Shown here: positions 1 to 64,000 of the stretch, piece by piece
Numbering within the stretch: the stretch's first letter is position 1
Layout: every line of letters starts with the position of its first letter
Assembly: GCA_001281695.1 (NCBI GenBank)
Contig: LJIE01000001.1
Coordinates: 3,309,521 to 3,373,520, forward strand
Direction of reading: 5' to 3'
Origin: a bacterium 336/3
Lineage (GTDB): Bacteria > Bacteroidota > Bacteroidia > Cytophagales > Thermonemataceae
DNA length: 64,000 nt
The notes under the pieces: generated by a model
The model's database searches: none
The model's input: only the letters and a program-made list of their open reading frames with translations
Told to the model about the DNA's origin: nothing
Position numbers and translations under genes: made by a program

Positions 1-1
1 A

Positions 2-271
2 AATTTAGTTAGAACATACATTGGAGAAGACAATCCTTTATTGGCAGATGAAAAGTTTAAGAGAACTCGAACAGGTGCTGCCATTATTGTAGGAAAGCAA
101 GTAGTTTGGGATTCTAATGTTTTTGGTGAGTTTTTCTTTGGAATAGGTATTGTAAGAATCAATTACTCTATACCTGCTATCAGCACCATAGATGAGTCTA
201 TTTTAAGAGTAAACAATTCTAAAGTAACACCCAACATTCTAGTGGGTTATAGATTTGGATTTGGAAATTAA
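2..271 (+). CDS. C-terminal end of a probable outer-membrane barrel protein (partial)
   Basis: The reading frame is open to the left edge of the window, so only the last 90 residues are seen. Alternating hydrophobic/polar strands (for example IIVGKQVVWDSNVF) and the ending GYRFGFGN fit the last strands of a small outer-membrane beta-barrel. This is inferred from pattern only; the family is not identified. It ends just before a strong bidirectional hairpin shared with hemA. Confidence 0.5.
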   Translation, partial: NLVRTYIGEDNPLLADEKFKRTRTGAAIIVGKQVVWDSNVFGEFFFGIGIVRINYSIPAISTIDESILRVNNSKVTPNILVGYRFGFGN

Positions 272-277
272 TTCTTA

Positions 278-314
278 AACATAAAAGCCTCCAAAATTTG
301 GAGGCTTTTATGTT
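278..314. terminator. Bidirectional terminator hairpin
   Basis: An almost perfect inverted repeat (arm aacataaaagcctccaaa) sits between the convergent upstream gene and hemA, with A-rich and T-rich outer flanks, so it can end transcription from both sides. Confidence 0.8.
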
Positions 315-1577
315 TTAATGAGTATCTTCTATTTTGGTTTTCTCTAAATCAAATAAATCGTTAAGTACATCTATCAGTGTTTCGGCTTCGCCACGTTTAC
401 AAGCTGCTTTGAGTTGCAGAATAGGCATTTTCATAATTTTCTGAACCAAATTTCCTGTAATTTTATCAATTAGTTCGGCTTCTTGTTCTGAAAGTTTTTT
501 AGAGTACTTGGAAATTTCTTCTTTTCTGATTTGTTCCAAAGCATTCTTGAGTTTTTGGATAGTAGGCGAAATTTCCATTTCTTTTGCCCAATTTTCAAAA
601 TCGGCAATAGCTTCTTCTACAATTCTTTTTACAGCAGGTATTTCAGCCTGTCTGCGTTTGAGCGTTTCGTTGGTTTTGGCTTGCAAATGGTCTATATCAT
701 ACACCATACAGCCTGCAATATTTTCCACATTAGCATCCACACTTCTGGGTACAGAAAGGTCTATGAAATATTTGTGTGAATAAATATTGATTTGCTGTAA
801 ATTTTCTTGATGAATAAAATTGGTTGCCACTGATGATATAATGACATCAGCTTCTTCAATTTGTTTCCAAACATTTGTAAAATCTGCTACTTCAAATTCA
901 CATTCCTGAGCAAGTTCAGTAGATTTTGAGGTTGTACGGTTACAAATCGTTACATTTTTAAACTTTCCTTTCAGATTTCTGCAAACATCTGTTCCAATTT
1001 CGCCAACTCCTAAAACTAAAATTTTAGGTTCTTGTAAACTAAAACTGATTTCGTTGAGTAGCTCAACAGCTGCATACGAGGTCGAGGCTGCCCCATCTCT
1101 AAAAGAGGTTTCTTGAGATACTCTTTTGTGGGTAAAGAAAATGCTATGCAATAATCTGTGTAAAAAAGCCCCTGCCATTTGTAAATCGGCAGACCATTGG
1201 TAAGCTTTTTTCATTTGGTTAGACACCTGAATATCACCAAGTATCTGAGCATCAAGCCCCAAAGAAACATTGTATAGATGCTCAACAGCCTGATTATATT
1301 CTAAAATTTGAAATAAATGAGTATGTGCCTCCAAAGCTGTATTGGCTTTGAAAGCCACCAAAGCCTGAATAATCTGATTGCTTAGGTTTTCTTCAGCACA
1401 ATAGTAAATTTCTGTACGGTTACAAGTAGAAATAACAAGCCCTTCAGAAATTTGAAAAACATCTTTTAAGTATATCAGCAAGTCTTTTGACTCCTGTTCT
1501 GATAAAGCAAATTGCTCCCTTACACTAACAGGTGCTTTGTGATGAGTGAGGCAAACAGCTTTGAGTAATTGATGCAT
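315..1577 (-). CDS. hemA: Glutamyl-tRNA reductase
   Basis: Reduces glutamyl-tRNA(Glu) to glutamate-1-semialdehyde, the first step of C5-pathway tetrapyrrole synthesis in the cytoplasm. At 420 residues it has the normal family length. The N-terminal catalytic domain carries the nucleophile in STCNRTEIY (Cys52), a Rossmann NADPH site GVGEIG lies near residue 190, and the C-terminal helical dimerisation region follows. The ATG start gives the conserved N-terminus. No other haem genes adjoin it; it stands alone and converges on the preceding gene. Confidence 0.95.
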   Translation of the reverse strand: MHQLLKAVCLTHHKAPVSVREQFALSEQESKDLLIYLKDVFQISEGLVISTCNRTEIYYCAEENLSNQIIQALVAFKANTALEAHTHLFQILEYNQAVEHLYNVSLGLDAQILGDIQVSNQMKKAYQWSADLQMAGAFLHRLLHSIFFTHKRVSQETSFRDGAASTSYAAVELLNEISFSLQEPKILVLGVGEIGTDVCRNLKGKFKNVTICNRTTSKSTELAQECEFEVADFTNVWKQIEEADVIISSVATNFIHQENLQQINIYSHKYFIDLSVPRSVDANVENIAGCMVYDIDHLQAKTNETLKRRQAEIPAVKRIVEEAIADFENWAKEMEISPTIQKLKNALEQIRKEEISKYSKKLSEQEAELIDKITGNLVQKIMKMPILQLKAACKRGEAETLIDVLNDLFDLEKTKIEDTH

Positions 1578-1804
1578 AAGACGGTTTTATGTTCTTTTCA
1601 GATAACTCTATTCAAAAAAGTATGCACAAAAATAAGTAGCAAAATCTAAAAATGTACATGACTTAGCTCAGGAAAACCATATTTAGAATATTTCTAAATA
1701 ACATCATCTATTTATGTTCTGAATGCTAAGGCTTCATTATTCTCATTTACAATCTTTTATTGAATATAAATTAAGATGTCGCTAAAAATTTTTCTGTATT
1801 TGTT

Positions 1805-1834
1805 TTGCAAATATAGAAAAGAAAAATAACTTTG
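1805..1834 (+). promoter_or_regulatory. Bacteroidota-type promoter of the perR-like/dps run
   Basis: TTG at 1805-1807 and TAACTTTG at 1827-1834 are separated by 19 bases, matching the Bacteroidota -33/-7 consensus (TTG, TAnnTTTG). It lies 36 bases before the GTG start of the regulator. The rest of the 293-base gap between hemA and this gene shows nothing else I can name. Confidence 0.6.
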
Positions 1835-1870
1835 TAAAAAAAAATATTAATTAATAAAAATTATTATTTA

Positions 1871-2341
1871 GTGTCTCAAGAATCTATCACATATCAAAAA
1901 ATCAAAGAAAAATTGACTTTGCATGGTTTAAAAGCCACTTCACAACGTTTGGTGATTTATGAGGTTCTTTATAAAAATCCTCAACACCCTACTGCCGAAA
2001 TGGTTTTTGATTGGATTCATCTAGCCAATCCGAGTATTTCGCTAGCTACTGTTTATAAAACATTGGATACTTTTGCAGACAATGGACTTGTAAGAAGAGT
2101 TGCTTCTGAAGATGGTTCCTTGCGTTTTGATGCTCATGTGGGTTCACACAATCATTTGTATTGTACAAACACCAAAGAAATTATTGATTTTGAGGATGAT
2201 ACACTTCAAAACCTTATTCAGGAGTTTTTAAATACCAAACAATTTGAAAATTTTGTAATTAAAGATTTTCAGTTGCAAATCAATGGTCAGAAATTAGACC
2301 ACCAAAAAACGATTCAAGTATATGACAAAGAAAAAAAATAA
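1871..2341 (+). CDS. Fur-family regulator, probably PerR-like
   Basis: 156-residue Fur-superfamily DNA-binding protein: a winged helix (residues about 10-85, with TSQRLVIYEVL and SLATVYKTL) followed by a metal-binding dimerisation domain with HNHLYC. The start is GTG. The neighbours are dps and a peroxiredoxin, which points to peroxide sensing (PerR) rather than iron uptake, by inference. Oddly the usual structural-zinc CxxC pairs are absent: only one Cys remains (LYCTNT) and the C-terminus has none. The gene overlaps dps by 20 bases. Confidence 0.8.
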   Translation: MSQESITYQKIKEKLTLHGLKATSQRLVIYEVLYKNPQHPTAEMVFDWIHLANPSISLATVYKTLDTFADNGLVRRVASEDGSLRFDAHVGSHNHLYCTNTKEIIDFEDDTLQNLIQEFLNTKQFENFVIKDFQLQINGQKLDHQKTIQVYDKEKK

Positions 2342-2786
2342 AGAATCTCAAAATAGTATTATCAAAGTATTAGAAACTCTGATAGCCAACGAAATGACTC
2401 TTTTTGTAAAGGCTAAAAATTATCATTGGAACGTAGTAGGTGTTCATTTTAAGCCTTTGCATGAGCTTTTTGATGAAATTGCTGGAGGCACACAAGACAT
2501 AATAGATGAAACAGCAGAACGTATCAGAGCTTTGGGAGCATTTGTACCTGCTGGTTTAGCACTTTTTGCTTCACAAACAAGTTTGCAAGAAGAGCAAAAA
2601 ACAGGTCTTAAAGCTGAAAAGATGGTGGAAAACATTTTAAAAGATTATGAGTTAATTATCAGTAGCCTCAAAGAAGGCATTGAAATAGCGGACGATTTAG
2701 ATGATGTAGCCACAGAAGATATGCTCACAGGATTTCTGAGAGACCACGAAAAAACAGCTTGGATGTTACGTTCTCATTTACAATAA
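2322..2786 (+). CDS. dps: Dps ferritin-like DNA-protection protein
   Basis: 154-residue Dps/ferritin fold. The family uses peroxide to oxidise Fe(II), stores the iron in a dodecamer, and protects DNA. The intersubunit ferroxidase ligands are visible in KNYHWNV and in the following LHELFDE and DETAERIRALG segments. A Lys-rich N-terminus (MTKKKNK) could contact DNA. The ATG lies inside the end of the Fur-family gene, so the two are probably cotranscribed and translationally coupled. Confidence 0.93.
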   Translation: MTKKKNKESQNSIIKVLETLIANEMTLFVKAKNYHWNVVGVHFKPLHELFDEIAGGTQDIIDETAERIRALGAFVPAGLALFASQTSLQEEQKTGLKAEKMVENILKDYELIISSLKEGIEIADDLDDVATEDMLTGFLRDHEKTAWMLRSHLQ

Positions 2787-2798
2787 TCTATTTTAGCA

Positions 2799-2880
2799 TA
2801 AAAGAAGAAAGAAAAAGGAGAAAAGAACATTCGTTTAAAATTTATTTTCCTTTCTCTTTTTTCCTTTCCCCAATTTTTCA
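2799..2880. repeat. Purine/pyrimidine heptad-type intergenic repeat
   Basis: Between dps and the peroxiredoxin lie degenerate 7-base steps (aaaagaa, gaaagaa, aaaggag, aaaagaa) followed by pyrimidine heptads (cctttct, ctttttt, cctttcc). Related heptad tracts occur in at least seven other gaps of this window. The two halves can fold back on each other and may act as a weak terminator. Confidence 0.5.
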
Positions 2881-2922
2881 AACAATTAAAATTCATAAAT
2901 TCACCTTAACCATCACATTTTT

Positions 2923-3549
2923 ATGTTAGTACTCAGAAAAGCTCCTCATTTTGTTGCTCCTGCTGTCATCAATGGAGAAGAAATCGTTGATAACTTTTCA
3001 TTAGATCAGTATTTGGGCAAGAAATATGTAGTTTTCTACTTTTATCCAAAAGATTTTACTTTTGTTTGTCCTACTGAAATCTTGGCTTTCCAAGAAAAAT
3101 TAGCTGAATTCGAAAAACGTGGTTGTGCTGTAGTAGGTTGTTCTACTGATACAGAGGAAACTCACTTAGCATGGCTTTCTACACCTAAAAATAAAGGTGG
3201 TATTGAAAGTGTTACATATCCTATTGTAGCTGATACAGCAAAAACTATTTCTAAAAACTTTGGCGTTTTAGGTGGTTACGAAGACTACGATGAAGAAGGA
3301 AATGCTGTATTTGTAGGTGCTCCTATCGCTTTGCGTGCTACATTCTTAATTGACAAAGAAGGTATGGTACATCATGAAACCATCAATAATTTCCCTTTAG
3401 GCAGAAATATTGATGAAACACTTCGTCTATTGGACGCTTTAATCTATGTAGAGAAACATGGTGAAGTTTGCCCTGCTAACTGGCAAGAAGGCAAAGATGC
3501 CATGAAAGCAACCAAAGATGGTGTAGCTGATTATTTAGCAAAACACTAA
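2923..3549 (+). CDS. Typical 2-Cys peroxiredoxin (AhpC/Prx1 type)
   Basis: Thiol peroxidase that reduces H2O2 and organic peroxides in the cytoplasm. Peroxidatic Cys49 lies in DFTFVCPTE and the resolving Cys183 in GEVCPANW near the C-terminus, the Prx1/AhpC layout; 208 residues is typical. It follows the PerR-like regulator and dps, forming a peroxide-defence locus, and is closed by a rho-independent terminator. Confidence 0.95.
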   Translation: MLVLRKAPHFVAPAVINGEEIVDNFSLDQYLGKKYVVFYFYPKDFTFVCPTEILAFQEKLAEFEKRGCAVVGCSTDTEETHLAWLSTPKNKGGIESVTYPIVADTAKTISKNFGVLGGYEDYDEEGNAVFVGAPIALRATFLIDKEGMVHHETINNFPLGRNIDETLRLLDALIYVEKHGEVCPANWQEGKDAMKATKDGVADYLAKH

Positions 3550-3593
3550 AAATATCAAAGATTAGAGTTTCTTAAGATATTTTAATTTCTAAA

Positions 3594-3627
3594 AAAGGTT
3601 TCCTCTAATAAAGGAAGCCTTTTTTTA
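3594..3627 (+). terminator. Rho-independent terminator after the peroxiredoxin
   Basis: Stem aaaggtttcct / aggaagccttt with one G-T pair and a loop of 7, followed by a T run. Confidence 0.8.
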
Positions 3628-3690
3628 TTTTTAAATTTTAATCTGTTCTTTTGAAAAAATATTTATATTCAAAAACTAATATATAGAAGA

Positions 3691-5154
3691 ATGAAGAAAA
3701 AGCATATTTGGATTATAGGAATTTCAATTATTATCATCTCTATTTCTATTCCTACTTTCCATATTCTCAAAACAAAGTGGAATGAAAATGACACAAAAAT
3801 TAGCATTCCTAAAGGCTATATAGATGATGCAAGCCAATTAAACTTAACAAAAATTGACACTATCATTCATGTTCCAAAGGACAGAAAAGAGATTGAAAAA
3901 CAGCTTAAAGGTATATTGAAATATGCTAAAGAAAATAATTTAAAAATCTCTATTGCAGGAGCAAAACACAGCATGGGAGGTCATACTATTTATCCAAACG
4001 GAATTGTTTTGAATATGCTTCCATATAAACATATGAGCCTTGATAGCGTAAATAATATTCTTACAATAGGTTCAGGAGCTTTATGGGAAGATGCTCTAAA
4101 ATTTTTAGACAAATACAAAAAGTCTATTGCAATTATGCAAGCATTCAGTTCATTTTCTATTGGAGGTTCAATTAGCGTTAATGGACATGGTTGGCAAAAA
4201 GATTTGCCCCCAATTTCTGAAAGTGTAGTTTCTTTTACTTTAATGAAAGAAGATGGAAAAATTGTCAATTGTAGTAGAGATGAAAACAATGAACTTTTTA
4301 AATTAGTAATTGGAGGCTATGGTTTATTTGGAATTATTTTGGATGTAAAAATAAAAGTAGTAGAAAATATTGCTTTACAATACAAATACGTTCGCTTAAG
4401 TCCTGAAAATTATATAAGTTATTACAAAAAATATATTTCAGAAAACCCTAATGTAAATCTTGTATTCGGAAGACTTAGAATTTCGGATAAGCACTTTTTG
4501 GAAGAAGCTACATTGAATTTTTTTGAAAAGGTGGAATCTCCTATCCCTCCTTTATCAAATCAAAAAAGTACAGAAATGCAAAGATTGGTTTTTAGAGGAA
4601 GTGCAAACAGTGAATACGGAAAAAGGCTTCGTTGGAATTTAGAAACAAGAATGAACAAAGTATCCAAAAATGCAATTTATTCAAGAAATGAGCTTTTAAA
4701 TGACCATGTTTCACTTATTGAAAATAAAGACACATCCTCAACAGATTTACTTCAAGAGTATTTTATTCCTGAAAGGAATTTTAACAAATATATAGAAGAT
4801 ATTAAACCCATTTTAAAAAACTCTAAAATTGATTTGCTAAATATTACTATTCGAGGTGTTCATCAAGACCATGACAGTTACTTAAATTATGCAAGAGAAA
4901 ATGTTTTTGGGTTTGTACTACTCTTTAATCAAAAGAAAACAGACAAACAAGAACAAGAAATGAAAGATTTGACCAATCAACTTGTAGATGTTGCCTTGAA
5001 GAATGAAGGAACTTTTTATTTACCTTATAGACTTCATATCAATAAAGAAAAAATGAGAAAATCTTATCCACAAGCTGAAAGTTTTTTTCAACTGAAACTG
5101 AAATATGACCCTAAAGAACTTTTTAATAATAAATTTTATCAACACTATAAGTAA
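3691..5154 (+). CDS. FAD-binding PCMH-type oxidase (aldonolactone oxidase-like)
   Basis: 487 residues: an N-terminal membrane anchor or signal (residues 7-25), then a vanillyl-alcohol-oxidase-type FAD domain with GAKHSMGGH, where the His is the usual place of covalent flavin attachment, and SIGGSISVNGHG, then a substrate domain. It resembles L-gulono/D-arabinono-lactone oxidases and other FAD-linked oxidases acting outside the membrane. The substrate cannot be read from the sequence. No partner genes adjoin it. Confidence 0.75.
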   Translation: MKKKHIWIIGISIIIISISIPTFHILKTKWNENDTKISIPKGYIDDASQLNLTKIDTIIHVPKDRKEIEKQLKGILKYAKENNLKISIAGAKHSMGGHTIYPNGIVLNMLPYKHMSLDSVNNILTIGSGALWEDALKFLDKYKKSIAIMQAFSSFSIGGSISVNGHGWQKDLPPISESVVSFTLMKEDGKIVNCSRDENNELFKLVIGGYGLFGIILDVKIKVVENIALQYKYVRLSPENYISYYKKYISENPNVNLVFGRLRISDKHFLEEATLNFFEKVESPIPPLSNQKSTEMQRLVFRGSANSEYGKRLRWNLETRMNKVSKNAIYSRNELLNDHVSLIENKDTSSTDLLQEYFIPERNFNKYIEDIKPILKNSKIDLLNITIRGVHQDHDSYLNYARENVFGFVLLFNQKKTDKQEQEMKDLTNQLVDVALKNEGTFYLPYRLHINKEKMRKSYPQAESFFQLKLKYDPKELFNNKFYQHYK

Positions 5155-5235
5155 AATCTACCTATTTCGTATTGCTCTGATTTTTTTGTTTATTAACGAA
5201 CTAAAACAAAATATTCTTTGTTTTATAGTTTAGTC

Positions 5236-5652
5236 ATGAAAAAGTTTTTCCGTCAAATAGTAGCCCTAATAATGTTTTTGGTAATTTTCATTACCAATAC
5301 AGGATTTGTTGTGGTGAAACATCACTGCAAAATGCGTGGCGAAAGAATATTTTTGTTTGCAAAACCTCAAAATCTGTGTTGCCCTGCTGATGCAAAACCC
5401 GAAAAACCAGTTTTTGATAATACAGCTTGTTGCATTGAGCAATTCAGTTTATACAAACTAAGCATAGATTTAAACACTTTTAGTGTCCCTACTCTCGATT
5501 TTGCAACTCCTCAAGCGTTTTTTTCATTTGAGTTTACCCCTGTTTCGTTTGTAATTTTTCCAACACAAGAAAGTATTACAAACTATCCCAATCCACCTCC
5601 TTTACCCTTTGGTAAAGTCTTGTTACACCATATCTGTTCGTATCTGATTTAG
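5236..5652 (+). CDS. HYC_CC_PP-type small secreted protein
   Basis: Small protein with an N-terminal hydrophobic signal followed by HHCKMRG, two CC pairs (NLCC, ACC) and a PPPLPFG stretch near the end, the Bacteroidota HYC_CC_PP pattern. These Cys-rich proteins are often found beside TonB receptors and HMA proteins, as here, suggesting a role in metal handling (inference). The ATG at 5236 is preferred over an upstream TTG because the signal peptide begins MKKFFRQ. Confidence 0.7.
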   Translation: MKKFFRQIVALIMFLVIFITNTGFVVVKHHCKMRGERIFLFAKPQNLCCPADAKPEKPVFDNTACCIEQFSLYKLSIDLNTFSVPTLDFATPQAFFSFEFTPVSFVIFPTQESITNYPNPPPLPFGKVLLHHICSYLI

Positions 5653-5720
5653 CATAAAATCTATACCCGTTTCTATTTATTGTAGAAACTCAAATGATTT
5701 TATACTAAATTTTTTATTTT

Positions 5721-7913
5721 ATGAACAAGTCACATAAATTTATATTTGTAGGTATATGTTGGCTGTTTTTAGGTGTATGTCAAGCTCAAAGTTTACATGG
5801 CACACTCAAAGATACTCAACGTCAGCCTATTATAGGAGCTAATATTTTTTGGCTCAAGACTTCTGTAGGTGCTGTAAGTTCCGAAACAGGAGAATTTTCT
5901 ATCTCTAAAACTTTAGAATCTACTCAATTAGTCGTTTCTGCTGTGGGTTTTATTTCTGATACGCTTGTTGTTGCAGAAAATCAACATCATATTGAAATTA
6001 CACTAAAATCAGAAAACAACTCTATCCAAGCCGTTGAAGTACAAGCCAATAGTTCTTTTAAAGACAAAGAAAATGCTATGCTCAACGAATTTATTTCAAG
6101 AAAAGAGCTTACCAAAGCTGCTTGTTGTAACCTTTCGGAAAGTTTTGAAACAAATGCTTCAGTAGATGTCAGTTATCAGGATGCTGTAACAGGCTCAAAA
6201 CAAATAAAAATGTTGGGTTTGGATGGTTCGTATGTACTGATTAATGCCGAAAATATGCCTTTTATACGTGGGCTTGCAAGTACGTATGGACTTAATTTTA
6301 TACCTGGTACTTGGATTCAGTCTATTGACCTTGTGAAAGGAGCTGGTAGTGTTGTCAATGGCTATGAGTCTATGTCAGGGCAAATTAATGTGGAACTGAT
6401 GAAACCTGATGCTGAAGAAAAATTACTCTTAAATGCTTATCTCAATCATTTCGGAAGAATTGAAGGCAATGCTGTTGCCAGAGCAAAAATTAATGACAAA
6501 TGGAGTACCAATGTACTTGCTCATGCCAGTACACTTCAAAACAAAGTAGATTTAAACAATGATAGATTTGTAGATTTGCCTTTATACACCCAATACAATG
6601 TGATGAATCGCTGGAAACGTAGCTCTGAAAAAATGATGAATCAGTTTGGAGTAAAATTTTTGAGTGATGTTCGCAGAGCTGGGCAAAATAGTTTTTTTGA
6701 GGCTAATCCATCTCCTTTGGCTTATGGAACAGAAATGAATACACAAAGAATAGAAGCATTTGCCAAAAATGCCATCTTATATCCTAAAAAGCCTTATCAA
6801 GGCGTTGGTCTTGTGAGTTCGTTGTTGTTGCATACCCAAAAGGGCTTTTTAGGAAATAATGTTTACAATGGTACTCAAAAAACATTGTATAATAATCTCA
6901 TTTTTCAAAGTATTTTGGGAAACACAAATCATAGCTACAAGCTGGGTGTCAGTCATTTATTAGACAGCTATGATGAGTCTTTTGCTGATTCTACATTCAG
7001 AAGAAATGAAAATGTATTGGGTGCATTTGTAGAATATACTTACACTCATGCAAAAAAATTCACTTTGGTAGCTGGAAATCGTATTGACAAGCATAATTTA
7101 TTTGGCTGGCAATATACCCCTCGTTTACATCTTAAATATGATGTGAATGAAAATACACTTTTAAGACTTTCAGCAGGCAGAGGTTTTAGAGTACCTAACC
7201 CCATTGCAGAAAACTTTGGATTTTTGGTCAATAACAGAAGAATCATTGGTGAGGCTTTACGCCCTGAGGTATCTTGGAATTTTGGGGCAAGTTTGCAAAA
7301 AGAGTTTCAATTATTAGCTCGTAAAGCTTCTTTGGTGGTAGATTTTTTTCATACCAATTTTACAAACCAGATGGTGGTAGATATGGATAGAAATGCCACA
7401 GAAATCTATTTTACAAACTTAAATGGGAAATCTTTTGCCAATAGTTTTCAAACAGAATTGAGTTATAGCCCCATTGCTGGCTTAGAAACAAAAGTAGCTT
7501 ATAAAATCTACGATGTACAAAGCACATTGGCAGGCAGACTCCAAGAACGCCCTTTCATTAGCAGAAATCGTTTCTTTATAAATGCTTCTTATACTACTCG
7601 TAGAAGTGGATTACAATTTGATGCTACAATAAAATGGAATGGAAAGCAACGTTTACCACTTTCACACAATCCATTAGAAGCTCAAATTACTCGTTTTTCT
7701 CCTTCTTTTGCCACACTCAATGCTCAGGTAAGTAAAAATATAGGCAAAAAATGGGAAGTTTATTTGGGTGGAGAGAATTTAACAAACTTCAGACAATTAA
7801 ACCCCATTGAAAATGCTGATAATCCACAAAACCCTCATTTTGATGCCTCTATGATTTGGGGGCCAGTTGTGGGCAGAATGATTTATAGTGGAGTCAGAGT
7901 AAAATTTAAATAG
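5721..7913 (+). CDS. TonB-dependent receptor with carboxypeptidase-like regulatory domain
   Basis: 730 residues. Signal peptide (about 1-22), a CarboxypepD-regulatory-like beta domain (about 25-95), a plug domain with GSVVNGYESMSGQINVE, and a beta-barrel ending in an aromatic/basic strand (VRVKFK). It imports a ligand through the outer membrane using TonB energy. Between the HYC_CC_PP gene and an HMA protein, and carrying a CC motif in the plug (KAACCNLSES), it is likely for a metal or metal complex such as copper; the ligand is inferred from context. Confidence 0.88.
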   Translation: MNKSHKFIFVGICWLFLGVCQAQSLHGTLKDTQRQPIIGANIFWLKTSVGAVSSETGEFSISKTLESTQLVVSAVGFISDTLVVAENQHHIEITLKSENNSIQAVEVQANSSFKDKENAMLNEFISRKELTKAACCNLSESFETNASVDVSYQDAVTGSKQIKMLGLDGSYVLINAENMPFIRGLASTYGLNFIPGTWIQSIDLVKGAGSVVNGYESMSGQINVELMKPDAEEKLLLNAYLNHFGRIEGNAVARAKINDKWSTNVLAHASTLQNKVDLNNDRFVDLPLYTQYNVMNRWKRSSEKMMNQFGVKFLSDVRRAGQNSFFEANPSPLAYGTEMNTQRIEAFAKNAILYPKKPYQGVGLVSSLLLHTQKGFLGNNVYNGTQKTLYNNLIFQSILGNTNHSYKLGVSHLLDSYDESFADSTFRRNENVLGAFVEYTYTHAKKFTLVAGNRIDKHNLFGWQYTPRLHLKYDVNENTLLRLSAGRGFRVPNPIAENFGFLVNNRRIIGEALRPEVSWNFGASLQKEFQLLARKASLVVDFFHTNFTNQMVVDMDRNATEIYFTNLNGKSFANSFQTELSYSPIAGLETKVAYKIYDVQSTLAGRLQERPFISRNRFFINASYTTRRSGLQFDATIKWNGKQRLPLSHNPLEAQITRFSPSFATLNAQVSKNIGKKWEVYLGGENLTNFRQLNPIENADNPQNPHFDASMIWGPVVGRMIYSGVRVKFK

Positions 7914-7983
7914 TAGTGAGATATGAGTATGGAGAAATGACTTATGAATTTTTATCTTTTTTCCTTTTTCTTTTCTCAAAAAT
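7914..7983. repeat. Heptad-type intergenic repeat
   Basis: Starting at the stop codon, 7-base steps with a TGA core can be read (tagtgag, atatgag, tatggag, aaatgac, ttatgaa), followed by a pyrimidine-rich tract of the same style as in other gaps. Confidence 0.5.
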
Positions 7984-8039
7984 AATCTAAAAATATTAAT
8001 CAAGTTTTCAATTCTATACCCCTTTTAAACCCTAAAAAA

Positions 8040-8393
8040 ATGAAAAAAGCTAGTTTATTTTTCGCTTTCATGTTTATGAGTTTATCTTTTGCATTTGCTC
8101 AAAAAACAATATCTGTAGAGCCTGCCGAAGTACAAATCAAAACCTCAGCAGTATGTGGCATGTGTAAATCCAAAATCGAGAAAGATTTATCGTATGAAAA
8201 AGGTGTAATAAGTTCTAATTTAGAGGTAAAAACACAAATTGTAACTGTAAAATACAATTCTAAAAAGACAAACCCAGAGAAAATTCGTAAAGCTATTGCT
8301 AAAACTGGTTATGATGCTGATGCTGTAGCTGCGAGTCCTAAAGCCTACGAAAAATTAGATGCTTGTTGCAAAAAAGACAAAGGAGTTCATTAA
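8040..8393 (+). CDS. Periplasmic heavy-metal-associated (HMA) domain protein
   Basis: 117 residues: signal peptide MKKASLFFAFMFMSLSFAFAQ, one ferredoxin-like HMA domain with the metal motif CGMC (GMCKSKIE), then a Cys pair at the C-terminus (ACCKK). It should bind Cu(I) or another soft metal in the periplasm. It is the third gene of the locus with the HYC_CC_PP protein and the TonB receptor and is followed by a strong bidirectional hairpin. Confidence 0.85.
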   Translation: MKKASLFFAFMFMSLSFAFAQKTISVEPAEVQIKTSAVCGMCKSKIEKDLSYEKGVISSNLEVKTQIVTVKYNSKKTNPEKIRKAIAKTGYDADAVAASPKAYEKLDACCKKDKGVH

Positions 8394-8433
8394 AAAACAA
8401 GAAAGGCGATTATTTAATCGCCTTTCTTGTTTT
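8394..8433. terminator. Bidirectional terminator
   Basis: Perfect hairpin with arm acaagaaaggcgatta and its complement, between the HMA gene and the convergent VWA gene, with A/T runs on both sides. Confidence 0.85.
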
Positions 8434-9622
8434 ACTGCCCTTTCGTTCCTTTGAGCGAAATGCCTCTATCTCCTGCCCATTGTTGCATATTTTGTTTGCT
8501 GATGGCAGCAGCCATCATTTCAGGGAACATATCTGGAGTACAGGCGAATACAGGAACACCTAATTTTGATAAAAATTGAGCGTTGGCATGCTCATAATAA
8601 GGAGCTCCACTATCATCTAAAGCAAGTAAACAGATTAATTGTACCCCTGAACTCACAATTTCTTCCATTCTTTTTCTCATTTGCCCCTGATTTCCACCTT
8701 CATAAAGGTCAGTAATCAAAAGCATGATGGTATCGTCTGATTTCCCTATGATTTCCTGACAATAGCCTAAAGCTTTGTTAATATCTGTTCCTCCTCCCAA
8801 TTGTACACCAAAAAGCAAATCAACAGGATCTTTTAAATCTTCTGTCAAATCTACAACAGCAGTATCAAATACTACCATTTTTGTAGTAACAGCAGGAATA
8901 GAAGCCATCACAGCTCCAAAAATACCCGAATACACTACTGATTGCCCCATTGAACCACTTTGGTCAAGACAAAGTACAATATCTTTCAGCGAACGTTTGG
9001 TTTTTCTCCCATAGCCAATTCGTACTTCAGGGATAATTGTTTTGTATTCGTGTTGGTAGTGTTTTAAGTTTTTACGAATCGTTGTATTCCAATCTATTTC
9101 GTTGTAACGAGGTCTTCTGTTTTTGGTAGCTCTATTGATAGCTCCTCTGATGGCTTGTGTGGTTGTATGTGAAAGTTTTTCGAGCAATTCTTCCACTACT
9201 TTTTGTACTACTCTACGAGCTGTATCTTTGGTTTTGGAAGGAATCAGTTTGCCCAATTCCATTAAATTGGCTACCAAATGCACATCTGGGGTTGCCTGTT
9301 CTAAAATTTCAGGCTCAAAAAGCATTTTTTCTTTGAGTCCATCCATTTGCATGGCATCATTTTGCATCACTTGCACCACCGATTGTGGAAAATACTTGCG
9401 AATATCGCCAAGCCAACGAGCTACATTGGGATTTGATGACTCCGAGCCACCTTTTTTGCTTTTGGTATCACCATAATTGAACTTTCCTTTTCTTTCAAAC
9501 TCATATAAAGCACCCAAAGCTGCATCCATTTCAGCCATTTCTCCCGAAAGATTGCAACCTGTACCTTCTGCATCATCCCCACCCAAAATCAAACGCCAAC
9601 GCTCTAATATGTTGTTTTCCAT
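8432..9622 (-). CDS. VWA-domain protein (CoxE/VWA-containing family)
   Basis: 396 residues. A helical N-terminal half is followed by a von Willebrand A domain from about residue 215 with a complete MIDAS start, DQSGSM, and GGGTDINKAL. Proteins of this type act with MoxR-type AAA+ ATPases as metal-dependent adaptors. No ATPase lies next to it here, so its partner must be elsewhere. A C-rich N-terminal segment (GCNLSGEMAEMDAAL) is conserved-looking. The exact role is unknown. Confidence 0.8.
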   Translation of the reverse strand: MENNILERWRLILGGDDAEGTGCNLSGEMAEMDAALGALYEFERKGKFNYGDTKSKKGGSESSNPNVARWLGDIRKYFPQSVVQVMQNDAMQMDGLKEKMLFEPEILEQATPDVHLVANLMELGKLIPSKTKDTARRVVQKVVEELLEKLSHTTTQAIRGAINRATKNRRPRYNEIDWNTTIRKNLKHYQHEYKTIIPEVRIGYGRKTKRSLKDIVLCLDQSGSMGQSVVYSGIFGAVMASIPAVTTKMVVFDTAVVDLTEDLKDPVDLLFGVQLGGGTDINKALGYCQEIIGKSDDTIMLLITDLYEGGNQGQMRKRMEEIVSSGVQLICLLALDDSGAPYYEHANAQFLSKLGVPVFACTPDMFPEMMAAAISKQNMQQWAGDRGISLKGTKGQ

Positions 9623-9660
9623 AATATATTTTTTATTGTTATTTATGTTTTTGAAAAAAG

Positions 9661-9716
9661 AGTAAAGAAAAAAGACTTTAGATATTTCTTTTTTCCTTTA
9701 TCTTATCTCTTTTCTC
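9661..9716. repeat. Heptad-type intergenic repeat
   Basis: Eight 7-base steps in register: agtaaag, aaaaaag, actttag, atatttc, ttttttc, ctttatc, ttatctc, ttttctc. Its complement resembles the tract at 61390-61424. Confidence 0.55.
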
Positions 9717-9791
9717 AAAAGCAGTTTTGAGTGAAAATATTTGACAAGCTTACAGTTCTAAATCTACTTTTTTTATCTAAAAATCCAAAAT

Positions 9792-10520
9792 TTATTTGGG
9801 CTTACTCACAATAAAATCTACAATTTTCTGAGAAATTTCTTTTTTGATAGCTTCTGGAGCTACATCTCTGAAATAATCGTGTTTTGAGTTTGGAAATGTA
9901 TGAATCTGAATTCCAAATTGTTTTTGTTCTTCAGAATTGGGCAGAACGCCTTTATCTGCTTCAAACTCATCCGCCCTCAACGAAAGGATTGAAGGCTTAG
10001 AAACTCTTGGAATTATCATTCTTCTGTGGTCTAAAGTAATAGCTTTGGCTACTCTTTGTGGGTAAAGTGTAGAAAAAAGCATAGTAATATCGCCACCATT
10101 GGAGTGTCCAATCAGAATTAAATTGTTGTTGTCTATATTTTTATAGGTTTTTTTCATGGAGTTTACTACCCACTCTACATTTTTTACACCTCTCTCCCAA
10201 ACAGGCTTTCTATTTTCGGGACTGGGCATTTCTTCATCTTTGGGCTGTTCGTGTTGAATACACACCACCACATAACCCAAATTGATAAGTCTTTTGGCGA
10301 TGTAAGAATATTCTGTATTGCTTGAACCATAACCATTATTAATGATTACAAGTTGCTTTCTAAGATTTACTTGTGGATTTGTGTAGATTTCAACAGGTAT
10401 TTTACGATTTCTTACTGTATCTACAAAAACCATGCTTTCTGCTTGCATGTAAGATGTTTTTCTTGGAAGACAATTGGATAACAACAAACTGAAAACGAGT
10501 AAATACAGTATTTTTTTCAT
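9792..10520 (-). CDS. Alpha/beta-hydrolase lipoprotein
   Basis: About 242 residues from the ATG that begins a lipoprotein signal (MKKILYLLVFSLLLSNC; lipobox Cys). The longer open frame upstream runs into the isocitrate dehydrogenase gene and is not used. The alpha/beta-hydrolase nucleophile elbow GHSNGG, a possible acid in SLRADEFEAD and a late His (NSKHDYF) are visible. It is likely an esterase/lipase-like enzyme anchored in a membrane; the substrate is unknown. Confidence 0.75.
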   Translation of the reverse strand: MKKILYLLVFSLLLSNCLPRKTSYMQAESMVFVDTVRNRKIPVEIYTNPQVNLRKQLVIINNGYGSSNTEYSYIAKRLINLGYVVVCIQHEQPKDEEMPSPENRKPVWERGVKNVEWVVNSMKKTYKNIDNNNLILIGHSNGGDITMLFSTLYPQRVAKAITLDHRRMIIPRVSKPSILSLRADEFEADKGVLPNSEEQKQFGIQIHTFPNSKHDYFRDVAPEAIKKEISQKIVDFIVSKPK

Positions 10521-10585
10521 ATCAAAAAATAAAAGAGATAGCATGTATTTGCTACCTCTTTTCAAAAATATGAATTTCTTTAAAA

Positions 10586-11587
10586 CTATTCTAGATTCTT
10601 GATTACATTTTGAGTAAATTCTTTCGTACCAGCTTTTCCGCCTAAATCGCCTGTACAAAGCTCTTTTACAGCAAGTGTTTTGTCTATGGCATTATCAATG
10701 CGTTTGGCTACTTCTTTTTGTCCCATGTACTCCAGCATCAAGATTGCAGAACGCAACACAGCCGTAGGGTTAGCAATGCCTTTTCCTGCGATATCGGGAG
10801 CTGTACCATGTACTGCTTCAAAAATAGCTACGCTATCGCCAATATTTGCACCAGCCACTACACCCAAACCACCTACCAAACCAGCACACAAATCAGAAAG
10901 AATGTCTCCAAAAAGATTTGAAGTAACCAGTACATCAAACTGTTCGGGCTTGGTAACAAGTTGCATACACATATTGTCTATGATTTTATCGTTCCAACTT
11001 ACATCTGGATAGTCTTTTGCTGCTATTTGGGCAGCTTCAAGCATCATTCCACCAGATTTCTTCAAGATATTTGCTTTATGAACAACTGTTACACGCTTAC
11101 GCTGATGTGTTTTAGCATACTCAAAGGCAGCTTTCACAATACGCAAACAACCTTTCATTGAAATACGGCTTACAGAGTCCACAATTTGAAGGCGTTCGTC
11201 ATATAAAAACAATCCAGAATACAAACCTTCTGTATTTTCTCTGAAAAGCACCAAATCTACATCGTTGAAACGAGTATTGATACCTACCGTATTTTTACAA
11301 GGACGAACATTTTGGTACAAATCAAAAATTTGTCTCAGTGTTACATTAACGCTTTTAAAGCCTCCACCCACAGGTGTTTCTACGGGTCCTTTTAAAGCTA
11401 TTTTATTGCGTTCAATAGAATCCAAAAGGCTTTTAGGCAATAATTCTCCATGTTTGTCCAAAGCTGATTTTCCAGCTAATTGTTCTTCCCATTCAATAGG
11501 AGCATTCGCTGCTTTAAAAATCTCTTTTACAGATTCTATAATTTCTAAGCCTATGCCATCGCCAGGGATAAGGGTTACTACTGCCAT
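10586..11587 (-). CDS. NAD-type isocitrate dehydrogenase
   Basis: 333-residue isocitrate/isopropylmalate dehydrogenase family enzyme. Conserved features: PGDGIGLE, RENTEGLYSG (which favours isocitrate dehydrogenase over isopropylmalate dehydrogenase), KANILKKS, NLFGDILSD and VHGTAPDIAGKGIANP. It converts isocitrate to 2-oxoglutarate in the TCA cycle. The short form without C-terminal extensions matches NAD-dependent enzymes of Bacteroidota. Cofactor choice is inferred, not proven. Confidence 0.85.
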   Translation of the reverse strand: MAVVTLIPGDGIGLEIIESVKEIFKAANAPIEWEEQLAGKSALDKHGELLPKSLLDSIERNKIALKGPVETPVGGGFKSVNVTLRQIFDLYQNVRPCKNTVGINTRFNDVDLVLFRENTEGLYSGLFLYDERLQIVDSVSRISMKGCLRIVKAAFEYAKTHQRKRVTVVHKANILKKSGGMMLEAAQIAAKDYPDVSWNDKIIDNMCMQLVTKPEQFDVLVTSNLFGDILSDLCAGLVGGLGVVAGANIGDSVAIFEAVHGTAPDIAGKGIANPTAVLRSAILMLEYMGQKEVAKRIDNAIDKTLAVKELCTGDLGGKAGTKEFTQNVIKNLE

Positions 11588-11591
11588 AATG

Positions 11592-11903
11592 TTATTTGGT
11601 TTTATTGATTTGTTCCATTAAACTTTCTACATCTTTCAGCAGATTTTCAGCTTTATTTTTAGCTTCTGTTACAACTTGTTCGCCTTTTGTTTTTGCAAGG
11701 CTGATATGTTCTTCTTTTCCATCTTTTAATTTCTTGATAAACTCTAAAAGTTGCTCTTTCGTTTTTTTGAGTTTATAAGTCAGCTTTTTGCGTGTTACTT
11801 TTCCTTCGTCTGGGGCATATAATATTCCTAATACAGCTCCTACACTCGCCCCAATAAGCAAGCCAAGTAGGAAATGGTCTTTTTTGGGTTTTTCTTCTTG
11901 CAT
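11592..11903 (-). CDS. YtxH-domain membrane-linked protein
   Basis: About 103 residues from an ATG (an upstream TTG would add 11). One transmembrane segment of the glycine-rich YtxH type (LLGLLIGASVGAVLGILYAP) is followed by DEGKVTRKKL and a long amphipathic, charged coiled coil. Family members are general-stress-associated; the function is unknown. It lies between nusB and the isocitrate dehydrogenase gene on the same strand. Confidence 0.75.
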   Translation of the reverse strand: MQEEKPKKDHFLLGLLIGASVGAVLGILYAPDEGKVTRKKLTYKLKKTKEQLLEFIKKLKDGKEEHISLAKTKGEQVVTEAKNKAENLLKDVESLMEQINKTK

Positions 11904-11955
11904 AATTTTGAGTAGTTTGTCTGACACTTTTATCAATGTCTAAATTTATAATAAC

Positions 11956-13152
11956 TTATTTATTATCCAAAAGCCCTCTACCACTTTTTTTGATGATGCC
12001 ATTGGCTTTAAGCTCTTCAGAAATAGCATTGAGAAGTCCGTTGATAAAGTTTTTACTTTTGGGTGTACTATAATTTTTGGCAAGCTCTATATATTCATTG
12101 ATACTCACTTTGATTGGAATACTTGAACAATGAATCATTTCGGCAATTGCCATTTGTATCAAAATTTTATCAATCAATACAAAACGCTCTGTTTTCCAAT
12201 TTTGAGCTTTTTCGCTTAAAAGTTCTTCGTAGTTTTTGGCTTCTTTGAGTGTGTTATGGTATAACTGCTCAAAAAACTCTTTATCAGCAAGCCAATCTTG
12301 CGAAATTTCCAACAATTCAAAACCTTCAGGGCTATCTTTGGCTTTTTTCAAAGACTTTAAAATCATACTCTTGAGAATTTCCCTGTTTTCAGTCCAGTTT
12401 AGGTCTTTTTTCTCAAAAAATGCTTGTAAATCTTCTTGTTCCTCTACATTATCTTCTTCCGATTTCTTAAATAAAAACTCTCTGAAAATGAAATCTATAA
12501 TTTCCCAGTCTTGTTCAAGAGTAGCCTGCCCCAAATTGATATATTCCTGATATTTTTCATCTTTTTTGAGAGTCTGTAAAAAAGTTAATATCAAGTCATT
12601 TTCATCTTTCCAAGAAATATTTTTACGAATCAGAGCCTCTTGAAAAGGCTTGTGGTTGGCAATTATTTTTACAATTTGGTTATCAGCGAATTTATACTCT
12701 GATACAACTTTAATATTATTGGGATTTGCACTTTTTTTACCCCTTTGTCCCTCAATAGTTTGAGCTAATTCTATTCCAAACAACAAAATATAAAGATAAT
12801 TGTCATACAAGAGTTCCACCTCACTAGTCATCTCTCTGAAATAAAAATCGTAATCTTTTTCCAGCGTTTTGTAGTAATATTCTATAGCTTTTACTACACT
12901 ATGATTAATTTTGGGTGTAGCTTTGGGATGTGGTTCCACTTTTTTGGAGGCATAGCTTTGTTCAAAAATAGTCAGAGCCAATGAAGAATCTCGTTTGAGT
13001 TGGCTACGGTCTTGTTTTTCCATAGCATTCAGGTCTGGCTCAAAAGCCTGCCTGATGAGGTCTTGGGCGAGTTCGAAGTCTGAGTTTTGGGCTTGATGAT
13101 AGGCATAAATAGCCTGCATCGCCTTGATGCGTAATAACCTACGATTGAGCAT
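11956..13152 (-). CDS. nusB: Transcription antitermination factor NusB
   Basis: 398 residues. The C-terminal third is a standard NusB fold (FVLIDKILIQMAIAEM, IKVSINEYIELAKNYSTPKSKNFINGLL), which binds boxA RNA with S10 in rRNA antitermination. The N-terminus starts MLNRRLLRIKAMQAIYA as in Bacteroidota NusB, and a large middle insertion/extension makes it much longer than the roughly 140-residue enterobacterial protein; this is normal for the phylum. Confidence 0.9.
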   Translation of the reverse strand: MLNRRLLRIKAMQAIYAYHQAQNSDFELAQDLIRQAFEPDLNAMEKQDRSQLKRDSSLALTIFEQSYASKKVEPHPKATPKINHSVVKAIEYYYKTLEKDYDFYFREMTSEVELLYDNYLYILLFGIELAQTIEGQRGKKSANPNNIKVVSEYKFADNQIVKIIANHKPFQEALIRKNISWKDENDLILTFLQTLKKDEKYQEYINLGQATLEQDWEIIDFIFREFLFKKSEEDNVEEQEDLQAFFEKKDLNWTENREILKSMILKSLKKAKDSPEGFELLEISQDWLADKEFFEQLYHNTLKEAKNYEELLSEKAQNWKTERFVLIDKILIQMAIAEMIHCSSIPIKVSINEYIELAKNYSTPKSKNFINGLLNAISEELKANGIIKKSGRGLLDNK

Positions 13153-13261
13153 AATAATAGAGAAAGGTGCAAACGTTTTTTACACCACAATTTTTCGCAC
13201 AAAGCTAAGGTTTTTTTGTGCTTTTTCAAAAAAACAAAATTAAAAATGAATAGCTTTGATA

Positions 13262-13296
13262 ATTATAAGTGATGAATTATAAGTTATAAATAGTTT
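13262..13296. repeat. Heptad-type intergenic repeat
   Basis: Four in-register 7-base steps: attataa, gtgatga, attataa, gttataa. A closely related set lies at 63037-63064. Confidence 0.55.
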
Positions 13297-13342
13297 CAAA
13301 ATCCTTATTAACAAATATTTACAAAAAACATTTTCTAAAACC

Positions 13343-14215
13343 ATGTATTATCTTTGGTCTCTTATTCTTACATCTTTTTTATTACTCAACTGCTCCGAAA
13401 GTAAAAAAGAAGAAACTCCTAAAGTTACTAAAAAAGTAACTATCCAAGAGCCTGTGAAGCCTCAAACACCTGTTTGCGATTCTCTAAAAAGTTTTCAGAC
13501 GATTTATGTAGCCGGCAGAGCTGTAGATATCGCTGTACCTACTGTACCCATCAAAGGCAATTTGCTTATTTTACAGGGTTTTGCATTTCCAAAAGACGAT
13601 TGGTGCAAAAAATCTTCTCTTTGTAAAAAAGCTTTGGCTGAGGGTTATGTACTCATTATGCCCGAAATGGGAAAAAGCAATTACATGAGTCATGTTTATC
13701 CTGAACTTCGAGCAGACTGGAAAAAAGAACCACAAAAAGCATGGCTCACTGACTCTGTATTTAGTGTTTTACAGAAAAAATATTGTTTGTTGCTTCCTAC
13801 TCAAAAAAATTACATGATAGGACTTTCTACAGGAGCAAGAGGCGTGGCAGTTGTGGCACTGGAACACCCTACACTGTTTACAGCAGCAGCAGCCCTTTCT
13901 GGCGACTACGACCAGTCGAAAATCCCTCAAGATAAGGTACATATTGGTTATATGGGTAGTTATCAGAGATTTCCGAAGCGTTGGGCAGAAGAAGAAAATA
14001 TTGTATTCCAGATTGCTAAATGGAAAACCCCAATTTATCTGGGGCATGGGAAACTCGATAACGTCTGCCCTGCCAGCCAGACCAAGCTATTTTATGATGC
14101 CCTCCAAAAACATCACCCAAACCTGAAAGTAAAACTTAGTATGCCCATAGACCATACCCACGACTACAAATATTGGGACTCAGAAGTGGATCATGTTTTG
14201 AACTTTTTTAGATAA
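13343..14215 (+). CDS. Alpha/beta-hydrolase-fold lipoprotein
   Basis: 290 residues with a lipoprotein signal (LTSFLLLNCSESK), then a PEST-like linker and an alpha/beta-hydrolase domain: nucleophile elbow GLSTGARG, a candidate acid in GKLDNVCP and a late His (MPIDHTHDYKYW). It may be a secreted esterase. Six Cys residues in the catalytic part are unusual. It is not related closely enough to the hydrolase at 9792 to call paralogy. Confidence 0.7.
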   Translation: MYYLWSLILTSFLLLNCSESKKEETPKVTKKVTIQEPVKPQTPVCDSLKSFQTIYVAGRAVDIAVPTVPIKGNLLILQGFAFPKDDWCKKSSLCKKALAEGYVLIMPEMGKSNYMSHVYPELRADWKKEPQKAWLTDSVFSVLQKKYCLLLPTQKNYMIGLSTGARGVAVVALEHPTLFTAAAALSGDYDQSKIPQDKVHIGYMGSYQRFPKRWAEEENIVFQIAKWKTPIYLGHGKLDNVCPASQTKLFYDALQKHHPNLKVKLSMPIDHTHDYKYWDSEVDHVLNFFR

Positions 14216-14216
14216 A

Positions 14217-14252
14217 ATAAAAGCCCCTGTATATACATATAGAGGCTTTTAT
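14217..14252. terminator. Bidirectional terminator
   Basis: Hairpin with arms ataaaagcccct and agaggcttttat (one mismatch) between two convergent genes. Confidence 0.7.
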
Positions 14253-14266
14253 GGAAATGATATATT

Positions 14267-14620
14267 TTAATCTCCTATTTTTGTCCAAGTAGAGCTTGTT
14301 CCATCTAAAGAATTATAAAAATTTAGGGTAACTACTCCATTGTCTTTTTTTACAGTAACATAACTTTCTCTTGTACCTCCATTAGAATCTTTATACACCA
14401 AATATTTATTTGAATCATAGCTATTCTGCCATTTTGCAAAATACCAAATTTTGGATTGTGTGTTCTGATATTTGAACCCCTCATCTGTATCTACCACATA
14501 GAATATTCCTTTTGTAGTAGATTGCCATTTGCCTGTTACAGATATTTGGGCATGTGACTTCTGATAAGATAATAGTACAAAAACAAAACTGAGTAAAACT
14601 AATTTGGATAAATTTTTCAT
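14267..14620 (-). CDS. Small secreted protein of unknown function
   Basis: 117 residues: signal peptide ending SHAQ, then a beta-rich domain with several Trp/Tyr (GKWQST, WYFAKWQNSYD, STWTKIGD). No family recognised. It looks like a small periplasmic or exported lipocalin-like or jelly-roll fold, but this is only impression. Confidence 0.6.
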   Translation of the reverse strand: MKNLSKLVLLSFVFVLLSYQKSHAQISVTGKWQSTTKGIFYVVDTDEGFKYQNTQSKIWYFAKWQNSYDSNKYLVYKDSNGGTRESYVTVKKDNGVVTLNFYNSLDGTSSTWTKIGD

Positions 14621-14789
14621 AAACAGTGTAATTTTTAAGTTGATAAATAAACCTATTTTACTAAATTAAAATTATTTTTTTAAAATAAAAAAACTTTCAA
14701 TTTTTATTGAAAATTACAAACAAAAAGTATGCCGTTTTTTTTGAAGATTTTGGTCTTGTATAATTATAATACATAATTTCTATTTTATT

Positions 14790-15413
14790 ATGAGTCTCAA
14801 TAAAGACCTTTTAAAAACCTTAAAAACTTCTGATTTAAAAGATGTTACGAAAGATATTACAGAATCAGGAATTGACTTACTTATAAAAAATGAGATATTA
14901 AAAGAAATTCCTATTATTAAAAGTATTGTAGGTGTATTTAAGTTAGGAATAAGTATAAAGGATATGTTTTTTCTTAAAAAATTACTTCGTTTTCTAAATG
15001 AGATAAATGATACAACTTTAGAAGAAAGAGCAAACATTATTAATAAAATTGAGCAAAATCCTCAATACACCCATAATTTAGGAGAAAATTTAATCTTATT
15101 AATAGATAAATTAGATGATTTGGATAAAGCTAATATAATTGGAAAACTTTTTAAAAGTGTTCTTGAGCAAAGAATAGATATCATTACATTTCAACGTATT
15201 TGCCATGCTGTAAATGGAATTTTCATACATGATATATACGAATTACATAAACTTTGGAAAGGCGAAAATATAGTCCATGATATAAAAAACAATTTATTTA
15301 TATATGGTTTTATGAAAAGAAAATCTTTTGGACAAGTAGCTCTTGATGGAAGCAATGAGTTTGAAATAAATAGTTTAGGTAAAATTTTAATAGAAGAATT
15401 ATACAATCATTAA
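14790..15413 (+). CDS. Hypothetical protein, helical, very AT-rich
   Basis: 207 residues, not recognised. A hydrophobic segment (IIKSIVGVFKLGISIKDMFF, about residues 47-67) is followed by helices rich in I/N/K/L, ending in a possible winged-helix-like region (GFMKRKSFGQVALDGSNEFEINSLGKILIEELY). No signal peptide. The gene is isolated between convergent or unrelated genes and more AT-rich than its surroundings, which suggests recent acquisition. No function is assigned. Confidence 0.55.
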   Translation: MSLNKDLLKTLKTSDLKDVTKDITESGIDLLIKNEILKEIPIIKSIVGVFKLGISIKDMFFLKKLLRFLNEINDTTLEERANIINKIEQNPQYTHNLGENLILLIDKLDDLDKANIIGKLFKSVLEQRIDIITFQRICHAVNGIFIHDIYELHKLWKGENIVHDIKNNLFIYGFMKRKSFGQVALDGSNEFEINSLGKILIEELYNH

Positions 15414-15421
15414 AATCTTTA

Positions 15422-16423
15422 TTACACCCAAGCCAAATGTTTGCTTATTACACCTTCTTTGAGGGCATAATGTGAAACTCTTACTTTTTCGATTTGGTAT
15501 TTGGTGAGTACAAAATCAAGTAAACAAGAAGCTACGACAATCATATCAGCTCGCATGGGAGTCATGCCAGGGATTGCAAGGCGTTCTTGGTGGTTTTTCT
15601 GTAAAAACTCTTGATGGATAATTTGAAATTCTTTTACCAGAAAAGCACTTTCTTTGGCGTTAAGGCTTAGTTTTTCGTGCTTTTTGATGTGGTTGATATC
15701 GTCAATGGTATCGAAAGTACCAGAGCAACCTATGAGTATTTCAGGAGGGTAATTTTGGAGAATCTCAGTGAGGGGTTGGAGAGTTTTCTCTAAATATTCA
15801 TTTAAAGATTTGATTTCTTCAGAGCTCATGATTTCATATTTCATAAATCTATCAAGTAGCCTTTGAGCCCCTATTTCAAAACTTTGTTTCCAAAGCATTT
15901 TTTCTTCATTACACAAAATAAACTCAACACTTCCGCCACCAATATCCATAACCAAAGCATTGCCTTTACCTATTTTAAGTGCTGTTTTAACTCCATAATA
16001 AATGTATTCTGCTTCTTTATCTCCCGAAATAACTGTAATATCTATATCTGTTTGTTCTTTGACGTATTCGATAATCTCTTTCTGATTTTGAGCATTTCGG
16101 AGGGCACTTGTGGCAATCGTAAATAATTTATGAGATGGGATTTGGTAATGGTCTAAAACTTCTTTGAAATGCAACAAAGCTTTTAAAAGTCTAGTTTGGG
16201 CTTCTTCAGTAATATAGCCATCACTGATACCTCCTTCGCCTATTTTGGTAGCTATTTTTTCTTTATGCAAAATACGAAAAGGTGTAAAGATATTTCGTTG
16301 TTCGGGCAAAGCTACCACAAGCAGATGGGCAGTATTTGTACCAATATCTATGGCTGCTACTGCATCTGATAGGTGTTTTTTTGCACCAGTCTGTATTTTT
16401 CGATATTTGCTTAGAATGTTCAT
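15422..16423 (-). CDS. Ppx/GppA-family phosphatase (exopolyphosphatase-like)
   Basis: 333 residues of the actin-like ASKHA fold: phosphate-1 motif AAIDIGTNTAHLL, second phosphate motif VMDIGGGSVEFIL and adenosine-type motif near SGTFDTID. Family enzymes release terminal phosphate from polyphosphate or pppGpp. The short, single-module form lacks the C-terminal HD-like domain of E. coli Ppx and is typical of Bacteroidota. The substrate is uncertain. Confidence 0.88.
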   Translation of the reverse strand: MNILSKYRKIQTGAKKHLSDAVAAIDIGTNTAHLLVVALPEQRNIFTPFRILHKEKIATKIGEGGISDGYITEEAQTRLLKALLHFKEVLDHYQIPSHKLFTIATSALRNAQNQKEIIEYVKEQTDIDITVISGDKEAEYIYYGVKTALKIGKGNALVMDIGGGSVEFILCNEEKMLWKQSFEIGAQRLLDRFMKYEIMSSEEIKSLNEYLEKTLQPLTEILQNYPPEILIGCSGTFDTIDDINHIKKHEKLSLNAKESAFLVKEFQIIHQEFLQKNHQERLAIPGMTPMRADMIVVASCLLDFVLTKYQIEKVRVSHYALKEGVISKHLAWV

Positions 16424-16528
16424 TTACAAAAATTTGTGCAAAAATAGTGCTTATTTGTCATTATCTTTCAAAATAATATTATCTTTTTGTGAATATTCTG
16501 CTAAAAACCAAATCTGTACGCACCATTT

Positions 16529-17011
16529 ATGCATTTTGCTTATATCCTTTTAGGAAGTAATTTAGGAAACCGAGAAGCACAACTCAACATAGCCACACAA
16601 GCCATCAGTAAATTGGGGAGCATTGTAAAGCATTCATCTGTTTACGAAACAGCTGCATGGGGGCTGGAAAATCAAGCTGATTTTTTGAACCAAGTATTGG
16701 TATTAGAAACTGAACTTATGGCTTCGTTATTGCTTGAAAATCTGCTTCATATCGAAAAAGAGATGGGAAGAGAACGCCTCCAAAAATGGAGTTCACGTAT
16801 CATTGATTTGGATATTTTATATTTTGATAATCAGGTGATTGATATTGAAAACTTAAAAATCCCTCATCCTTATTTACAACAAAGGCGTTTTACGCTTTTG
16901 CCACTTTGCGAGATAAGCCCTGATTTTCTGCATCCAGTCCTACAAAAAACAAATCGGGAATTGTTGGAAACATGCCCTGATACTTTGGAGGTTAGAAAAC
17001 ACAAAGGGTAG
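16529..17011 (+). CDS. folK: 6-hydroxymethyl-7,8-dihydropterin pyrophosphokinase
   Basis: 160-residue HPPK: transfers pyrophosphate from ATP to hydroxymethyl-dihydropterin in folate synthesis. Family signatures are GSNLGNR near the N-terminus, RIIDLDILYF (metal-binding Asp pair) and IPHPYLQQRRFTLLPLCEI. Start ATG, divergent from ppx/gppA. Other folate genes are not adjacent. Confidence 0.94.
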   Translation: MHFAYILLGSNLGNREAQLNIATQAISKLGSIVKHSSVYETAAWGLENQADFLNQVLVLETELMASLLLENLLHIEKEMGRERLQKWSSRIIDLDILYFDNQVIDIENLKIPHPYLQQRRFTLLPLCEISPDFLHPVLQKTNRELLETCPDTLEVRKHKG

Positions 17012-17028
17012 ATTTTCATCTACCCTTT
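17003..17028. terminator. Terminator hairpin at the end of folK
   Basis: Perfect 11-bp stem (aaagggtagat / atctacccttt) with loop tttc, overlapping the folK stop codon and facing the convergent skp gene. Confidence 0.75.
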
Positions 17029-17058
17029 CTCAAACCAATAAGGTTTTATAATTTTATA

Positions 17059-17646
17059 TTATCTTGGTTTTGTACCTGTAGTGTTGGTATTGGGTTTGGT
17101 TGTTGTACCACCTGTAGTATTTGTTTTTGCAGCAGGTGTAATACCCAATTTCTTTAGAACTAAGATAGAAACATCTAAAGTTGTATCTTCTGGCTCGTAA
17201 AGCAATGTCTCTTTACGCAATACATACGTAAAACCATTTTCTTTTGCTACTTCTTTCAATGTTTTCTCTAACTTTTCGTTGATAGGACTAAGCAAAGTAT
17301 TTTGTTTTTTTGTTACATCAGCTTCTGCTTTTTGTTGGAACTCTTGCAGTTGTTGTTGTCCAGTCTGGATTTCTTTTTCAAGAGCCTCACGAGTAGGAGC
17401 AGCCATTTTCTCACCTTCTTTCATATAACGCTCATACTTAGCACGTATTTCAGATTCTTTTATTTGTAAATCTTTTTGAAGTTTTTCTGTATAGGCTTTT
17501 AAATCTGCTTCGGCTGCTTTGGCTTCAGGTAGCTGACCTATCACATAACTATAATCGAAATAACCAATTTTAACAGCATTTTGGGCTACACTTTCCAAAG
17601 AAAACATCACTAAAACTGCTAAAAAGATAGATTTTAAATTTTTCAT
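17059..17646 (-). CDS. OmpH/Skp-family periplasmic chaperone (second copy)
   Basis: 195 residues: signal peptide MKNLKSIFLAVLVMFSLESVAQ, start of the beta body (KIGYFDYSYVI), a long coiled-coil arm pair (about 45-130), return to the body, then a Thr/Gly/Asn-rich low-complexity tail unlike the neighbour. Skp trimers hold unfolded outer-membrane proteins on the way to BamA. It is the last gene of uppS-bamA-skp-skp; only 45 bases separate it from the other copy. Confidence 0.88.
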   Translation of the reverse strand: MKNLKSIFLAVLVMFSLESVAQNAVKIGYFDYSYVIGQLPEAKAAEADLKAYTEKLQKDLQIKESEIRAKYERYMKEGEKMAAPTREALEKEIQTGQQQLQEFQQKAEADVTKKQNTLLSPINEKLEKTLKEVAKENGFTYVLRKETLLYEPEDTTLDVSILVLKKLGITPAAKTNTTGGTTTKPNTNTTGTKPR

Positions 17647-17691
17647 TCTTGTTGTATTTAAGGTTCAAAATTAAATTATTAAATGGATGAA

Positions 17692-18255
17692 TTAATTACC
17701 TCCTTTTTTGGGATTATCTTCTTTATCGCCCAAACCGAGTTCTTCAAGTACGTAATCGGTGTAATCGTGTGTAGGTTCAAGGTAAATAATCACAAAATCG
17801 CTTGACTTATCAAAAATTGCTTGAAGTTTTTGTTTTTTAGCTACTTTTTCTACAGCTTTATTGAGTTCTTCACGAACAGGATTGATAATTTCTTGTTTTT
17901 TTAGAAAAATCAAACCTTCATAACCAAAAGTTTTTTGTTGTAAGGCTTCAGCTTCTTTTCTTCTTTCATCTATTTTTTTTCGTCTATCACGTTTCATATC
18001 GTCTGTGAGCAGTAGCTCTTCAGCAAGATATTTCATTTCCATTTCTCTCACTTCTGTAAATTTCTTTTGGACTTCTTGCTCAGCTCTTTGCGAAAAATTA
18101 TCCAATTCTTGTTGAGCCTTTTTATAAGCAGGCATTTTTTTGAGGATAAAATTGGCATCGATGAAACCATATTTTTGAGCAAATAGAGGATTGTAGGAGA
18201 AAACTCCCAACAAAACACCCAACAAAAATAATTTACGTAATTTCAAAATTTTCAA
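17692..18255 (-). CDS. OmpH/Skp-family periplasmic chaperone (first copy)
   Basis: 187 residues with signal peptide and the same coiled-coil tentacle organisation as the downstream copy (KYGFIDANFILKKMPAYKKAQQELDNF onset, with an intervening charged coil). It ends with KEDNPKKGGN. It lies 17 bases after bamA, so cotranscription with bamA is likely, matching the conserved Bacteroidota order bamA-skp-skp. Confidence 0.88.
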   Translation of the reverse strand: MKILKLRKLFLLGVLLGVFSYNPLFAQKYGFIDANFILKKMPAYKKAQQELDNFSQRAEQEVQKKFTEVREMEMKYLAEELLLTDDMKRDRRKKIDERRKEAEALQQKTFGYEGLIFLKKQEIINPVREELNKAVEKVAKKQKLQAIFDKSSDFVIIYLEPTHDYTDYVLEELGLGDKEDNPKKGGN

Positions 18256-18272
18256 AATTTATGCAGTGAATA

Positions 18273-20777
18273 CTATCTAATTTGCTGACCAATTGTAAAT
18301 GTAAAGTTTTGGAAACCTTGTCCAGAACGCAAACCTTCAATTTGGTCGAAGCCTCTACCCCAGTCCAATCCAATCATACCAAATGCAGGCATTAGGATAC
18401 GTACACCCACACCAGCAGAGCGATACACTTTAAATGGATTGAACTTATCAAACCCTAACCAGTTGTTTCCTCCTTCATAGAAACCTAGCACAAATACTGT
18501 TGCTGAAGGATTTAAACTAACAGGATAACGTAACTCTAAAACATATTTTGCAAATACTGTGCCATCTACAAATTCACGTTTTACGGGGTCTAAAGGCAAT
18601 ACTCTGTTATCTTCATAACCTCTGAGTCCAATCACATCACGACCAATGATAAAGTTTTGTCCAGCCAATCCACTTCCGCCCAATGCAAAACGTTCAAACG
18701 GACTAACACCCAAAGCTGCTGTATAAGCATCAATAAAGCCAAAGTGTACTCTTGAAGCCAATACAAATTTGCCAACCAATGGTGTATAAAATGCTCCATC
18801 GAACATAAACTTATAGTATTCGAGCCATTTGTAGCGTTTATCTAAAGCTAAATCTTTATAGTAATCATCACTTTTTCTATCCAATAGAGAGTAAGGAGGT
18901 GTAAGTGATAAACTCATTGAAATAGAAGAACCACTTCTTGGGAATGTTGGGTTGTCTAAACTATTACGTGAAAGGTTTGTATTGAATACCACAGCATTGG
19001 AATATCCATTACTAATACCCAAATTTCCAATAGGATAGTTTCTAAAATCGTAATATTGAAAAGAAAGTGAACTGCTTAATGTAAAGTAGTCATCAGGTAC
19101 ACGCAAACGCTTTCCTAAACTCACTCCAGTGTTAATCATCTGCAAACGACCTGTTTCTGCACCCGAAAAATTAAATCGTCCTACACCTTGTCTAATTTGT
19201 GACATGGTAGCATATACTGTAAAGTTATTTGGTTTTTTGCCACCCAACCAAGGCTCTGTAAATGAAATAGAGTATGTTTGGAAAGCTCTACCATTGGCTT
19301 GCCCTCTGATAGAAAGTTTCTGTCCATCTCCTACTGGTACAGGCCTCCAATTAGAAAGTTTATTTGCTTTACGAATAGAGAAGTTATTGAAAGAAACACC
19401 TAAAGTTCCTACAAATCCAAAACCAGCTCCCCAACCACCAGAAAGTTCTAACATATCTGAGGGTTTTTCTTCAAGATTGTAAACAATATCTACTGTTCCT
19501 CTTTCGGGGTGAGGCATGGGACGAGGGTCAATTTTTTCAGGGTCAAGCATACCCAATTGCCCTAAAGCTTGTTGTGTACGAATGAGGTTTCTACGACTAA
19601 ATTTCTGCCCTGGGTTGGTTCTGATTTCACGTAAAATTACGTGGTCACTTGTTTTGGTGTTACCATTGATAATAATTTTGTCAATAGTTGCTTGAGGTCC
19701 TTCATAAATACGCATTTCTACGTCTATCGAATCACCTTCTACTGTTTTTTCTACTGGTACAACACGGAAAAACAAATATCCATCATCCATATACAAAGAA
19801 GTAATGTCTTCTTCTGTAAGACTAAAGGTAAGTTTTTTCTCCAATGCCTCCATATTATATACATCTCCTTTCTTGATATTCAGCACTTTAGCAAGTTGAT
19901 CATCTGTATATTTAATGTTCCCTTCCCAATTGATATTTCTAAAATAATATTTTCTACCTTCATCCATTTGTACACGGATATTCATACGATTGGCAGATAC
20001 TAAGTAAGCTGTATCGAAAGTGATTCTTGCATCTCTGTAACCATTTTTGGTGTACATCTGCAAAATTCTTTCTTTATCTTCTTCGTATTTTTTTACAATA
20101 TATTTAGAAGAGTGGAAAATACGAAAAGGAGATTGTTCTCTAATTTTCATTTTTTTCTGAATTTTTTTCTCAGAAAAAGCTGTATTTCCTTCTGTAATGA
20201 TTTCTTTTACTTTCGTTTTATGATTGGTTTTTATCTGTGCAGTAATCATGATAGCATTTTTGAGTAAGCTATCAGGTTTTTGTAAGATTTCAACGTTGGT
20301 ATTGTAAAAACCTTTTTCTGCATAATGCTTTTTGATGGTTTCTTTGATGTTTTTGAGTAATACATCAGAGGCTATACGACCTTTATATTCTTTTGTTTTG
20401 TCTTCTAAACTACCTTTTTGCCCTTTCTTGATACCATTGAAGAATATTCTTGATACTTTGGGACGTTCTTCAAGGAATATATCCAAAAATACTGTTTTTC
20501 CTTCTATTTTTGTGATAGCAATATCTACATTACCAAAAAGTCCTTGTTTCCAAAGTTTTTTAATAGCATAACCTATTTCTGTACCAGGTATATGAATACG
20601 GTCGCCAGTACGTAACCCAGAGAGATTTACAACAGCATTAGCATCTAAGAATTTGATACCACTTGTGGTGATACCTCCAATGATGTACTCATCACGCTTT
20701 TCTTCGTCTTGGGCTTTTAGTATTAAACTTCCAAAGAAAAGGACAGCGTATAAGGTTATTTTTAAAAGCAATTTCAT
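18273..20777 (-). CDS. bamA: Outer-membrane assembly factor BamA
   Basis: 834 residues: signal peptide, a series of POTRA domains (about residues 30-430; for example ITEGNTAFSEKKIQKKMKI and IIINGNTKTSDHVILREI), then the 16-strand Omp85 barrel with the conserved FALGGSGLAG.. and RGYEDNRVLP (the lid-loop 6 R/G/Y motif) and a C-terminal F/Q-rich strand. It inserts beta-barrel proteins in the outer membrane. It lies between uppS and two skp genes. Confidence 0.95.
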   Translation of the reverse strand: MKLLLKITLYAVLFFGSLILKAQDEEKRDEYIIGGITTSGIKFLDANAVVNLSGLRTGDRIHIPGTEIGYAIKKLWKQGLFGNVDIAITKIEGKTVFLDIFLEERPKVSRIFFNGIKKGQKGSLEDKTKEYKGRIASDVLLKNIKETIKKHYAEKGFYNTNVEILQKPDSLLKNAIMITAQIKTNHKTKVKEIITEGNTAFSEKKIQKKMKIREQSPFRIFHSSKYIVKKYEEDKERILQMYTKNGYRDARITFDTAYLVSANRMNIRVQMDEGRKYYFRNINWEGNIKYTDDQLAKVLNIKKGDVYNMEALEKKLTFSLTEEDITSLYMDDGYLFFRVVPVEKTVEGDSIDVEMRIYEGPQATIDKIIINGNTKTSDHVILREIRTNPGQKFSRRNLIRTQQALGQLGMLDPEKIDPRPMPHPERGTVDIVYNLEEKPSDMLELSGGWGAGFGFVGTLGVSFNNFSIRKANKLSNWRPVPVGDGQKLSIRGQANGRAFQTYSISFTEPWLGGKKPNNFTVYATMSQIRQGVGRFNFSGAETGRLQMINTGVSLGKRLRVPDDYFTLSSSLSFQYYDFRNYPIGNLGISNGYSNAVVFNTNLSRNSLDNPTFPRSGSSISMSLSLTPPYSLLDRKSDDYYKDLALDKRYKWLEYYKFMFDGAFYTPLVGKFVLASRVHFGFIDAYTAALGVSPFERFALGGSGLAGQNFIIGRDVIGLRGYEDNRVLPLDPVKREFVDGTVFAKYVLELRYPVSLNPSATVFVLGFYEGGNNWLGFDKFNPFKVYRSAGVGVRILMPAFGMIGLDWGRGFDQIEGLRSGQGFQNFTFTIGQQIR

Positions 20778-20867
20778 AGTAGAAAATATATAATTTTAGG
20801 TCTATTTTAATTATGTTTTATGTTTTGAAGGCTCAAAGATAAATCTTTTTTTGTATAGGAAAAATTC

Positions 20868-21626
20868 TTACTTTTTTACTTTTTCAGTTTTTTTACTGAC
20901 TTGTTCACTGGTTTTACCAAATCGGCGTTCTCTTTTTTGGTAGTCAGCAATAGCTGCATGTAAGTGTTCTTTACGAAAATCGGGCCAAAGCGTATCAGTG
21001 ATGTACATTTCGGTATAAGCCAATTGCCATAAATAAAAATTACTGATTCTGAATTCTCCACTTGTTCGTATCAAAAGTTCAGGGTCAGGGATATCAAAAG
21101 TACTTAAATATTTCTCAACAACCTGATTATCTATTTCTTGTGTGTTCAATTTGCCTGCTTCTACATCCTGAGCAATCAGCTTCATAGCATTGACTATATC
21201 CCATCGACCACTATAACTCAATGCCAATATCAGATTCATGCCTGTATTTTTAGAAGTAATTTCTATAGCTTCAGCAAGTTCTCTTTGACAAACCTCAGGC
21301 AATTGTTTGGTATCTCCAACGGTTGTTAGGCGAATATTATTTTTGTTGAGTGTTTCTGTTTCCTTTCGAATAGTACCTACAAGCAATTGCATCAGAGCAT
21401 TAACTTCTTTTTTGGGTCTGCTCCAGTTTTCTGTTGAGAATGCGTACAAAGTTAAGTGTTTGATACCCAGTTCTGCACAGCCTTCTGTTGCTTCTCTTAC
21501 AGCTTTTATTGCATTTTGATGCCCAAATACACGCATAGCCCCTTTCTTCTTTGCCCATCTACCATTACCATCCATAATAACGGCAATATGTTTGGGAAGG
21601 TTGGTTGTATCTAAAATTTCTTTCAT
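20868..21626 (-). CDS. uppS: Isoprenyl transferase (undecaprenyl diphosphate synthase)
   Basis: 252 residues, cis-prenyltransferase. Signatures: HIAVIMDGNGRWA (catalytic Asp), GHQNAIKAVRE, LTLYAFSTENWSRP, and PELLIRTSGEFRISNFYLWQLAYTEMY at the end. It makes the C55 lipid carrier for peptidoglycan and O-antigen. First gene of the envelope run uppS-bamA-skp-skp. A Lys/Ser-rich tail follows the domain. Confidence 0.95.
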   Translation of the reverse strand: MKEILDTTNLPKHIAVIMDGNGRWAKKKGAMRVFGHQNAIKAVREATEGCAELGIKHLTLYAFSTENWSRPKKEVNALMQLLVGTIRKETETLNKNNIRLTTVGDTKQLPEVCQRELAEAIEITSKNTGMNLILALSYSGRWDIVNAMKLIAQDVEAGKLNTQEIDNQVVEKYLSTFDIPDPELLIRTSGEFRISNFYLWQLAYTEMYITDTLWPDFRKEHLHAAIADYQKRERRFGKTSEQVSKKTEKVKK

Positions 21627-21710
21627 AATTCTTTACAAAACCCTTTCGGGCAAATTGGGTTGCAAGTTAGCGAAAATTTGTAAATGAAAAAATGATACGC
21701 CTTTAAGAAA

Positions 21711-21744
21711 AAGTAAAACCTTCATGTTTATGAAGGTTTTACTT
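21711..21744. terminator. Terminator of the haem-uptake run
   Basis: Perfect 15-bp hairpin (arm aagtaaaaccttcat, loop gttt) downstream of the DUF6607-like gene on the minus strand. Confidence 0.8.
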
Positions 21745-21769
21745 AAAATTAAGGTATCTTTTGATGCAA

Positions 21770-22669
21770 TTAATTTCTTTTTACAAATTTATTGATGACA
21801 GATTTGACTTCAGTCTGTTCATTTTGTTTTAAAGCAAACAAATATGCAAACAAAGGCTTTTTGTCTACGATTTTTTCTAATACCAAAGTTTTATTCTCAT
21901 TAAAAATAGCATCCCAAACTTCTCTTACTGTTGCCCAAAAGTCTTTTTTCTGTTGCCAATATTTTTGAGCTTCTTCACAGCGTTTACTATCTACTTTTTT
22001 ATAAGTATTCCAGCCTTTTTCTTGAGCTATGAGGGTTTCTTTAGTTTCAATCTTAGAAATTTTATCATTATCCTGTTCGTGTACCCATCCATCTTGTGTG
22101 ATTTCGTGTCTGTTTCGACGTTTTAAAACATTATAGTCATTTCTGGTTGTAAACTCTCTGCGTGGCAGAGGACTCATGGCTGTATTTTCCCAATAATGCC
22201 TGCCATCAGTGTGTATCCAAGTAGCTGTACCTTCGTAGCGTGGGCTATCATCTACCTGAAATACTTTTTGTGTCCACTGCCCTCTCACCTGACCTTTAGG
22301 TAGTTGTACAAATTTCCAAGTATTTTCTTTTTCATACATATAAAAATTGGTATTTTCATAGAGCCAGTCTTGTCTCCAATGTTTTACAATTTCTTTTTTT
22401 CCTACACTATCTTCTACAATTAACAAATGTTGCAAAACCAGTTTATTTTTTGAGTCTTCTACCAATTCTACCCATTCCAAACCACCAGAAACATGGCTAC
22501 TATGAGGTTTATAGTTTTTATCAGGAGAGAAGGTTTCTACAAAACTGAAACGTACTTCATAACAACCACACATATTTTTTATAGCCTGAATGTCTTGTTT
22601 TTTTTTATTTTGAGCTAAGAGATTTAAAGATAAAAAGCTCAATAACAATATAAATAGCTTGTTTTTCAT
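21770..22669 (-). CDS. DUF6607-like secreted protein of the haem locus
   Basis: 299 residues: signal peptide ending LLAQ, then a Trp/Arg-rich domain with paired motifs (CGCYEVRFSFVETF, GGLEWVE, TDGRHYWENTAMSPLPRRE). It matches the family I know as DUF6607, frequent beside HmuY and TonB haem receptors in Bacteroidota. Its biochemical role is unknown. It is the last gene of the run receptor - DUF6686-like - HmuY - DUF6607. Confidence 0.7.
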   Translation of the reverse strand: MKNKLFILLLSFLSLNLLAQNKKKQDIQAIKNMCGCYEVRFSFVETFSPDKNYKPHSSHVSGGLEWVELVEDSKNKLVLQHLLIVEDSVGKKEIVKHWRQDWLYENTNFYMYEKENTWKFVQLPKGQVRGQWTQKVFQVDDSPRYEGTATWIHTDGRHYWENTAMSPLPRREFTTRNDYNVLKRRNRHEITQDGWVHEQDNDKISKIETKETLIAQEKGWNTYKKVDSKRCEEAQKYWQQKKDFWATVREVWDAIFNENKTLVLEKIVDKKPLFAYLFALKQNEQTEVKSVINKFVKRN

Positions 22670-22699
22670 GTTGATAAAAGTTTTTGTTATACAATTATT

Positions 22700-23323
22700 T
22701 TAGAATTTTGTTGTTCCATCAGGCTGATAAGTGTATCTAAATGTATAATGCCTTGCTAAAGCTGTTGCAGAGGGTGTTGCTGGGGAATCTTTATAATAAC
22801 TCAGGATTTCTATTTTGGCATATTTCCCATCTCCAGTCCTGATAACCAATATTTTACCAGCAATAGGGCTTATCCAGTTTTGTTGAGGGTTATAATTGTA
22901 CCAACCATTTCCTGAACCTGTAGGAATTGCCAGTTGGGTATTGGTAACATCTGTGGCAAATTCTTGTGTAGCAGATATTTCTTTCAAGTCTTCAAATAAA
23001 CCAGTATAAATGTATGCTCCTCCCTGTCCACTACGCACAGCCCCTCCGTTGATGATGATATTTGTCCCTCTAAAACCAATATCCCATTTATTTGATATAC
23101 TATCTGTATTGGCAATTATTGCATTGTCTTTCAGATTGTAGAATATGTATTTGCCTGTAGCTGCTTGTGGTTGCCCAGTACCCGAATTGACTGTCGGATC
23201 GGCAGGCAAGTTACTGACCGTTTTTACCTCTAAAACTACTGGAGCAGGGTCGTTATCTTTTTTCTTACAAGCCACAAAGCCCAAAGCCATGAGCAATACT
23301 CCAAAAGTGATGTTCTTTTTCAT
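22700..23323 (-). CDS. hmuY: HmuY-family haem-binding lipoprotein
   Basis: 207 residues: lipoprotein signal (MALGFVACKKK), then the all-beta HmuY domain (KYIFYNLKDN, NKWDIGFRGTNIIINGG, a C-terminal YTFRYTY). HmuY captures haem at the cell surface and passes it to its TonB receptor. Axial ligands cannot be assigned by eye. A 12-base sequence just upstream (23333-23344) also occurs in the promoter of the receptor. Confidence 0.82.
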   Translation of the reverse strand: MKKNITFGVLLMALGFVACKKKDNDPAPVVLEVKTVSNLPADPTVNSGTGQPQAATGKYIFYNLKDNAIIANTDSISNKWDIGFRGTNIIINGGAVRSGQGGAYIYTGLFEDLKEISATQEFATDVTNTQLAIPTGSGNGWYNYNPQQNWISPIAGKILVIRTGDGKYAKIEILSYYKDSPATPSATALARHYTFRYTYQPDGTTKF

Positions 23324-23332
23324 AAAATTAAA

Positions 23333-23344
23333 TTAGACTAATTA
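23333..23344. promoter_or_regulatory. Candidate operator before hmuY
   Basis: ttagactaatta, near-palindromic (attagactaat), sits 10 bases before hmuY. The same 12 bases lie inside the promoter of the receptor gene (25838-25849). A shared Fur-type or other iron-responsive site is the natural guess. Confidence 0.45.
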
Positions 23345-23374
23345 AAAATAAAAAATTAAAAAAATATAACTGAT

Positions 23375-23704
23375 TTAGTTTTGTTGCTTTTCGATGTTTT
23401 CCAGAAGTTTGATAAGCTCAAGTGAGTTTTGTGCTTTTTTAAGGATTTCTTGTAAATCGTGTAATTCCTTTCCAGATACTAACAAACAAACCGTATGACT
23501 AGTAGTGGGTATCCAAAGTTCTCTTGCAAAGCTTGTTTTATCATGTTGTGGATAAAACTGCAAGATATAATCAGAAAAATTAAGATATTCCTGCATTGTA
23601 AAACAAATAGCTGCGTTTCCAAAAGCCATCTGAATATGTTTGCAAGCCTTACAATAAATAATAAAACCTTTATTGCAATGATGTAAATGAATGTTTTGAC
23701 ACAT
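23375..23704 (-). CDS. DUF6686-like Cys/His-rich small protein
   Basis: 109 residues with CNKGFIIYCKACKHIQMAFGNA near the N-terminus (paired Cys, possible metal site), then an alpha/beta region. It resembles the small DUF6686 family of haem loci. No signal peptide, so probably cytoplasmic. Ten bases downstream of the receptor gene. Confidence 0.6.
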   Translation of the reverse strand: MCQNIHLHHCNKGFIIYCKACKHIQMAFGNAAICFTMQEYLNFSDYILQFYPQHDKTSFARELWIPTTSHTVCLLVSGKELHDLQEILKKAQNSLELIKLLENIEKQQN

Positions 23705-23713
23705 ATAAATAGT

Positions 23714-25801
23714 TTATTTAGTGGTGTTTTTTTGTATTTGCCATTGTATACTTGCCCAATAAAGCCGTCCTGCCAAACTTGGTATATTCTGGATATCTTT
23801 GTAATTGAGCATGTTATCTATACCTACTTGTCCTTTCAATCTTTTTTTCCAAAAATCTTTTGAGGTAGCAAAATGAAAAGTCCAGTAATCCACTACATAT
23901 TCATTGGTTTCATCTAGAATAAGGTTTCCATTTCTATCTCCCAAACCATATTTGCCTCTATAAATAGCTCTTATGTTTGCAGTAATGCCTTTTTGGGTAT
24001 TTTCATAAAATATTTTAAAATTGAACATGTGTTTGCTTCTTCCAAAAAGCCCTCCATATTCATTTTTACTTATTCTTGTAGTGATGAATGTATTAGCGTC
24101 TCTTTTAAAAATTTCACCTTTCTCTATTTTATCCAAAACTTCTCTGTCTTTGGCTTCTAAAAACTGATAACCACCTGATATTTGTATGTATTGATTTAAT
24201 TTGTAACTCATGTCTGTTTCCAAACCCTGAGTGAAAATGTTATTCAGGTTTCGGTAACTGAAAATACTTTGCCCAGTAGTTCTAATAGCTACTATCTGGC
24301 TTTCTATCATATTTTTAAGTTCATTTCTAAACAAATTTACATTGACAGTCCATTTGGCTGAAGGTTTTATTTTAGCTCCAATATTGTATGATGTAGAAGT
24401 TTCAGCTTTTAGCTTTCCTATTTCGGTGGGTGCAAGCAATACTTCTGCTATCTGATTTTGAGCTTGTAAATTTTGCAAGAGAGAGGGCAATTCTTCTGAA
24501 CCAAATACAGAATATCCTGCCACAGTATTGGTAAAATTGAGGTATAACTGCCTGAAATCAGGAGCTTTAAAACCTCTTCCTACCGAGCCTCTTAAAGCGA
24601 TGTATTTGTTGACGTCGTATTGCAGAGAAAGCTTAGGGCTTAATTGAGAACCATATACAGTATGATTATCAAATCTGCTTCCAAATGTAATATTCCATTT
24701 TTTAGTAGGCAGAAATTCGTACTGAGTATAAGCATATTGAGTCTGAAAAGATTTTTTTCCTTCATAACGAGTAGCCTCCACAGCTTCCCATGTATTGCCT
24801 AATCCAAGTGTAAGAATATGTTTTTCTGAAATAAAATACTCTGTTTGTAGCTCAGGACGTAGGAAACGTTGTTTAAAGAACGTTTTATCAAATTCTTCAT
24901 TATCTGAGATATAATTCAAATTGCTTTTGGTCTCATAAACAGACTGATACAATCTAATATATGATTTCCATTTGTCTGAAATTCGCCATGTAACAGAAGG
25001 ATTAAAATTAAAATCTTTGATAGAACCTTTTCCTGTTACAAAAGCAGGGTTTTGTGTATTTCCTACATCAAAATTACTATCCTGATTTTCAGAGAAGTAT
25101 CTTCCAGAAATACCCAGTTTAACTTTAGGCGAAAACTCATATTGAATTTTACTTTGAAATGTGTAGTTAGAAAACGGCTCAACCGTTTTACCAAATGATT
25201 CAGGAGTAAAATCATAACCCAAAGAGCCATATCTGTTCATAAATACGCTTCCACCCCATTTTTTATTTTGAACAGAAGCATTCAAACCCAAATCGGATGT
25301 CTGGTTTGTACCATAACGGCTCGAAAAACTGATTTTTTGTTGTTTAGGGTTCTCTGTAATAATATTTATCACCCCACCCAAAGCCTCAGAGCCATACAAA
25401 CTCGATGTTGCCCCTTTGATAATCTCAATCTGTTTGATATTTCCTACTGCCAATCGAGATAATTCTAAAGTTCCTGCTGTTCTGCCTATCAGGGGTTCTC
25501 CATCTATCAGAATAAGGGTGTACTCAGGAGCTAAACCCTGCATTTGAATTCCCTGTCCATGGTCATTGATGATAACAAGACCTGTTTGTTCTTGTAAAAC
25601 CTGTCCCAAACGCAAAGCTCCCATCTGCTGAATCTGTTTTTGTGTAATCAGTAGTACAGGCATATTGAGAGCTGCCAGTGTTCTTTCACTTCGAGTGGCT
25701 GTTACTACAACTTCTTCTAGCTGAACACTATCTTTTTGAGCAAAAACATTGAAAGAAATAAAAATAAAATAGCTTAGTAGGTAAAAAGATTTATTATTCA
25801 T
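23714..25801 (-). CDS. TonB-dependent receptor, probably for haem (HmuR-like)
   Basis: 695 residues from the ATG that begins the signal peptide MNNKSFYLLSYFIFISFNVFAQ (an upstream GTG would add seven residues). TonB box-like EEVVVTATRSER, plug (SSLYGSEALGGVINI), and a large barrel with FRAP-like/NPDL-like loops. Cotranscription with HmuY indicates haem uptake. The promoter carries a consensus -33/-7 pair and the shared 12-base site. Confidence 0.85.
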   Translation of the reverse strand: MNNKSFYLLSYFIFISFNVFAQKDSVQLEEVVVTATRSERTLAALNMPVLLITQKQIQQMGALRLGQVLQEQTGLVIINDHGQGIQMQGLAPEYTLILIDGEPLIGRTAGTLELSRLAVGNIKQIEIIKGATSSLYGSEALGGVINIITENPKQQKISFSSRYGTNQTSDLGLNASVQNKKWGGSVFMNRYGSLGYDFTPESFGKTVEPFSNYTFQSKIQYEFSPKVKLGISGRYFSENQDSNFDVGNTQNPAFVTGKGSIKDFNFNPSVTWRISDKWKSYIRLYQSVYETKSNLNYISDNEEFDKTFFKQRFLRPELQTEYFISEKHILTLGLGNTWEAVEATRYEGKKSFQTQYAYTQYEFLPTKKWNITFGSRFDNHTVYGSQLSPKLSLQYDVNKYIALRGSVGRGFKAPDFRQLYLNFTNTVAGYSVFGSEELPSLLQNLQAQNQIAEVLLAPTEIGKLKAETSTSYNIGAKIKPSAKWTVNVNLFRNELKNMIESQIVAIRTTGQSIFSYRNLNNIFTQGLETDMSYKLNQYIQISGGYQFLEAKDREVLDKIEKGEIFKRDANTFITTRISKNEYGGLFGRSKHMFNFKIFYENTQKGITANIRAIYRGKYGLGDRNGNLILDETNEYVVDYWTFHFATSKDFWKKRLKGQVGIDNMLNYKDIQNIPSLAGRLYWASIQWQIQKNTTK

Positions 25802-25821
25802 AATGATTCTAAATAACTTCA

Positions 25822-25852
25822 CAAACCTAAATTTTATTTAGACTAATTACAA
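25822..25852 (-). promoter_or_regulatory. Promoter and candidate operator of the haem receptor
   Basis: On the minus strand TTG (25850-25852) is followed after 20 bases by TAGGTTTG (25822-25829). The 12-base site ttagactaatta (25838-25849) fills the spacer next to the -33 box, well placed for repression. Confidence 0.55.
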
Positions 25853-25906
25853 ATAATATTTTAAAAAAAATCCTTTATTATTTCTTATGATTTGATTTTT
25901 AGTATT

Positions 25907-27412
25907 TTAGTATTTAACAATTCTTTTTGTAGCTTTATTTCCTTGTGGGTCTGTGAGGTGTAAGATATAAATTCCTTGTGTAATACCTCTTATATCTATT
26001 TGGGCATTAGATTTTTCTATTCTTCCAGCCATTAATACATTACCAAAAGTATCCATAATTTGCCAAATACTGTTAGGGTTCGCCATTAGGTTAAGATAAT
26101 CTGATGTGGGATTAGGAGATATCTGTATTTCATCAGCTTTCAAGGGTGCAAAACCATTTATTAAACGAACAATTCGATTTCTTGGAAATCCATCATAACT
26201 AGTAAAATCTCCTCCTACTAGTATTTTCCCATCTGACTGTACAGCCACTACAAAAAAATTACCATTAAATAATTTACCTACATTAAAGTTTTTATTTAAA
26301 CTTCTATCAGCATTAAATTTGACTATATTCTTATACTCCTGACCGTCACACTCATTTTTTCGAGTTAAATTATTAAAGAATACATTTCCCCTACAAAATC
26401 CCCCTCCTGCAAAAAACAAACTTTCATCAGAATCTATTAAAAAATCATTAATCTCCCCAGCAATAAAAATTGCATCAAGCTTTGAATCATATTCTCTACC
26501 CTTTTCATCTAAAAATTTATATGAGCTATATAAACTTGATATATATGAGTATCTAGTTAGTAAGCCTATTCTAATTTCATCATTTTTAGTTAAATAAATT
26601 GCTGTATGATCCATCCGAATACTACCTGCATCTGCAAGTGAACTTATATAAGTATAACCTTGATAATTTTTATCTAAAGTTCCATTAGCATTTAACCCGA
26701 TACAAACTTTAATACTAAGACTATTGATGGTAGAGCCAATACTTATATATGTTACTAGTTTTATAAATGATCCTGCTAAAATAATTTTGCCACTAGATAG
26801 TACACCCACATAGCTAACACTATACCCTCTATCAAATTCACTCAAATCAACTTGGAAGCTACTATCAATCGTACCATCAGCATTCAAGCGAAGAACAGGT
26901 TTAGAATAGACTATTCCATTATATGAGATAAAGTTTCCTGAAGCCAATATTTTTCCATCTGATTGCAAAGCTATGTAATTGACCAAATCATCAAAACCAG
27001 TTCCTATTTGAAAGTTTGAATCTCTACTCCCATCAGCATTAAGTCTAATAATTCGATTGGCTGATACGCCATTGTATTCTGTAAAATCCCCACCCACCAC
27101 TATTTTTCCATCTGGTTGTAAAACTATTTTATAAACAGTCTTATTAAATCCTGTCCCTATCTGAAAACTTTCATCTCTACTTCCATCAGCATTAAGCCTA
27201 ATAATTCGATTGGCTGGTCTGCCATTATATTCTGTAAAATCACCTCTTACCAATATTTTTTCATCTGATTGTAAGACAATTTGTGTTACAACTCCATTAA
27301 AACCTGTTCCTGTGATAAATGTAGGGTCTTCTCCTCTACCTTGAGCTTGAGCAGAGTTTTGAAACCTAAAACAGTAAAGTATTATACAGCTGATGAGAGT
27401 AATTATTTTCAT
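25907..27412 (-). CDS. Delta-60 repeat protein with type IX sorting domain
   Basis: 501 residues: signal peptide (about 1-23), then tandem delta-60/beta-propeller-like repeats of about 50-60 residues with DGKI(L/V)VGGDFTEYNG and NRIIRLNADGSRD, and a C-terminal T9SS type A sorting domain (ISPNPTSDYLNL through GIYILHLTD). It should be exported through the type IX system and attached or released at the surface, perhaps as an adhesin. The two first repeats are nearly identical at DNA level. Confidence 0.82.
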   Translation of the reverse strand: MKIITLISCIILYCFRFQNSAQAQGRGEDPTFITGTGFNGVVTQIVLQSDEKILVRGDFTEYNGRPANRIIRLNADGSRDESFQIGTGFNKTVYKIVLQPDGKIVVGGDFTEYNGVSANRIIRLNADGSRDSNFQIGTGFDDLVNYIALQSDGKILASGNFISYNGIVYSKPVLRLNADGTIDSSFQVDLSEFDRGYSVSYVGVLSSGKIILAGSFIKLVTYISIGSTINSLSIKVCIGLNANGTLDKNYQGYTYISSLADAGSIRMDHTAIYLTKNDEIRIGLLTRYSYISSLYSSYKFLDEKGREYDSKLDAIFIAGEINDFLIDSDESLFFAGGGFCRGNVFFNNLTRKNECDGQEYKNIVKFNADRSLNKNFNVGKLFNGNFFVVAVQSDGKILVGGDFTSYDGFPRNRIVRLINGFAPLKADEIQISPNPTSDYLNLMANPNSIWQIMDTFGNVLMAGRIEKSNAQIDIRGITQGIYILHLTDPQGNKATKRIVKY

Positions 27413-27493
27413 AGAGTCCTGAGTTTATAAGATATGTCTATACTTAATCTAAAGACCCTCTAAATAAGTGTTTGGTTGCAAGGTGGATAGAAT

Positions 27494-27997
27494 TCACTTC
27501 AATATTTCTTCACTTGCTTCTTTTAGATTTTCAGCATAAAAATCTACATTCATGTCTATTTTTTTGCCGATTTTTATAGTTCTGATTCCTAATTTTTGGG
27601 CTGGAATCATGTCTCGGAGGCTATCGCCTACCATCCAAGAAAGAGTAGGGTTAATATTATATTTGGCAATGGCTTTTTCGAGCATCAGGCTATCAGGTTT
27701 TCGGGAAAGGGAATTACTATATGCCTCATGATAAGGCGAATAATACAAGTCATCTATCAAAAAACCACATTGTTGTTGCAAATACTCGTGGCATTTGAGT
27801 ACATCTTGTACAGTATAGAGTCCTTTGGCTATTCCTCCTTGGTTGGTAATGACTATCAGTAAAAAACCTGCTTCCTTTAGGTTTTTAAGGGCTTCGATTG
27901 TACCTTCTGGAATGATAAAATCATCAACTTTATAAGTATATTCTCCTCTTTCTTCGTTGAGGACACCATCTCTATCTAAAAAAATTACTTTTTGCAT
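27494..27997 (-). CDS. HAD hydrolase, GmhB-like (heptose bisphosphatase family)
   Basis: 167 residues from the ATG (a TTG would add seven). HAD motif I FLDRDGVLN, motif II TNQGG, Lys in SRKPD, motif IV VGDSLRDM. GmhB removes the 7-phosphate in ADP-heptose synthesis. The zinc-binding Cys/His loop of classical GmhB (CPHHP..CxCRKP) is replaced by SPYHEAYSNSLSRKP, with no Cys, so it is a related form lacking the zinc site. The substrate is therefore uncertain. Confidence 0.75.
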   Translation of the reverse strand: MQKVIFLDRDGVLNEERGEYTYKVDDFIIPEGTIEALKNLKEAGFLLIVITNQGGIAKGLYTVQDVLKCHEYLQQQCGFLIDDLYYSPYHEAYSNSLSRKPDSLMLEKAIAKYNINPTLSWMVGDSLRDMIPAQKLGIRTIKIGKKIDMNVDFYAENLKEASEEILK

Positions 27998-28068
27998 TGT
28001 TGAAATCTTGTTTTCCAAAATTACAATGCAAAAAGCACATAAAAAATCACTTCATTTTATTATTTAGA

Positions 28069-28131
28069 AAACCTATGAGGTTTTTATCTGTAAACATAAC
28101 ATTATAAGCATGTTACAAACCTTATAGGTTT
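28069..28131. repeat. Palindromic intergenic element
   Basis: Arms aaacctatgaggttt and aaaccttataggttt pair over 15 positions with one G-T pair, around a 33-base loop with a further weak stem. Each arm is itself nearly palindromic (AAACCT-N3-AGGTTT). It lies between the HAD gene and the gene at 28135 and may end transcription coming out of the RNA island. Confidence 0.65.
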
Positions 28132-28134
28132 CTG

Positions 28135-28653
28135 TTAGTTTGCCATAGATGCTTCTTGTACAGGCATATTTACTTCTATCCCTGTAAGGTACAAATCCAT
28201 TTGACTCATGGCTTGAGACAATTCTATTACATCTATTTCCATCATTACATCAGCTTGACCGAGTGTTGCAAGCATAGCTACTTTTTCGAGTTCGGCTAAT
28301 TGCAAAACAATGTCTTGTGTTGCAATAAAATCTGTATGACAAGTATCCAGATTAGCTTTTTCAGCCAATTCTGCAAACTTTTTCCATAGCAAATCCAAAC
28401 GGCGATAAGCAGGGAATTCATCTCCAACCAGCAATGCAATATTCAACGTTCTGATGACTTCTTTCAAACGCCATTCTACAAAAACTTGGTATAGATGCAA
28501 GATAGAATACACCAAATCTGTATTGTATGCGGGGTTTTTCAAGAAGATTTTTACCAAACGTTCTGCTCCTATTTTATAAGCATTGGCTTGGGAATGAACA
28601 GCATGTTCATGAAATTCATTTTCTGCGATATTATATAATTTTATCATGACCAT
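28135..28653 (-). CDS. Hypothetical all-helical protein
   Basis: 172 residues, not recognised. Predicted helices: KIGAERLVKIFL, VYSILHLYQVFVEWRLKEVIRTLNIALLV, YRRLDLLWKKFAELAEKA, IVLQLAELEKVAMLATL. The layout recalls HEPN-like four-helix bundles but there is no RX4-6H motif, so no nuclease claim is made. It is 70 bases downstream of the PcfJ-like gene on the same strand and could be its partner. Confidence 0.55.
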   Translation of the reverse strand: MVMIKLYNIAENEFHEHAVHSQANAYKIGAERLVKIFLKNPAYNTDLVYSILHLYQVFVEWRLKEVIRTLNIALLVGDEFPAYRRLDLLWKKFAELAEKANLDTCHTDFIATQDIVLQLAELEKVAMLATLGQADVMMEIDVIELSQAMSQMDLYLTGIEVNMPVQEASMAN

Positions 28654-28723
28654 AGTCTTACAATTTAAGCTTTTACAATAATTCTATACTCTCTTTATTA
28701 TTGCACTGATTACTATTCAATGC

Positions 28724-30010
28724 TTAAACCCATTTTGAAACTTTCAAATTCTGATTCTGAGCCCATAGTGTTACCAAGTGTTTCTCTTTGGGTTGCATGC
28801 ATCTGTTGTACTTGCCTCTTGCTTGTACAATTGTTTTTGAGTTTAAATCGATTTCCAATGTAATTAAAGTTTCTATCATTCCAAACTCATCAGATTTTAA
28901 TGTAAAAATAGCACATTGTCCTTTGTGGCAACGAGTGTCGTAGCTGGATACACAATGTTTTTGCTTTGCACCTTCTGCTTTAAGTTCATTGGTAGAAAGT
29001 AATTCTTGAATTTCATACATTTTAGTTTTTATACCTGTACCTTCTTCCCAAATGAATCCCTCAATACCACAAGTTTTCCAAACATAATTTCCACCTCTGT
29101 TGAAACGACGATTAAGGGTTTGATGCCACTCTAGTGTCTGACGCAACACTGAATTAATGGTTCTACCTTTCATAGAATATGCATTGTTCTGTATGTATTG
29201 TTCTCTGATGTAATCAACCATTTCTTCTATTTTTTCCATATCAAACATACCTGCTTTCACAAAAAACTCAATCACCTCACCCCAAAAACGCTCATTTACA
29301 AAGTTATTTCTACCCAAATACGAACCATTGATATACCAAGCCAAATAATCATCTCCACCCAAACCTATTACTTGTGCATAACGCAAAGCCTCATGAATGT
29401 TTAGATAACTGGGTGCTTGCATAAATGCATGAGCCATTTTTTTAGTCATGTTAAAAGGCAACAATGAAAGTTTACGAACAGAATTTCCTTGAGCCAAATC
29501 GATGTACCATTGCATATAATTTGCTTTCTCTGTCAGCCAAGCTGAATTCAAGAAGGCAGGAACAGGATATTCTGCAAAAAGATGTTTCAATAAATCTGTC
29601 CACTGTTTGGTTATATTATGGCTTTTTCTCTCCCACGTTTCTATTTCTCTGATAAAATAATTCGATTTTAAAGCTATTTTCTTTAAGGAAGCTAAGTATT
29701 CATAGTTTTGGAGTAAGTCAAAACATCTCTTTTTAGCCAATATTTCAAGCAATGCCTTATAGGACTTTAAATGTGGCAAATATATTCTTTGACTTAGTTC
29801 TTCAAAATCTGCTTTTATTTTATTAAAAACCTCAGGATAAGTATAATGAAAACTTTTTTTTGAAAATATAAGCTCTACATTTTTCAAAAACACCTTCGAT
29901 AAATCTTTAGGCGTTTTAAGTATTTCCTGATATTTTTGTTGTTTTTGAATTTTAGTTTTTTCAATAGCCTCTAATTGTATGTATAAAGGTACTTTTTTCT
30001 GGTTTCCCAT
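28724..30010 (-). CDS. PcfJ-domain protein
   Basis: 428 residues from ATG at 30010 (in-frame TTG upstream is less likely). A long helical N-terminal part is followed by the PcfJ region: LSTNELKAEGAKQKHCVSSYDTRC, a CxxG-type loop, ITLEIDL, and IVQARGKYNRCM. PcfJ-like proteins are known from conjugative elements and phages; their function is unsettled. It is preceded by a copy of the ttgtactttt motif found at several points of the RNA island, tying it to that island. Confidence 0.75.
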   Translation of the reverse strand: MGNQKKVPLYIQLEAIEKTKIQKQQKYQEILKTPKDLSKVFLKNVELIFSKKSFHYTYPEVFNKIKADFEELSQRIYLPHLKSYKALLEILAKKRCFDLLQNYEYLASLKKIALKSNYFIREIETWERKSHNITKQWTDLLKHLFAEYPVPAFLNSAWLTEKANYMQWYIDLAQGNSVRKLSLLPFNMTKKMAHAFMQAPSYLNIHEALRYAQVIGLGGDDYLAWYINGSYLGRNNFVNERFWGEVIEFFVKAGMFDMEKIEEMVDYIREQYIQNNAYSMKGRTINSVLRQTLEWHQTLNRRFNRGGNYVWKTCGIEGFIWEEGTGIKTKMYEIQELLSTNELKAEGAKQKHCVSSYDTRCHKGQCAIFTLKSDEFGMIETLITLEIDLNSKTIVQARGKYNRCMQPKEKHLVTLWAQNQNLKVSKWV

Positions 30011-30067
30011 ATCCCAATAAATTAATCTTTCTAAATTTTTAAGCAATACAATCACACCCAACTAAAA

Positions 30068-30079
30068 TTGTACTTTTTT
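30068..30079. promoter_or_regulatory. TTGTACTTT motif before the PcfJ-like gene
   Basis: ttgtactttttt; on the minus strand aaaaaagtacaa followed by TTTTAG..GGG, nearly as at 37807-37819 before the tRNA array. Confidence 0.4.
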
Positions 30080-30132
30080 CAGTTAGCTCATTAAACAATT
30101 CTCTTGATTTTTTGCAGGGGAAAGGCAAAAGA

Positions 30133-30165
30133 AAAGCCCGAAAACTTTGGCAATTTTCGGGCTTA
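30133..30165 (-). terminator. Rho-independent terminator
   Basis: Stem agcccgaaaa / ttttcgggct with a 9-base loop; on the minus strand the stem is followed by TTTTCTTTT. It ends the transcript carrying the small ORF at 30186. Confidence 0.85.
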
Positions 30166-30185
30166 GGATATTTTAGAAAGGGAAA

Positions 30186-30314
30186 CTACCAGAAAGTAGC
30201 CTCATCTATATTCCAAAGACCGAAAGGTATGCCAAGAATCCCCACAGACCATAAGTCTACACATTTGTGAGCTATGCTGTTAGATTTTTGATACATTTTA
30301 CTTTCTAATCTCAT
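30186..30314 (-). CDS. Small ORF (42 aa) with its own promoter and terminator
   Basis: ATG to TAG, 42 residues, containing IAHKCVDLWSVGILGIPFGLW. It starts downstream of a promoter-like stretch shared almost exactly with the small ORF at 37930 and ends just before a strong terminator. Both peptides share PFGL. Coding status is unproven; it could also be a leader or small RNA. Confidence 0.4.
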   Translation of the reverse strand: MRLESKMYQKSNSIAHKCVDLWSVGILGIPFGLWNIDEATFW

Positions 30315-30359
30315 TGGTTTTGTGTTTAAAATTTGATGATGCAAATATGGAAGCATTTT

Positions 30360-30375
30360 TTGTACTTTCCAAATA
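30360..30375 (-). promoter_or_regulatory. Shared promoter element of the small ORF (copy 1)
   Basis: ttgtactttccaaata (plus strand) is identical in all 16 bases to 38118-38133. On the minus strand it reads TATTTGGAAAGTACAA and is followed at the same distance by TTTG in both copies, as expected for a -33/-7 pair. Confidence 0.5.
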
Positions 30376-30401
30376 TTTTTAGAAAAATTTATAAAAAAAT
30401 A

Positions 30402-30630
30402 AAAGAGGCAACAAGCAAGAAAACTATCGCTCTTACCATCTGCTTGTGGCAGATTAGGCAGTGAGCTGGTAATTCGACATCTTTGTTTAAAGACTTACAA
30501 GGAGGCATTTAAGCTTTCAACCCCATTTTACCATATCGGAATCAACCCGATTTCACTAGTTCGGTCACCCGAATTACGCTACCTTAGGATCGTTATAGTT
30601 ACGAAGTAGGCTTTCTTTACGGCACTCTTT
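30402..30630 (-). ncRNA. PE7: permuted mimic of 23S rRNA domain IV (H68-H71)
   Basis: 229 bases between the RNA ligase gene and the small ORF. The outer clamp is AAAGAG / CTCTTT, then a bulged T and GC/GC, then the second helix AAGAAAGC / GTTTTCTT. Right after the conserved TACTT comes CGTAACTATAACG and then ATCCTAAGGTAGCG. Over the 25 bases from TAAC to AGCG I recall one difference from E. coli 23S (about 1911-1935). An H71-like hairpin TCGGGTTGATTCCGA follows. The far end reads GGTAAGAGCGAT; joined to CGTAAC it restores a full H69 stem, GATCG-loop-CGATC, and continues 23S upstream (GGTAAACGGCGGCCG in E. coli). So the order is permuted: 3' piece first. Confidence 0.85.
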
Positions 30631-30667
30631 ATGTTTTAAATACTAATATTATCTCTGGACTATTATT

Positions 30668-31660
30668 CTATTCATATTTCAATAAAAACTCTGGGTTGAT
30701 GGCTTTGAAAGACACTCTTCCAACGTTTCTTTCATGGCGTTCTTCAAGAGGACGTATTACGATGCCTTCAGCCCAAACTTTGTCATTTAGTGTTGAACGC
30801 ATTTTAGATTTTTCGATTAATGCATGAATATCATTGCTCAAAGCATAATCTGCTTCTAAAATAGGTACACTTGGCAAATCCAAATTCTTCAAGATGCTTT
30901 CAAACTCATTAAAACTTACATAAACAGATTTGTCAATATCATAAATACTAAAAAATCTTGCTGTTTGTCCTTTTAGGGCATATTTATTGCCTTGTACTCC
31001 CTCACCTATGAGTTCTCCTTGTAAAGCAATATTCCTGCCAAAACTTTTTAGTTTTTCTTCTACATTCAACGCTTTTGCCACTGCCCAAAAGGTATTTTCA
31101 TCATCTGGCTCCAGTTCCATATTACGGCTACAAACACTAAATGCTTCATCTCTGAGGTAATATGTTACAGAAGAACCATCTAATTTTTCGGTAACAAAGC
31201 ATTTTTCACCTTGATATTTGTCTAATACTCTTTGCAGTACTTGTACTCTTGTTTCGTCAGTTTTAGGAATAAAAGAAGGAAATGTACTTTTCATGACACC
31301 AGCCAGCATTGCAGGAATAGGTGGTTCGTATTTGATAACTCCCAGAATATCTGTTACATCCAAGTCTTCTTCAATGGGTGTGCCTTCAGGCAACACACTC
31401 AAAGGAAAGCAAATACCTTGTGAAATTTGTCCACGCAAACGAATGGTTCTGATACGCATACCACGAGGTTTTAAAAACTCGTATTCAGGTTTATCTGGCA
31501 AAATACTGTCTATTTCACAATAAACACACAATTCACCCTCTTTAAATTCATCTTTTTTGACGACCAGTTCCCAACCCAGTACAGTTGCTCTCATAATAGC
31601 ATCTGCATCAGGAATAGGGTCTAAGGCTTTTATTTTTTGAATAGAAGCAAGTTTTCTCAT
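30668..31660 (-). CDS. RNA ligase, Rnl5/DraRnl (DRB0094) type
   Basis: 330 residues. An N-terminal OB-like module (RKLASIQKIKALDPIPDADAI) precedes a nucleotidyltransferase domain with catalytic Lys159 in TEKLDGSS (motif I), FFSIYDID (III), EGIVIRP (IV) and VSFKAIN (V). Deinococcus DraRnl seals 3'-OH/5'-phosphate nicks in RNA duplexes and RNA on DNA. It is the last protein gene before PE7 and follows the primase-like, ATP-grasp and TROVE genes on the same strand. In this setting it is the natural candidate to join the ends of the permuted RNAs, or to repair cleaved tRNA (inference). Confidence 0.9.
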   Translation of the reverse strand: MRKLASIQKIKALDPIPDADAIMRATVLGWELVVKKDEFKEGELCVYCEIDSILPDKPEYEFLKPRGMRIRTIRLRGQISQGICFPLSVLPEGTPIEEDLDVTDILGVIKYEPPIPAMLAGVMKSTFPSFIPKTDETRVQVLQRVLDKYQGEKCFVTEKLDGSSVTYYLRDEAFSVCSRNMELEPDDENTFWAVAKALNVEEKLKSFGRNIALQGELIGEGVQGNKYALKGQTARFFSIYDIDKSVYVSFNEFESILKNLDLPSVPILEADYALSNDIHALIEKSKMRSTLNDKVWAEGIVIRPLEERHERNVGRVSFKAINPEFLLKYE

Positions 31661-31679
31661 TGTTTTTTTATTTTTTGAA

Positions 31680-31734
31680 ACAAGAAATTAGATACAAGAA
31701 GCAAGATATTTTTTCTAATGTCTAATCTCTTATA
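31680..31734. repeat. Heptad-type intergenic repeat
   Basis: acaagaa, attagat, acaagaa, gcaagat, then tctaatg, tctaatc, tcttata in 7-base register, between the RNA ligase and primase-like genes. Confidence 0.5.
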
Positions 31735-31735
31735 T

Positions 31736-32407
31736 TTATTTGATAAAATGAGGTGTAAAACCACCTTGACTGCACCCCACAACGGGTATCAAATTATCTC
31801 CTTTTACATCACAACCTGTAATAGCTGTGAGTTTTGGATACCATGTTTTTTCGTATTGTTTTTCAATTTTAGAGAGTTCTACAAGTAAATGAAAACCTCC
31901 TCTTGTCTGCAATACATTCAAGCATTCTGAATTGATGTGTTTTTTTACTTCTGTAAGGGTTTCCCCAATATCCACTCCATCAAAATCCAAATCGAAGTAT
32001 ATTTTTCGTTTACAACACTGCTGAATTTGTGAAAGTACCTCCTGATGTGGATTGTAACCAGTATATTTCTTGGTAATCAGTTCAGCAAATTTCACCAAGG
32101 ATTTTTTAGTTGCTTCCTCCAAATCTCTTGGATTGGGCGTAATGTACAAAGCCAACGCTTCTTGAGGTATCGAGTTTCCTTTCTGTTTATACGAATCTAT
32201 CTCACACTCTAATTGCTTAATTTTATCAAAAAGATATTCTTTGTTGGAAGTAAAACGTTTGAGTTGAGCTTTATCAGCTCCTACCCCTTCGGCATATTTG
32301 CTTCGAGCCAACAAAGACACATAATAGGTTTCCTGAGGTTTCAGTTCTGGAAGCCAATCTATAAAATTCTGAAGCAGTTTTTTGTCTGTTATAATTTTGT
32401 AGTTCAT
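31736..32407 (-). CDS. Small primase-polymerase-like (AEP) protein
   Basis: 223 residues. The C-terminal half shows the archaeo-eukaryotic primase signature order: acidic motif in IYFDLDFDGVD, then GGFHLLVEL (the s-x-H motif), then a third acidic motif at ITGCDVKGDNLIPVVG. The N-terminal half is helical and unassigned. No helicase or zinc module is present. It may act as a nucleotidyltransferase on RNA ends here rather than a replicative primase (inference from neighbours). Confidence 0.65.
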   Translation of the reverse strand: MNYKIITDKKLLQNFIDWLPELKPQETYYVSLLARSKYAEGVGADKAQLKRFTSNKEYLFDKIKQLECEIDSYKQKGNSIPQEALALYITPNPRDLEEATKKSLVKFAELITKKYTGYNPHQEVLSQIQQCCKRKIYFDLDFDGVDIGETLTEVKKHINSECLNVLQTRGGFHLLVELSKIEKQYEKTWYPKLTAITGCDVKGDNLIPVVGCSQGGFTPHFIK

Positions 32408-32420
32408 TTGTATCTTTATT

Positions 32421-33230
32421 TTAGCTATTTTTCTGATTTCTGCACCAATTTACAACATAATTGATATATGCTTCTCGTACAAATGAAAAAACTGTTACAT
32501 TAGGTATATGATTGACCTCCAGCAGATACTTCTGATTATCAGGTGTTACCATATAATCTATTCCTACTATTTTTAAATTGAAATATTGAGCCAAATTTTT
32601 AGCATCCTCCAGTAAATCCGCATCTATGGGCATTTCTGATACATTTTGGTGATGAATAGATTTTAACCAATCATCGCCTGTAAGCTGAATTTGCCAAGCC
32701 TGTTCTCCTACCAAAACAATCCGAACAGCTTCTCCTTGTATAAATGGTTCATAAAGTGTTATTTCATTGGGTGTTTGCCAGTTTCCTTCAAATTTAGTTT
32801 TGTTTTCTCCGCAATGCCAGTTGCTCCATTTTGCTACTGTAGGGCGTTCTGCATGCCATTCTTGAGCTTCTAAAGACATTCCTCTTGGTAGAATACCAAA
32901 TTTTGTTGCTTTTAAAGCTCTCACAAGCCCTGAATGTCTGAGCCTGCAATCCATCATGCCTGTAGCATTGGGCAAACATTCTCCACCCCAAAGAGCTAAT
33001 AATGTGATAAAATCGAAGTCATCATCAAATATTCCATGATAAATTACTCTATCTACTTTCAAAAACTTATCAGGATGCGTTTTGCTTTCCACCCACAAAA
33101 TCCCCTCTACGAGCTTAATTTTAGGTAAATATTCGTAAATAACAGTTAAACAATCTATTTTTTCTAAAATTTCTGTAGTTTCAGGTGGTTCTAAACCTAC
33201 CATCAAAACTCTTTTTTTATCTGATAACAT
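32421..33230 (-). CDS. ATP-grasp domain protein (RimK-like)
   Basis: 269 residues. The ATP-grasp layout is seen in the C-terminal half: EPFIQGEAVRIVLVG, WQIQLTGDDW, and the Mg-binding IVGIDYMV..YLLEVNHIPNVTVF. The N-terminal part is an alpha/beta pre-ATP-grasp domain. Such enzymes join carboxylates to amines. It lies 13 bases upstream of the primase-like gene and after TROVE, so it probably belongs to the island operon; the substrate is unknown. Confidence 0.75.
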   Translation of the reverse strand: MLSDKKRVLMVGLEPPETTEILEKIDCLTVIYEYLPKIKLVEGILWVESKTHPDKFLKVDRVIYHGIFDDDFDFITLLALWGGECLPNATGMMDCRLRHSGLVRALKATKFGILPRGMSLEAQEWHAERPTVAKWSNWHCGENKTKFEGNWQTPNEITLYEPFIQGEAVRIVLVGEQAWQIQLTGDDWLKSIHHQNVSEMPIDADLLEDAKNLAQYFNLKIVGIDYMVTPDNQKYLLEVNHIPNVTVFSFVREAYINYVVNWCRNQKNS

Positions 33231-33247
33231 ATATTTTAGCCTTTAAG

Positions 33248-33278
33248 AGAGTTCTCTATAAAGTTTACAGAGAACTCT
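33248..33278. promoter_or_regulatory. Intercistronic hairpin between TROVE and the ATP-grasp gene
   Basis: Perfect 10-bp stem agagttctct / agagaactct with an 11-base loop and no T run on the minus strand, so more likely a processing or stability element than a terminator. Confidence 0.5.
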
Positions 33279-33284
33279 TACATT

Positions 33285-34802
33285 TTATAACTCTATATTT
33301 TCTATTTTAGAAATGGCTGTTTCGCCATTTTCAATAGCTTCCAATACTTCAAAAACTTTGTCAGACCAGCCTGCAATCAAGAATGTGTCTTTATTTACCA
33401 CATTCAAAGGCATTTGTCCATAGCCAGCCAAGTCAAAAAGATACAATTGAGCATTGGGAGCTATTTTTTTGTACTCTTTCCACAATGCAGGAATAGTTTC
33501 TCCAGAGAAATTGCTGTTCCACATTTGACAATCAGTAAACATCATTACTTTATCCATCACCAATTTTCTAGCAATCAAATCTTTGATAACCAAATAGCCA
33601 TTGGTAGAATATCCTACTTCTCCTTCACGTTTACGGAATTCCATCACATTTGCCAAGATATTCTTTTGAGGCACATTGATGGCTTTCCAAGTATCACCAA
33701 ACATTCCAGTAATTACACTTTTACAAGCATTTTGGAAAAGCATCGCAAGTACCAAACCTATATCATAATTTTGTACTTTGCTATTTTTGGAAATAGGTGA
33801 TTGCATAGAACCAGAAACATCGCAAGCAAGCAATACTTTTGTATCTTTATCAAAACCTTTGATATTTGAAGCACTCACTTGAACAGCATTTTCCAACGCA
33901 TTCAAGATAGTAGTTGTATGTACAGACACCACTCCTTGCAATTCTCTATATGCTGAAAGGAATCGGAAAGGCAATTGTTTTGAATTTTGTACTGCTTTTT
34001 CGTTAGAAAGATAATTTGTCACTTTTTCGATATGAGCTTGACTTACTTGTGCCTCCAAAATATTACGTAGGTTACGAAGTGTTGCCATATAACCCACTTT
34101 TCCACTATCAATCAATTCTTCCCATTTAGCCTTAAAAGCAGCATCTCTATCTTCTTTTTTATCAAAACCTTTTTGTCCAAGTACTGAAAGTTCTACTTCC
34201 CAAGTGTAAGGTGTTTCGAGTTCATCTTTTACAATTTTATCGAAAATAGCTTGTTGTGCTTCATCTTTTGCTTTAGGGTGTACCAAAAACAGGGCATCAC
34301 GCAGTTTGATTTCAGTAACTCTGTTGTATTTTGCAAATTGATACTCATCAAAACTGTTAAAAGCATTTGCCACACCTTTTTGTACTTGTTTGGAAAGTTT
34401 TCCCAGTTTCTTCATGCCATCACGAGCATTTGCCATTTGGTAGTAAGCCAAAATCTCTGTGATTTCATCAGCACGTCCTATGATTTGGCTAATCATTTTG
34501 CTTACAAGCTGATCGCCAGCGTGTACTTTGGCAAGCTCCACAGCCAATACCAAAGGTACAGAACGCAAATTCATTTGTTTGCGAGCATACACAGCTAATT
34601 TTGCCACGAATAAAGGGTCATTTTTAGCTATCAACTCTTTAATTCGAGCTACTTTCGCATCATTTTTTTCATAAAATTGGTCTGAAAGAGATGATGTTAC
34701 TACTGCAGAATACAATTCCATAGCAGGCGTTAGTTTATAAGCTTTTTCGCCTTCGTGATTGGTAATTGTGTTTGTTCCTTGTGTGTTTTTATTGAATTTC
34801 AT
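33285..34802 (-). CDS. TROVE-domain protein (bacterial Ro60/Rsr)
   Basis: 505 residues. Helical HEAT-like TROVE ring (about 1-310; DPLFVAKLAVYARKQMNLRSVPLVL is typical), then a VWA-like domain with MIDAS residues in CDVSGSM (about 328) and MMFTDCQMW. Ro60/Rsr rings bind misfolded RNA ends in the central hole and Y RNAs on the outer rim; in Deinococcus Rsr works in RNA decay and stress survival with a tRNA-like Y RNA. Here it lies directly after a tRNA-His-like gene and PE6, so the permuted tRNA-like units are candidate Y-type ligands (inference). Confidence 0.92.
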   Translation of the reverse strand: MKFNKNTQGTNTITNHEGEKAYKLTPAMELYSAVVTSSLSDQFYEKNDAKVARIKELIAKNDPLFVAKLAVYARKQMNLRSVPLVLAVELAKVHAGDQLVSKMISQIIGRADEITEILAYYQMANARDGMKKLGKLSKQVQKGVANAFNSFDEYQFAKYNRVTEIKLRDALFLVHPKAKDEAQQAIFDKIVKDELETPYTWEVELSVLGQKGFDKKEDRDAAFKAKWEELIDSGKVGYMATLRNLRNILEAQVSQAHIEKVTNYLSNEKAVQNSKQLPFRFLSAYRELQGVVSVHTTTILNALENAVQVSASNIKGFDKDTKVLLACDVSGSMQSPISKNSKVQNYDIGLVLAMLFQNACKSVITGMFGDTWKAINVPQKNILANVMEFRKREGEVGYSTNGYLVIKDLIARKLVMDKVMMFTDCQMWNSNFSGETIPALWKEYKKIAPNAQLYLFDLAGYGQMPLNVVNKDTFLIAGWSDKVFEVLEAIENGETAISKIENIEL

Positions 34803-34863
34803 TTTTTTAAAGTTAAAAGGTTATACAAACGACACTTTTAAATAATTTTTTAAAATTATTTTG

Positions 34864-34936
34864 GGGGAAGTAAGGGAATCGAACCCATGTCTCTTGAACC
34901 ACAATCAAGCGTCCTAACCGTTGGACCAACAACCCC
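34864..34936 (-). tRNA. tRNA-His (GTG)-like, imperfect
   Basis: Cloverleaf with D-stem GTCC/GGAC, anticodon stem CTTGA/TCAAG around TTGTGGT, T-loop TTCGATT, and an extra 5' G opposite C73 as in tRNA-His. The acceptor stem has two T-T mismatches (GGGTTGT/ACTTCCC) and the T-stem one. No exact CCA is encoded. It may be functional only poorly, or serve as a mimic. Confidence 0.7.
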
Positions 34937-34940
34937 ATAA

Positions 34941-35073
34941 AAGCTGGTAACTGGCAAAAAGTGACTATACAGATGTCCTATCCACTTAGACGACACTTCG
35001 TTGGAAGTGATGGGATTTGAACCCACATTTCCTGGCGTGACTGGCGAAGTAACACTTTTTTACGACACAGCTT
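34941..35073 (-). ncRNA. PE6: permuted tRNA-like unit
   Basis: Clamp: AAGCTG / CAGCTT, bulged T, GT/AC, then AAAAAGTG / CACTTTTT. Inside, a T-arm (GTGGG-TTCAAAT-CCCAT) and acceptor 3' strand CACTTCC come first, a linker of one base after the discriminator, then acceptor 5' strand CGAAGTG, and D-arm GTCTAAGTGGATAGGAC. Joining the outer ends gives anticodon stem CTGGC/GCCAG with loop CAGTCAC (GTC in anticodon position, but A at position 33). Identity is therefore uncertain. It lies between the AlkB-like gene and the tRNA-His-like gene. Confidence 0.85.
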
Positions 35074-35079
35074 ATATTT

Positions 35080-35649
35080 TTAATGAATCACGTTTCTAAA
35101 TGTAATATTGATTCTCGCTTTTTTTTCGTTTTCAGGAGGTACTCGGTGTAAATGTGTATGTTGCAGAGTTCCTTGCATTACGATTACATCTCCTTTTTCT
35201 ACTGATAATTTTAGTGGATTTCCCATTCCATTTTTGGCTTTAAACCAAAACTCTCTTGTTTCTCCAAATGAAATTGAAACGATTGTAGGATTTTTACCCA
35301 CACATGCATCATCATCAGAATGCCAGTTTACTCTATCTTTCCCATCTCTATATAATTGCAAAACAGCGGCATTAAACTTTTCTTGACCTAAAATTTCAGC
35401 GTCTTTTTTGAGTTCAAGGATCACATCTGTCCAAGGCTCAGGCTCAAAAACCATTCCTGAATAATTATAAGACCTCTCTCCATAACTGGCTGTGAGCCTT
35501 GGTAAATGTATAATACTTCCATCTGCATTTTGATAGGTTTTATCTAACCATTTGATTTGGTTAGATAATTTTCGAAATATCCTATCACAATACACATCAT
35601 CATAAAAGGCTGAAAATACGACTAAACGTCCATTCAAATAAGTTTTCAT
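35080..35649 (-). CDS. AlkB-like 2-oxoglutarate/Fe(II) dioxygenase
   Basis: About 189 residues from ATG at 35649, which follows the ATP-grasp stop by two bases (an ATG at 35667 is also open). Double-stranded beta-helix with iron ligands in WHSDDD (H-x-D) and HTHLHR, and the 2-oxoglutarate clamp RINITFR, as in AlkB. AlkB enzymes remove alkyl groups from bases of DNA and RNA. Placed between permuted tRNA units and next to TROVE and an RNA ligase, an RNA-repair role is plausible (inference). Confidence 0.88.
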   Translation of the reverse strand: MKTYLNGRLVVFSAFYDDVYCDRIFRKLSNQIKWLDKTYQNADGSIIHLPRLTASYGERSYNYSGMVFEPEPWTDVILELKKDAEILGQEKFNAAVLQLYRDGKDRVNWHSDDDACVGKNPTIVSISFGETREFWFKAKNGMGNPLKLSVEKGDVIVMQGTLQHTHLHRVPPENEKKARINITFRNVIH

Positions 35650-35651
35650 AG

Positions 35652-36389
35652 TTATAAATAATAGCATTCATCTATTGTCTTTGTGATTTCTGCCCACCGA
35701 GTTGCCAGTAATTTGGCATAGTCTAAATAAAAAAGTCCATAAGTCCCCAACGAATATCCATCATTTACTTCTACCAAAAGTGTATCACCTTTGTCTGTCA
35801 GTCCAAAATCAATGGCATACGCTTTAGGTGCTGTTGTATAAGCTTTTACGGCTTCTTCAATTACTTTATAATCAAAGTGTAATCGCCAATTACCTTTGTA
35901 CATTCTTGCATCCAATATTTTTCCATACCTTACAAAACATCGCCATTCAGCAAGAAAATTGACAGGTTCAGAACACCAAATTTCAGTATCTTCTAATTGA
36001 TCTCCACAACCAATCAGATCTTTGGTACTTTTTACCAAAACACCTGTAAACTTTTTAGATGCTTTGGCTGGTTTGATAAATACATTCCATTTTTCTGGGT
36101 TATTGGCAATGGTATTCACTGTCGATTTCCAAACTTTTCTACCTAAAAATGCCTCTAATTCCTTTGGATAATTAATTTCTTCTGGAATAACTAACCCCAA
36201 ATTTTTCCAAACAGCTTTTACATCATCAATAGAACCTACTACCACATCTTCAGGAACATTACCAGTTAATTCATTTCCTTTATAAAAATCACAAATTTCA
36301 TAGCCCATAGCCCTGAACCCCTCACCTGCCACATAATAATTGACTGTGGCAGGGTGTCCTTCTTTTACTTTTTGGATATAGACTTTCAT
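35652..36389 (-). CDS. ATP-grasp protein, R2K-like (DUF4343-type)
   Basis: About 245 residues from ATG at 36389. A longer open frame upstream is only the translated tRNA at 36404. Features: FIKPAKASKKFTG (ATP-binding Lys), EWRCFVRYGKI, and KAYAIDFGLTDKGDTLLVEVNDGYSLGTYGL (metal ligands D/E/N). This resembles the R2K group of ATP-grasp proteins, whose substrates are unknown. It is embedded in the tRNA array, and its start context (TATAACTATGAAA) is repeated before the AlkB-like gene. Confidence 0.75.
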   Translation of the reverse strand: MKVYIQKVKEGHPATVNYYVAGEGFRAMGYEICDFYKGNELTGNVPEDVVVGSIDDVKAVWKNLGLVIPEEINYPKELEAFLGRKVWKSTVNTIANNPEKWNVFIKPAKASKKFTGVLVKSTKDLIGCGDQLEDTEIWCSEPVNFLAEWRCFVRYGKILDARMYKGNWRLHFDYKVIEEAVKAYTTAPKAYAIDFGLTDKGDTLLVEVNDGYSLGTYGLFYLDYAKLLATRWAEITKTIDECYYL

Positions 36390-36403
36390 AGTTATAATGT
36401 TTT

Positions 36404-36487
36404 TGGTTGCGGAGGTGGGACTCGAACCCACGAGGCGAATGCAAAGGCTTATGAGACCTTCCAGATACCAACTTCTGACACTCCACA
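36404..36487 (-). tRNA. tRNA with CAT anticodon and long variable region (Met-like)
   Basis: Acceptor TGTGGAG/CTCCGCA, discriminator A and encoded CCA; anticodon stem AAGGT/GCCTT with loop CTCATAA; T-arm GTGGG-TTC-GAGT-CCCAC. The variable region is about 12 bases, unlike normal tRNA-Met, and the D-arm/26 junction is irregular. Likely Met or an aberrant tRNA. It lies 15 bases before the ATP-grasp start codon. Confidence 0.7.
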
Positions 36488-36508
36488 ATCATGTGAATAT
36501 ATATTTTT

Positions 36509-36640
36509 TAACAGGTAACAAGCAAAAAGTGACTGACAACGGGCTTTTACCGTATCTTCCTGCAAGCAGGACGCTTTGTCTCGATTTAAGCTACAGCATT
36601 TCCAGTAGAAACGAAGTAACACTTTTTTACGACACTGTTA
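36509..36640 (-). ncRNA. PE5: clamp unit with rRNA- or tRNA-like interior
   Basis: Clamp TAACAG / CTGTTA, bulged T, GT/AC, then AAAAAGTG / CACTTTTT. The interior has a central linker hairpin TCCTGC-TT-GCAGGA but no TTC-type T-loop. Read in permuted order it gives GGAAGATACGG, AAAAG, CCCGT, then TTTCTACTG and TGTAGCTTAA, which can be lined up with gaps to 23S rRNA near 2054-2095 (AAGACGGAAAGACCCCGTG, TTTACTATAGCTTGA). The mimicry is tentative; a degenerate tRNA is the alternative. Confidence 0.65.
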
Positions 36641-36641
36641 G

Positions 36642-36714
36642 TGCGAAAGACAGGACTCGAACCTATATGGCTAGATTTTCAGTCTAGTGCCTTGACCATC
36701 TCGGCTACTTTCGC
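36642..36714 (-). tRNA. tRNA-Phe (GAA)
   Basis: Acceptor GCGAAAG/CTTTCGC with A73, anticodon stem CTAGA/TCTAG around CTGAAAA, T-arm ATAGG-TTCGAGT-CCTGT. No CCA encoded. D-arm GCCGAGATGGTCAAGGC is more like that of class II tRNAs. Confidence 0.85.
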
Positions 36715-36720
36715 AGAAAT

Positions 36721-36864
36721 TTTGGGGTTATATTCAGAAAAAAACTTTATTTCTCCGTGTCTACCATTTCACCACTGTTTCTACATCGAAACAGGTAGGA
36801 CTCGAACCTACAGGGCTTTAAGCCAGAGTCTTTAGCGAAGTATTTTTTTCTTACGACACCCAAA
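36721..36864 (-). ncRNA. PE4: permuted tRNA-Leu-like unit
   Basis: Clamp TTTGGG / CCCAAA, bulged T, GT/AC, then AGAAAAAAA / TTTTTTTCT, which differs from the usual AAAAAGTG/CACTTTTT yet still pairs. Interior: variable-arm hairpin GGCTTAAAGCC, T-arm GTAGG-TTCGAGT-CCTAC, acceptor 3' strand CTGTTTC, linker ATGTA, acceptor 5' strand GAAACAG, then the Leu-type D-arm GTGAAATGGTAGACAC. Acceptor strands are fully complementary (7 bp). The anticodon arm can be closed as CGGAG/CTCTG, but its anticodon cannot be fixed by eye. Confidence 0.87.
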
Positions 36865-36865
36865 G

Positions 36866-36936
36866 TTACCCTCCGTGGATTCGAACCACGATTCACTCCT
36901 CCAAAGGGAGTTGTCCTGCCGTTAGACGAGAGGGTA
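36866..36936 (-). tRNA. tRNA-Gln (TTG)
   Basis: Acceptor TACCCTC/GAGGGTA with A73, D-stem GTCT/GGAC, anticodon stem ACTCC/GGAGT with loop CTTTGGA, T-arm CGTGG-TTCGAAT-CCACG. No CCA encoded. The same anticodon occurs in the permuted unit PE2. Confidence 0.88.
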
Positions 36937-36951
36937 ATGTATGTATTTTAG

Positions 36952-37022
36952 TCGCCTCAGAACGATTCGAACGCTCATCTCTTGGTTCGTTGCCAAGTAT
37001 CCTTCCTTTGAACGATGAAGCA
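36952..37022 (-). tRNA. tRNA-Arg (ACG) with A33
   Basis: Acceptor TGCTTCA/TGAGGCG with A73, D-arm GTTC/GGAT, anticodon stem CTTGG/CCAAG perfect, loop CAACGAA. Position 33, nearly always T, is A, which should weaken the anticodon turn. T-arm GAGCG-TTCGAAT-CGTTC. No CCA encoded. Confidence 0.78.
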
Positions 37023-37025
37023 ATG

Positions 37026-37159
37026 AAAACAGGCTACAGTCGAGAAATCACTTATAGTTTGCACCACATTTGTTTTCACAAATGGTGGGATTGGTTACCC
37101 ACATAGTCCAGAACCCAATTCTAGCGTGTCGAAGTAAGACTTCTCTACGGCACTGTCTT
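37026..37159 (-). ncRNA. PE3: permuted tRNA-Pro-like unit, opened in the D-loop
   Basis: Clamp AAGACAG / CTGTTTT, bulged T, GC/GC, then GAGAAGTC / GATTTCTC (compensated changes against the other units). Interior in order: GACACG, anticodon arm CTAGA-ATTGGGT-TCTGG (TGG, Pro), T-stem GTGGG/CCCAC with an unusual loop TAACCAAT (no TTC), acceptor 3' strand CATTTGT, discriminator G, linker AAA, acceptor 5' strand ACAAATG (7 bp), then GTGC and part of a D-loop. The break lies in the D-loop, not in the anticodon stem as in PE2. Confidence 0.85.
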
Positions 37160-37162
37160 TAG

Positions 37163-37247
37163 TGGAAGTAGTAGGACTCGAACCTACTCAGACTTAAAGC
37201 CAATGGTTTTACAGACCATCCCAACTCTCCAACTTTGGCGTACTTCC
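37163..37247 (-). tRNA. tRNA-Tyr (GTA)
   Basis: Acceptor GGAAGTA/TACTTCC with A73, anticodon stem ATGGT/ACCAT around CTGTAAA, long variable arm, T-arm GTAGG-TTCGAGT-CCTAC. No CCA encoded. Confidence 0.92.
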
Positions 37248-37254
37248 TTATTTT

Positions 37255-37345
37255 TGGAGGAGAAAGTGGGGCTCGAACCCACGGTACGCTTGTAGCGTAC
37301 TACAGTTTAGCAAACTGCCCCAATCACCAGCTCTGGCATTTCTCC
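37255..37345 (-). tRNA. tRNA-Ser (GCT)
   Basis: Acceptor GGAGAAA/TTTCTCC, anticodon stem GCAGT/ACTGT with loop TTGCTAA, variable arm GTACGC/GCGTAC, T-arm GTGGG-TTCGAGC-CCCAC, CCA encoded. The discriminator is T instead of the usual G of tRNA-Ser. Confidence 0.88.
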
Positions 37346-37354
37346 TAATTTTTC

Positions 37355-37486
37355 GCAGGTAACAAACAAAAAGTGACTATTTACGTTGTTCTACCAATTA
37401 AACTACATCTGCCTTCATGCAAACGATAGGACTCGAACCTATATCAACGGCACCAAAAGCGAAGTAACACTTCTTTACGACACTGC
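37355..37486 (-). ncRNA. PE2: circularly permuted tRNA-Gln (TTG)
   Basis: Clamp GCAG / CTGC, bulged T, GT/AC, then AAGAAGTG / CACTTTTT. The 3' half (37460 to 37418) precedes the 5' half (37412 to 37384) with a 5-base linker. Joining 37384 to 37460 gives a complete 72-nt tRNA: acceptor GCAGATG/CGTTTGC, D-stem GTTT/GAAC with loop AATTGGTA, anticodon stem ACGGC/GCCGT around TTTTGGT, T-arm ATAGG-TTCGAGT-CCTAT, A73. The junction falls between positions 29 and 30. Confidence 0.93.
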
Positions 37487-37489
37487 TAG

Positions 37490-37561
37490 TTCGCCCGGCA
37501 GGATTTGAACCTGCGACTCCCTCATTAAAAGTGAGGTGCTCTACCCCTGAGCTACGAGCGA
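37490..37561 (-). tRNA. tRNA-Lys (TTT)
   Basis: Acceptor TCGCTCG/CGGGCGA with A73, D-stem GCTC/GAGC, anticodon stem CCTCA/TGAGG around CTTTTAA, T-arm GCAGG-TTCAAAT-CCTGC. No CCA encoded. Confidence 0.92.
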
Positions 37562-37567
37562 AAATAC

Positions 37568-37687
37568 AAGAGGCAACATGCAAAAAGTGACTTTACATAC
37601 ACAAGGCATGTTTGTTGGATTTGAACCAACTCAATTGAGATTTTCAGTCTATTTTTTACCGATGTAACACTTTTTTACGGCACTCTT
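37568..37687 (-). ncRNA. PE1: reduced permuted tRNA unit (Phe-like 3' half)
   Basis: Clamp AAGAG / CTCTT, bulged T, GC/GC, then AAAAAGTG / CACTTTTT. Interior: an anticodon loop CTGAAAA (GAA) with a short AGA/TCT stem, T-arm GTTGG-TTCAAAT-CCAAC, acceptor-like AAACATG, then only about 15 bases before the closing helix. The 5' half with a D-arm is missing, so this unit keeps the anticodon and T arms only. Confidence 0.8.
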
Positions 37688-37763
37688 TGGCGGTCAGTAC
37701 GGGAATCGAACCCGTATCGCATGATAGACAGTCAAGCATCATAAGCCATTAGACCAACTGACC
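37688..37763 (-). tRNA. tRNA-Asp (GTC)
   Basis: First gene of the array. Acceptor GGTCAGT/ACTGACC with G73 and encoded CCA, T-arm ACGGG-TTCGATT-CCCGT, anticodon loop CTGTCTA. The anticodon stem CTTGA/TCATG has one T-T mismatch, the D-stem is weak, and position 37 is T rather than a purine. Confidence 0.82.
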
Positions 37764-37783
37764 AAGTTTTATGAATATTTGGA

Positions 37784-37819
37784 CAAAGTTATCCCACTCT
37801 AAAAAATTGTACTTTTTTT
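37784..37819 (-). promoter_or_regulatory. Probable promoter of the tRNA/PE array
   Basis: On the minus strand TAACTTTG (37784-37791) is a perfect -7 box 20 bases before tRNA-Asp. Upstream, instead of a TTG, sits AAAAAAAGTACAA (37807-37819), the motif shared with three other sites of the island. Confidence 0.5.
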
Positions 37820-37870
37820 AGATTTAATATATTTAGAATTTTGGCTTGGGCTTTGATTCGGGTTAAACAA

Positions 37871-37907
37871 AAAATCCCGAACTTTGCTTAGAGCCGTTCG
37901 GGATTTT
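37871..37907 (-). terminator. Rho-independent terminator upstream of the array
   Basis: Stem aaaatcccgaac / gttcgggatttt (12 bp), followed on the minus strand by TTTTTTGTTT. It ends the transcript of the small ORF at 37930. Confidence 0.88.
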
Positions 37908-37929
37908 CGTTTGTGTATTCAATATCTTT

Positions 37930-38067
37930 TTAAGAATATTTTCGCAGTTTATTGCTACTTACACATATACCCGAACTTTTACGTTCTTTTCCAAAGTCAT
38001 CCTGACTCATCAAACCGAATGGTTTTGAGTTGATTATTTGGCTGCGATATGTATGTAAGAGTAACAT
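37930..38067 (-). CDS. Small ORF (45 aa) with its own promoter and terminator
   Basis: ATG to TAA, 45 residues (contains INSKPFGLMSQDDFGKE). It is preceded by the 16-base element shared with the ORF at 30186 and followed by a terminator, so it mirrors that unit. Both carry PFGL. Coding status unproven. The rest of the gap up to rsmB (38068-38293) holds the promoter element and AT-rich sequence only. Confidence 0.4.
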   Translation of the reverse strand: MLLLHTYRSQIINSKPFGLMSQDDFGKERKSSGICVSSNKLRKYS

Positions 38068-38117
38068 TTTTGAAGTTTTTATTTGATTAATTGATGTGAC
38101 AAATTAAATAGCTTTTT

Positions 38118-38133
38118 TTGTACTTTCCAAATA
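38118..38133 (-). promoter_or_regulatory. Shared promoter element of the small ORF (copy 2)
   Basis: ttgtactttccaaata on the plus strand, identical to 30360-30375; the following TTTG box on the minus strand stands at the same distance in both copies. Confidence 0.5.
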
Positions 38134-38293
38134 ATTATTAAAAATTTTTATAATTATTTTTATAACTCCAGAGAAAAATATCAAAAACTGTGCCTTTTCG
38201 ATATTTTGAGCAACTTTTTAGAAAAAATAATGAAATCCCCTTTTTAGTGATTAACTTTACACTTTCATTATTTGAGATTAAACATTCTATTCT

Positions 38294-39534
38294 GTGCAAA
38301 AACTTCATAAAAACCTGTGTGTAGCTACTGTTGAAGCCCTTGAAAGTATTTTCAATGAGCAACGATATGCTGATAAAGTAATTGAACAACTCCTTAAGAG
38401 CAATCCTAAATGGGGAGCAAGAGACAGGGCTTTTATTGCAGAAAATACTTATGAGATAGTTCGTTGGTGGAGAAGGTTATTATTTTTGGCTGATGAAAAA
38501 TATGCTGATGGCAGAAAATACCCTACAGTCATTTTTTGGAAAGCGTTGGGTACTTGGCTGGTGCTACAAGATGTTCAAATTCCAGCTTGGGAAGAGTTTA
38601 AGCAAGTAGCAATAGGTAGAATCAAACAGAATTCTAAAAAAGATATGTCTAGAGCTATTAAGGAATCTGTACCTGATTGGCTTGATAGACTTGGCGAACA
38701 AGAATTGAATAAAGAGGGGGATAAAGAACTCAAAGGGATAAAGAACTCAAAGCCTCAAACCAAACAGCTAAAGTAGTAATTAGGACAAATACCCTCAAAA
38801 TCAATAAAACTGATTTATCTAAAGCATTGAAAGAAGCAGGTATTGAAACTGCCAATGTAGGAATTGTAGAAAATGGTCTTGTACTTAAAGAAAGGCAAAA
38901 TATTTTCAAAACTGCTTTGTTTAAGGATGGCTATTTCGAAGTCCAAGATACAGGTTCTCAGAAAATAGGCGAATACTTACAAATTCCTGAAAATTCAAAA
39001 AGTTTAAGAGTAGTAGATGCTTGTGCTGGAGCAGGAGGAAAAACACTTCATCTGGCAGCATTGATGGGCAATAAAGGTAAAATTATTGCTTTGGATACTG
39101 AAGCTTGGAAACTAGAAGAACTTAAAAAACGTAGTCGTAGGGCTGGTGTGAGTATTATAGAAACAAGACTGATAGAGTCTACCAAAACTGTTAAAAGACT
39201 TGAGAATACTGCTGATAGATTGCTTTTAGATGTTCCTTGTAGTGGTTTGGGAGTACTCAGGCGTAACCCAGATGCCAAATGGAAGCTATCAGAAGAGTTT
39301 ATCAATCAAGTCAAGACAACCCAAGCTGAAATTTTAGAAAATTATGCTAAAATTCTAAAAAAAGGTGGTTTGATGGTATATGCTACTTGTAGCCTTCTAC
39401 CTTCTGAAAATGAAAAACAAGTAGAAGCGTTTTTAGAGAAAAACTCTGATTTTACACTTATTTCACAAAACCACTTACGCCCCAGCGAATATGGTTTTGA
39501 TGGATTTTATATGGCATTGATGGAGAGGAAATAA
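38294..39534 (+). pseudogene. rsmB: 16S rRNA m5C967 methyltransferase, split by a 17-bp duplication
   Basis: Two adjacent frames are the N-terminal NusB-like half (GTG start at 38294; VATVEALESIFNEQRYADKVIEQ) and the SAM methyltransferase half (AGAGGKTLHLAALMG, catalytic VPCSGLGVLRRNPDAKW and YATCSLLPSE). The first ends early because gggataaagaactcaaa is present twice in tandem (38718-38734, 38735-38751). Removing one copy restores one frame through NQTAKVVIRTNTLK, the conserved link between the domains. As it stands, no full protein is made; two-copy repeats can revert by slippage. Confidence 0.88.
38718..38751 (+). repeat. 17-bp tandem duplication in rsmB
   Basis: Two exact copies of gggataaagaactcaaa. 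A length of 17 is not a multiple of three, so it shifts the frame. Confidence 0.97.
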
Positions 39535-39588
39535 GATTAAATCTTTGATCAAGTCTCAGAAAAAGATCTAATTTAATATAATTCAATC

Positions 39589-40530
39589 ATGAAAAAAATC
39601 ACACTTTTAACATTTTATCTACTAACGTTTTATAGCTTATTAGGGCAGACAACTATAAATAATACATTGACTTCTGACTATATAAATATTGTTGGAACGA
39701 AAATTAGTCTAATACCACCCAATGGTTTTATTAAAGCAACTAGTTTTTTAGGATTACAACAAACTCAAAGTGGATCAACGATTATGGTTCTGGATATTCC
39801 AGGACCTTTTTCAGAAGTCTCAAAAGGAATGACAAAAGAGGGTATTTTAAGTCAAGGGATAGAAGTAGAAAATATAGAAAAGATAATATTTAACAATTTA
39901 CCAGCAATATTAATAACTGGAAAACAAAATGCTCATGGTAATATTTATACAAAGCTTATTTTATGCTTTGGAACTGATAAAGAAACTATTATGATAAATG
40001 CCGCTATACCAAATGATTTAAAAGAAATAGCAAAATCTGTTAAAACTTCAATTTTAACAAGCTACTATGAGATTGACAAAAAAATCAATCCATTTGATGT
40101 AATTGATTTTTCAATCGATTTTTCTAAAAGCAAATTACAATTTGCTAACCGAGTATCAAATTCTTTAATATTCACTACTGATGGTATTATTCCTACTAAA
40201 TCACCTGACAAAACATCACTCATTATAACTAAGTCATTTTCAAAAACAGTTCTTGAAGATAGAAAATTATTTTGTTTAAACAGACTTAAACAATTACCTA
40301 TAGAACTCTATAAAACAGATAGTATAACAGAAATTTCAATAGATGGGATTTCTGGTTATGAAATTATTGCATCAGGAAAAGATAAAAAAACAAATTTAGA
40401 AGAAAAGATTTGCCAAATTATTTTATTTAGCGATAACTTATATTATGCCTTTTATGGCTCAACAAATCAAGATTATGATAAAAACATTAAAGAAATAAAA
40501 AAGGTTATTGAAACATTTAAAAGAAAGTAA
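39589..40530 (+). CDS. Secreted hypothetical protein
   Basis: 313 residues: signal peptide ending LLGQ, then two similar halves, each like the fold of PsbP/DUF1795-type proteins (IPPNGFIKATSF..., GTKISLIPP; ILITGKQNAHGNIYTKLILCFG; then ISGYEIIASGKDKKT..KICQIILFSDNLYYAFYGS). That suggests an internal duplication. No specific function. AT-rich, isolated. Confidence 0.6.
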   Translation: MKKITLLTFYLLTFYSLLGQTTINNTLTSDYINIVGTKISLIPPNGFIKATSFLGLQQTQSGSTIMVLDIPGPFSEVSKGMTKEGILSQGIEVENIEKIIFNNLPAILITGKQNAHGNIYTKLILCFGTDKETIMINAAIPNDLKEIAKSVKTSILTSYYEIDKKINPFDVIDFSIDFSKSKLQFANRVSNSLIFTTDGIIPTKSPDKTSLIITKSFSKTVLEDRKLFCLNRLKQLPIELYKTDSITEISIDGISGYEIIASGKDKKTNLEEKICQIILFSDNLYYAFYGSTNQDYDKNIKEIKKVIETFKRK

Positions 40531-40652
40531 AATATAAACATCATCAATAATTCTTTATATTCAGAAAGTCTTAAAGCTTTCTTTTATACGGAGTGTTTTT
40601 GTGATTGGTGATTATTTTAGCATCTTTCATAGGAATTTGGTCTCCGTTTAAA

Positions 40653-41024
40653 TTACTTTTCCCACTCTACAATCTTATAATCTTTAAATACAAAATTTTT
40701 ATCTAATAAGACGATTAGACTTTTAGAATATACAGGTTCAGGGGCAAGGCTCTTGCCCCATTCAATTTCAATTGTATAAGCTAACTCATATTGAGGATTA
40801 TTTGATTGTATATCAGGTTTACCCAAAAGTTCTATAATTTCTTCTTGATGTTTATTCGTTAGATAATTGCCTTTTATCAAGTCCTGAAGCATAACTTCTC
40901 GATCAAAATAAAAATGTCCTTCTCCTTTATAGCTGTATTTCCATTGATGGCTATCAAATTTTTTATTTTTTGTACAACTAATTGTTATTCCTAATACAAA
41001 AAAAATTATCAACAAATTCTTCAT
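40653..41024 (-). CDS. Small lipoprotein, SmpA/OmlA-like fold possible
   Basis: 123 residues with lipoprotein signal (FFVLGITISCTKN). Body includes REVMLQDLIKGNYLTNKHQEEIIELLGKPD, a helix-then-GKPD arrangement seen in BamE/SmpA-like lipoproteins. Function unknown. It forms a tight minus-strand trio with the next two genes. Confidence 0.6.
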   Translation of the reverse strand: MKNLLIIFFVLGITISCTKNKKFDSHQWKYSYKGEGHFYFDREVMLQDLIKGNYLTNKHQEEIIELLGKPDIQSNNPQYELAYTIEIEWGKSLAPEPVYSKSLIVLLDKNFVFKDYKIVEWEK

Positions 41025-41025
41025 T

Positions 41026-41448
41026 TCATTTCATTTTTTCAAAATCAATCATTTCATAATATTCGGCATATACAGTTATGCAATTGGTTACACAATCTTT
41101 GTCTTTATTTCGAGGGGTGTATTTTTCTTCTCTATCACAACTATCTACAAGTATTTTTTCTGTGGCTTCATAGCGTTTATTATCAAAAACAGGATTTCTT
41201 TTGATGGCATCTACTCTATATTTTTTTTGGATTTGCAGTTTGTTAGGCTTGTATTTTTCTACATATAAGATTTTCAAATCCAGTCGATTTGCTTTTGTGT
41301 GATACACAGAATCAAACTGATAATACACATAAACATCATCTTCAGTTATTTTATGAATAACCACAGTCAGTTTTTCATATTTATAATACAAAAAACTCAT
41401 TCCTCCAAAAAAGGACAATACTAAACCATATATTTTTAAGGCTTTCAT
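41026..41448 (-). CDS. Hypothetical membrane-anchored protein
   Basis: 140 residues, N-terminal membrane segment (YGLVLSFFGGMSFLYYKY), then a soluble part with several Cys near the end (DSCDREEKYTPRNKDKDCVTNC). Not recognised. One base separates it from the downstream lipoprotein gene, and it overlaps the upstream gene by four bases, so the trio is translationally coupled. Confidence 0.55.
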   Translation of the reverse strand: MKALKIYGLVLSFFGGMSFLYYKYEKLTVVIHKITEDDVYVYYQFDSVYHTKANRLDLKILYVEKYKPNKLQIQKKYRVDAIKRNPVFDNKRYEATEKILVDSCDREEKYTPRNKDKDCVTNCITVYAEYYEMIDFEKMK

Positions 41449-41954
41449 TTGTTGAATTCACTTTGTAACAAATCTAAAATATCAGCACTTACTGGATTTT
41501 CTCTATCTGGCAAATTCCAAAAATAATCGTCATGACAATCAAATACTTTTCCAAACTCAAAATTTATATCACAACTCAAAAAATAAATATGTTTATCAGA
41601 CCATGCACCAACAGGTATAAAAATAGGGCTATTTAAAACAGTTAGCTCTTTTTTGTAATATGCTGCGTTTTTGTACTCATAATCTAAGTCAGCAAGCATG
41701 CTTTCATAGCTATAAAGCAAATTCCACCATGTTCCATCACTTAAATCTTGACTTAAGCTCTCCTCAAAAAAATTAATAAGTTCAAAATACTCATTGGGCA
41801 AATAAAATGCATTTAAATCTTTTTCAGGTAAATATTTATGAATGACTTGTTTGATAGCATCTTCTACATTCTGTTTTTCAAGAGGATGAAGTCTTTTTTT
41901 GATAGAATCTCCAAATTTTTGATAGAGTAAATTCTGTATTTCCTGCTGATTCAT
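41445..41954 (-). CDS. SUKH (SMI1/KNR4)-like protein
   Basis: 169 residues with the SUKH pattern: LPNEYFELINFFEES, then FIPVGAWSDKHIYFLSCD and FGKVFDCHDDYFW. SUKH proteins are often immunity proteins against nuclease toxins, but many act alone. No toxin gene is seen nearby, so an orphan immunity gene is possible (inference). Confidence 0.65.
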   Translation of the reverse strand: MNQQEIQNLLYQKFGDSIKKRLHPLEKQNVEDAIKQVIHKYLPEKDLNAFYLPNEYFELINFFEESLSQDLSDGTWWNLLYSYESMLADLDYEYKNAAYYKKELTVLNSPIFIPVGAWSDKHIYFLSCDINFEFGKVFDCHDDYFWNLPDRENPVSADILDLLQSEFNK

Positions 41955-42068
41955 TTATACCATTTTATACACAATATAAGTTTTTTTTTAAATAAATTCA
42001 GCTTTGTTTATACAAAATTTGCAGTTTTTAGAGTTTATTAAGTGAAAACATAAACATTCCATAACCAT

Positions 42069-44471
42069 ATGAAATTTTATTTCCTCATTGGGCTTGCTCT
42101 CACAAGTGTAGTGCATGCCCAAGAAAACGTTATTTATCAAAAGCCTTCCAAAGAAATTTTGGAAATAGCTGATTTTGAGAATGCTCCTTCAGTACTTATG
42201 AACAATAAAAAAGAGTACATGGTTTTAAGCTACCGAAATACTTACAAATCTTTAGAGGATTTGAACCAAGAAGAAATGCGATTGGGTGGCTTACGCATCA
42301 ATCCTATCACAAATATTTCAAGTACAGTCAATTATGTTAATAATATCAAAATCAGAAAAGTAAAAGAGCAAAACGAAATACAAGTACAAGGTTTGCCTCA
42401 AAATCCTAAAATCACCAATTATGCCATTGCCCCCAATGACCAAATGCTTGCTTTTACGCATACAACTCCAACAGGTGTAGAACTTTGGGTGGTAGATTTT
42501 GCAACTGCTCAAGCAAAAAAACTAACCAATGCAACTCTCAATGCCAATGTAGGTAATCCTATTAGTTGGTTTAATGATAGTCAAAGTTTACTTGTTAAAA
42601 TGCTTGCAAGTAATAAAAAAGCTTTAATAGACCAAAAGAAAGAATTACCTAAAGGTCCTATTGTATCAAATAGTGATGGAAAAGTTTCGCAAAACAGAAC
42701 TTATCAGGATTTATTAAAGAACCCCAGTGATGAGCAGAATTTTGAAGCTTTGATGACTTCTGAGTTGTATAAAGTATCTTTAAATGGTTCAAAAGAGCTT
42801 TTCAAAAAAGCTGATATGTATATTTCAGAGAGTTTTTCGCCTGATGGCAATTATTTGATGCTTACAACACTTGAAAAACCTTTTTCTTACATTGTTCCTT
42901 TCAATAGATTTCCACAAAAGTCGGTTGTATTTGATGCAAAAGGTAATGAAGTCAAAAAAGTAAATGAAGTGCCTCTTACCGAAATTATGCCTAAAGGCTT
43001 TTCTTCTACAAGAAAAGGAAAAAGAAATATGAGTTGGAGAGCTGATAAACCTGCAACGCTAGCCTATGTAGAGGCATTAGATGAAGGTGATCAATCGAAA
43101 AAAGTAGACTTTAGAGATGAAGTTTTTCTTTGGGATGCTCCTTTTAACCAAACAGCTAAATCTATTCTTAAAACACCACAGCGTTTTGCAGGTGTTATGT
43201 GGGGAAATGACCAAGTAGCCATTGCGTTTGACCAATGGTACGATACAAGAAATCTGAAAGTTTATTTTATCAATCCTTCTACAGATAATCCCACTCCAAA
43301 AATCATTTCTGATAGAAATTCTCAAGATATTTATGCTGACCCTGGTAATTTTGAGATGAAACGAAATGAGTATGGTAAAAGTGTTTTAGCCATTGAAAAT
43401 GGTAAAATGTTTCTGATGGGTAGTGGATTTACCAAAGAAGGACAATTTCCTTTTATTGACGAATTTGATATTAAAACATTTAAGACCAAAAGATTATATA
43501 CTTCTAAGCTTACCAATCAGAAAGAAGACCTACTTTCTATTGAAGATTTTAAGAAAGGTGATGTTCTTGTACAATTACAGTCTAAAAATGAGTTTCCCAA
43601 CTATTATTTTAGAAACTTTAAAACAGGAAAATTAGCTCAGATTACAAACTTTAAAAATCCTTTTGAGAGTATCAAAAATGTAGAGAAAGAAGTCATTAAA
43701 TATAAAAGAAAAGATGGTGTAGAACTTTCAGGTACATTGTACTTGCCTGTTGGTTATGATAAAAACAAAAAGGAAAAATTGCCTCTGCTCATTTGGGCAT
43801 ACCCTACCGAATTTAAAGACAAAAATTCAGCAGGGCAAAGTGATAAAAACCCCAACGAATTTACTTTTCCTTACTATGGTTCTTTTGTTTATTGGGTTAC
43901 AAAAGGTTATGTCGTGCTAGATGATGCTTCTTTTCCTATCATTGGAGAAGGTAAAACAGAACCTAATGATACTTTTATTGACCAATTGGTAGCCAATGCA
44001 GAAGCAGCCATTGATGCTGTAGATAAATTAGGCTATATCAATCGTAAAAAAGTAGCTATTGGTGGACATTCTTATGGAGCTTTTATGACTGCCAATCTGC
44101 TTACACACAGCAACTTATTTGCTTGTGGTATTGCCAGAAGTGGGGCTTATAACAGAACTCTTACACCTTTTGGTTTCCAAAGTGAACAAAGGAATTATTG
44201 GGATGTACCTGAAGTATATAGCAAAATGTCTCCGTTTATGAATGCTCATAAAATGAAAACACCTCTCCTTCTCACACATGGAGAAGCTGATAACAACCCT
44301 GGTACATTTACATTACAAACAGAAAGGTATTTTCAAGCTTTAAAAGGCTTAGGGGCACCTGTACGCATGGTTATTTTACCAAAAGAGAGTCATGGATATG
44401 TTGCCAAAGAAAATATTTTACACTTACTCTGGGAGCAAGACCAATTTTTAGAAAAATACCTCAAAAACTAA
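42069..44471 (+). CDS. S9-family serine peptidase (secreted)
   Basis: 800 residues: signal peptide ending VHAQ, seven-bladed beta-propeller (about 60-540), and alpha/beta-hydrolase catalytic domain with nucleophile GGHSYGAFM, Asp in THGEADNNPG and His in KESHGY. The domain layout fits S9 prolyl-oligopeptidase/glutamyl-endopeptidase types working in the periplasm. It ends at a clear terminator shared with the convergent Smr gene. Confidence 0.9.
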   Translation: MKFYFLIGLALTSVVHAQENVIYQKPSKEILEIADFENAPSVLMNNKKEYMVLSYRNTYKSLEDLNQEEMRLGGLRINPITNISSTVNYVNNIKIRKVKEQNEIQVQGLPQNPKITNYAIAPNDQMLAFTHTTPTGVELWVVDFATAQAKKLTNATLNANVGNPISWFNDSQSLLVKMLASNKKALIDQKKELPKGPIVSNSDGKVSQNRTYQDLLKNPSDEQNFEALMTSELYKVSLNGSKELFKKADMYISESFSPDGNYLMLTTLEKPFSYIVPFNRFPQKSVVFDAKGNEVKKVNEVPLTEIMPKGFSSTRKGKRNMSWRADKPATLAYVEALDEGDQSKKVDFRDEVFLWDAPFNQTAKSILKTPQRFAGVMWGNDQVAIAFDQWYDTRNLKVYFINPSTDNPTPKIISDRNSQDIYADPGNFEMKRNEYGKSVLAIENGKMFLMGSGFTKEGQFPFIDEFDIKTFKTKRLYTSKLTNQKEDLLSIEDFKKGDVLVQLQSKNEFPNYYFRNFKTGKLAQITNFKNPFESIKNVEKEVIKYKRKDGVELSGTLYLPVGYDKNKKEKLPLLIWAYPTEFKDKNSAGQSDKNPNEFTFPYYGSFVYWVTKGYVVLDDASFPIIGEGKTEPNDTFIDQLVANAEAAIDAVDKLGYINRKKVAIGGHSYGAFMTANLLTHSNLFACGIARSGAYNRTLTPFGFQSEQRNYWDVPEVYSKMSPFMNAHKMKTPLLLTHGEADNNPGTFTLQTERYFQALKGLGAPVRMVILPKESHGYVAKENILHLLWEQDQFLEKYLKN

Positions 44472-44473
44472 TA

Positions 44474-44506
44474 AAAAAGCCCTGAATTTTTTTCAGGGCT
44501 TTTTTA
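44474..44506. terminator. Bidirectional terminator
   Basis: Stem aaaaagccctgaa / ttcagggcttttt between convergent genes. Confidence 0.85.
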
Positions 44507-44510
44507 TGTG

Positions 44511-45452
44511 CTATTTCAGTTTTAAATAGGTAGCTCCATATCCAAATTTTTCTTTTTGAGCATCTTTATAAAATTCTATATTGGGGTGTTTGCTCACTTT
44601 TTTCTGGATTTCGTATTTAAGTGTCCCATTTCCTACTCCATGTATAAAAACAATCTCATCCATACCTGTCGCAATAGCGTTGTCTAGTGCCTTTTCAAAT
44701 ACCTGCACCTGATATTTCAGTATTTCATCAGAATTCATTTCTTTGGTATTATTTGGCAAAAGAGCTTCAATATGTAAATCAACTTCAGGGGCTGGTTTCT
44801 CTATTTTCTTGATTTCAATTTTATCAGCAGCTTTTTCGAGCATCTGTTCTGCTATTTTGGCTACATCAATATTTTGAGGTGTTTCTTCTTTATCTATCTG
44901 AAACAAATAACCTTGTTTCTGTACCAAAGGGACATCTTGAAGGCTTTTGAACTGATTTGCCCTAAATTTAAGTCTTTTGATAAAAGGCTCTTGCAATTCA
45001 AAATAACCTTTTTGATAATACAAGCATTGTAAAATGTATGTTCCCCAATTATCCAATTGAGCTAGTGATACTTCATGAACTCTTGTCTGTGTTTTGGAAG
45101 CTAGAAAACCCGCTACAATTCCTTGTTTTTCAGTAGAAATACTAAAAGGAATATCCCAATCTGTATTATTGATAAAATACAAAGTAAATTTTTGGTCATT
45201 GAGAGCAACAAAAGCCCAATAAAGCCCTTTGGTAGCTTTTACTTCTTTGATAATATTTGTTTTTGAATCTTCTTTAGAATTTTCTTCTTTATTGAAACGT
45301 TTTTCTTCAGGGGATATTAATACTATTTCAGACTTTGAAACGGGTATTGTAAAACCATCTTCTATTTCTATTTCTACAATAGCACCTTTAATACCAACAA
45401 TTACACCAGATTCTTTTCCATGTAGTAATCGAACTTTATCACCTATATTCAT
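44511..45452 (-). CDS. DUF2027/Smr-domain protein
   Basis: 313 residues: an N-terminal KOW/SH3-like piece (VRLLHGKESGVIVGIKGAIVEIEIEDG), a middle DUF2027-type beta domain, and a C-terminal Smr domain with VDLHIEAL and the HGVGNGTLK motif. Smr domains are nicking or RNA-cleaving endonucleases related to the MutS2 tail. Its role in Bacteroidota is not established; recent Smr work points to ribosome rescue. Confidence 0.85.
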   Translation of the reverse strand: MNIGDKVRLLHGKESGVIVGIKGAIVEIEIEDGFTIPVSKSEIVLISPEEKRFNKEENSKEDSKTNIIKEVKATKGLYWAFVALNDQKFTLYFINNTDWDIPFSISTEKQGIVAGFLASKTQTRVHEVSLAQLDNWGTYILQCLYYQKGYFELQEPFIKRLKFRANQFKSLQDVPLVQKQGYLFQIDKEETPQNIDVAKIAEQMLEKAADKIEIKKIEKPAPEVDLHIEALLPNNTKEMNSDEILKYQVQVFEKALDNAIATGMDEIVFIHGVGNGTLKYEIQKKVSKHPNIEFYKDAQKEKFGYGATYLKLK

Positions 45453-45587
45453 ACAGCTTATTTGTTTTTTTACACAAAAATAAGCAATTTTATAAAAAAC
45501 ACTATTAAAAATGATTTTGATCAGTGTAAAAGACCTTCATATATTCTACTTATGTATTTTTATTACTAAACTACAAAACTCTATCCT

Positions 45588-48152
45588 ATGAATTGGCATC
45601 TAACAAGTATCAAAGAAACATTAGATTTATTAGGAGGATATTTAGGAGGTTTAACCTCTTCGGAAGCTGATAATAGACTCGAAAAATATGGCTACAACGA
45701 ACTTGAAGCAAAAAACAAAAAACCTGCATGGGTGATGTTTTTAGGGCAATTTAAAGACACTATGATTATCATTTTGCTTTTGGCTGCTGTTGTTTCGGGT
45801 TTCATTGGCGATTTAAAGGACACGTTACTCATTGCCATTATTGTTATACTTAATGCAATTATTGGCTTCTTACAAGAATACCGAGCTGAAAAAGCGATGG
45901 AAGCTCTTAAGAAAATGGCAACCACTACAGCCAAAGTGAAAAGGAATAGTCAAATTGAATATCTGAATTCTACAGAAGTGGTTCCAGGTGATATCATATT
46001 ATTGGAAGCAGGTGATATGGTACCTGCTGATATACGTCTTTTGGAAACATATACCTTAAAAATTGAAGAAGCTTCTTTGACGGGTGAATCAGAAGCTGTG
46101 GAAAAAAATGAACAAGAACTTCAAGAAGAAAATATACCCTTAGGTGACAGATTGAATATGGCTTATAAAAGTACGCTTGTAACCTACGGTAGAGGCTTAG
46201 GTATTGTGGTAACTACAGGTATGAATACTGAAATAGGTTCTATTGCCAAAATGCTTCAAGAAGAAGAAACTCAAACACCTTTGCAAAAAAGGCTCGCCGA
46301 TTTTGGGAAAAAACTCTCCTTTGTGATTTTTGCAATCTGTGCCATTATCTATATTTCGGGCTATATCAGAGGAGAAGACCCAACACAACTGATTTTAACG
46401 GCTATTTCAGTAGCTGTAGCAGCCATACCAGAAACACTTCCTGCCGTTATTACTGTTTCTTTGGCACTTGGAGCTAGTAAATTGGTTCGTCAAAATGCTC
46501 TCATTCGCAAATTACCTGCCATTGAAACACTTGGTTCTGTAACTTTTATTGGAAGCGATAAAACAGGAACACTCACTCAGAATAAAATGACAGTGAAGGA
46601 GGTTTGGATTAATGATGAATATACAACTTCCAATCAAGAGAATTTAAACGGTATGGATTTACTCATGCTTGCTATGAGGCTCAACCAAGATACCCAAATA
46701 AACGAAAATGGAGAAATTAAAGGTGATTCTACAGAAATAGCTGCTTATCAGTATGGAGTTTCTAATAGTAGTATTCAGAATATAGAAAAATATGCAAGAA
46801 TAAGCGAAATACCTTTTAGCTCGGAGCGTAAAATGATGACCACACTCCATCCTTTTGGTAGCAAAACACTTGTCATTACCAAAGGAGCTTTGGAAATGAT
46901 TTTGGAAAAATGTGTTTCTACACCTAAACTTGTTCACACAAAAGCAGAAGAAATTGCTCAAAAAGGTATGAGGCTTTTAGCTTATGCCATCAAGGTTATT
47001 GAAAATAACTCTTCAACAGAAGAAGCTAGTATTGAGAAAGATTTAGAGTTTTTAGGAGTAATTGGGATGATAGACCCTCCTCGTCCTGAAGCCAAGCAAG
47101 CCGTTGCTGAATGTATTTCGGCTGGTATTATTCCTGTTATGATTACAGGTGATCATCCTATCACTGCTCAAGCCATTGCAAGAGAAATAGGGATATTGAG
47201 TAAACCCTCAGATAAAGTAATTACAGGCAAAGAAATGAAGGAGATTTCGGAAGCTGAGTTTGAAGCAAAAGTGAAAAATATCCGTGTATATGCTCGTGTA
47301 TCCCCTGAACAAAAGTTACAAATTGTGAAAGTTCTACAAAAACAAGGACAATTTATTGCTATGACAGGTGATGGTGTCAATGATGCTCCTGCTCTTAAAA
47401 GAGCTGATATTGGAGTAGCTATGGGCATTACTGGAACAGATGTATCAAAAGAAGCCTCTGCTATGATTCTTTTGGATGATAACTTTGCAACCATTGTAAA
47501 GGCTGTTAAAGAAGGACGTAGAATTTTTGATAATATTCGAAAGTTTATCCGATATACCATGACTGGCAATGCTGGTAAAATTTGGGCTATTTTTTTAGCT
47601 CCATTAGTTGGTTTAGAAATGCCCTTACTGCCTATTCATATTTTATGGCTCAATCTGGTTACTGATGGACTTCCCGGGCTTGCTTTGGCTGGCGAACCTG
47701 CCGAAAAAGGTATTATGACACGCCCACCACGACACCCTAAAGAAAGTATTTTTGCTCATGGTTTGGGCTTTCACATTTTGTGGGCTGGACTAATGATTGG
47801 AGGCTTAACCTTGGCTGCTCATGCTTGGGCAGATAGTGTGGGTGGAAACTGGCAGACTATTGTATTTACAAGTCTTTGTTTTGCACAAATAGGGCAAGTT
47901 TTGGCTGTTCGTAGCGAACATAATTTTTTATTCCGTGAAGGTTTTTTTGGCAATATGCCTTTGCTTGGAACAGCTCTACTCAATTTCATTTTGCAATTAG
48001 CCTTAATTTATGTGCCTTTTTTGCAAGAGATTTTTGTAACCAAGCCTCTAACACTTACAGAATTAGGCGTTTGTATAGGTGTAGCTTTGATTGTATTTCA
48101 CGCTATTGAAGCAGAGAAATTTGTGAAAAAAATATTTTCTAAAAACAAATAA
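45588..48152 (+). CDS. P-type Ca2+-ATPase-like cation pump (P2A)
   Basis: 854 residues: N-terminal cation-ATPase domain, actuator with TGESEA, M4 motif IPETLPA, phosphorylation site SDKTGTLT, nucleotide domain with KGALE, hinge TGDGVNDAPALKRADIGVAMG, and C-terminal cation-ATPase helices. The usual PEGLP of SERCA pumps is PETLP here, and acidic residues in M5/M6 (NLVTDGLPG) remain. It is likely a Ca2+ exporter of the inner membrane; Mn2+ is possible. Confidence 0.9.
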   Translation: MNWHLTSIKETLDLLGGYLGGLTSSEADNRLEKYGYNELEAKNKKPAWVMFLGQFKDTMIIILLLAAVVSGFIGDLKDTLLIAIIVILNAIIGFLQEYRAEKAMEALKKMATTTAKVKRNSQIEYLNSTEVVPGDIILLEAGDMVPADIRLLETYTLKIEEASLTGESEAVEKNEQELQEENIPLGDRLNMAYKSTLVTYGRGLGIVVTTGMNTEIGSIAKMLQEEETQTPLQKRLADFGKKLSFVIFAICAIIYISGYIRGEDPTQLILTAISVAVAAIPETLPAVITVSLALGASKLVRQNALIRKLPAIETLGSVTFIGSDKTGTLTQNKMTVKEVWINDEYTTSNQENLNGMDLLMLAMRLNQDTQINENGEIKGDSTEIAAYQYGVSNSSIQNIEKYARISEIPFSSERKMMTTLHPFGSKTLVITKGALEMILEKCVSTPKLVHTKAEEIAQKGMRLLAYAIKVIENNSSTEEASIEKDLEFLGVIGMIDPPRPEAKQAVAECISAGIIPVMITGDHPITAQAIAREIGILSKPSDKVITGKEMKEISEAEFEAKVKNIRVYARVSPEQKLQIVKVLQKQGQFIAMTGDGVNDAPALKRADIGVAMGITGTDVSKEASAMILLDDNFATIVKAVKEGRRIFDNIRKFIRYTMTGNAGKIWAIFLAPLVGLEMPLLPIHILWLNLVTDGLPGLALAGEPAEKGIMTRPPRHPKESIFAHGLGFHILWAGLMIGGLTLAAHAWADSVGGNWQTIVFTSLCFAQIGQVLAVRSEHNFLFREGFFGNMPLLGTALLNFILQLALIYVPFLQEIFVTKPLTLTELGVCIGVALIVFHAIEAEKFVKKIFSKNK

Positions 48153-48155
48153 CCT

Positions 48156-48584
48156 TTAATAAATCATCTCCAGTTGAAGGCTTTTAAGCGGGCGTTCTAG
48201 AAAGAAGCCTGCTTGCCTGAAACTTGGATTTTTGATGGTAGGACGATAATTATTAGAAAAACAATAACCTTCTTTGGGCATGCCAAGGAAGTTATAATCC
48301 ATTTTTTTATTATCGTTTTCATCGTGCAGAATAGCTACAGCATAATCGCCATAAGGCAAATCTGTAAATTCTACAAATGCTTTACCATCTTTAATTTCTA
48401 ATTCAGCTGTTTTGTAAGCGTATTTATTTTGTGTAGGAAACCCCTTAGCTGTATTGAATAAACTTAATAATACTTTCCCTTTTGTATTTTGTACTTTAAT
48501 AATTTCGATTTTTAGCTTACCTGTACTTTGTGGGAAAAATGAGTGCGTTATTAAAAATATTGAAAGAAGTAATGTTTTTATCAT
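48156..48584 (-). CDS. DUF2141 secreted protein
   Basis: 142 residues with signal peptide, then a transthyretin-like beta domain (KVLLSLFNTAKGF, DLPYGDYAVAILHDENDNKKMDYNFLGMPKEGY). The family is common in Bacteroidota and of unknown function. Cotranscribed with the lipoprotein gene four bases upstream. Confidence 0.8.
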   Translation of the reverse strand: MIKTLLLSIFLITHSFFPQSTGKLKIEIIKVQNTKGKVLLSLFNTAKGFPTQNKYAYKTAELEIKDGKAFVEFTDLPYGDYAVAILHDENDNKKMDYNFLGMPKEGYCFSNNYRPTIKNPSFRQAGFFLERPLKSLQLEMIY

Positions 48585-48588
48585 AGTT

Positions 48589-49011
48589 TTATCTTTTAAG
48601 TATTGCCCCTTCGAGTATAACTGTTTTGGTATCGTCAGGGTCTATAATTTCTTCACCATTGATAACTCCTTTTCCAAAAGTCATTTTCATTTTTGAGACT
48701 TCAAAAATTTGTCTATCATTGGTTTTAAATTCTGGTTTTAAAATATAATAACGATTTGTAGGTTCTGTTTCAGAGGTTTTGACATGAAAAATTCCATACT
48801 TTGAATTAACTTGCATGAAAAAAGCAGGATAGTTTATTCTTGCAGAATCCGAAAAATTAGCAATTTGCATCAATCCATTTTTTTCTCCTTGCCAATAACG
48901 CATCACTCCTGTATGGTCACCTGTAACAAAAACCCCTTGAAACTCCTCTTTAGGATTACAGGAAACCATAAAAATAAACGTTAATAAAATTATATAGCTA
49001 ATTGTTTTCAT
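48589..49011 (-). CDS. Hypothetical lipoprotein
   Basis: 140 residues with lipoprotein signal (LTFIFMVSCNP). Beta-rich body, no recognised family (FQGVFVTGDHTGVMRYW). Confidence 0.6.
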   Translation of the reverse strand: MKTISYIILLTFIFMVSCNPKEEFQGVFVTGDHTGVMRYWQGEKNGLMQIANFSDSARINYPAFFMQVNSKYGIFHVKTSETEPTNRYYILKPEFKTNDRQIFEVSKMKMTFGKGVINGEEIIDPDDTKTVILEGAILKR

Positions 49012-49078
49012 CTTAAGTTTTTATTTAAATAGAAATATACAATATTTATACCACATTTTCAAATAAATGTTTCAAGAT

Positions 49079-52000
49079 TTAAATCGGAATATTTAGGGTA
49101 ATTTTTGTACCTAAAGCTTCTTCCTTTTCGTTGTATAAATCTATAATTTCAGATTTAATAGTTTTCTTTCTCCCATAGTTCAATAAACCTAAACGTTTTT
49201 CAGTAGCATTAATTGCAAACGATTTATGTTTTTTGGGTTTATTTTTATTGAATTCAGCCGATTTCTTTCTCCCAATACCATTATCTTCTATTTCACATTG
49301 TAAAAAATCATCCTTTTGAGAAAACCTTACCCAAAGTTTTCGATTATCTTTTTTATGTAGAAGTCCATGCTTGAGGGCATTTTCTATGTAGGGTTGGATA
49401 ATCATGGAAGGAATTTGAATACTTTCTACATCTAGGTTTTTATCAATTTCTAAAATGTATTGTAAGTTTTCAAATCGGATAGCTTCTAGCTGAAGGTATA
49501 AATCAAGCATTTGTATTTCATCTTGTAAAGGTATTTCACGCTCGTTACTCATGTCAAGAGTCAAACGCATCAAATCTGAGAATTTCCCAAGAAACTCATT
49601 AGCAAGACGTTTTTCATTTAACAGTATAAATTCTTGAATGGAGTTAAGGGCATTAAAAATAAAATGCGGATTCATCTGTACTTTCAAAGCTGCCAATTGA
49701 GATTCTCTTAAACTTTGTTCAATAGAGTTTTTTCTTTGTATAAGCTTTAACCTCCACCAAACGATAGAGGCTATTATTGTTAAGAAAACAAGGATAGCAG
49801 TAAGAATAAACCATATTTTTTTCCAAAAAGGTGTTTGTATTTCTATCTGCATAATGGCTGTACCTTCACTTTCCATACCATCTTCATTGATAGCTTTTAC
49901 TTGAAATTCATATTTTCCAGAGGGTAATGAAGGATAACGGGCAAAATTATTAGAACTTTCTGTATAAATCCAATTGGTATCAATGCCTGTCATTTTGTAC
50001 TTATAATGAAATGTTCCTCTTCCTTTATAAGTAATACCCTGAAAATCAATTTTTAAATTATTTTCTTGATGATTTAGTTTATAACTTGACTTAAATGCCA
50101 AAGGCTTCTCCCAAACTGATAATTTATCTATATAAATGAGTGGAGGAACCATATTTTTTGATGGCAAATTCTTAGGCATTTTCATAAGTCCTTTGGGGCT
50201 TGCAAGCCAGATATAGTTACCTATGACTACGACTCCATTGATTTGTTCACTAATAAGTCCTTCATGTCTATTGAACACTTCTATTTGATAATTCTCCAAT
50301 GAAATTTTCACTAATCCTTTATCTGTGGCCACCCAAAGGGTATTACCATCTACATACATATCTAAACACAAATTACTAGGTAAGCCTTGTTGAATAGCAA
50401 TTTGCTTAAAAGATTTTTTGTTTTTAAAAAATAGAACCCCTTGAGTAAGTGTACCTACAATAAGCATATCATCTTTTTGAGCGAAAGTTTTTGCAAATAT
50501 GTTGGTAGTATCTTTCCATTTGTATTCTGATAGTTTTATATCTTCTAATACAAACAATCCATGGGCATAACCCATCCAAATTCTAGAATTATCTTTTTCT
50601 ACAAAAACAGCTCTTGACCTTTTCTGGCTTTCCATAAACAAAATATTCTCTCCAGCATCAATATCTTTATTGTAGTCAAAGTTTTCATGAAATATCTTCT
50701 TTGTTTTTTCTCCTGATTTATCCCAAATACCTATACCTATTCCATCTGCTCCAGCAGAAAAAACAGTATTTTTATATAAACTAAAGTATTTTGGAGAAGA
50801 GGACGTTCCGTTTATATTATAACAATTACTTTGGTTTTTATCAAACATATACCCTATACTACAACTGACAAATAGCTTTTTGTTAATTCTATCATAGAGC
50901 AATGCCTCTATTTCTTTTTTACCTTTTGTAACATACTCATATGTAACATTTTTTGTAAAAGGATTAAAAACTTTTACCTTTCCATTGAACATGCCTAAAA
51001 GCAGGTTATCATCATCATCTTTAGTTATTTTATAAATATGATTATCTTCCAAATCAGGTGTATTGGTTTCATTAAAAAACAAAATATCTTTATGAGGGAT
51101 TATAAATACACCATCTGATAGTGTACTAACCCAATAATTTCCTTCTCTGTCTTGCAAGACATCTGAAATAGGTTTACCTACAAATAAAGGAACTGATCGA
51201 CCTTTTCCATCAGAAAAAAGAGGGGCTAAATTCTGATCATACCCATACAATCCTGAATAGGTTAGAAACCAGATATTGTCTTCTCTATCTGAGCGTACAT
51301 CATTGAGCTCTATCGTTTTTTGCTTAGAGTTTTTTTCACCTATAAAATCAAATTTAAGTTCTTTTTTTAAGGGCTCTTCATTATTTTCATCCAATATAAA
51401 TACTTCATCTAAACCTCTTTCTACTACGATATGCCAGTCCTTAATTATTTGATGTCGGTAGGTAAACCCTGTACTATGATTCAATTTTGTTGATTTCTTT
51501 AATAAACTTCCATTTTGATAAAATAAGACATTCTGAGTATCAAAAGCTATAAAGCTATTAGGAGCATATTCTACCAATTGGTCATGTCCTTTAAATAAAG
51601 ATGTTAATTTACCTTTTGTAGTATGTATGTACCACATCATATCATTATGATATGTGAAAAGTCTGTCATTTTTATCAATATAATAAGCCAAAAAATCAGG
51701 GAAACCTTTAGGAAATTTATATTCATAAATTTGTTCTTGTTCTATATAAAAAAGTTGCCCTGAGAAATTCAGAAACCATATCCTATTTTTACCATCTTCA
51801 GCAATATGTGAAACAGCAGAGGCTTTGGAGGTTTTGGGCTTATAGAATTTAAATTTACTACCATCATATCTACACAAACCTGATTCAGTTGCCATCCAAA
51901 TATAGCCTTTGGTATCTTGGTGTAAATCGAATACTGTAGCCGAAGGTAAGCCCTGTTCATCCGTCAGTTGCCAGTAAGAAGGGTGTTGTGCATAGTTTTT

Positions 52001-52087
52001 AAACCCTATCAAACAAAAATATAAAATAAAAAAGTATAATTTTTTCAATTTTGTATCAGTAAAACTACTCAAATCGTAATGCTTCAA
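49079..52087 (-). CDS. Propeller-type sensor histidine kinase (LytS/YehU class)
   Basis: 1002 residues: N-terminal signal, two-component-regulator propeller blades in the periplasm (about 30-640; YIWMATESGLCRYDG, NTLWVATDKGL), Y_Y_Y domain (FHYKYKMTGIDTNWIYTES), one membrane helix (WFILTAILVFLTIIASIVWW), coiled coil, and a His-kinase domain with phospho-acceptor QMNPHFIFNAL and N-box PYIENALKHGLL. No response regulator is adjacent. The ATG overlaps the ABC permease gene; a TTG at 52048 is an alternative start. Confidence 0.88.
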   Translation of the reverse strand: MKHYDLSSFTDTKLKKLYFFILYFCLIGFKNYAQHPSYWQLTDEQGLPSATVFDLHQDTKGYIWMATESGLCRYDGSKFKFYKPKTSKASAVSHIAEDGKNRIWFLNFSGQLFYIEQEQIYEYKFPKGFPDFLAYYIDKNDRLFTYHNDMMWYIHTTKGKLTSLFKGHDQLVEYAPNSFIAFDTQNVLFYQNGSLLKKSTKLNHSTGFTYRHQIIKDWHIVVERGLDEVFILDENNEEPLKKELKFDFIGEKNSKQKTIELNDVRSDREDNIWFLTYSGLYGYDQNLAPLFSDGKGRSVPLFVGKPISDVLQDREGNYWVSTLSDGVFIIPHKDILFFNETNTPDLEDNHIYKITKDDDDNLLLGMFNGKVKVFNPFTKNVTYEYVTKGKKEIEALLYDRINKKLFVSCSIGYMFDKNQSNCYNINGTSSSPKYFSLYKNTVFSAGADGIGIGIWDKSGEKTKKIFHENFDYNKDIDAGENILFMESQKRSRAVFVEKDNSRIWMGYAHGLFVLEDIKLSEYKWKDTTNIFAKTFAQKDDMLIVGTLTQGVLFFKNKKSFKQIAIQQGLPSNLCLDMYVDGNTLWVATDKGLVKISLENYQIEVFNRHEGLISEQINGVVVIGNYIWLASPKGLMKMPKNLPSKNMVPPLIYIDKLSVWEKPLAFKSSYKLNHQENNLKIDFQGITYKGRGTFHYKYKMTGIDTNWIYTESSNNFARYPSLPSGKYEFQVKAINEDGMESEGTAIMQIEIQTPFWKKIWFILTAILVFLTIIASIVWWRLKLIQRKNSIEQSLRESQLAALKVQMNPHFIFNALNSIQEFILLNEKRLANEFLGKFSDLMRLTLDMSNEREIPLQDEIQMLDLYLQLEAIRFENLQYILEIDKNLDVESIQIPSMIIQPYIENALKHGLLHKKDNRKLWVRFSQKDDFLQCEIEDNGIGRKKSAEFNKNKPKKHKSFAINATEKRLGLLNYGRKKTIKSEIIDLYNEKEEALGTKITLNIPI

Positions 52088-53300
52088 TGGGATCTAGCTT
52101 AGAAGCTTTGTAAGATGGATAAAAACCAGAAATTACACCCACAAAAATACAGACAACAACTCCTAAAAACATCCAGAACCAAGGCACAAAAAACTTCTGT
52201 GAACCCAAAAGTAATGCAACACCATTGCCTGCCAATATCCCTAAAATAATGCCTGTTATTCCTCCTAATTGACAAATAACAATGGCCTCTATCAAAAACT
52301 GTTGTTGAATACGTAGTGGTGTTGCTCCTAAAGCTTTTCTAATACCTATTTCTCGTGTTCTTTCTGTTACAGAAACAAGCATAATGTTCATTAGTCCAAT
52401 GGAAGCTCCCATGAGTGTAATGAAGCCCACTAAAAATCCTCCTATTTTCAGATAACCTGTTACTTCTCCTAAACTTTCTGCAAGTGTTTCACTTTTTTTG
52501 AGTTCAAAAGAATCATCTTCATTGGGTAAATCGTGTCTGATTTTACGCATTAAACCCCTTGCCTCATCCATAGTCTGATCAAACTCAACAGGATTTATAA
52601 CTTTAATCTTAATATCAAAACTTGTATCTTGTGTTCTAAGTAATGTTCTTGCCATTTCTAAAGGTAACAGTACAGATCTATCACCTCCACCTCCACCCAT
52701 ATTTCCTCCTTTCTTCTCCAAAACACCTACTACTTGAAAACGTTTTCCCAACATGGTGATAAATTTATTGGCTACTTTGCTCTTTCCAAATAGTTTTTCT
52801 GCGATTTCGGCACCAATAATTGCCACAGGTGTTCCATTTTCCACTTCTTGAGAGTTTATGTTTCTTCCTTCTTTAAGTTGAAAGCCTTGTTGTCCCAAAT
52901 AGTTTTCGTCTATACCAGTAACCTGAGAATTGGGGTTGGTAGTTATAGAGCCATATTTTACTTCTGCATTGAATGTTACAAAAACTGAAATACCCACCTC
53001 ACCAGAAAAAGAAAGTTTTTGCTTAAGCTCTTTGGCTTCGTAGTGGCGTATAGGAGGTTTGGCATCAGCTCTTTTACCACCCATTCTATTTCTTTGAGCA
53101 TTTTTCTGACCAATATCAAAAGAGTTAGCTCCCAAATCTGCAAAACTGTCATCTACAGAAGTCTGAATACCATCCACAGCCGTTAAGATTCCTACCAAAG
53201 CCATGATACCAATGGCAATAATAAGAGCTGTAAGTACCGTTCTTAATCTATTTTCGTTGATAGAATTTAATGCAACTTTAATGTTTTCAAAAAAATTCAT
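52065..53300 (-). CDS. MacB-type ABC transporter permease
   Basis: 411 residues: N-terminal transmembrane helix (VLTALIIAIGIMALVGILTAV), a large MacB periplasmic domain (about 45-280), then three FtsX helices ending SKLDPIEALRFE, the family signature. It is likely part of a lipoprotein/peptide mechanotransporter; the ATPase is not in this window. It overlaps the sensor kinase gene by 23 bases. Confidence 0.88.
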   Translation of the reverse strand: MNFFENIKVALNSINENRLRTVLTALIIAIGIMALVGILTAVDGIQTSVDDSFADLGANSFDIGQKNAQRNRMGGKRADAKPPIRHYEAKELKQKLSFSGEVGISVFVTFNAEVKYGSITTNPNSQVTGIDENYLGQQGFQLKEGRNINSQEVENGTPVAIIGAEIAEKLFGKSKVANKFITMLGKRFQVVGVLEKKGGNMGGGGGDRSVLLPLEMARTLLRTQDTSFDIKIKVINPVEFDQTMDEARGLMRKIRHDLPNEDDSFELKKSETLAESLGEVTGYLKIGGFLVGFITLMGASIGLMNIMLVSVTERTREIGIRKALGATPLRIQQQFLIEAIVICQLGGITGIILGILAGNGVALLLGSQKFFVPWFWMFLGVVVCIFVGVISGFYPSYKASKLDPIEALRFE

Positions 53301-53414
53301 GGTCTTAATACTAAATTGATGGATGTTCTAATAACTCTATAAATCACTTTTTTAGTACATTATTTTCTGTTTTTTAGAAATAAAAGGTACTTTTGATGGA
53401 AAATTACGATTCTG

Positions 53415-54215
53415 ATGTCAAAAATACACTGGATTCTGCAAAATAACCTAATAAAACCTGAAATAAAAGAAAGTATCATAAAAACGTTGCAACAAGATTT
53501 TATTAGCTATGAGGAAGTTCAAGTTATTCCTTTTTCTGATAGTTTACCTCTAATACATCAAAAAGCTGATAAATATGTTTTTTATGGTTCTAGTACACTT
53601 ATTTTCAATGCTTACAATCATCCTATTTATCAAAAAGGAGTTTTTTATGATGAAAATACTTTTACCATAGAAAATTATAATCAACAATGGGGTACAAAAA
53701 TGCTAAATCATGATGCTATTATCACTTCTTTAGCTGATTTTTCACAAAGAAACTACCCTTTAGAAAGTCAATGGTTTATTAGACCCACTTCAGACTCGAA
53801 AGCGTTTAGTGGTAGTGTGATGCAATTTTCAGAAATTCAAGCCTTTACTAAAAATATAGAAGAATCTAACAATCCATATCTATCTACTCAAACACTTATT
53901 GCAGTAAGTTCCCCTAAAAAAATAGAGAAAGAATGGAGACATTTTATTGTAAATAAAGAAGTGGTTTCCAGTAGCAGATATGCTCAAAACGGACATTTAT
54001 CTATCTCAAATACTGATATTTCTGATGACCTCATTAATTTTATTGAGAGTTGTTGTGAGCAATACACTCCACATAATATTTTTGTGATGGATACAGCACT
54101 TTGCCAAGACAAATACTTTATTATTGAATGTAATTGTTTCAATGGAACTGGTTTTTACAGTCATGATATTGAAGCTATTATTCAAAAAATCAATCAATTT
54201 TTATCTTCATGTTAA
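53415..54215 (+). CDS. ATP-grasp protein, R2K-like (third in the window)
   Basis: 266 residues. SQWFIRPTSDSKAFSG, EWRHFIVNKEVVSSSRY and VMDTALCQDKYFIIECNCFNGTGFYSHD follow the same order as in the ATP-grasp gene at 35652 (FIKPAKASKKFTG, EWRCFVRYGKI, AIDF..LLVEVNDGYSLGTYGL). So it is a distant relative. It overlaps maf by seven bases. Substrate unknown. Confidence 0.65.
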   Translation: MSKIHWILQNNLIKPEIKESIIKTLQQDFISYEEVQVIPFSDSLPLIHQKADKYVFYGSSTLIFNAYNHPIYQKGVFYDENTFTIENYNQQWGTKMLNHDAIITSLADFSQRNYPLESQWFIRPTSDSKAFSGSVMQFSEIQAFTKNIEESNNPYLSTQTLIAVSSPKKIEKEWRHFIVNKEVVSSSRYAQNGHLSISNTDISDDLINFIESCCEQYTPHNIFVMDTALCQDKYFIIECNCFNGTGFYSHDIEAIIQKINQFLSSC

Positions 54216-54793
54216 TTACCGAAAAATTTAAAGATACTTCTATTATTTTGGCATCAGGTTCGCCTCGTCGAAAGCAACTACTTGCTTCATTAGACCTTGA
54301 TTTTCACGTACAAACCAAAGATACTCCTGAAGATTTCCCTAATGAGATGCCTATTGCAGAAGTCCCTATGTTTTTAGCTCGCCGAAAAGCAGAAGCTTTT
54401 TTACAAGATATTCAAAATAAGCATCTTGTTATTACAGCCGACACGATTGTAAGTGTTGAAAATAGTATTTTAAATAAACCCCAAAATGAAGAAGAAGCTT
54501 TTACGATGCTTCAAAAACTCTCAGGAAAAATGCATGAAGTCATTACAGGGGTTTGTCTAATGAACAAACAGAAAACTTACGTATTTTCTGATATTACAAA
54601 AGTTTTTTTCAAAGCACTCACACAAGAGGAAATCAGATATTATATTGAAAAATACAAACCTTATGACAAAGCGGGGAGTTATGGAGCTCAAGAATGGTTG
54701 GGTATGGTAGCCATACACCACATAGAAGGTTCTTATTTTAATGTTATGGGATTGCCTATACATAAGCTTTATGAAGAATTAAATCAGTTTTAA
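54209..54793 (+). CDS. maf: Maf-family nucleotide pyrophosphatase
   Basis: 194 residues, with ASGSPRRKQLLASL at the N-terminus, ITADTIV (catalytic Asp region) and YDKAGSYGAQEWL. Maf enzymes hydrolyse dTTP/UTP or modified nucleotides as house-cleaning proteins. Directly followed by aroC after six bases. Confidence 0.92.
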   Translation: MLITEKFKDTSIILASGSPRRKQLLASLDLDFHVQTKDTPEDFPNEMPIAEVPMFLARRKAEAFLQDIQNKHLVITADTIVSVENSILNKPQNEEEAFTMLQKLSGKMHEVITGVCLMNKQKTYVFSDITKVFFKALTQEEIRYYIEKYKPYDKAGSYGAQEWLGMVAIHHIEGSYFNVMGLPIHKLYEELNQF

Positions 54794-54799
54794 GCTTTT

Positions 54800-55894
54800 A
54801 TGAATATATACGGAAAAATATTTAGAATTACCACTTTTGGCGAGTCACATGGCATAGCTGTAGGAGTTGTGATTGATGGTTGCCCTGCTGGTTTAGAAAT
54901 AGATGAAGGTTTTATTCAGAAAGAGCTTGATAGAAGGCGACCAGGACAGTCTGCTATTGTTACCCAACGAAAAGAAGCAGATCAAATTCAGATTGTATCA
55001 GGTGTTTTTGAAGGCAAAACAACAGGTATGCCCATTACAATGCTTGTTTGGAATGAAGATGCTAAAAGTAAAGATTATAGCCATATTTCAGATAAATTTC
55101 GCCCTTCTCATGCAGATTATACCTATCAGATGAAGTATGGTTTTAGAGATTACAGAGGTGGTGGAAGAAGTTCGGCTAGAGAGACTCTTGCTAGAGTGGC
55201 TGCTGGGGCTGTTGCTAAACTTATTTTGCAAAAATTAGGCATTGAAATTCAAGCATATGTATCACAAGTAGGAAAACTTAAGCTTCAAAAAAGCTATCAA
55301 GATTTGGATTTGAGTCTTACCGAGACCAACGATATTCGTTGTCCTGATGCTCAAATGGCACAGCAAATGATTGAGTACATCAAAGAAATAAAAAAACAGG
55401 GAGATACAGTGGGTGGAGTTGTGAGTTGTATATGTAAAAATGTGCCTGTAGGACTTGGAGAGCCTGCTTTTGATAAGCTTCATGCTGAACTAGGAAAAGC
55501 CATGCTTTCTATCAATGCTGTCAAAGGTTTTGAGTATGGTAGTGGCTTTGAAGGTGTGGAAATGCTTGGTTCGGAGCACAACGATGCATTTTTTGTTGAA
55601 GATAATCAAGTTCATACCAAAACCAACCATTCAGGAGGCATACAAGGTGGTATATCAAATGGTGAAGATATTTATTTTAGAGTAGCTTTCAAGCCTGTAG
55701 CAACCATTATGCAAGAACAAGAAAGCATTAATGACCAGAAAGAAGCTACAACAGTAACAGGTAAAGGCAGACATGACCCTTGTGTAGTGCCAAGAGCTGT
55801 ACCCATTGTAGAAGCCATGACAGCTCTTGTATTAGTCGATTTTTATTTAAGAAATAACTCCTCTAATATCAGCCGTCTATTTTCTCAGACGTAA
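54800..55894 (+). CDS. aroC: Chorismate synthase
   Basis: 364 residues. GESHG near the N-terminus, [26 protein letters not shown], and [18 protein letters not shown]. Last step of the shikimate pathway to chorismate, FMN-dependent. Cotranscribed with the ATP-grasp and maf genes. Confidence 0.96.
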
Positions 55895-55933
55895 GATTTT
55901 TATAAAAAACTCAAAAAAATATCAAAAAAAGCA

Positions 55934-55941
55934 TAACTTTG
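55934..55941 (+). promoter_or_regulatory. Candidate -7 box before the STAS gene
   Basis: TAACTTTG fits the Bacteroidota -7 consensus, about 35 bases before the start codon. No clear TTG at the right distance. Confidence 0.35.
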
Positions 55942-55973
55942 TATAAGTATTTGTCGTAAACAAGGTAAGTTTT

Positions 55974-56312
55974 ATGAACCTAAGCACAGAAAAAGAACAA
56001 GGAGTTCATATTATACATATTGAAGGGGATTTGGATGCATCTTCATCTATTTTATTAGATACAGCTATGTATGAAGCAATTAGTACATTAGAAAAACACA
56101 TCCTTATTAATTGTGCAAAACTAAATTATATTTCTTCTGCAGGTTTGGGAGTGTTTATGTCTCACTTGTCAGATTTGGAAGAAAAAAATATTTTTTTTGG
56201 TTTGTATGGTATGAGTGAAAAAGTAAAAAATGTTTTTGAAATATTGGGTTTACAACAACTCATTAATAATTACACAAATAAAGAAGAAGCTTTGCAAGCT
56301 ATTGGTGTATGA
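55974..56312 (+). CDS. STAS-domain anti-sigma-factor antagonist
   Basis: 112 residues, SpoIIAA/RsbV-like STAS fold with the phosphorylatable Ser in YISSAGLGV. It overlaps by four bases the RsbW-like kinase gene, forming a classical partner-switch pair. No sigma factor is adjacent; the target is unknown. Confidence 0.88.
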   Translation: MNLSTEKEQGVHIIHIEGDLDASSSILLDTAMYEAISTLEKHILINCAKLNYISSAGLGVFMSHLSDLEEKNIFFGLYGMSEKVKNVFEILGLQQLINNYTNKEEALQAIGV

Positions 56313-56740
56313 AATACAATTTAAGTATCAAGACAGAAAAGCAAAACTTACAAAAAGTAAGAGTTTTTCTAGAAAAAATATTCAAAGATTTACATGTTTC
56401 TGATATAGAAGCTAATCAGTTAATTTTGGTAGTAGATGAGATTCTTGCTAATCTGATGATCCACTCTGCTAAAAACAACGAAAAAAAAGATATTGACCTA
56501 ACCCTCACAGAAGAAAGAGGTGAAATTACTTTTGAAATTTACGATTATAACTCCCCTTATTTCGATCTTACCCAACACGAAGATGCTAATTTGCAAGACC
56601 TTGTACGTCAGAAACGTAAAGGGGGCATGGGACTGACTCTTGTCAAAAATATCATGGATGAGGTAGAAGTTTATTATGAAGACAATACAAATATCTGGCG
56701 TTTACAAAAACGTTTCCCTTATCTACTTGTAAAAAAATAA
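56309..56740 (+). CDS. RsbW-like anti-sigma ATP-binding protein
   Basis: 143 residues with GHKL motifs: N-box VVDEILANLMIHSAK and G-box GGMGLTLVKNIMDEV. It would phosphorylate the STAS partner encoded just upstream. The end of this gene and following bases resemble 57200-57260, so the 3' end was included in a local duplication. Confidence 0.87.
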   Translation: MKYNLSIKTEKQNLQKVRVFLEKIFKDLHVSDIEANQLILVVDEILANLMIHSAKNNEKKDIDLTLTEERGEITFEIYDYNSPYFDLTQHEDANLQDLVRQKRKGGMGLTLVKNIMDEVEVYYEDNTNIWRLQKRFPYLLVKK

Positions 56741-56792
56741 ACCATCTTGGCATTATTTTGGTTATAGGTTTACTATCAAAAAAGTAATCCTT

Positions 56793-57095
56793 ATGAAGAT
56801 ATTTTTTACAATAGCTTTTTTACTTGTGTGCATTTGGGCAGAGGCTCAAACTGTTACCAATCCTGTTGTGGGCAATAACCCACCTCCAAGAAATAAACGT
56901 GAAGCCAGAAAGCAAGCCAAAGCTCTCAAAAGACAAGGAAGAGCTAATATTGCAGAAGGGAAAACTGACAAACAAAGAGCTAAAGACCTGAATGGCAGAC
57001 AAAAGCGATTAGAAAAACGTGAAGCTCGTTTGCAAATAAAACAAGGGCGTTTACAGAAAAAACAAGCCCGACATCTACGCAGAAAGCATAGATAA
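56793..57095 (+). CDS. Small secreted Lys/Arg-rich protein (copy 1)
   Basis: 100 residues: signal peptide MKIFFTIAFLLVCIWAEAQ, Asn/Pro-rich spacer, then an extremely basic helix with RLEKREARLQIKQGRLQKKQ. Paralogue of the gene at 57265. Followed by a hairpin around tattctat. Function unknown; it may bind nucleic acid, LPS or acidic polymers. Confidence 0.65.
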   Translation: MKIFFTIAFLLVCIWAEAQTVTNPVVGNNPPPRNKREARKQAKALKRQGRANIAEGKTDKQRAKDLNGRQKRLEKREARLQIKQGRLQKKQARHLRRKHR

Positions 57096-57264
57096 GTTTT
57101 TTCCTTTATTTTGAGTAATATTCTATTTTGAAAAAGATAGAATATTTTTTTATAAAATTCAGCTGTTTTTAATAAACGAAATAAAGTCTATTAGAAGTTT
57201 CTCTTATCTACTTGTAAAATGGCACCATTTTGGTTATAGGTTTGCTATTCTCAAACTTTATATC

Positions 57265-57618
57265 ATGAAAACATTTCTTATTATCAACCTGATGGTTCTG
57301 AGTATCTGGACGCAAGCTCAAACCTCTATGACTAACCCTGTCAGAAACAATTCTAAAAGGGAAGCTAAACAGCAAGTCCAAACACCCAAAAAACAAGATA
57401 AAGTTACGAATGAAGACGTCAAAACTTTGAGTCGTAAGCAACGACGCATGGAACGCAAAGATAATCGTTTACAAGTCAGAAAGGGACGTTTGCAGAAAAA
57501 ACAAGCCATTGTAAAACTCAAACAAGCTCGTCTAAAGAGAAAAGAGACTCGTTTGCTGAGAAAACAAGCCCGTTTGGAAAAAAAAGAAGCCCGACAATTA
57601 CGTAGAAGAAACCGATAA
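57265..57618 (+). CDS. Small secreted Lys/Arg-rich protein (copy 2)
   Basis: 117 residues, same plan as copy 1 (signal peptide, NPVRNNSKREAKQQ, basic coil) but with more repeats of the R-L-x-R/K-K unit (RLQVRKGRLQKKQA, KQARLKRKETRLLRKQARLE). Upstream sequence and downstream hairpin are also duplicated. Confidence 0.65.
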   Translation: MKTFLIINLMVLSIWTQAQTSMTNPVRNNSKREAKQQVQTPKKQDKVTNEDVKTLSRKQRRMERKDNRLQVRKGRLQKKQAIVKLKQARLKRKETRLLRKQARLEKKEARQLRRRNR

Positions 57619-57732
57619 ATCTTTCTGTGTTTTTAAGCAATATTCTATTTTGAAAAAGATAGAATATTTTTTTATGTCAAAAAATATCTATTTTTACTTG
57701 ATGATTTTATATTTTTACCAATAACAATTCCG

Positions 57733-57767
57733 TATTCTCGATTCTTATATCTCATGTCTTTTGTCTA
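57733..57767. repeat. Heptad-type intergenic repeat
   Basis: tattctc, gattctt, atatctc, atgtctt, ttgtcta in exact 7-base register, just before asnB. Confidence 0.55.
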
Positions 57768-57781
57768 AAAAACCTTAAAAT

Positions 57782-59692
57782 ATGTGTGGAATTACTGGCG
57801 TATTAGCCTTCAACGAAGTGGGTCGTTTTTCAATGATAAATCTCCCAAGTGCAACAGATGCACTTTCCAAACGAGGACCTGACTGGAGTGATACATACCT
57901 CTCGTTTATGGTAGGTTTGGGGCATAGAAGACTTTCTATTATTGACACTTCGGATGCTGGTAATCAGCCTATTTCTGACCATACAGGCAGATATACCATT
58001 GTTTTTAATGGAGAAATTTATAATTTTAAACATTTACGAACACAACTCGAAGAAAAAGGTGTTCAGTTTCGTTCTCATACCGATACTGAGGTACTTTTAT
58101 ATGCTTATATTCATTGGGGAGCATACTCTTTAGAGCTGTTGCATGGTTTTTTTGCTTTTGCTATTTACGATAAAGAAGAAAACAGCCTTTTTGTAGCCAG
58201 AGACCGTTTTGGTATCAAGCCATTATTGTATTATGTGGATGAAGACAGATTTTTGTTTGCCTCCGAAATGAAATCTATCATTCAGTATGGAATTGAAAAG
58301 GAAATTAACCCAACAAGTCTTCGTAATTATTTGCATCTCAATTACATACCTGCACCTGACACCATTTTCAAAAATATTTATAAACTTTTACCAGGGCATT
58401 ATTTAAAGGTAAAAGATGGAAAAGTAGAGAAAGAATGTTTTTATGAAATTCCTAAAAATTATGAAGAACATCCTACACAACTGAGTTATCAGGCTCAACA
58501 AGAACATTTATTGGATTTGATGCAAAAATCAGTTCAGAAACGTCTTGTAGCTGATGTTCCTTTGGGTGCTTTTTTGAGTGGTGGTGTGGATTCATCGGTA
58601 GTTGTAGCTCTTGCCAGCCGAGATGTAGAACAACTGGAAACCTTTTCTATTGGTTATCACGATAATCCATTTTTTGATGAAACTCATTATGCCGAAATAG
58701 TTGCCAAACATTTCAACACCAAACATACAACTTTCAAACTTTCGCAAAAAGATGTCTATGATGTACTTTTCAAAGTATTGGATTACATAGATGAGCCTTT
58801 TGCTGATTCATCTGCTTTGCCCGTTTATATTTTGAGCCAATATGTGAAAAAGCATGTTACTGTTGCTCTTTCGGGTGATGGAGCAGATGAAATGCTGGGA
58901 GGTTATAACAAACATTGGGGCGAATACAAACTTCGTCAGGGAGGTGTAGCTACAAGCCTAGTCAAAATGCTTTTGCCTCTTTGGAAAAGTCTTCCTCAAT
59001 CGAGAAATGGAGGATTTTCAAATAAAGTACGCCAGTTGGTTCGTTTTGCAGAAGGTAGTAAACTTAGCCCACAAGAACGTTATTGGGCTTGGGCTGGCTT
59101 TACCAAAAATGAGGAAGTAGAAAGTTTATTACACCCTAAATACCGAAATCAAGATTTAGAGCAGTATAAAGAAACCAAACAAAATTTACTCAAACATCTT
59201 AAAGACAGTAGTTTAGAAGGCATGAACGAGTTTTTTTATACTGATATGCAACTCGTTCTACCCAACGATATGCTTGTGAAAGTGGATTGGATGTCAATGG
59301 CAAATGGTCTGGAAGTTCGTGTTCCTTTTTTAGACCATGATGTTGTCAATTTTATTTTCTCGCTTCCTGTTTCCTCGAAAATAGACAAAGGTATTCGTAA
59401 ACGAATTGTTCAAGATACATTTAGAGATGTTTTACCCAAAGAAATTTATAACAGACCCAAACATGGTTTTGAAGTTCCCTTGCTCAATTGGCTTCAAACT
59501 GATTTACGTTCTCTGATTGAAAATGATTTATTGCAAGATAGATTCATTGAAGAACAAGGTATTTTTGATGTAAACGAAATAAAAAAACTTAAAAATCAGT
59601 TATTTTCACAAAATCCGATGGATGTACATGCCCGTATCTGGGGGCTTGTGGTGTTTCAGTATTGGTGGAAAAAATATTTAGGAAAAAAGTAA
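57782..59692 (+). CDS. asnB: Glutamine-hydrolysing asparagine synthetase
   Basis: 636 residues: N-terminal nucleophile glutaminase with Cys2 (MCGITGVL) and RLSIID, then ATP-pyrophosphatase synthetase domain with GAFLSGGVDSSVV (PP-loop) and SGDGADEMLGGYNKH. Makes Asn from Asp and Gln, or related amide groups on surface polymers. It is longer than E. coli AsnB and like the Bacillus/sugar-locus versions. Confidence 0.93.
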   Translation: MCGITGVLAFNEVGRFSMINLPSATDALSKRGPDWSDTYLSFMVGLGHRRLSIIDTSDAGNQPISDHTGRYTIVFNGEIYNFKHLRTQLEEKGVQFRSHTDTEVLLYAYIHWGAYSLELLHGFFAFAIYDKEENSLFVARDRFGIKPLLYYVDEDRFLFASEMKSIIQYGIEKEINPTSLRNYLHLNYIPAPDTIFKNIYKLLPGHYLKVKDGKVEKECFYEIPKNYEEHPTQLSYQAQQEHLLDLMQKSVQKRLVADVPLGAFLSGGVDSSVVVALASRDVEQLETFSIGYHDNPFFDETHYAEIVAKHFNTKHTTFKLSQKDVYDVLFKVLDYIDEPFADSSALPVYILSQYVKKHVTVALSGDGADEMLGGYNKHWGEYKLRQGGVATSLVKMLLPLWKSLPQSRNGGFSNKVRQLVRFAEGSKLSPQERYWAWAGFTKNEEVESLLHPKYRNQDLEQYKETKQNLLKHLKDSSLEGMNEFFYTDMQLVLPNDMLVKVDWMSMANGLEVRVPFLDHDVVNFIFSLPVSSKIDKGIRKRIVQDTFRDVLPKEIYNRPKHGFEVPLLNWLQTDLRSLIENDLLQDRFIEEQGIFDVNEIKKLKNQLFSQNPMDVHARIWGLVVFQYWWKKYLGKK

Positions 59693-59693
59693 T

Positions 59694-60104
59694 ATGACAA
59701 CTAAAAATAGATTTGCAGCAATGGCGAGGGCTTTTTTAGGTGGTTGTATCGGCTTACACGATTTCTATTTGGGTAGAAATTTCAGAGGGTCTATCAAAAT
59801 TATAGCTCTTATATGTTTTGGCTTAGGATTTGGCTTAAAAGCTATCAAAAATCCTAAAACACTTCTTTTTATTCCATCTGTAATGCTTTTTTCTAACTTG
59901 GCTTCTGGTTTAAAATTATTATCCATTCGCCAAGAAGATTTTGATTTTAAATACAATCCACATTTATTTACAAAAATAGATAAAAAAGCTAACAAGACTG
60001 ACATTACTGTAGCAGACGAAATCCTCAAACTCAATGAGCTTTTTGAAAAAGGTTTGATTACCTTTGAAGAGTTTGAAAAACGTAAAAAGAAATTGCTAAA
60101 TTGA
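59694..60104 (+). CDS. TM2-domain plus SHOCT-like protein
   Basis: 136 residues: TM2 domain (AFLGGCIGLHDFYLGRNFRGSI, two helices) and a C-terminal SHOCT-type short helix pair (ADEILKLNELFEKGLITFEEFEKRKKKLL). Membrane protein of unknown role. One base after asnB's stop. Confidence 0.8.
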   Translation: MTTKNRFAAMARAFLGGCIGLHDFYLGRNFRGSIKIIALICFGLGFGLKAIKNPKTLLFIPSVMLFSNLASGLKLLSIRQEDFDFKYNPHLFTKIDKKANKTDITVADEILKLNELFEKGLITFEEFEKRKKKLLN

Positions 60105-60323
60105 TACGTTTTCTATAAATAGTTCTATTTTTCAAATTTTTATTCTTTAAAAACTCAAAAAGCATAGTAAAAATTATGTTTTTTGAGTTTTTTTTCCCAT
60201 ATTTAAGTTTGATGTGTTCTTTCATTCAGATTGGTTTCTTTAAGCATCGGTTCTACTTTTGCCACTCCAAACCTTTGTTTATTGAATCTTTCCCATCTTA
60301 TGTTTCATCTTACCCCCAAGCCC

Positions 60324-61382
60324 ATGAATGTACACATTACAGCTTCTGGAAGCTATATTCCAACAGAACGTATTACCAACGAAAATTTTGCTCAACATAC
60401 TTTCTTAAATGAAGAAGGTAATCCTTTGCCTCTTTCCAATGAGGTAATTGCCCAAAAATTATTTGAAATTACAGGAATAGAAGAAAGACGATATGTACAA
60501 GATAATTTATCAGCTTCAGATATTGGTTTTTTAGCAGCTCAAAAAGCTTTAGAAAGCTCACAAACAGACCCCGAAACACTTGATTACATTATTTTAGCAC
60601 ATAATTTTGGAGATGTAAAGTCAGGAACTATCCAAGCAGATGCTGTGCCGAGTTTGGCAAGCAGAGTAAAATATTTACTCAAAATTAAAAACCCTAAATG
60701 TGTTGCTTACGATATTCTATTTGGTTGCCCTGGGTGGATAGAGGGTACTATTCAGGCATCAGCATTTATCAAAGCTGGTATCGCAAAAAAATGTATGGTC
60801 ATTGGTACTGAAACACTTTCGAGAGTAGTAGATCCACATGATAGAGATTGCATGATTTACTCAGATGGAGCTGGAGCTACCATCATAGAAGGCTCTGACA
60901 AACAAGGAGGTATCTTAGCTCACGAATCTGCTTCGTTTACCTACAACGAATTGCATTATTTGTACTTTGGCAAATCTTATAATAAAGACCTGCCTGACAC
61001 TACTCGCTATATCAAGATGCATGGCAGAAAAATCTATGAGTTTGCTTTAAAGCATGTTCCTCAAGCCATGAAAGATTGTTTAGAAAAAGGTAATATTCCT
61101 ATTGAGAAGGTAAAAAAAATCCTTATTCATCAAGCCAATGCAAAAATGGATGAAGCGATTTTAACCCACTTTTTCAAATTGTATAATATGAAACCTCCTG
61201 TGGGTATCATGCCCATGAATATCCAAATGCTTGGCAATTCCAGCGTAGCTACTATTCCCACATTATACGACCAAATCAAAAAAGGTAATCTCGAAAACCA
61301 ATCATTAGAAGAAGGTGATATTGTGCTATTTGCATCAGTTGGTGCAGGCATGAATATCAATGCTTTTGTGTATCAGTGTTAA
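60324..61382 (+). CDS. 3-oxoacyl-ACP synthase III-like (FabH family) enzyme
   Basis: 352 residues from the ATG at 60324, which gives the usual N-terminus (VHITASGSYIPTERI). Thiolase fold with catalytic Cys in LFGCPGWIEG, His in IHQANAK and Asn in LGNSSVATIP. Family members start fatty-acid or aryl-polyene/other polyketide-type chains. The larger size and divergent active-site surroundings suggest a specialised condensing enzyme rather than the housekeeping FabH. Confidence 0.82.
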   Translation: MNVHITASGSYIPTERITNENFAQHTFLNEEGNPLPLSNEVIAQKLFEITGIEERRYVQDNLSASDIGFLAAQKALESSQTDPETLDYIILAHNFGDVKSGTIQADAVPSLASRVKYLLKIKNPKCVAYDILFGCPGWIEGTIQASAFIKAGIAKKCMVIGTETLSRVVDPHDRDCMIYSDGAGATIIEGSDKQGGILAHESASFTYNELHYLYFGKSYNKDLPDTTRYIKMHGRKIYEFALKHVPQAMKDCLEKGNIPIEKVKKILIHQANAKMDEAILTHFFKLYNMKPPVGIMPMNIQMLGNSSVATIPTLYDQIKKGNLENQSLEEGDIVLFASVGAGMNINAFVYQC

Positions 61383-61389
61383 GTTTTTT

Positions 61390-61424
61390 GAGAAAAAGAG
61401 ATAAGATAAAAGAGTAAGGATTAT
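61390..61424. repeat. Heptad-type intergenic repeat
   Basis: gagaaaa, agagata, agataaa, agagtaa, ggattat. The remainder of the gap to 61600 shows nothing I can name. Confidence 0.5.
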
Positions 61425-61600
61425 TTATTTTACTATGTAGTACTATTTTTTCATACCAAATATAGTGAGGTATCTAACTTTCTCTTTTCGAAGTTTATAA
61501 CCCAGTTCAGTAAAGCTAATTCCAAATCTCTATCATCAAGTTTTTAATTTGGGTTTGTAATTACAAATCATGAACAATATGAAGTATTAGAATAAATTCT

Positions 61601-61985
61601 TTACTCCCAATTAGGAATATTATCAGGGTCACATATATATTGAATGTTTTTAGTATTCCAGTTCTCTTTTTTACTTTTTACAATCAAATCCATTGCCCTC
61701 TTAGATTTATAAATAGAATCTCCTTCATTTATTTTATCCCAATGTGTAGGATATTCATACCCCCTGTAGAAATTTAAATGAATGTTTTGTTCATAGTTTT
61801 TTACTATAACTGTGGCAATACCATGATTTTTTTTATCAAAATATTTTTTTTGCTACAACACCTTGAATTTCAATCATAAAAATCTCTTTTTTTTCAATAT
61901 CAGTAGGGCATTTAATAAACCAATTTCCCGAAATTATGATATATCCAAGAATAACGCTTGATAGTAATAATAGAACCTTTTTCAT
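61601..61985 (-). pseudogene. Small exported protein gene with a homopolymer frameshift
   Basis: Starting at ATG (61985) the frame reads a signal-like MKKVLLLLSSVILGYIIIS and continues to IEIQGVVAKK, then hits a stop inside a run of eight A (minus strand; 61844-61851). Dropping one A gives an open frame of about 127 residues to TAA at 61601 (NHGIATVIVKNYEQ, then WDKINEGDSIYKSKR). A second eight-base A run lies at 61827-61834. Broken gene, phase-variable gene or read error. Confidence 0.7.
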
Positions 61986-62051
61986 ATTTTTAATTTATTA
62001 TTTTTTTGGTTTTCTTCAAGCCATATGAAGTGTTTTCACTTCATATATTTT

Positions 62052-63029
62052 TTATTTCTTCCTCCAAATTTCTTTCCATGCTTCTGTCAAGAAGCCTACT
62101 CCGTAGGCTGTTAGTTGCACGCATACAGCCCCTACACTCATCACTGATACTTTCAGGCTTTTGGTTTGAATCAGGGCATCTATCCAAATGACCATAAAGT
62201 AAAAAGCCAGAGAGCCAGTCATCAGTAGCCCCAGAAACGGATGTATTAGAAATCCGATGGGGCTTGCTAATGCATACAATACAAAAGCAGCAGGAAAACA
62301 ATGCACCAATTTCAGTTCTTTTGGAAAAAAACGCCAAATATTGATTCTCCCTCGTCCAAAAAAGTGAAGTTGTTTGTAAAACTGTTTGAAGCTTGTTCTG
62401 CGTTTATGATACACATACGCATTGGGTATGAAGCCTATTTTAAAACCATTTTGTTCTATTCGGATACTAAACTCAATATCTTCACCCATTCTGGTAATTT
62501 TGTAACCTTTGGTTTTTTCATAAACAGCTCTTGAAATACCCATATTAAAACTACGTGGTCTGAATTTCTCTGCCGATTTGGTATTGCCACGTATGCCCCC
62601 AGTTGAAAAAAGTGAAGTCATAGCATAGCTAATAGCCTTTTGTGTATCTGTAAAGCTTTCGTGAGCTTTGTCTGCACCACCAAAGGCATCTAAAGGTGTT
62701 TTTTCGAGAAAATCGTACACTGTTTGTAGATAATGAGGTGGTACAAGAGCATCCGAATCAAATACAATTAAATAATCGCCTTTGGCTATCTCAAAACCTG
62801 TATTTCTAGCAAAACCCTGCCCTGCATTTTCTTTATAGAAATAAGTCAAATCGAACTGATTTTTGTATTTTTCAGCAATTTGGTCTGCTTTATTTTTAGA
62901 GCCATCTTCAATCACAACCACCTCAAAACGCATTTTGTTTGTGTCAAAAATTTGTTTGGTAAGCGATTCTAAAAGCTCATCTAACTCATCAGGACGGTTA
63001 TATACAGGAATGATAAGAGAAAAAAACAT
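62052..63029 (-). CDS. Glycosyltransferase family 2, membrane-bound
   Basis: 325 residues: GT-A domain (SLIIPVYNRPDELDELL, nucleotide-sugar Asp in FDSDALVPP, MGEDIEFSIR as the ED-like catalytic motif) and two to three C-terminal membrane helices. It transfers a sugar from a nucleotide sugar, probably for surface polysaccharide. No other polysaccharide genes adjoin it. Confidence 0.85.
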   Translation of the reverse strand: MFFSLIIPVYNRPDELDELLESLTKQIFDTNKMRFEVVVIEDGSKNKADQIAEKYKNQFDLTYFYKENAGQGFARNTGFEIAKGDYLIVFDSDALVPPHYLQTVYDFLEKTPLDAFGGADKAHESFTDTQKAISYAMTSLFSTGGIRGNTKSAEKFRPRSFNMGISRAVYEKTKGYKITRMGEDIEFSIRIEQNGFKIGFIPNAYVYHKRRTSFKQFYKQLHFFGRGRINIWRFFPKELKLVHCFPAAFVLYALASPIGFLIHPFLGLLMTGSLAFYFMVIWIDALIQTKSLKVSVMSVGAVCVQLTAYGVGFLTEAWKEIWRKK

Positions 63030-63036
63030 ACTAAAT

Positions 63037-63064
63037 AGTTATGAATTATAAGTGATAAATAATG
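63037..63064. repeat. Heptad-type intergenic repeat
   Basis: agttatg, aattata, agtgata, aataatg in 7-base register; close kin of 13262-13296. A further loose set (aagtctt, gtatcta, gaatcta) follows before sbcC. Confidence 0.5.
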
Positions 63065-63130
63065 ATTACTTCATTATATTCGCAATGACAAAATTAATAA
63101 TTGTCTAAAGTCTTGTATCTAGAATCTATT

Positions 63131-64000
63131 TTAGTGTCTGATTTTAGGTAATTTTAAAGTACTGACTCCCCCTCCTTTCTTTTCAACTTTTATTTGCAGT
63201 TTTACACGCTCTTTTAAGGCATCCACATGCGAAATGATGCCAATGGTCTTGCCTGTATTTTGAAGGGCTTCAAGGGCATCTATTGCCATGTCTAAGGTAT
63301 TGGGGTCGAGAGTTCCAAAACCTTCATCAATAAATAAAGAATCTATCTTTACATTCTTACTTGCCAAGTCCGAAAGCCCTAAAGCAAGTGCCAAACTCAC
63401 CAAAAAGCTTTCCCCACCCGAAAGGCTCTCCACAGGTCTAATGGCATCAGCTTGCTCTCTATCAATAATTTCAAGCTCAAGAGCTTGTTCTTCAATCTTT
63501 TTGGTATTTTCTAAGGCTTCTGCTTTTCTGATAATATAACGTCTGTTCAAACGGCTTAAATGAATGTTGGCAAGCCCTACCAAACGTTGTAAAGTGAGAC
63601 TTTGAGCAAACTCAGAGAACTTTTTTCCATCACTTGAGCCAATAATTTTATCCAATTTTTTCCAACGTTCACAAATTTCTGTCTGTTTAATAATTAAAGT
63701 TTCTTGGTCTTGATACTTTTTACTATTGATTTCTTGAGTTTTCAGTTGCTGATTTATCTCTCCAAGTTTCTGGTTTTTAGCAGATTGCTTTTGTTTTAAA
63801 ATTTCCATTTCTTGTTTAAGGGAATTTTCAGAAATACCTTCTGCAAGTCCTTCTAAAAGTTCTTTAGATTGCTTTTGCTTACTTTCCAAAACAGAGTTTA
63901 CTTCAATAGTATTTCTCAGCAAACGATTTTGTTCTTGTTTATAGGCTTCTTGTATCTCTTGGCTCAGTATTTTACTTTCAACATCTTCTCTACTAGCAAA
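63131..64000 (-). CDS. sbcC: Exonuclease subunit SbcC, C-terminal part (partial)
   Basis: The frame is open to the right edge, so only the last 289 or so residues are seen: the end of the long coiled coil (KQKQSAKNQKLGEINQQLKTQ), then the ABC-ATPase C-terminal lobe with signature ESLSGGESFLVSLALALGLSD, Walker B SLFIDEGFGTLDP and H-loop ISHVDALKERV. SbcCD cleaves hairpins and processes DNA ends. SbcD would be expected upstream, outside the window. Confidence 0.93.
   Translation of the reverse strand, partial: FASREDVESKILSQEIQEAYKQEQNRLLRNTIEVNSVLESKQKQSKELLEGLAEGISENSLKQEMEILKQKQSAKNQKLGEINQQLKTQEINSKKYQDQETLIIKQTEICERWKKLDKIIGSSDGKKFSEFAQSLTLQRLVGLANIHLSRLNRRYIIRKAEALENTKKIEEQALELEIIDREQADAIRPVESLSGGESFLVSLALALGLSDLASKNVKIDSLFIDEGFGTLDPNTLDMAIDALEALQNTGKTIGIISHVDALKERVKLQIKVEKKGGGVSTLKLPKIRH

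Follow-up and report, generated by a model that had tools for sequence, protein, structure and literature searches.

An exact 17-bp tandem duplication splits the gene of a putative RsmB paralogue in the Bacteroidota strain 336/3

The split gene and its surroundings

The window analysed here is a 64,000-nucleotide stretch of the genome of strain 336/3 (Bacteroidia, Cytophagales, Thermonemataceae). At 38718-38752 it contains a perfect tandem array, consisting of GGGATAAAGAACTCAAA twice plus one base. The two copies of the 17-bp unit (38718..38734 and 38735..38751, both +) are 100% identical, and the array runs one base further, to 38752. As 17 equals 2 modulo 3, the reading frame shifts at the duplication. 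Two open frames result. ORF1 (38294..38776, +) starts with a GTG at 38294 and encodes 160 residues, comprising an N-terminal domain, assigned from the model of a same-genus homologue, and a frameshifted tail whose end reads TAG TAA (stop at 38774-38776). The second frame (38725..39534, +) encodes ferredoxin-like and SAM methyltransferase domains, with the motifs PCSGLG and ATCS intact. Over 49 bases (38725..38773, +) the two frames overlap and both are open.

When each piece is aligned on its own to 28 relatives (of which 27 are full length and one, L045, runs into N), the two join at the duplication with the relatives' spacing. Apart from the duplication, this comparison revealed no break in the gene and no further stop or shift. 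NQTAKVVIRTNTLK agrees with the conserved sequence that opens the catalytic half. By Pfam and NCBIfam the second piece is a member of the RsmB/RsmF methyltransferase family (catalytic domain PF01189), and ORF1 has no Pfam match and one weak NCBIfam match. In RsmB the N-terminal domain is NusB-like. The original prediction of a single gene cut by an exact 17-bp tandem duplication is thus confirmed. The duplication also looks recent, as had been proposed, in that its two copies are identical, but 17 bases carry little information on age.

Upstream of the broken gene lie nine tRNA genes, a Ro60-like gene and further RNA-related genes. By domain match, the Ro60-like protein (33285-34802, -) has TROVE and Ro60 vWA domains. 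Of the 145 genomes sampled from the order, 37 have a match in a TROVE search, with no other member of the window's family among them, so the gene was possibly acquired. Around it (28724-36392, -) stands a row of PcfJ-like, RNA-ligase, weakly RimK-like, R2K ATP-grasp and 2OG-Fe(II) oxygenase genes, an arrangement that resembles a mobile locus or one for RNA repair. Between the tRNA genes (34940-37692, -) there are six copies of a Y-RNA-like element. The ends of the element, GTGTCGTAAAAAAGTG and AGTCACTTTTTGC, pair as a stem of 12 predicted pairs, eight of which carry compensatory changes in one or more of the copies. By eye, some copies have a tRNA-like T arm. Rfam YrlA matches to these elements are weak and fall below the gathering threshold.

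How the duplication bears on the gene

Perfect arrays of this kind are rare in the genome. With simple repeats excluded, 1,658,990 non-N bases (of 1,664,000 examined) contain four perfect arrays with a period of at least 12. Those of period 12 and 21 lie within open frames of 171 and 108 codons, respectively, and that of period 13 at a site where no frame exceeds 37 codons; a long frame is cut by the 17-bp array alone. First-order Markov simulations (three of 400 kb) yielded zero, two and one perfect arrays, all of period 10 or 11. The 17-bp array is thus more than chance expectation. No general excess of frame-cutting tandem duplications was seen, as no other long frame is cut in the 1.66 Mb.

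The same observation bears on whether the strain really has only one copy of the unit and the second is an artefact of sequencing or assembly. The gene is open apart from the duplication and intact in genus mates, and the evidence comes from a single assembly of 13 contigs, the one genome of the species. However, the site lies deep inside a 4.1-Mb contig, and the fact that no other array with a period of at least 12 cuts a long frame argues against a general artefact. To our knowledge, read errors do not usually take the form of an exact 17-bp duplication. We therefore consider an artefact unlikely, though it is the strongest of the alternatives.

Using the catalytic half as query, we found a close match (E<1e-60; all at 6.5e-62 or better) in 63 of the 145 genomes of the order sample, the strain's own included. 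The other 62 loci are all unbroken, with open frames of 397-468 codons compared with 269 here. The remaining 82 genomes have no close match at this threshold, and with so many genomes lacking the gene its loss is ordinary. A second intact copy elsewhere was considered and discarded, in line with the original prediction. Our search of the strain's own assembly, in which some stretches read N, returned just the broken gene, an RsmF-like gene (C1:720532-721113, in an open frame of 544 codons), which is the only other family member above cut-off, and one further match of 21.9 bits, which is below it. For true RsmB, as distinct from the gene studied here, a passage in PMC7056703 describes E. coli rsmB knock-outs as viable and accumulating 17S precursor, and one in PMC6259748 describes a fitness cost of disrupting the m5C967 gene only in competition.

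A perfect head-to-tail repeat in a gene that is otherwise open could also act as a reversible switch, in which slippage gains and loses the duplication often and the population holds on and off forms. There is precedent for this in pneumococcal capsule genes, for which passages of PMC4022640 and PMC4243769 report spontaneous, reversible sequence duplications, credited to Waite and colleagues. Against frequent switching, there are only two copies, the protein alignment of 28 relatives shows no break or inserted repeat at the site, none of the 62 other order-sample loci is broken, and no function is known that switching would reward. Such a switch, which would not exclude the reading of the gene as a paralogue set out below, is thus very improbable.

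The catalytic half of the broken gene shares 64% identity with its homologues from three genus mates, which share 80-88% among themselves. For the strain's own RsmF-like protein the corresponding values are 54-55% and 71-75%, and against this yardstick the broken gene has therefore not evolved faster. Of 88 near-invariant columns, it departs from three (relatives from 0-7, mean 1.7): at a Trp column beside the duplication, by a change of Ala to Gly, and by a change of Gly to Asn with a three-residue insertion. Faster evolution is thus not seen in identity or column counts, with the Trp column as the exception. Here a Gly codon (38717..38719, +), placed by alignment immediately 5' of copy 1, stands at or beside a column in which 46 of 47 relatives have Trp. 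Its exact column hinges on a one-residue alignment gap, and the letter scored for the strain was read in the shifted frame; the other has a gap at this position. The change could be a second hit, could predate the duplication or could have come with it. Taken together, the three deviations could mean that constraint had relaxed before the duplication.

The two pieces might both be made and work as separate chains of one enzyme, or they might be joined through ribosomal frameshifting; the break falls between domains, the frames overlap over the 49 bases given above, and archaeal relatives can be without the N-terminal domain. However, no in-frame slippery heptamer (XXXYYYZ) is present at 38710-38777, leaving the overlap without the site that defines a programmed -1 frameshift, and no homopolymer longer than five occurs at 38700-38780, where the longest is a G5 at 38716. 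The second frame has no ATG, GTG or TTG upstream of the TTG at 38827, which is already beyond the start of the ferredoxin-like domain, and its first ATG is at 39064. Rescue by frameshifting or by a new start is thus not apparent, and we infer from these features that the locus is unlikely to make a working enzyme. Joined or paired pieces appear highly improbable.

Relation to RsmB, 16S base 967 and the adjoining RNA locus

To which enzyme the gene belongs can be approached through its intact homologues, which we call type B. An AlphaFold model of the homologue from the same-genus genome G002 (pLDDT 95.6) has E. coli RsmB (1SQF) as its best structural match (Z 43.3, rmsd 2.4, 386 of 406 aligned). 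The alignment covers residues 4-405, and the strain's own pieces align to the G002 homologue as two halves. The model thus predicts the N-terminal RNA-binding, ferredoxin-like and SAM domains of RsmB. The archaeal Fmu-like protein 2YXL can likewise be aligned along the full length of the model (Z 39.4), so RsmB is not alone in having this architecture, and a sequence comparison ranks 2YXL above E. coli RsmB as the closest relative of type B with a solved structure. For RsmF structures the alignment begins only at about residue 125 (YebU, Z 34.2). The catalytic-cysteine motifs of RsmB, PC(S) and TC(S), are both found: P307 C308 and T357 C358 S359 are invariant in 47 relatives, and the strain's second frame has PCSGLG and ATCS. 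As modelled, type B would be built like RsmB without passing the tests for being RsmB.

These tests are the NCBIfam equivalog cut-offs (NF011494, 319 bits; TIGR00563, 269 bits) and phylogeny. Six full-length type-B proteins were scored, four of them from genomes of the window's family and two from beyond its class, and all fall below both cut-offs, with 263-279 bits for NF011494 and 227-242 for TIGR00563; the strain's own gene was scored as separate pieces. Their matches to the RsmB models begin only near residue 104-124. E. coli RsmB passes both cut-offs, as do nine of nine true-RsmB copies from outside the class (393-470 and 330-386 bits). In trees of 67 and 41 rows, the nine copies group with E. 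coli RsmB and Bacillota relatives (support 91/81 and 89/73), and type B, together with a sister group, falls on the opposite side (100/97 and 99/97). A tree constrained to unite type B with E. coli RsmB, a grouping chosen after the first tree had been seen, is rejected (AU p 0.00018). E. coli RsmB forms a long branch, whose placement has support of 90/77. RsmF-like proteins are a separate clade (100/99), and type B does not group with E. coli RsmF. Four genomes from outside the class (G333, G306, G362 and G339) carry both kinds, and true RsmB and type B are therefore paralogues. Judged by its sequence, the broken gene would be a type-B paralogue of RsmB and not true rsmB, the name under which it had been proposed. 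An RNA methyltransferase survey (PMC4119055) reports paralogues for RsmF, not for RsmB.

A sample of 218 genomes of the phylum, 55 in the host class and 163 outside, points the same way (counts for type B, Ro60 and h31 were tallied by hand from tables). A match above the RsmB cut-off occurs in 150 genomes, all of them outside the class (150/163, leaving 13 below it, and 0/55 inside). Type B is present in 35 of the 55 in-class genomes, the strain's own included.

The base that RsmB methylates follows this pattern. In E. coli, helix 31 of 16S rRNA reads GATGCAACGCG, a motif present in 5373 of 5426 genomes, with C at 967. The numbering of U960 and A975 in a passage of PMC6259748 places this C at 967, and direct counting in a 1541-base gene places it at 966, one short. 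The motif is visible in 72 of the 218 phylum-sample and 20 of the 145 order-sample genomes. All 29 in-class genomes with a visible motif, from orders other than the window's, read GATGATACGCG and thus have A967; none exceeds the RsmB cut-off, and 20 have type B. All 43 visible outside-class genomes have C967, and 42 of these exceed the cut-off. The forty-third, G358 (L188, L189), has C967 and nothing above the cut-off, together with type B and a sister-group copy. This genome lends itself to asking whether C967 can be a target of type B.

Among the 20 visible genomes of the order, base 967 is A in 17, G in two and C in one. The single C967 genome, G118, has no type-B match; its motif stands near a contig end in the outside-class form and may be foreign DNA. 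G002, the only visible genus mate, combines an intact type-B gene with A967. Among five further genomes searched, the motif is visible in three, those of Epilithonimonas, Maribacter and Christiangramia, which are Bacteroidota with a close homologue and each have A967. The 16S gene of the strain itself is outside the visible set, and base 967 is known here from relatives only. In these genomes base 967 and true RsmB are strongly correlated, though over few independent evolutionary events. True RsmB and C967 of 16S rRNA thus appear to be gone in the host class, and it is very unlikely that loss of m5C967 follows from the broken gene, as had been proposed. Our search of the open-access literature found no paper joining RsmB or position 967 with Bacteroidetes, Bacteroidota or Flavobacterium, and none for a combined query on short tandem duplications.

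The proposed tie to the adjoining RNA locus did not hold up either. In the three same-genus genomes no tRNA lies near the gene, within the 16, 12 and 5.4 kb read, and G001 and G002 have no Ro60 match. In G004, of the same family, one tRNA-Met lies about 3.5 kb from the type-B gene. The flanking reading frames look different at this locus and at the three same-genus loci. Conserved linkage was thus rejected; since the neighbourhood is not kept in same-genus and same-family genomes, the adjacency seems to be local. Across the order sample, type B is present in 11 of 37 genomes with Ro60 and 52 of 108 without (odds ratio 0.46, Fisher p 0.057; p 0.034 with the strain's own locus counted as absent). 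As this test ignores kinship and the genera are unevenly sampled, we draw no conclusion from it. In the order sample and at the same-genus and same-family loci, we found no evidence of a functional tie between the broken gene and the Ro60/tRNA locus. That the gene is true rsmB, whose loss removes m5C967 in connection with the Ro60/tRNA locus, is scarcely credible: the best family matches are indeed RsmB models and the same-genus homologue is structurally closest to E. coli RsmB, but the cut-offs are missed, the clade is separate, no in-class genome of 55 has a match above the cut-off, C967 is found in none of 29 visible genomes of the class, one of 20 of the order and not in the visible genus mate, and the neighbourhood is not conserved.

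A dispensable paralogue and its known relatives

Taken together, we propose that a recent 17-bp duplication struck a non-essential gene for an RNA cytosine-C5 methyltransferase at the point where its N-terminal domain meets the catalytic half. The break in the sequence is observed, and with it the gene would have lost its activity. The enzyme would be a type-B paralogue of RsmB, with the architecture and catalytic motifs of RsmB in a separate clade. As true RsmB and C967 seem to be gone in the class, type B probably either modifies a different RNA cytosine or serves ribosome assembly in a non-catalytic way. We give this explanation as a whole, a recent duplication and the loss of a dispensable type-B paralogue whose target is not C967, a probability of roughly 0.8. 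The loss is probably recent and neutral, and the duplication could in principle be lost again by replication slippage. Of the original prediction, the single broken gene, the recent-looking duplication and the lack of a second intact gene in the assembly stand; the identity as rsmB, the loss of m5C967 and the link to the RNA island are not supported.

The broken gene itself would be an ordinary loss, and the type-B paralogue is the more interesting by-product. Proteins of this type, quickly read as RsmB, sit in genomes mostly without the base that RsmB methylates. What is called "rsmB" in the host class is likely a paralogue, and calling such proteins m5C967 enzymes would then be wrong. We lean, somewhat beyond even odds, towards a broader picture in which true RsmB and C967 were lost together in the class, a paralogue built like RsmB was kept in many lineages and methylates another RNA cytosine, and the strain is a natural knock-out. 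The strain would then serve as a natural negative control for mapping the substrate of type B.

Three known systems are instructive here. In the pneumococcal capsule genes, as in the broken gene, an exact duplication inside a reading frame breaks the frame. There, however, switching is reported in the passages cited above, whereas here we have one genome and no phenotype. RsmF (YebU, 16S m5C1407) shares the catalytic family PF01189 with type B, but RsmF-like proteins form another clade and the strain has a separate RsmF-like gene. RsmB (Fmu/Sun, 16S m5C967) has the same two-part architecture as type B and the same PCSG and TCS motifs. In contrast to RsmB, type B forms a separate clade, falls below the curated cut-offs and occurs in a class where the target base is absent from nearly every visible genome.
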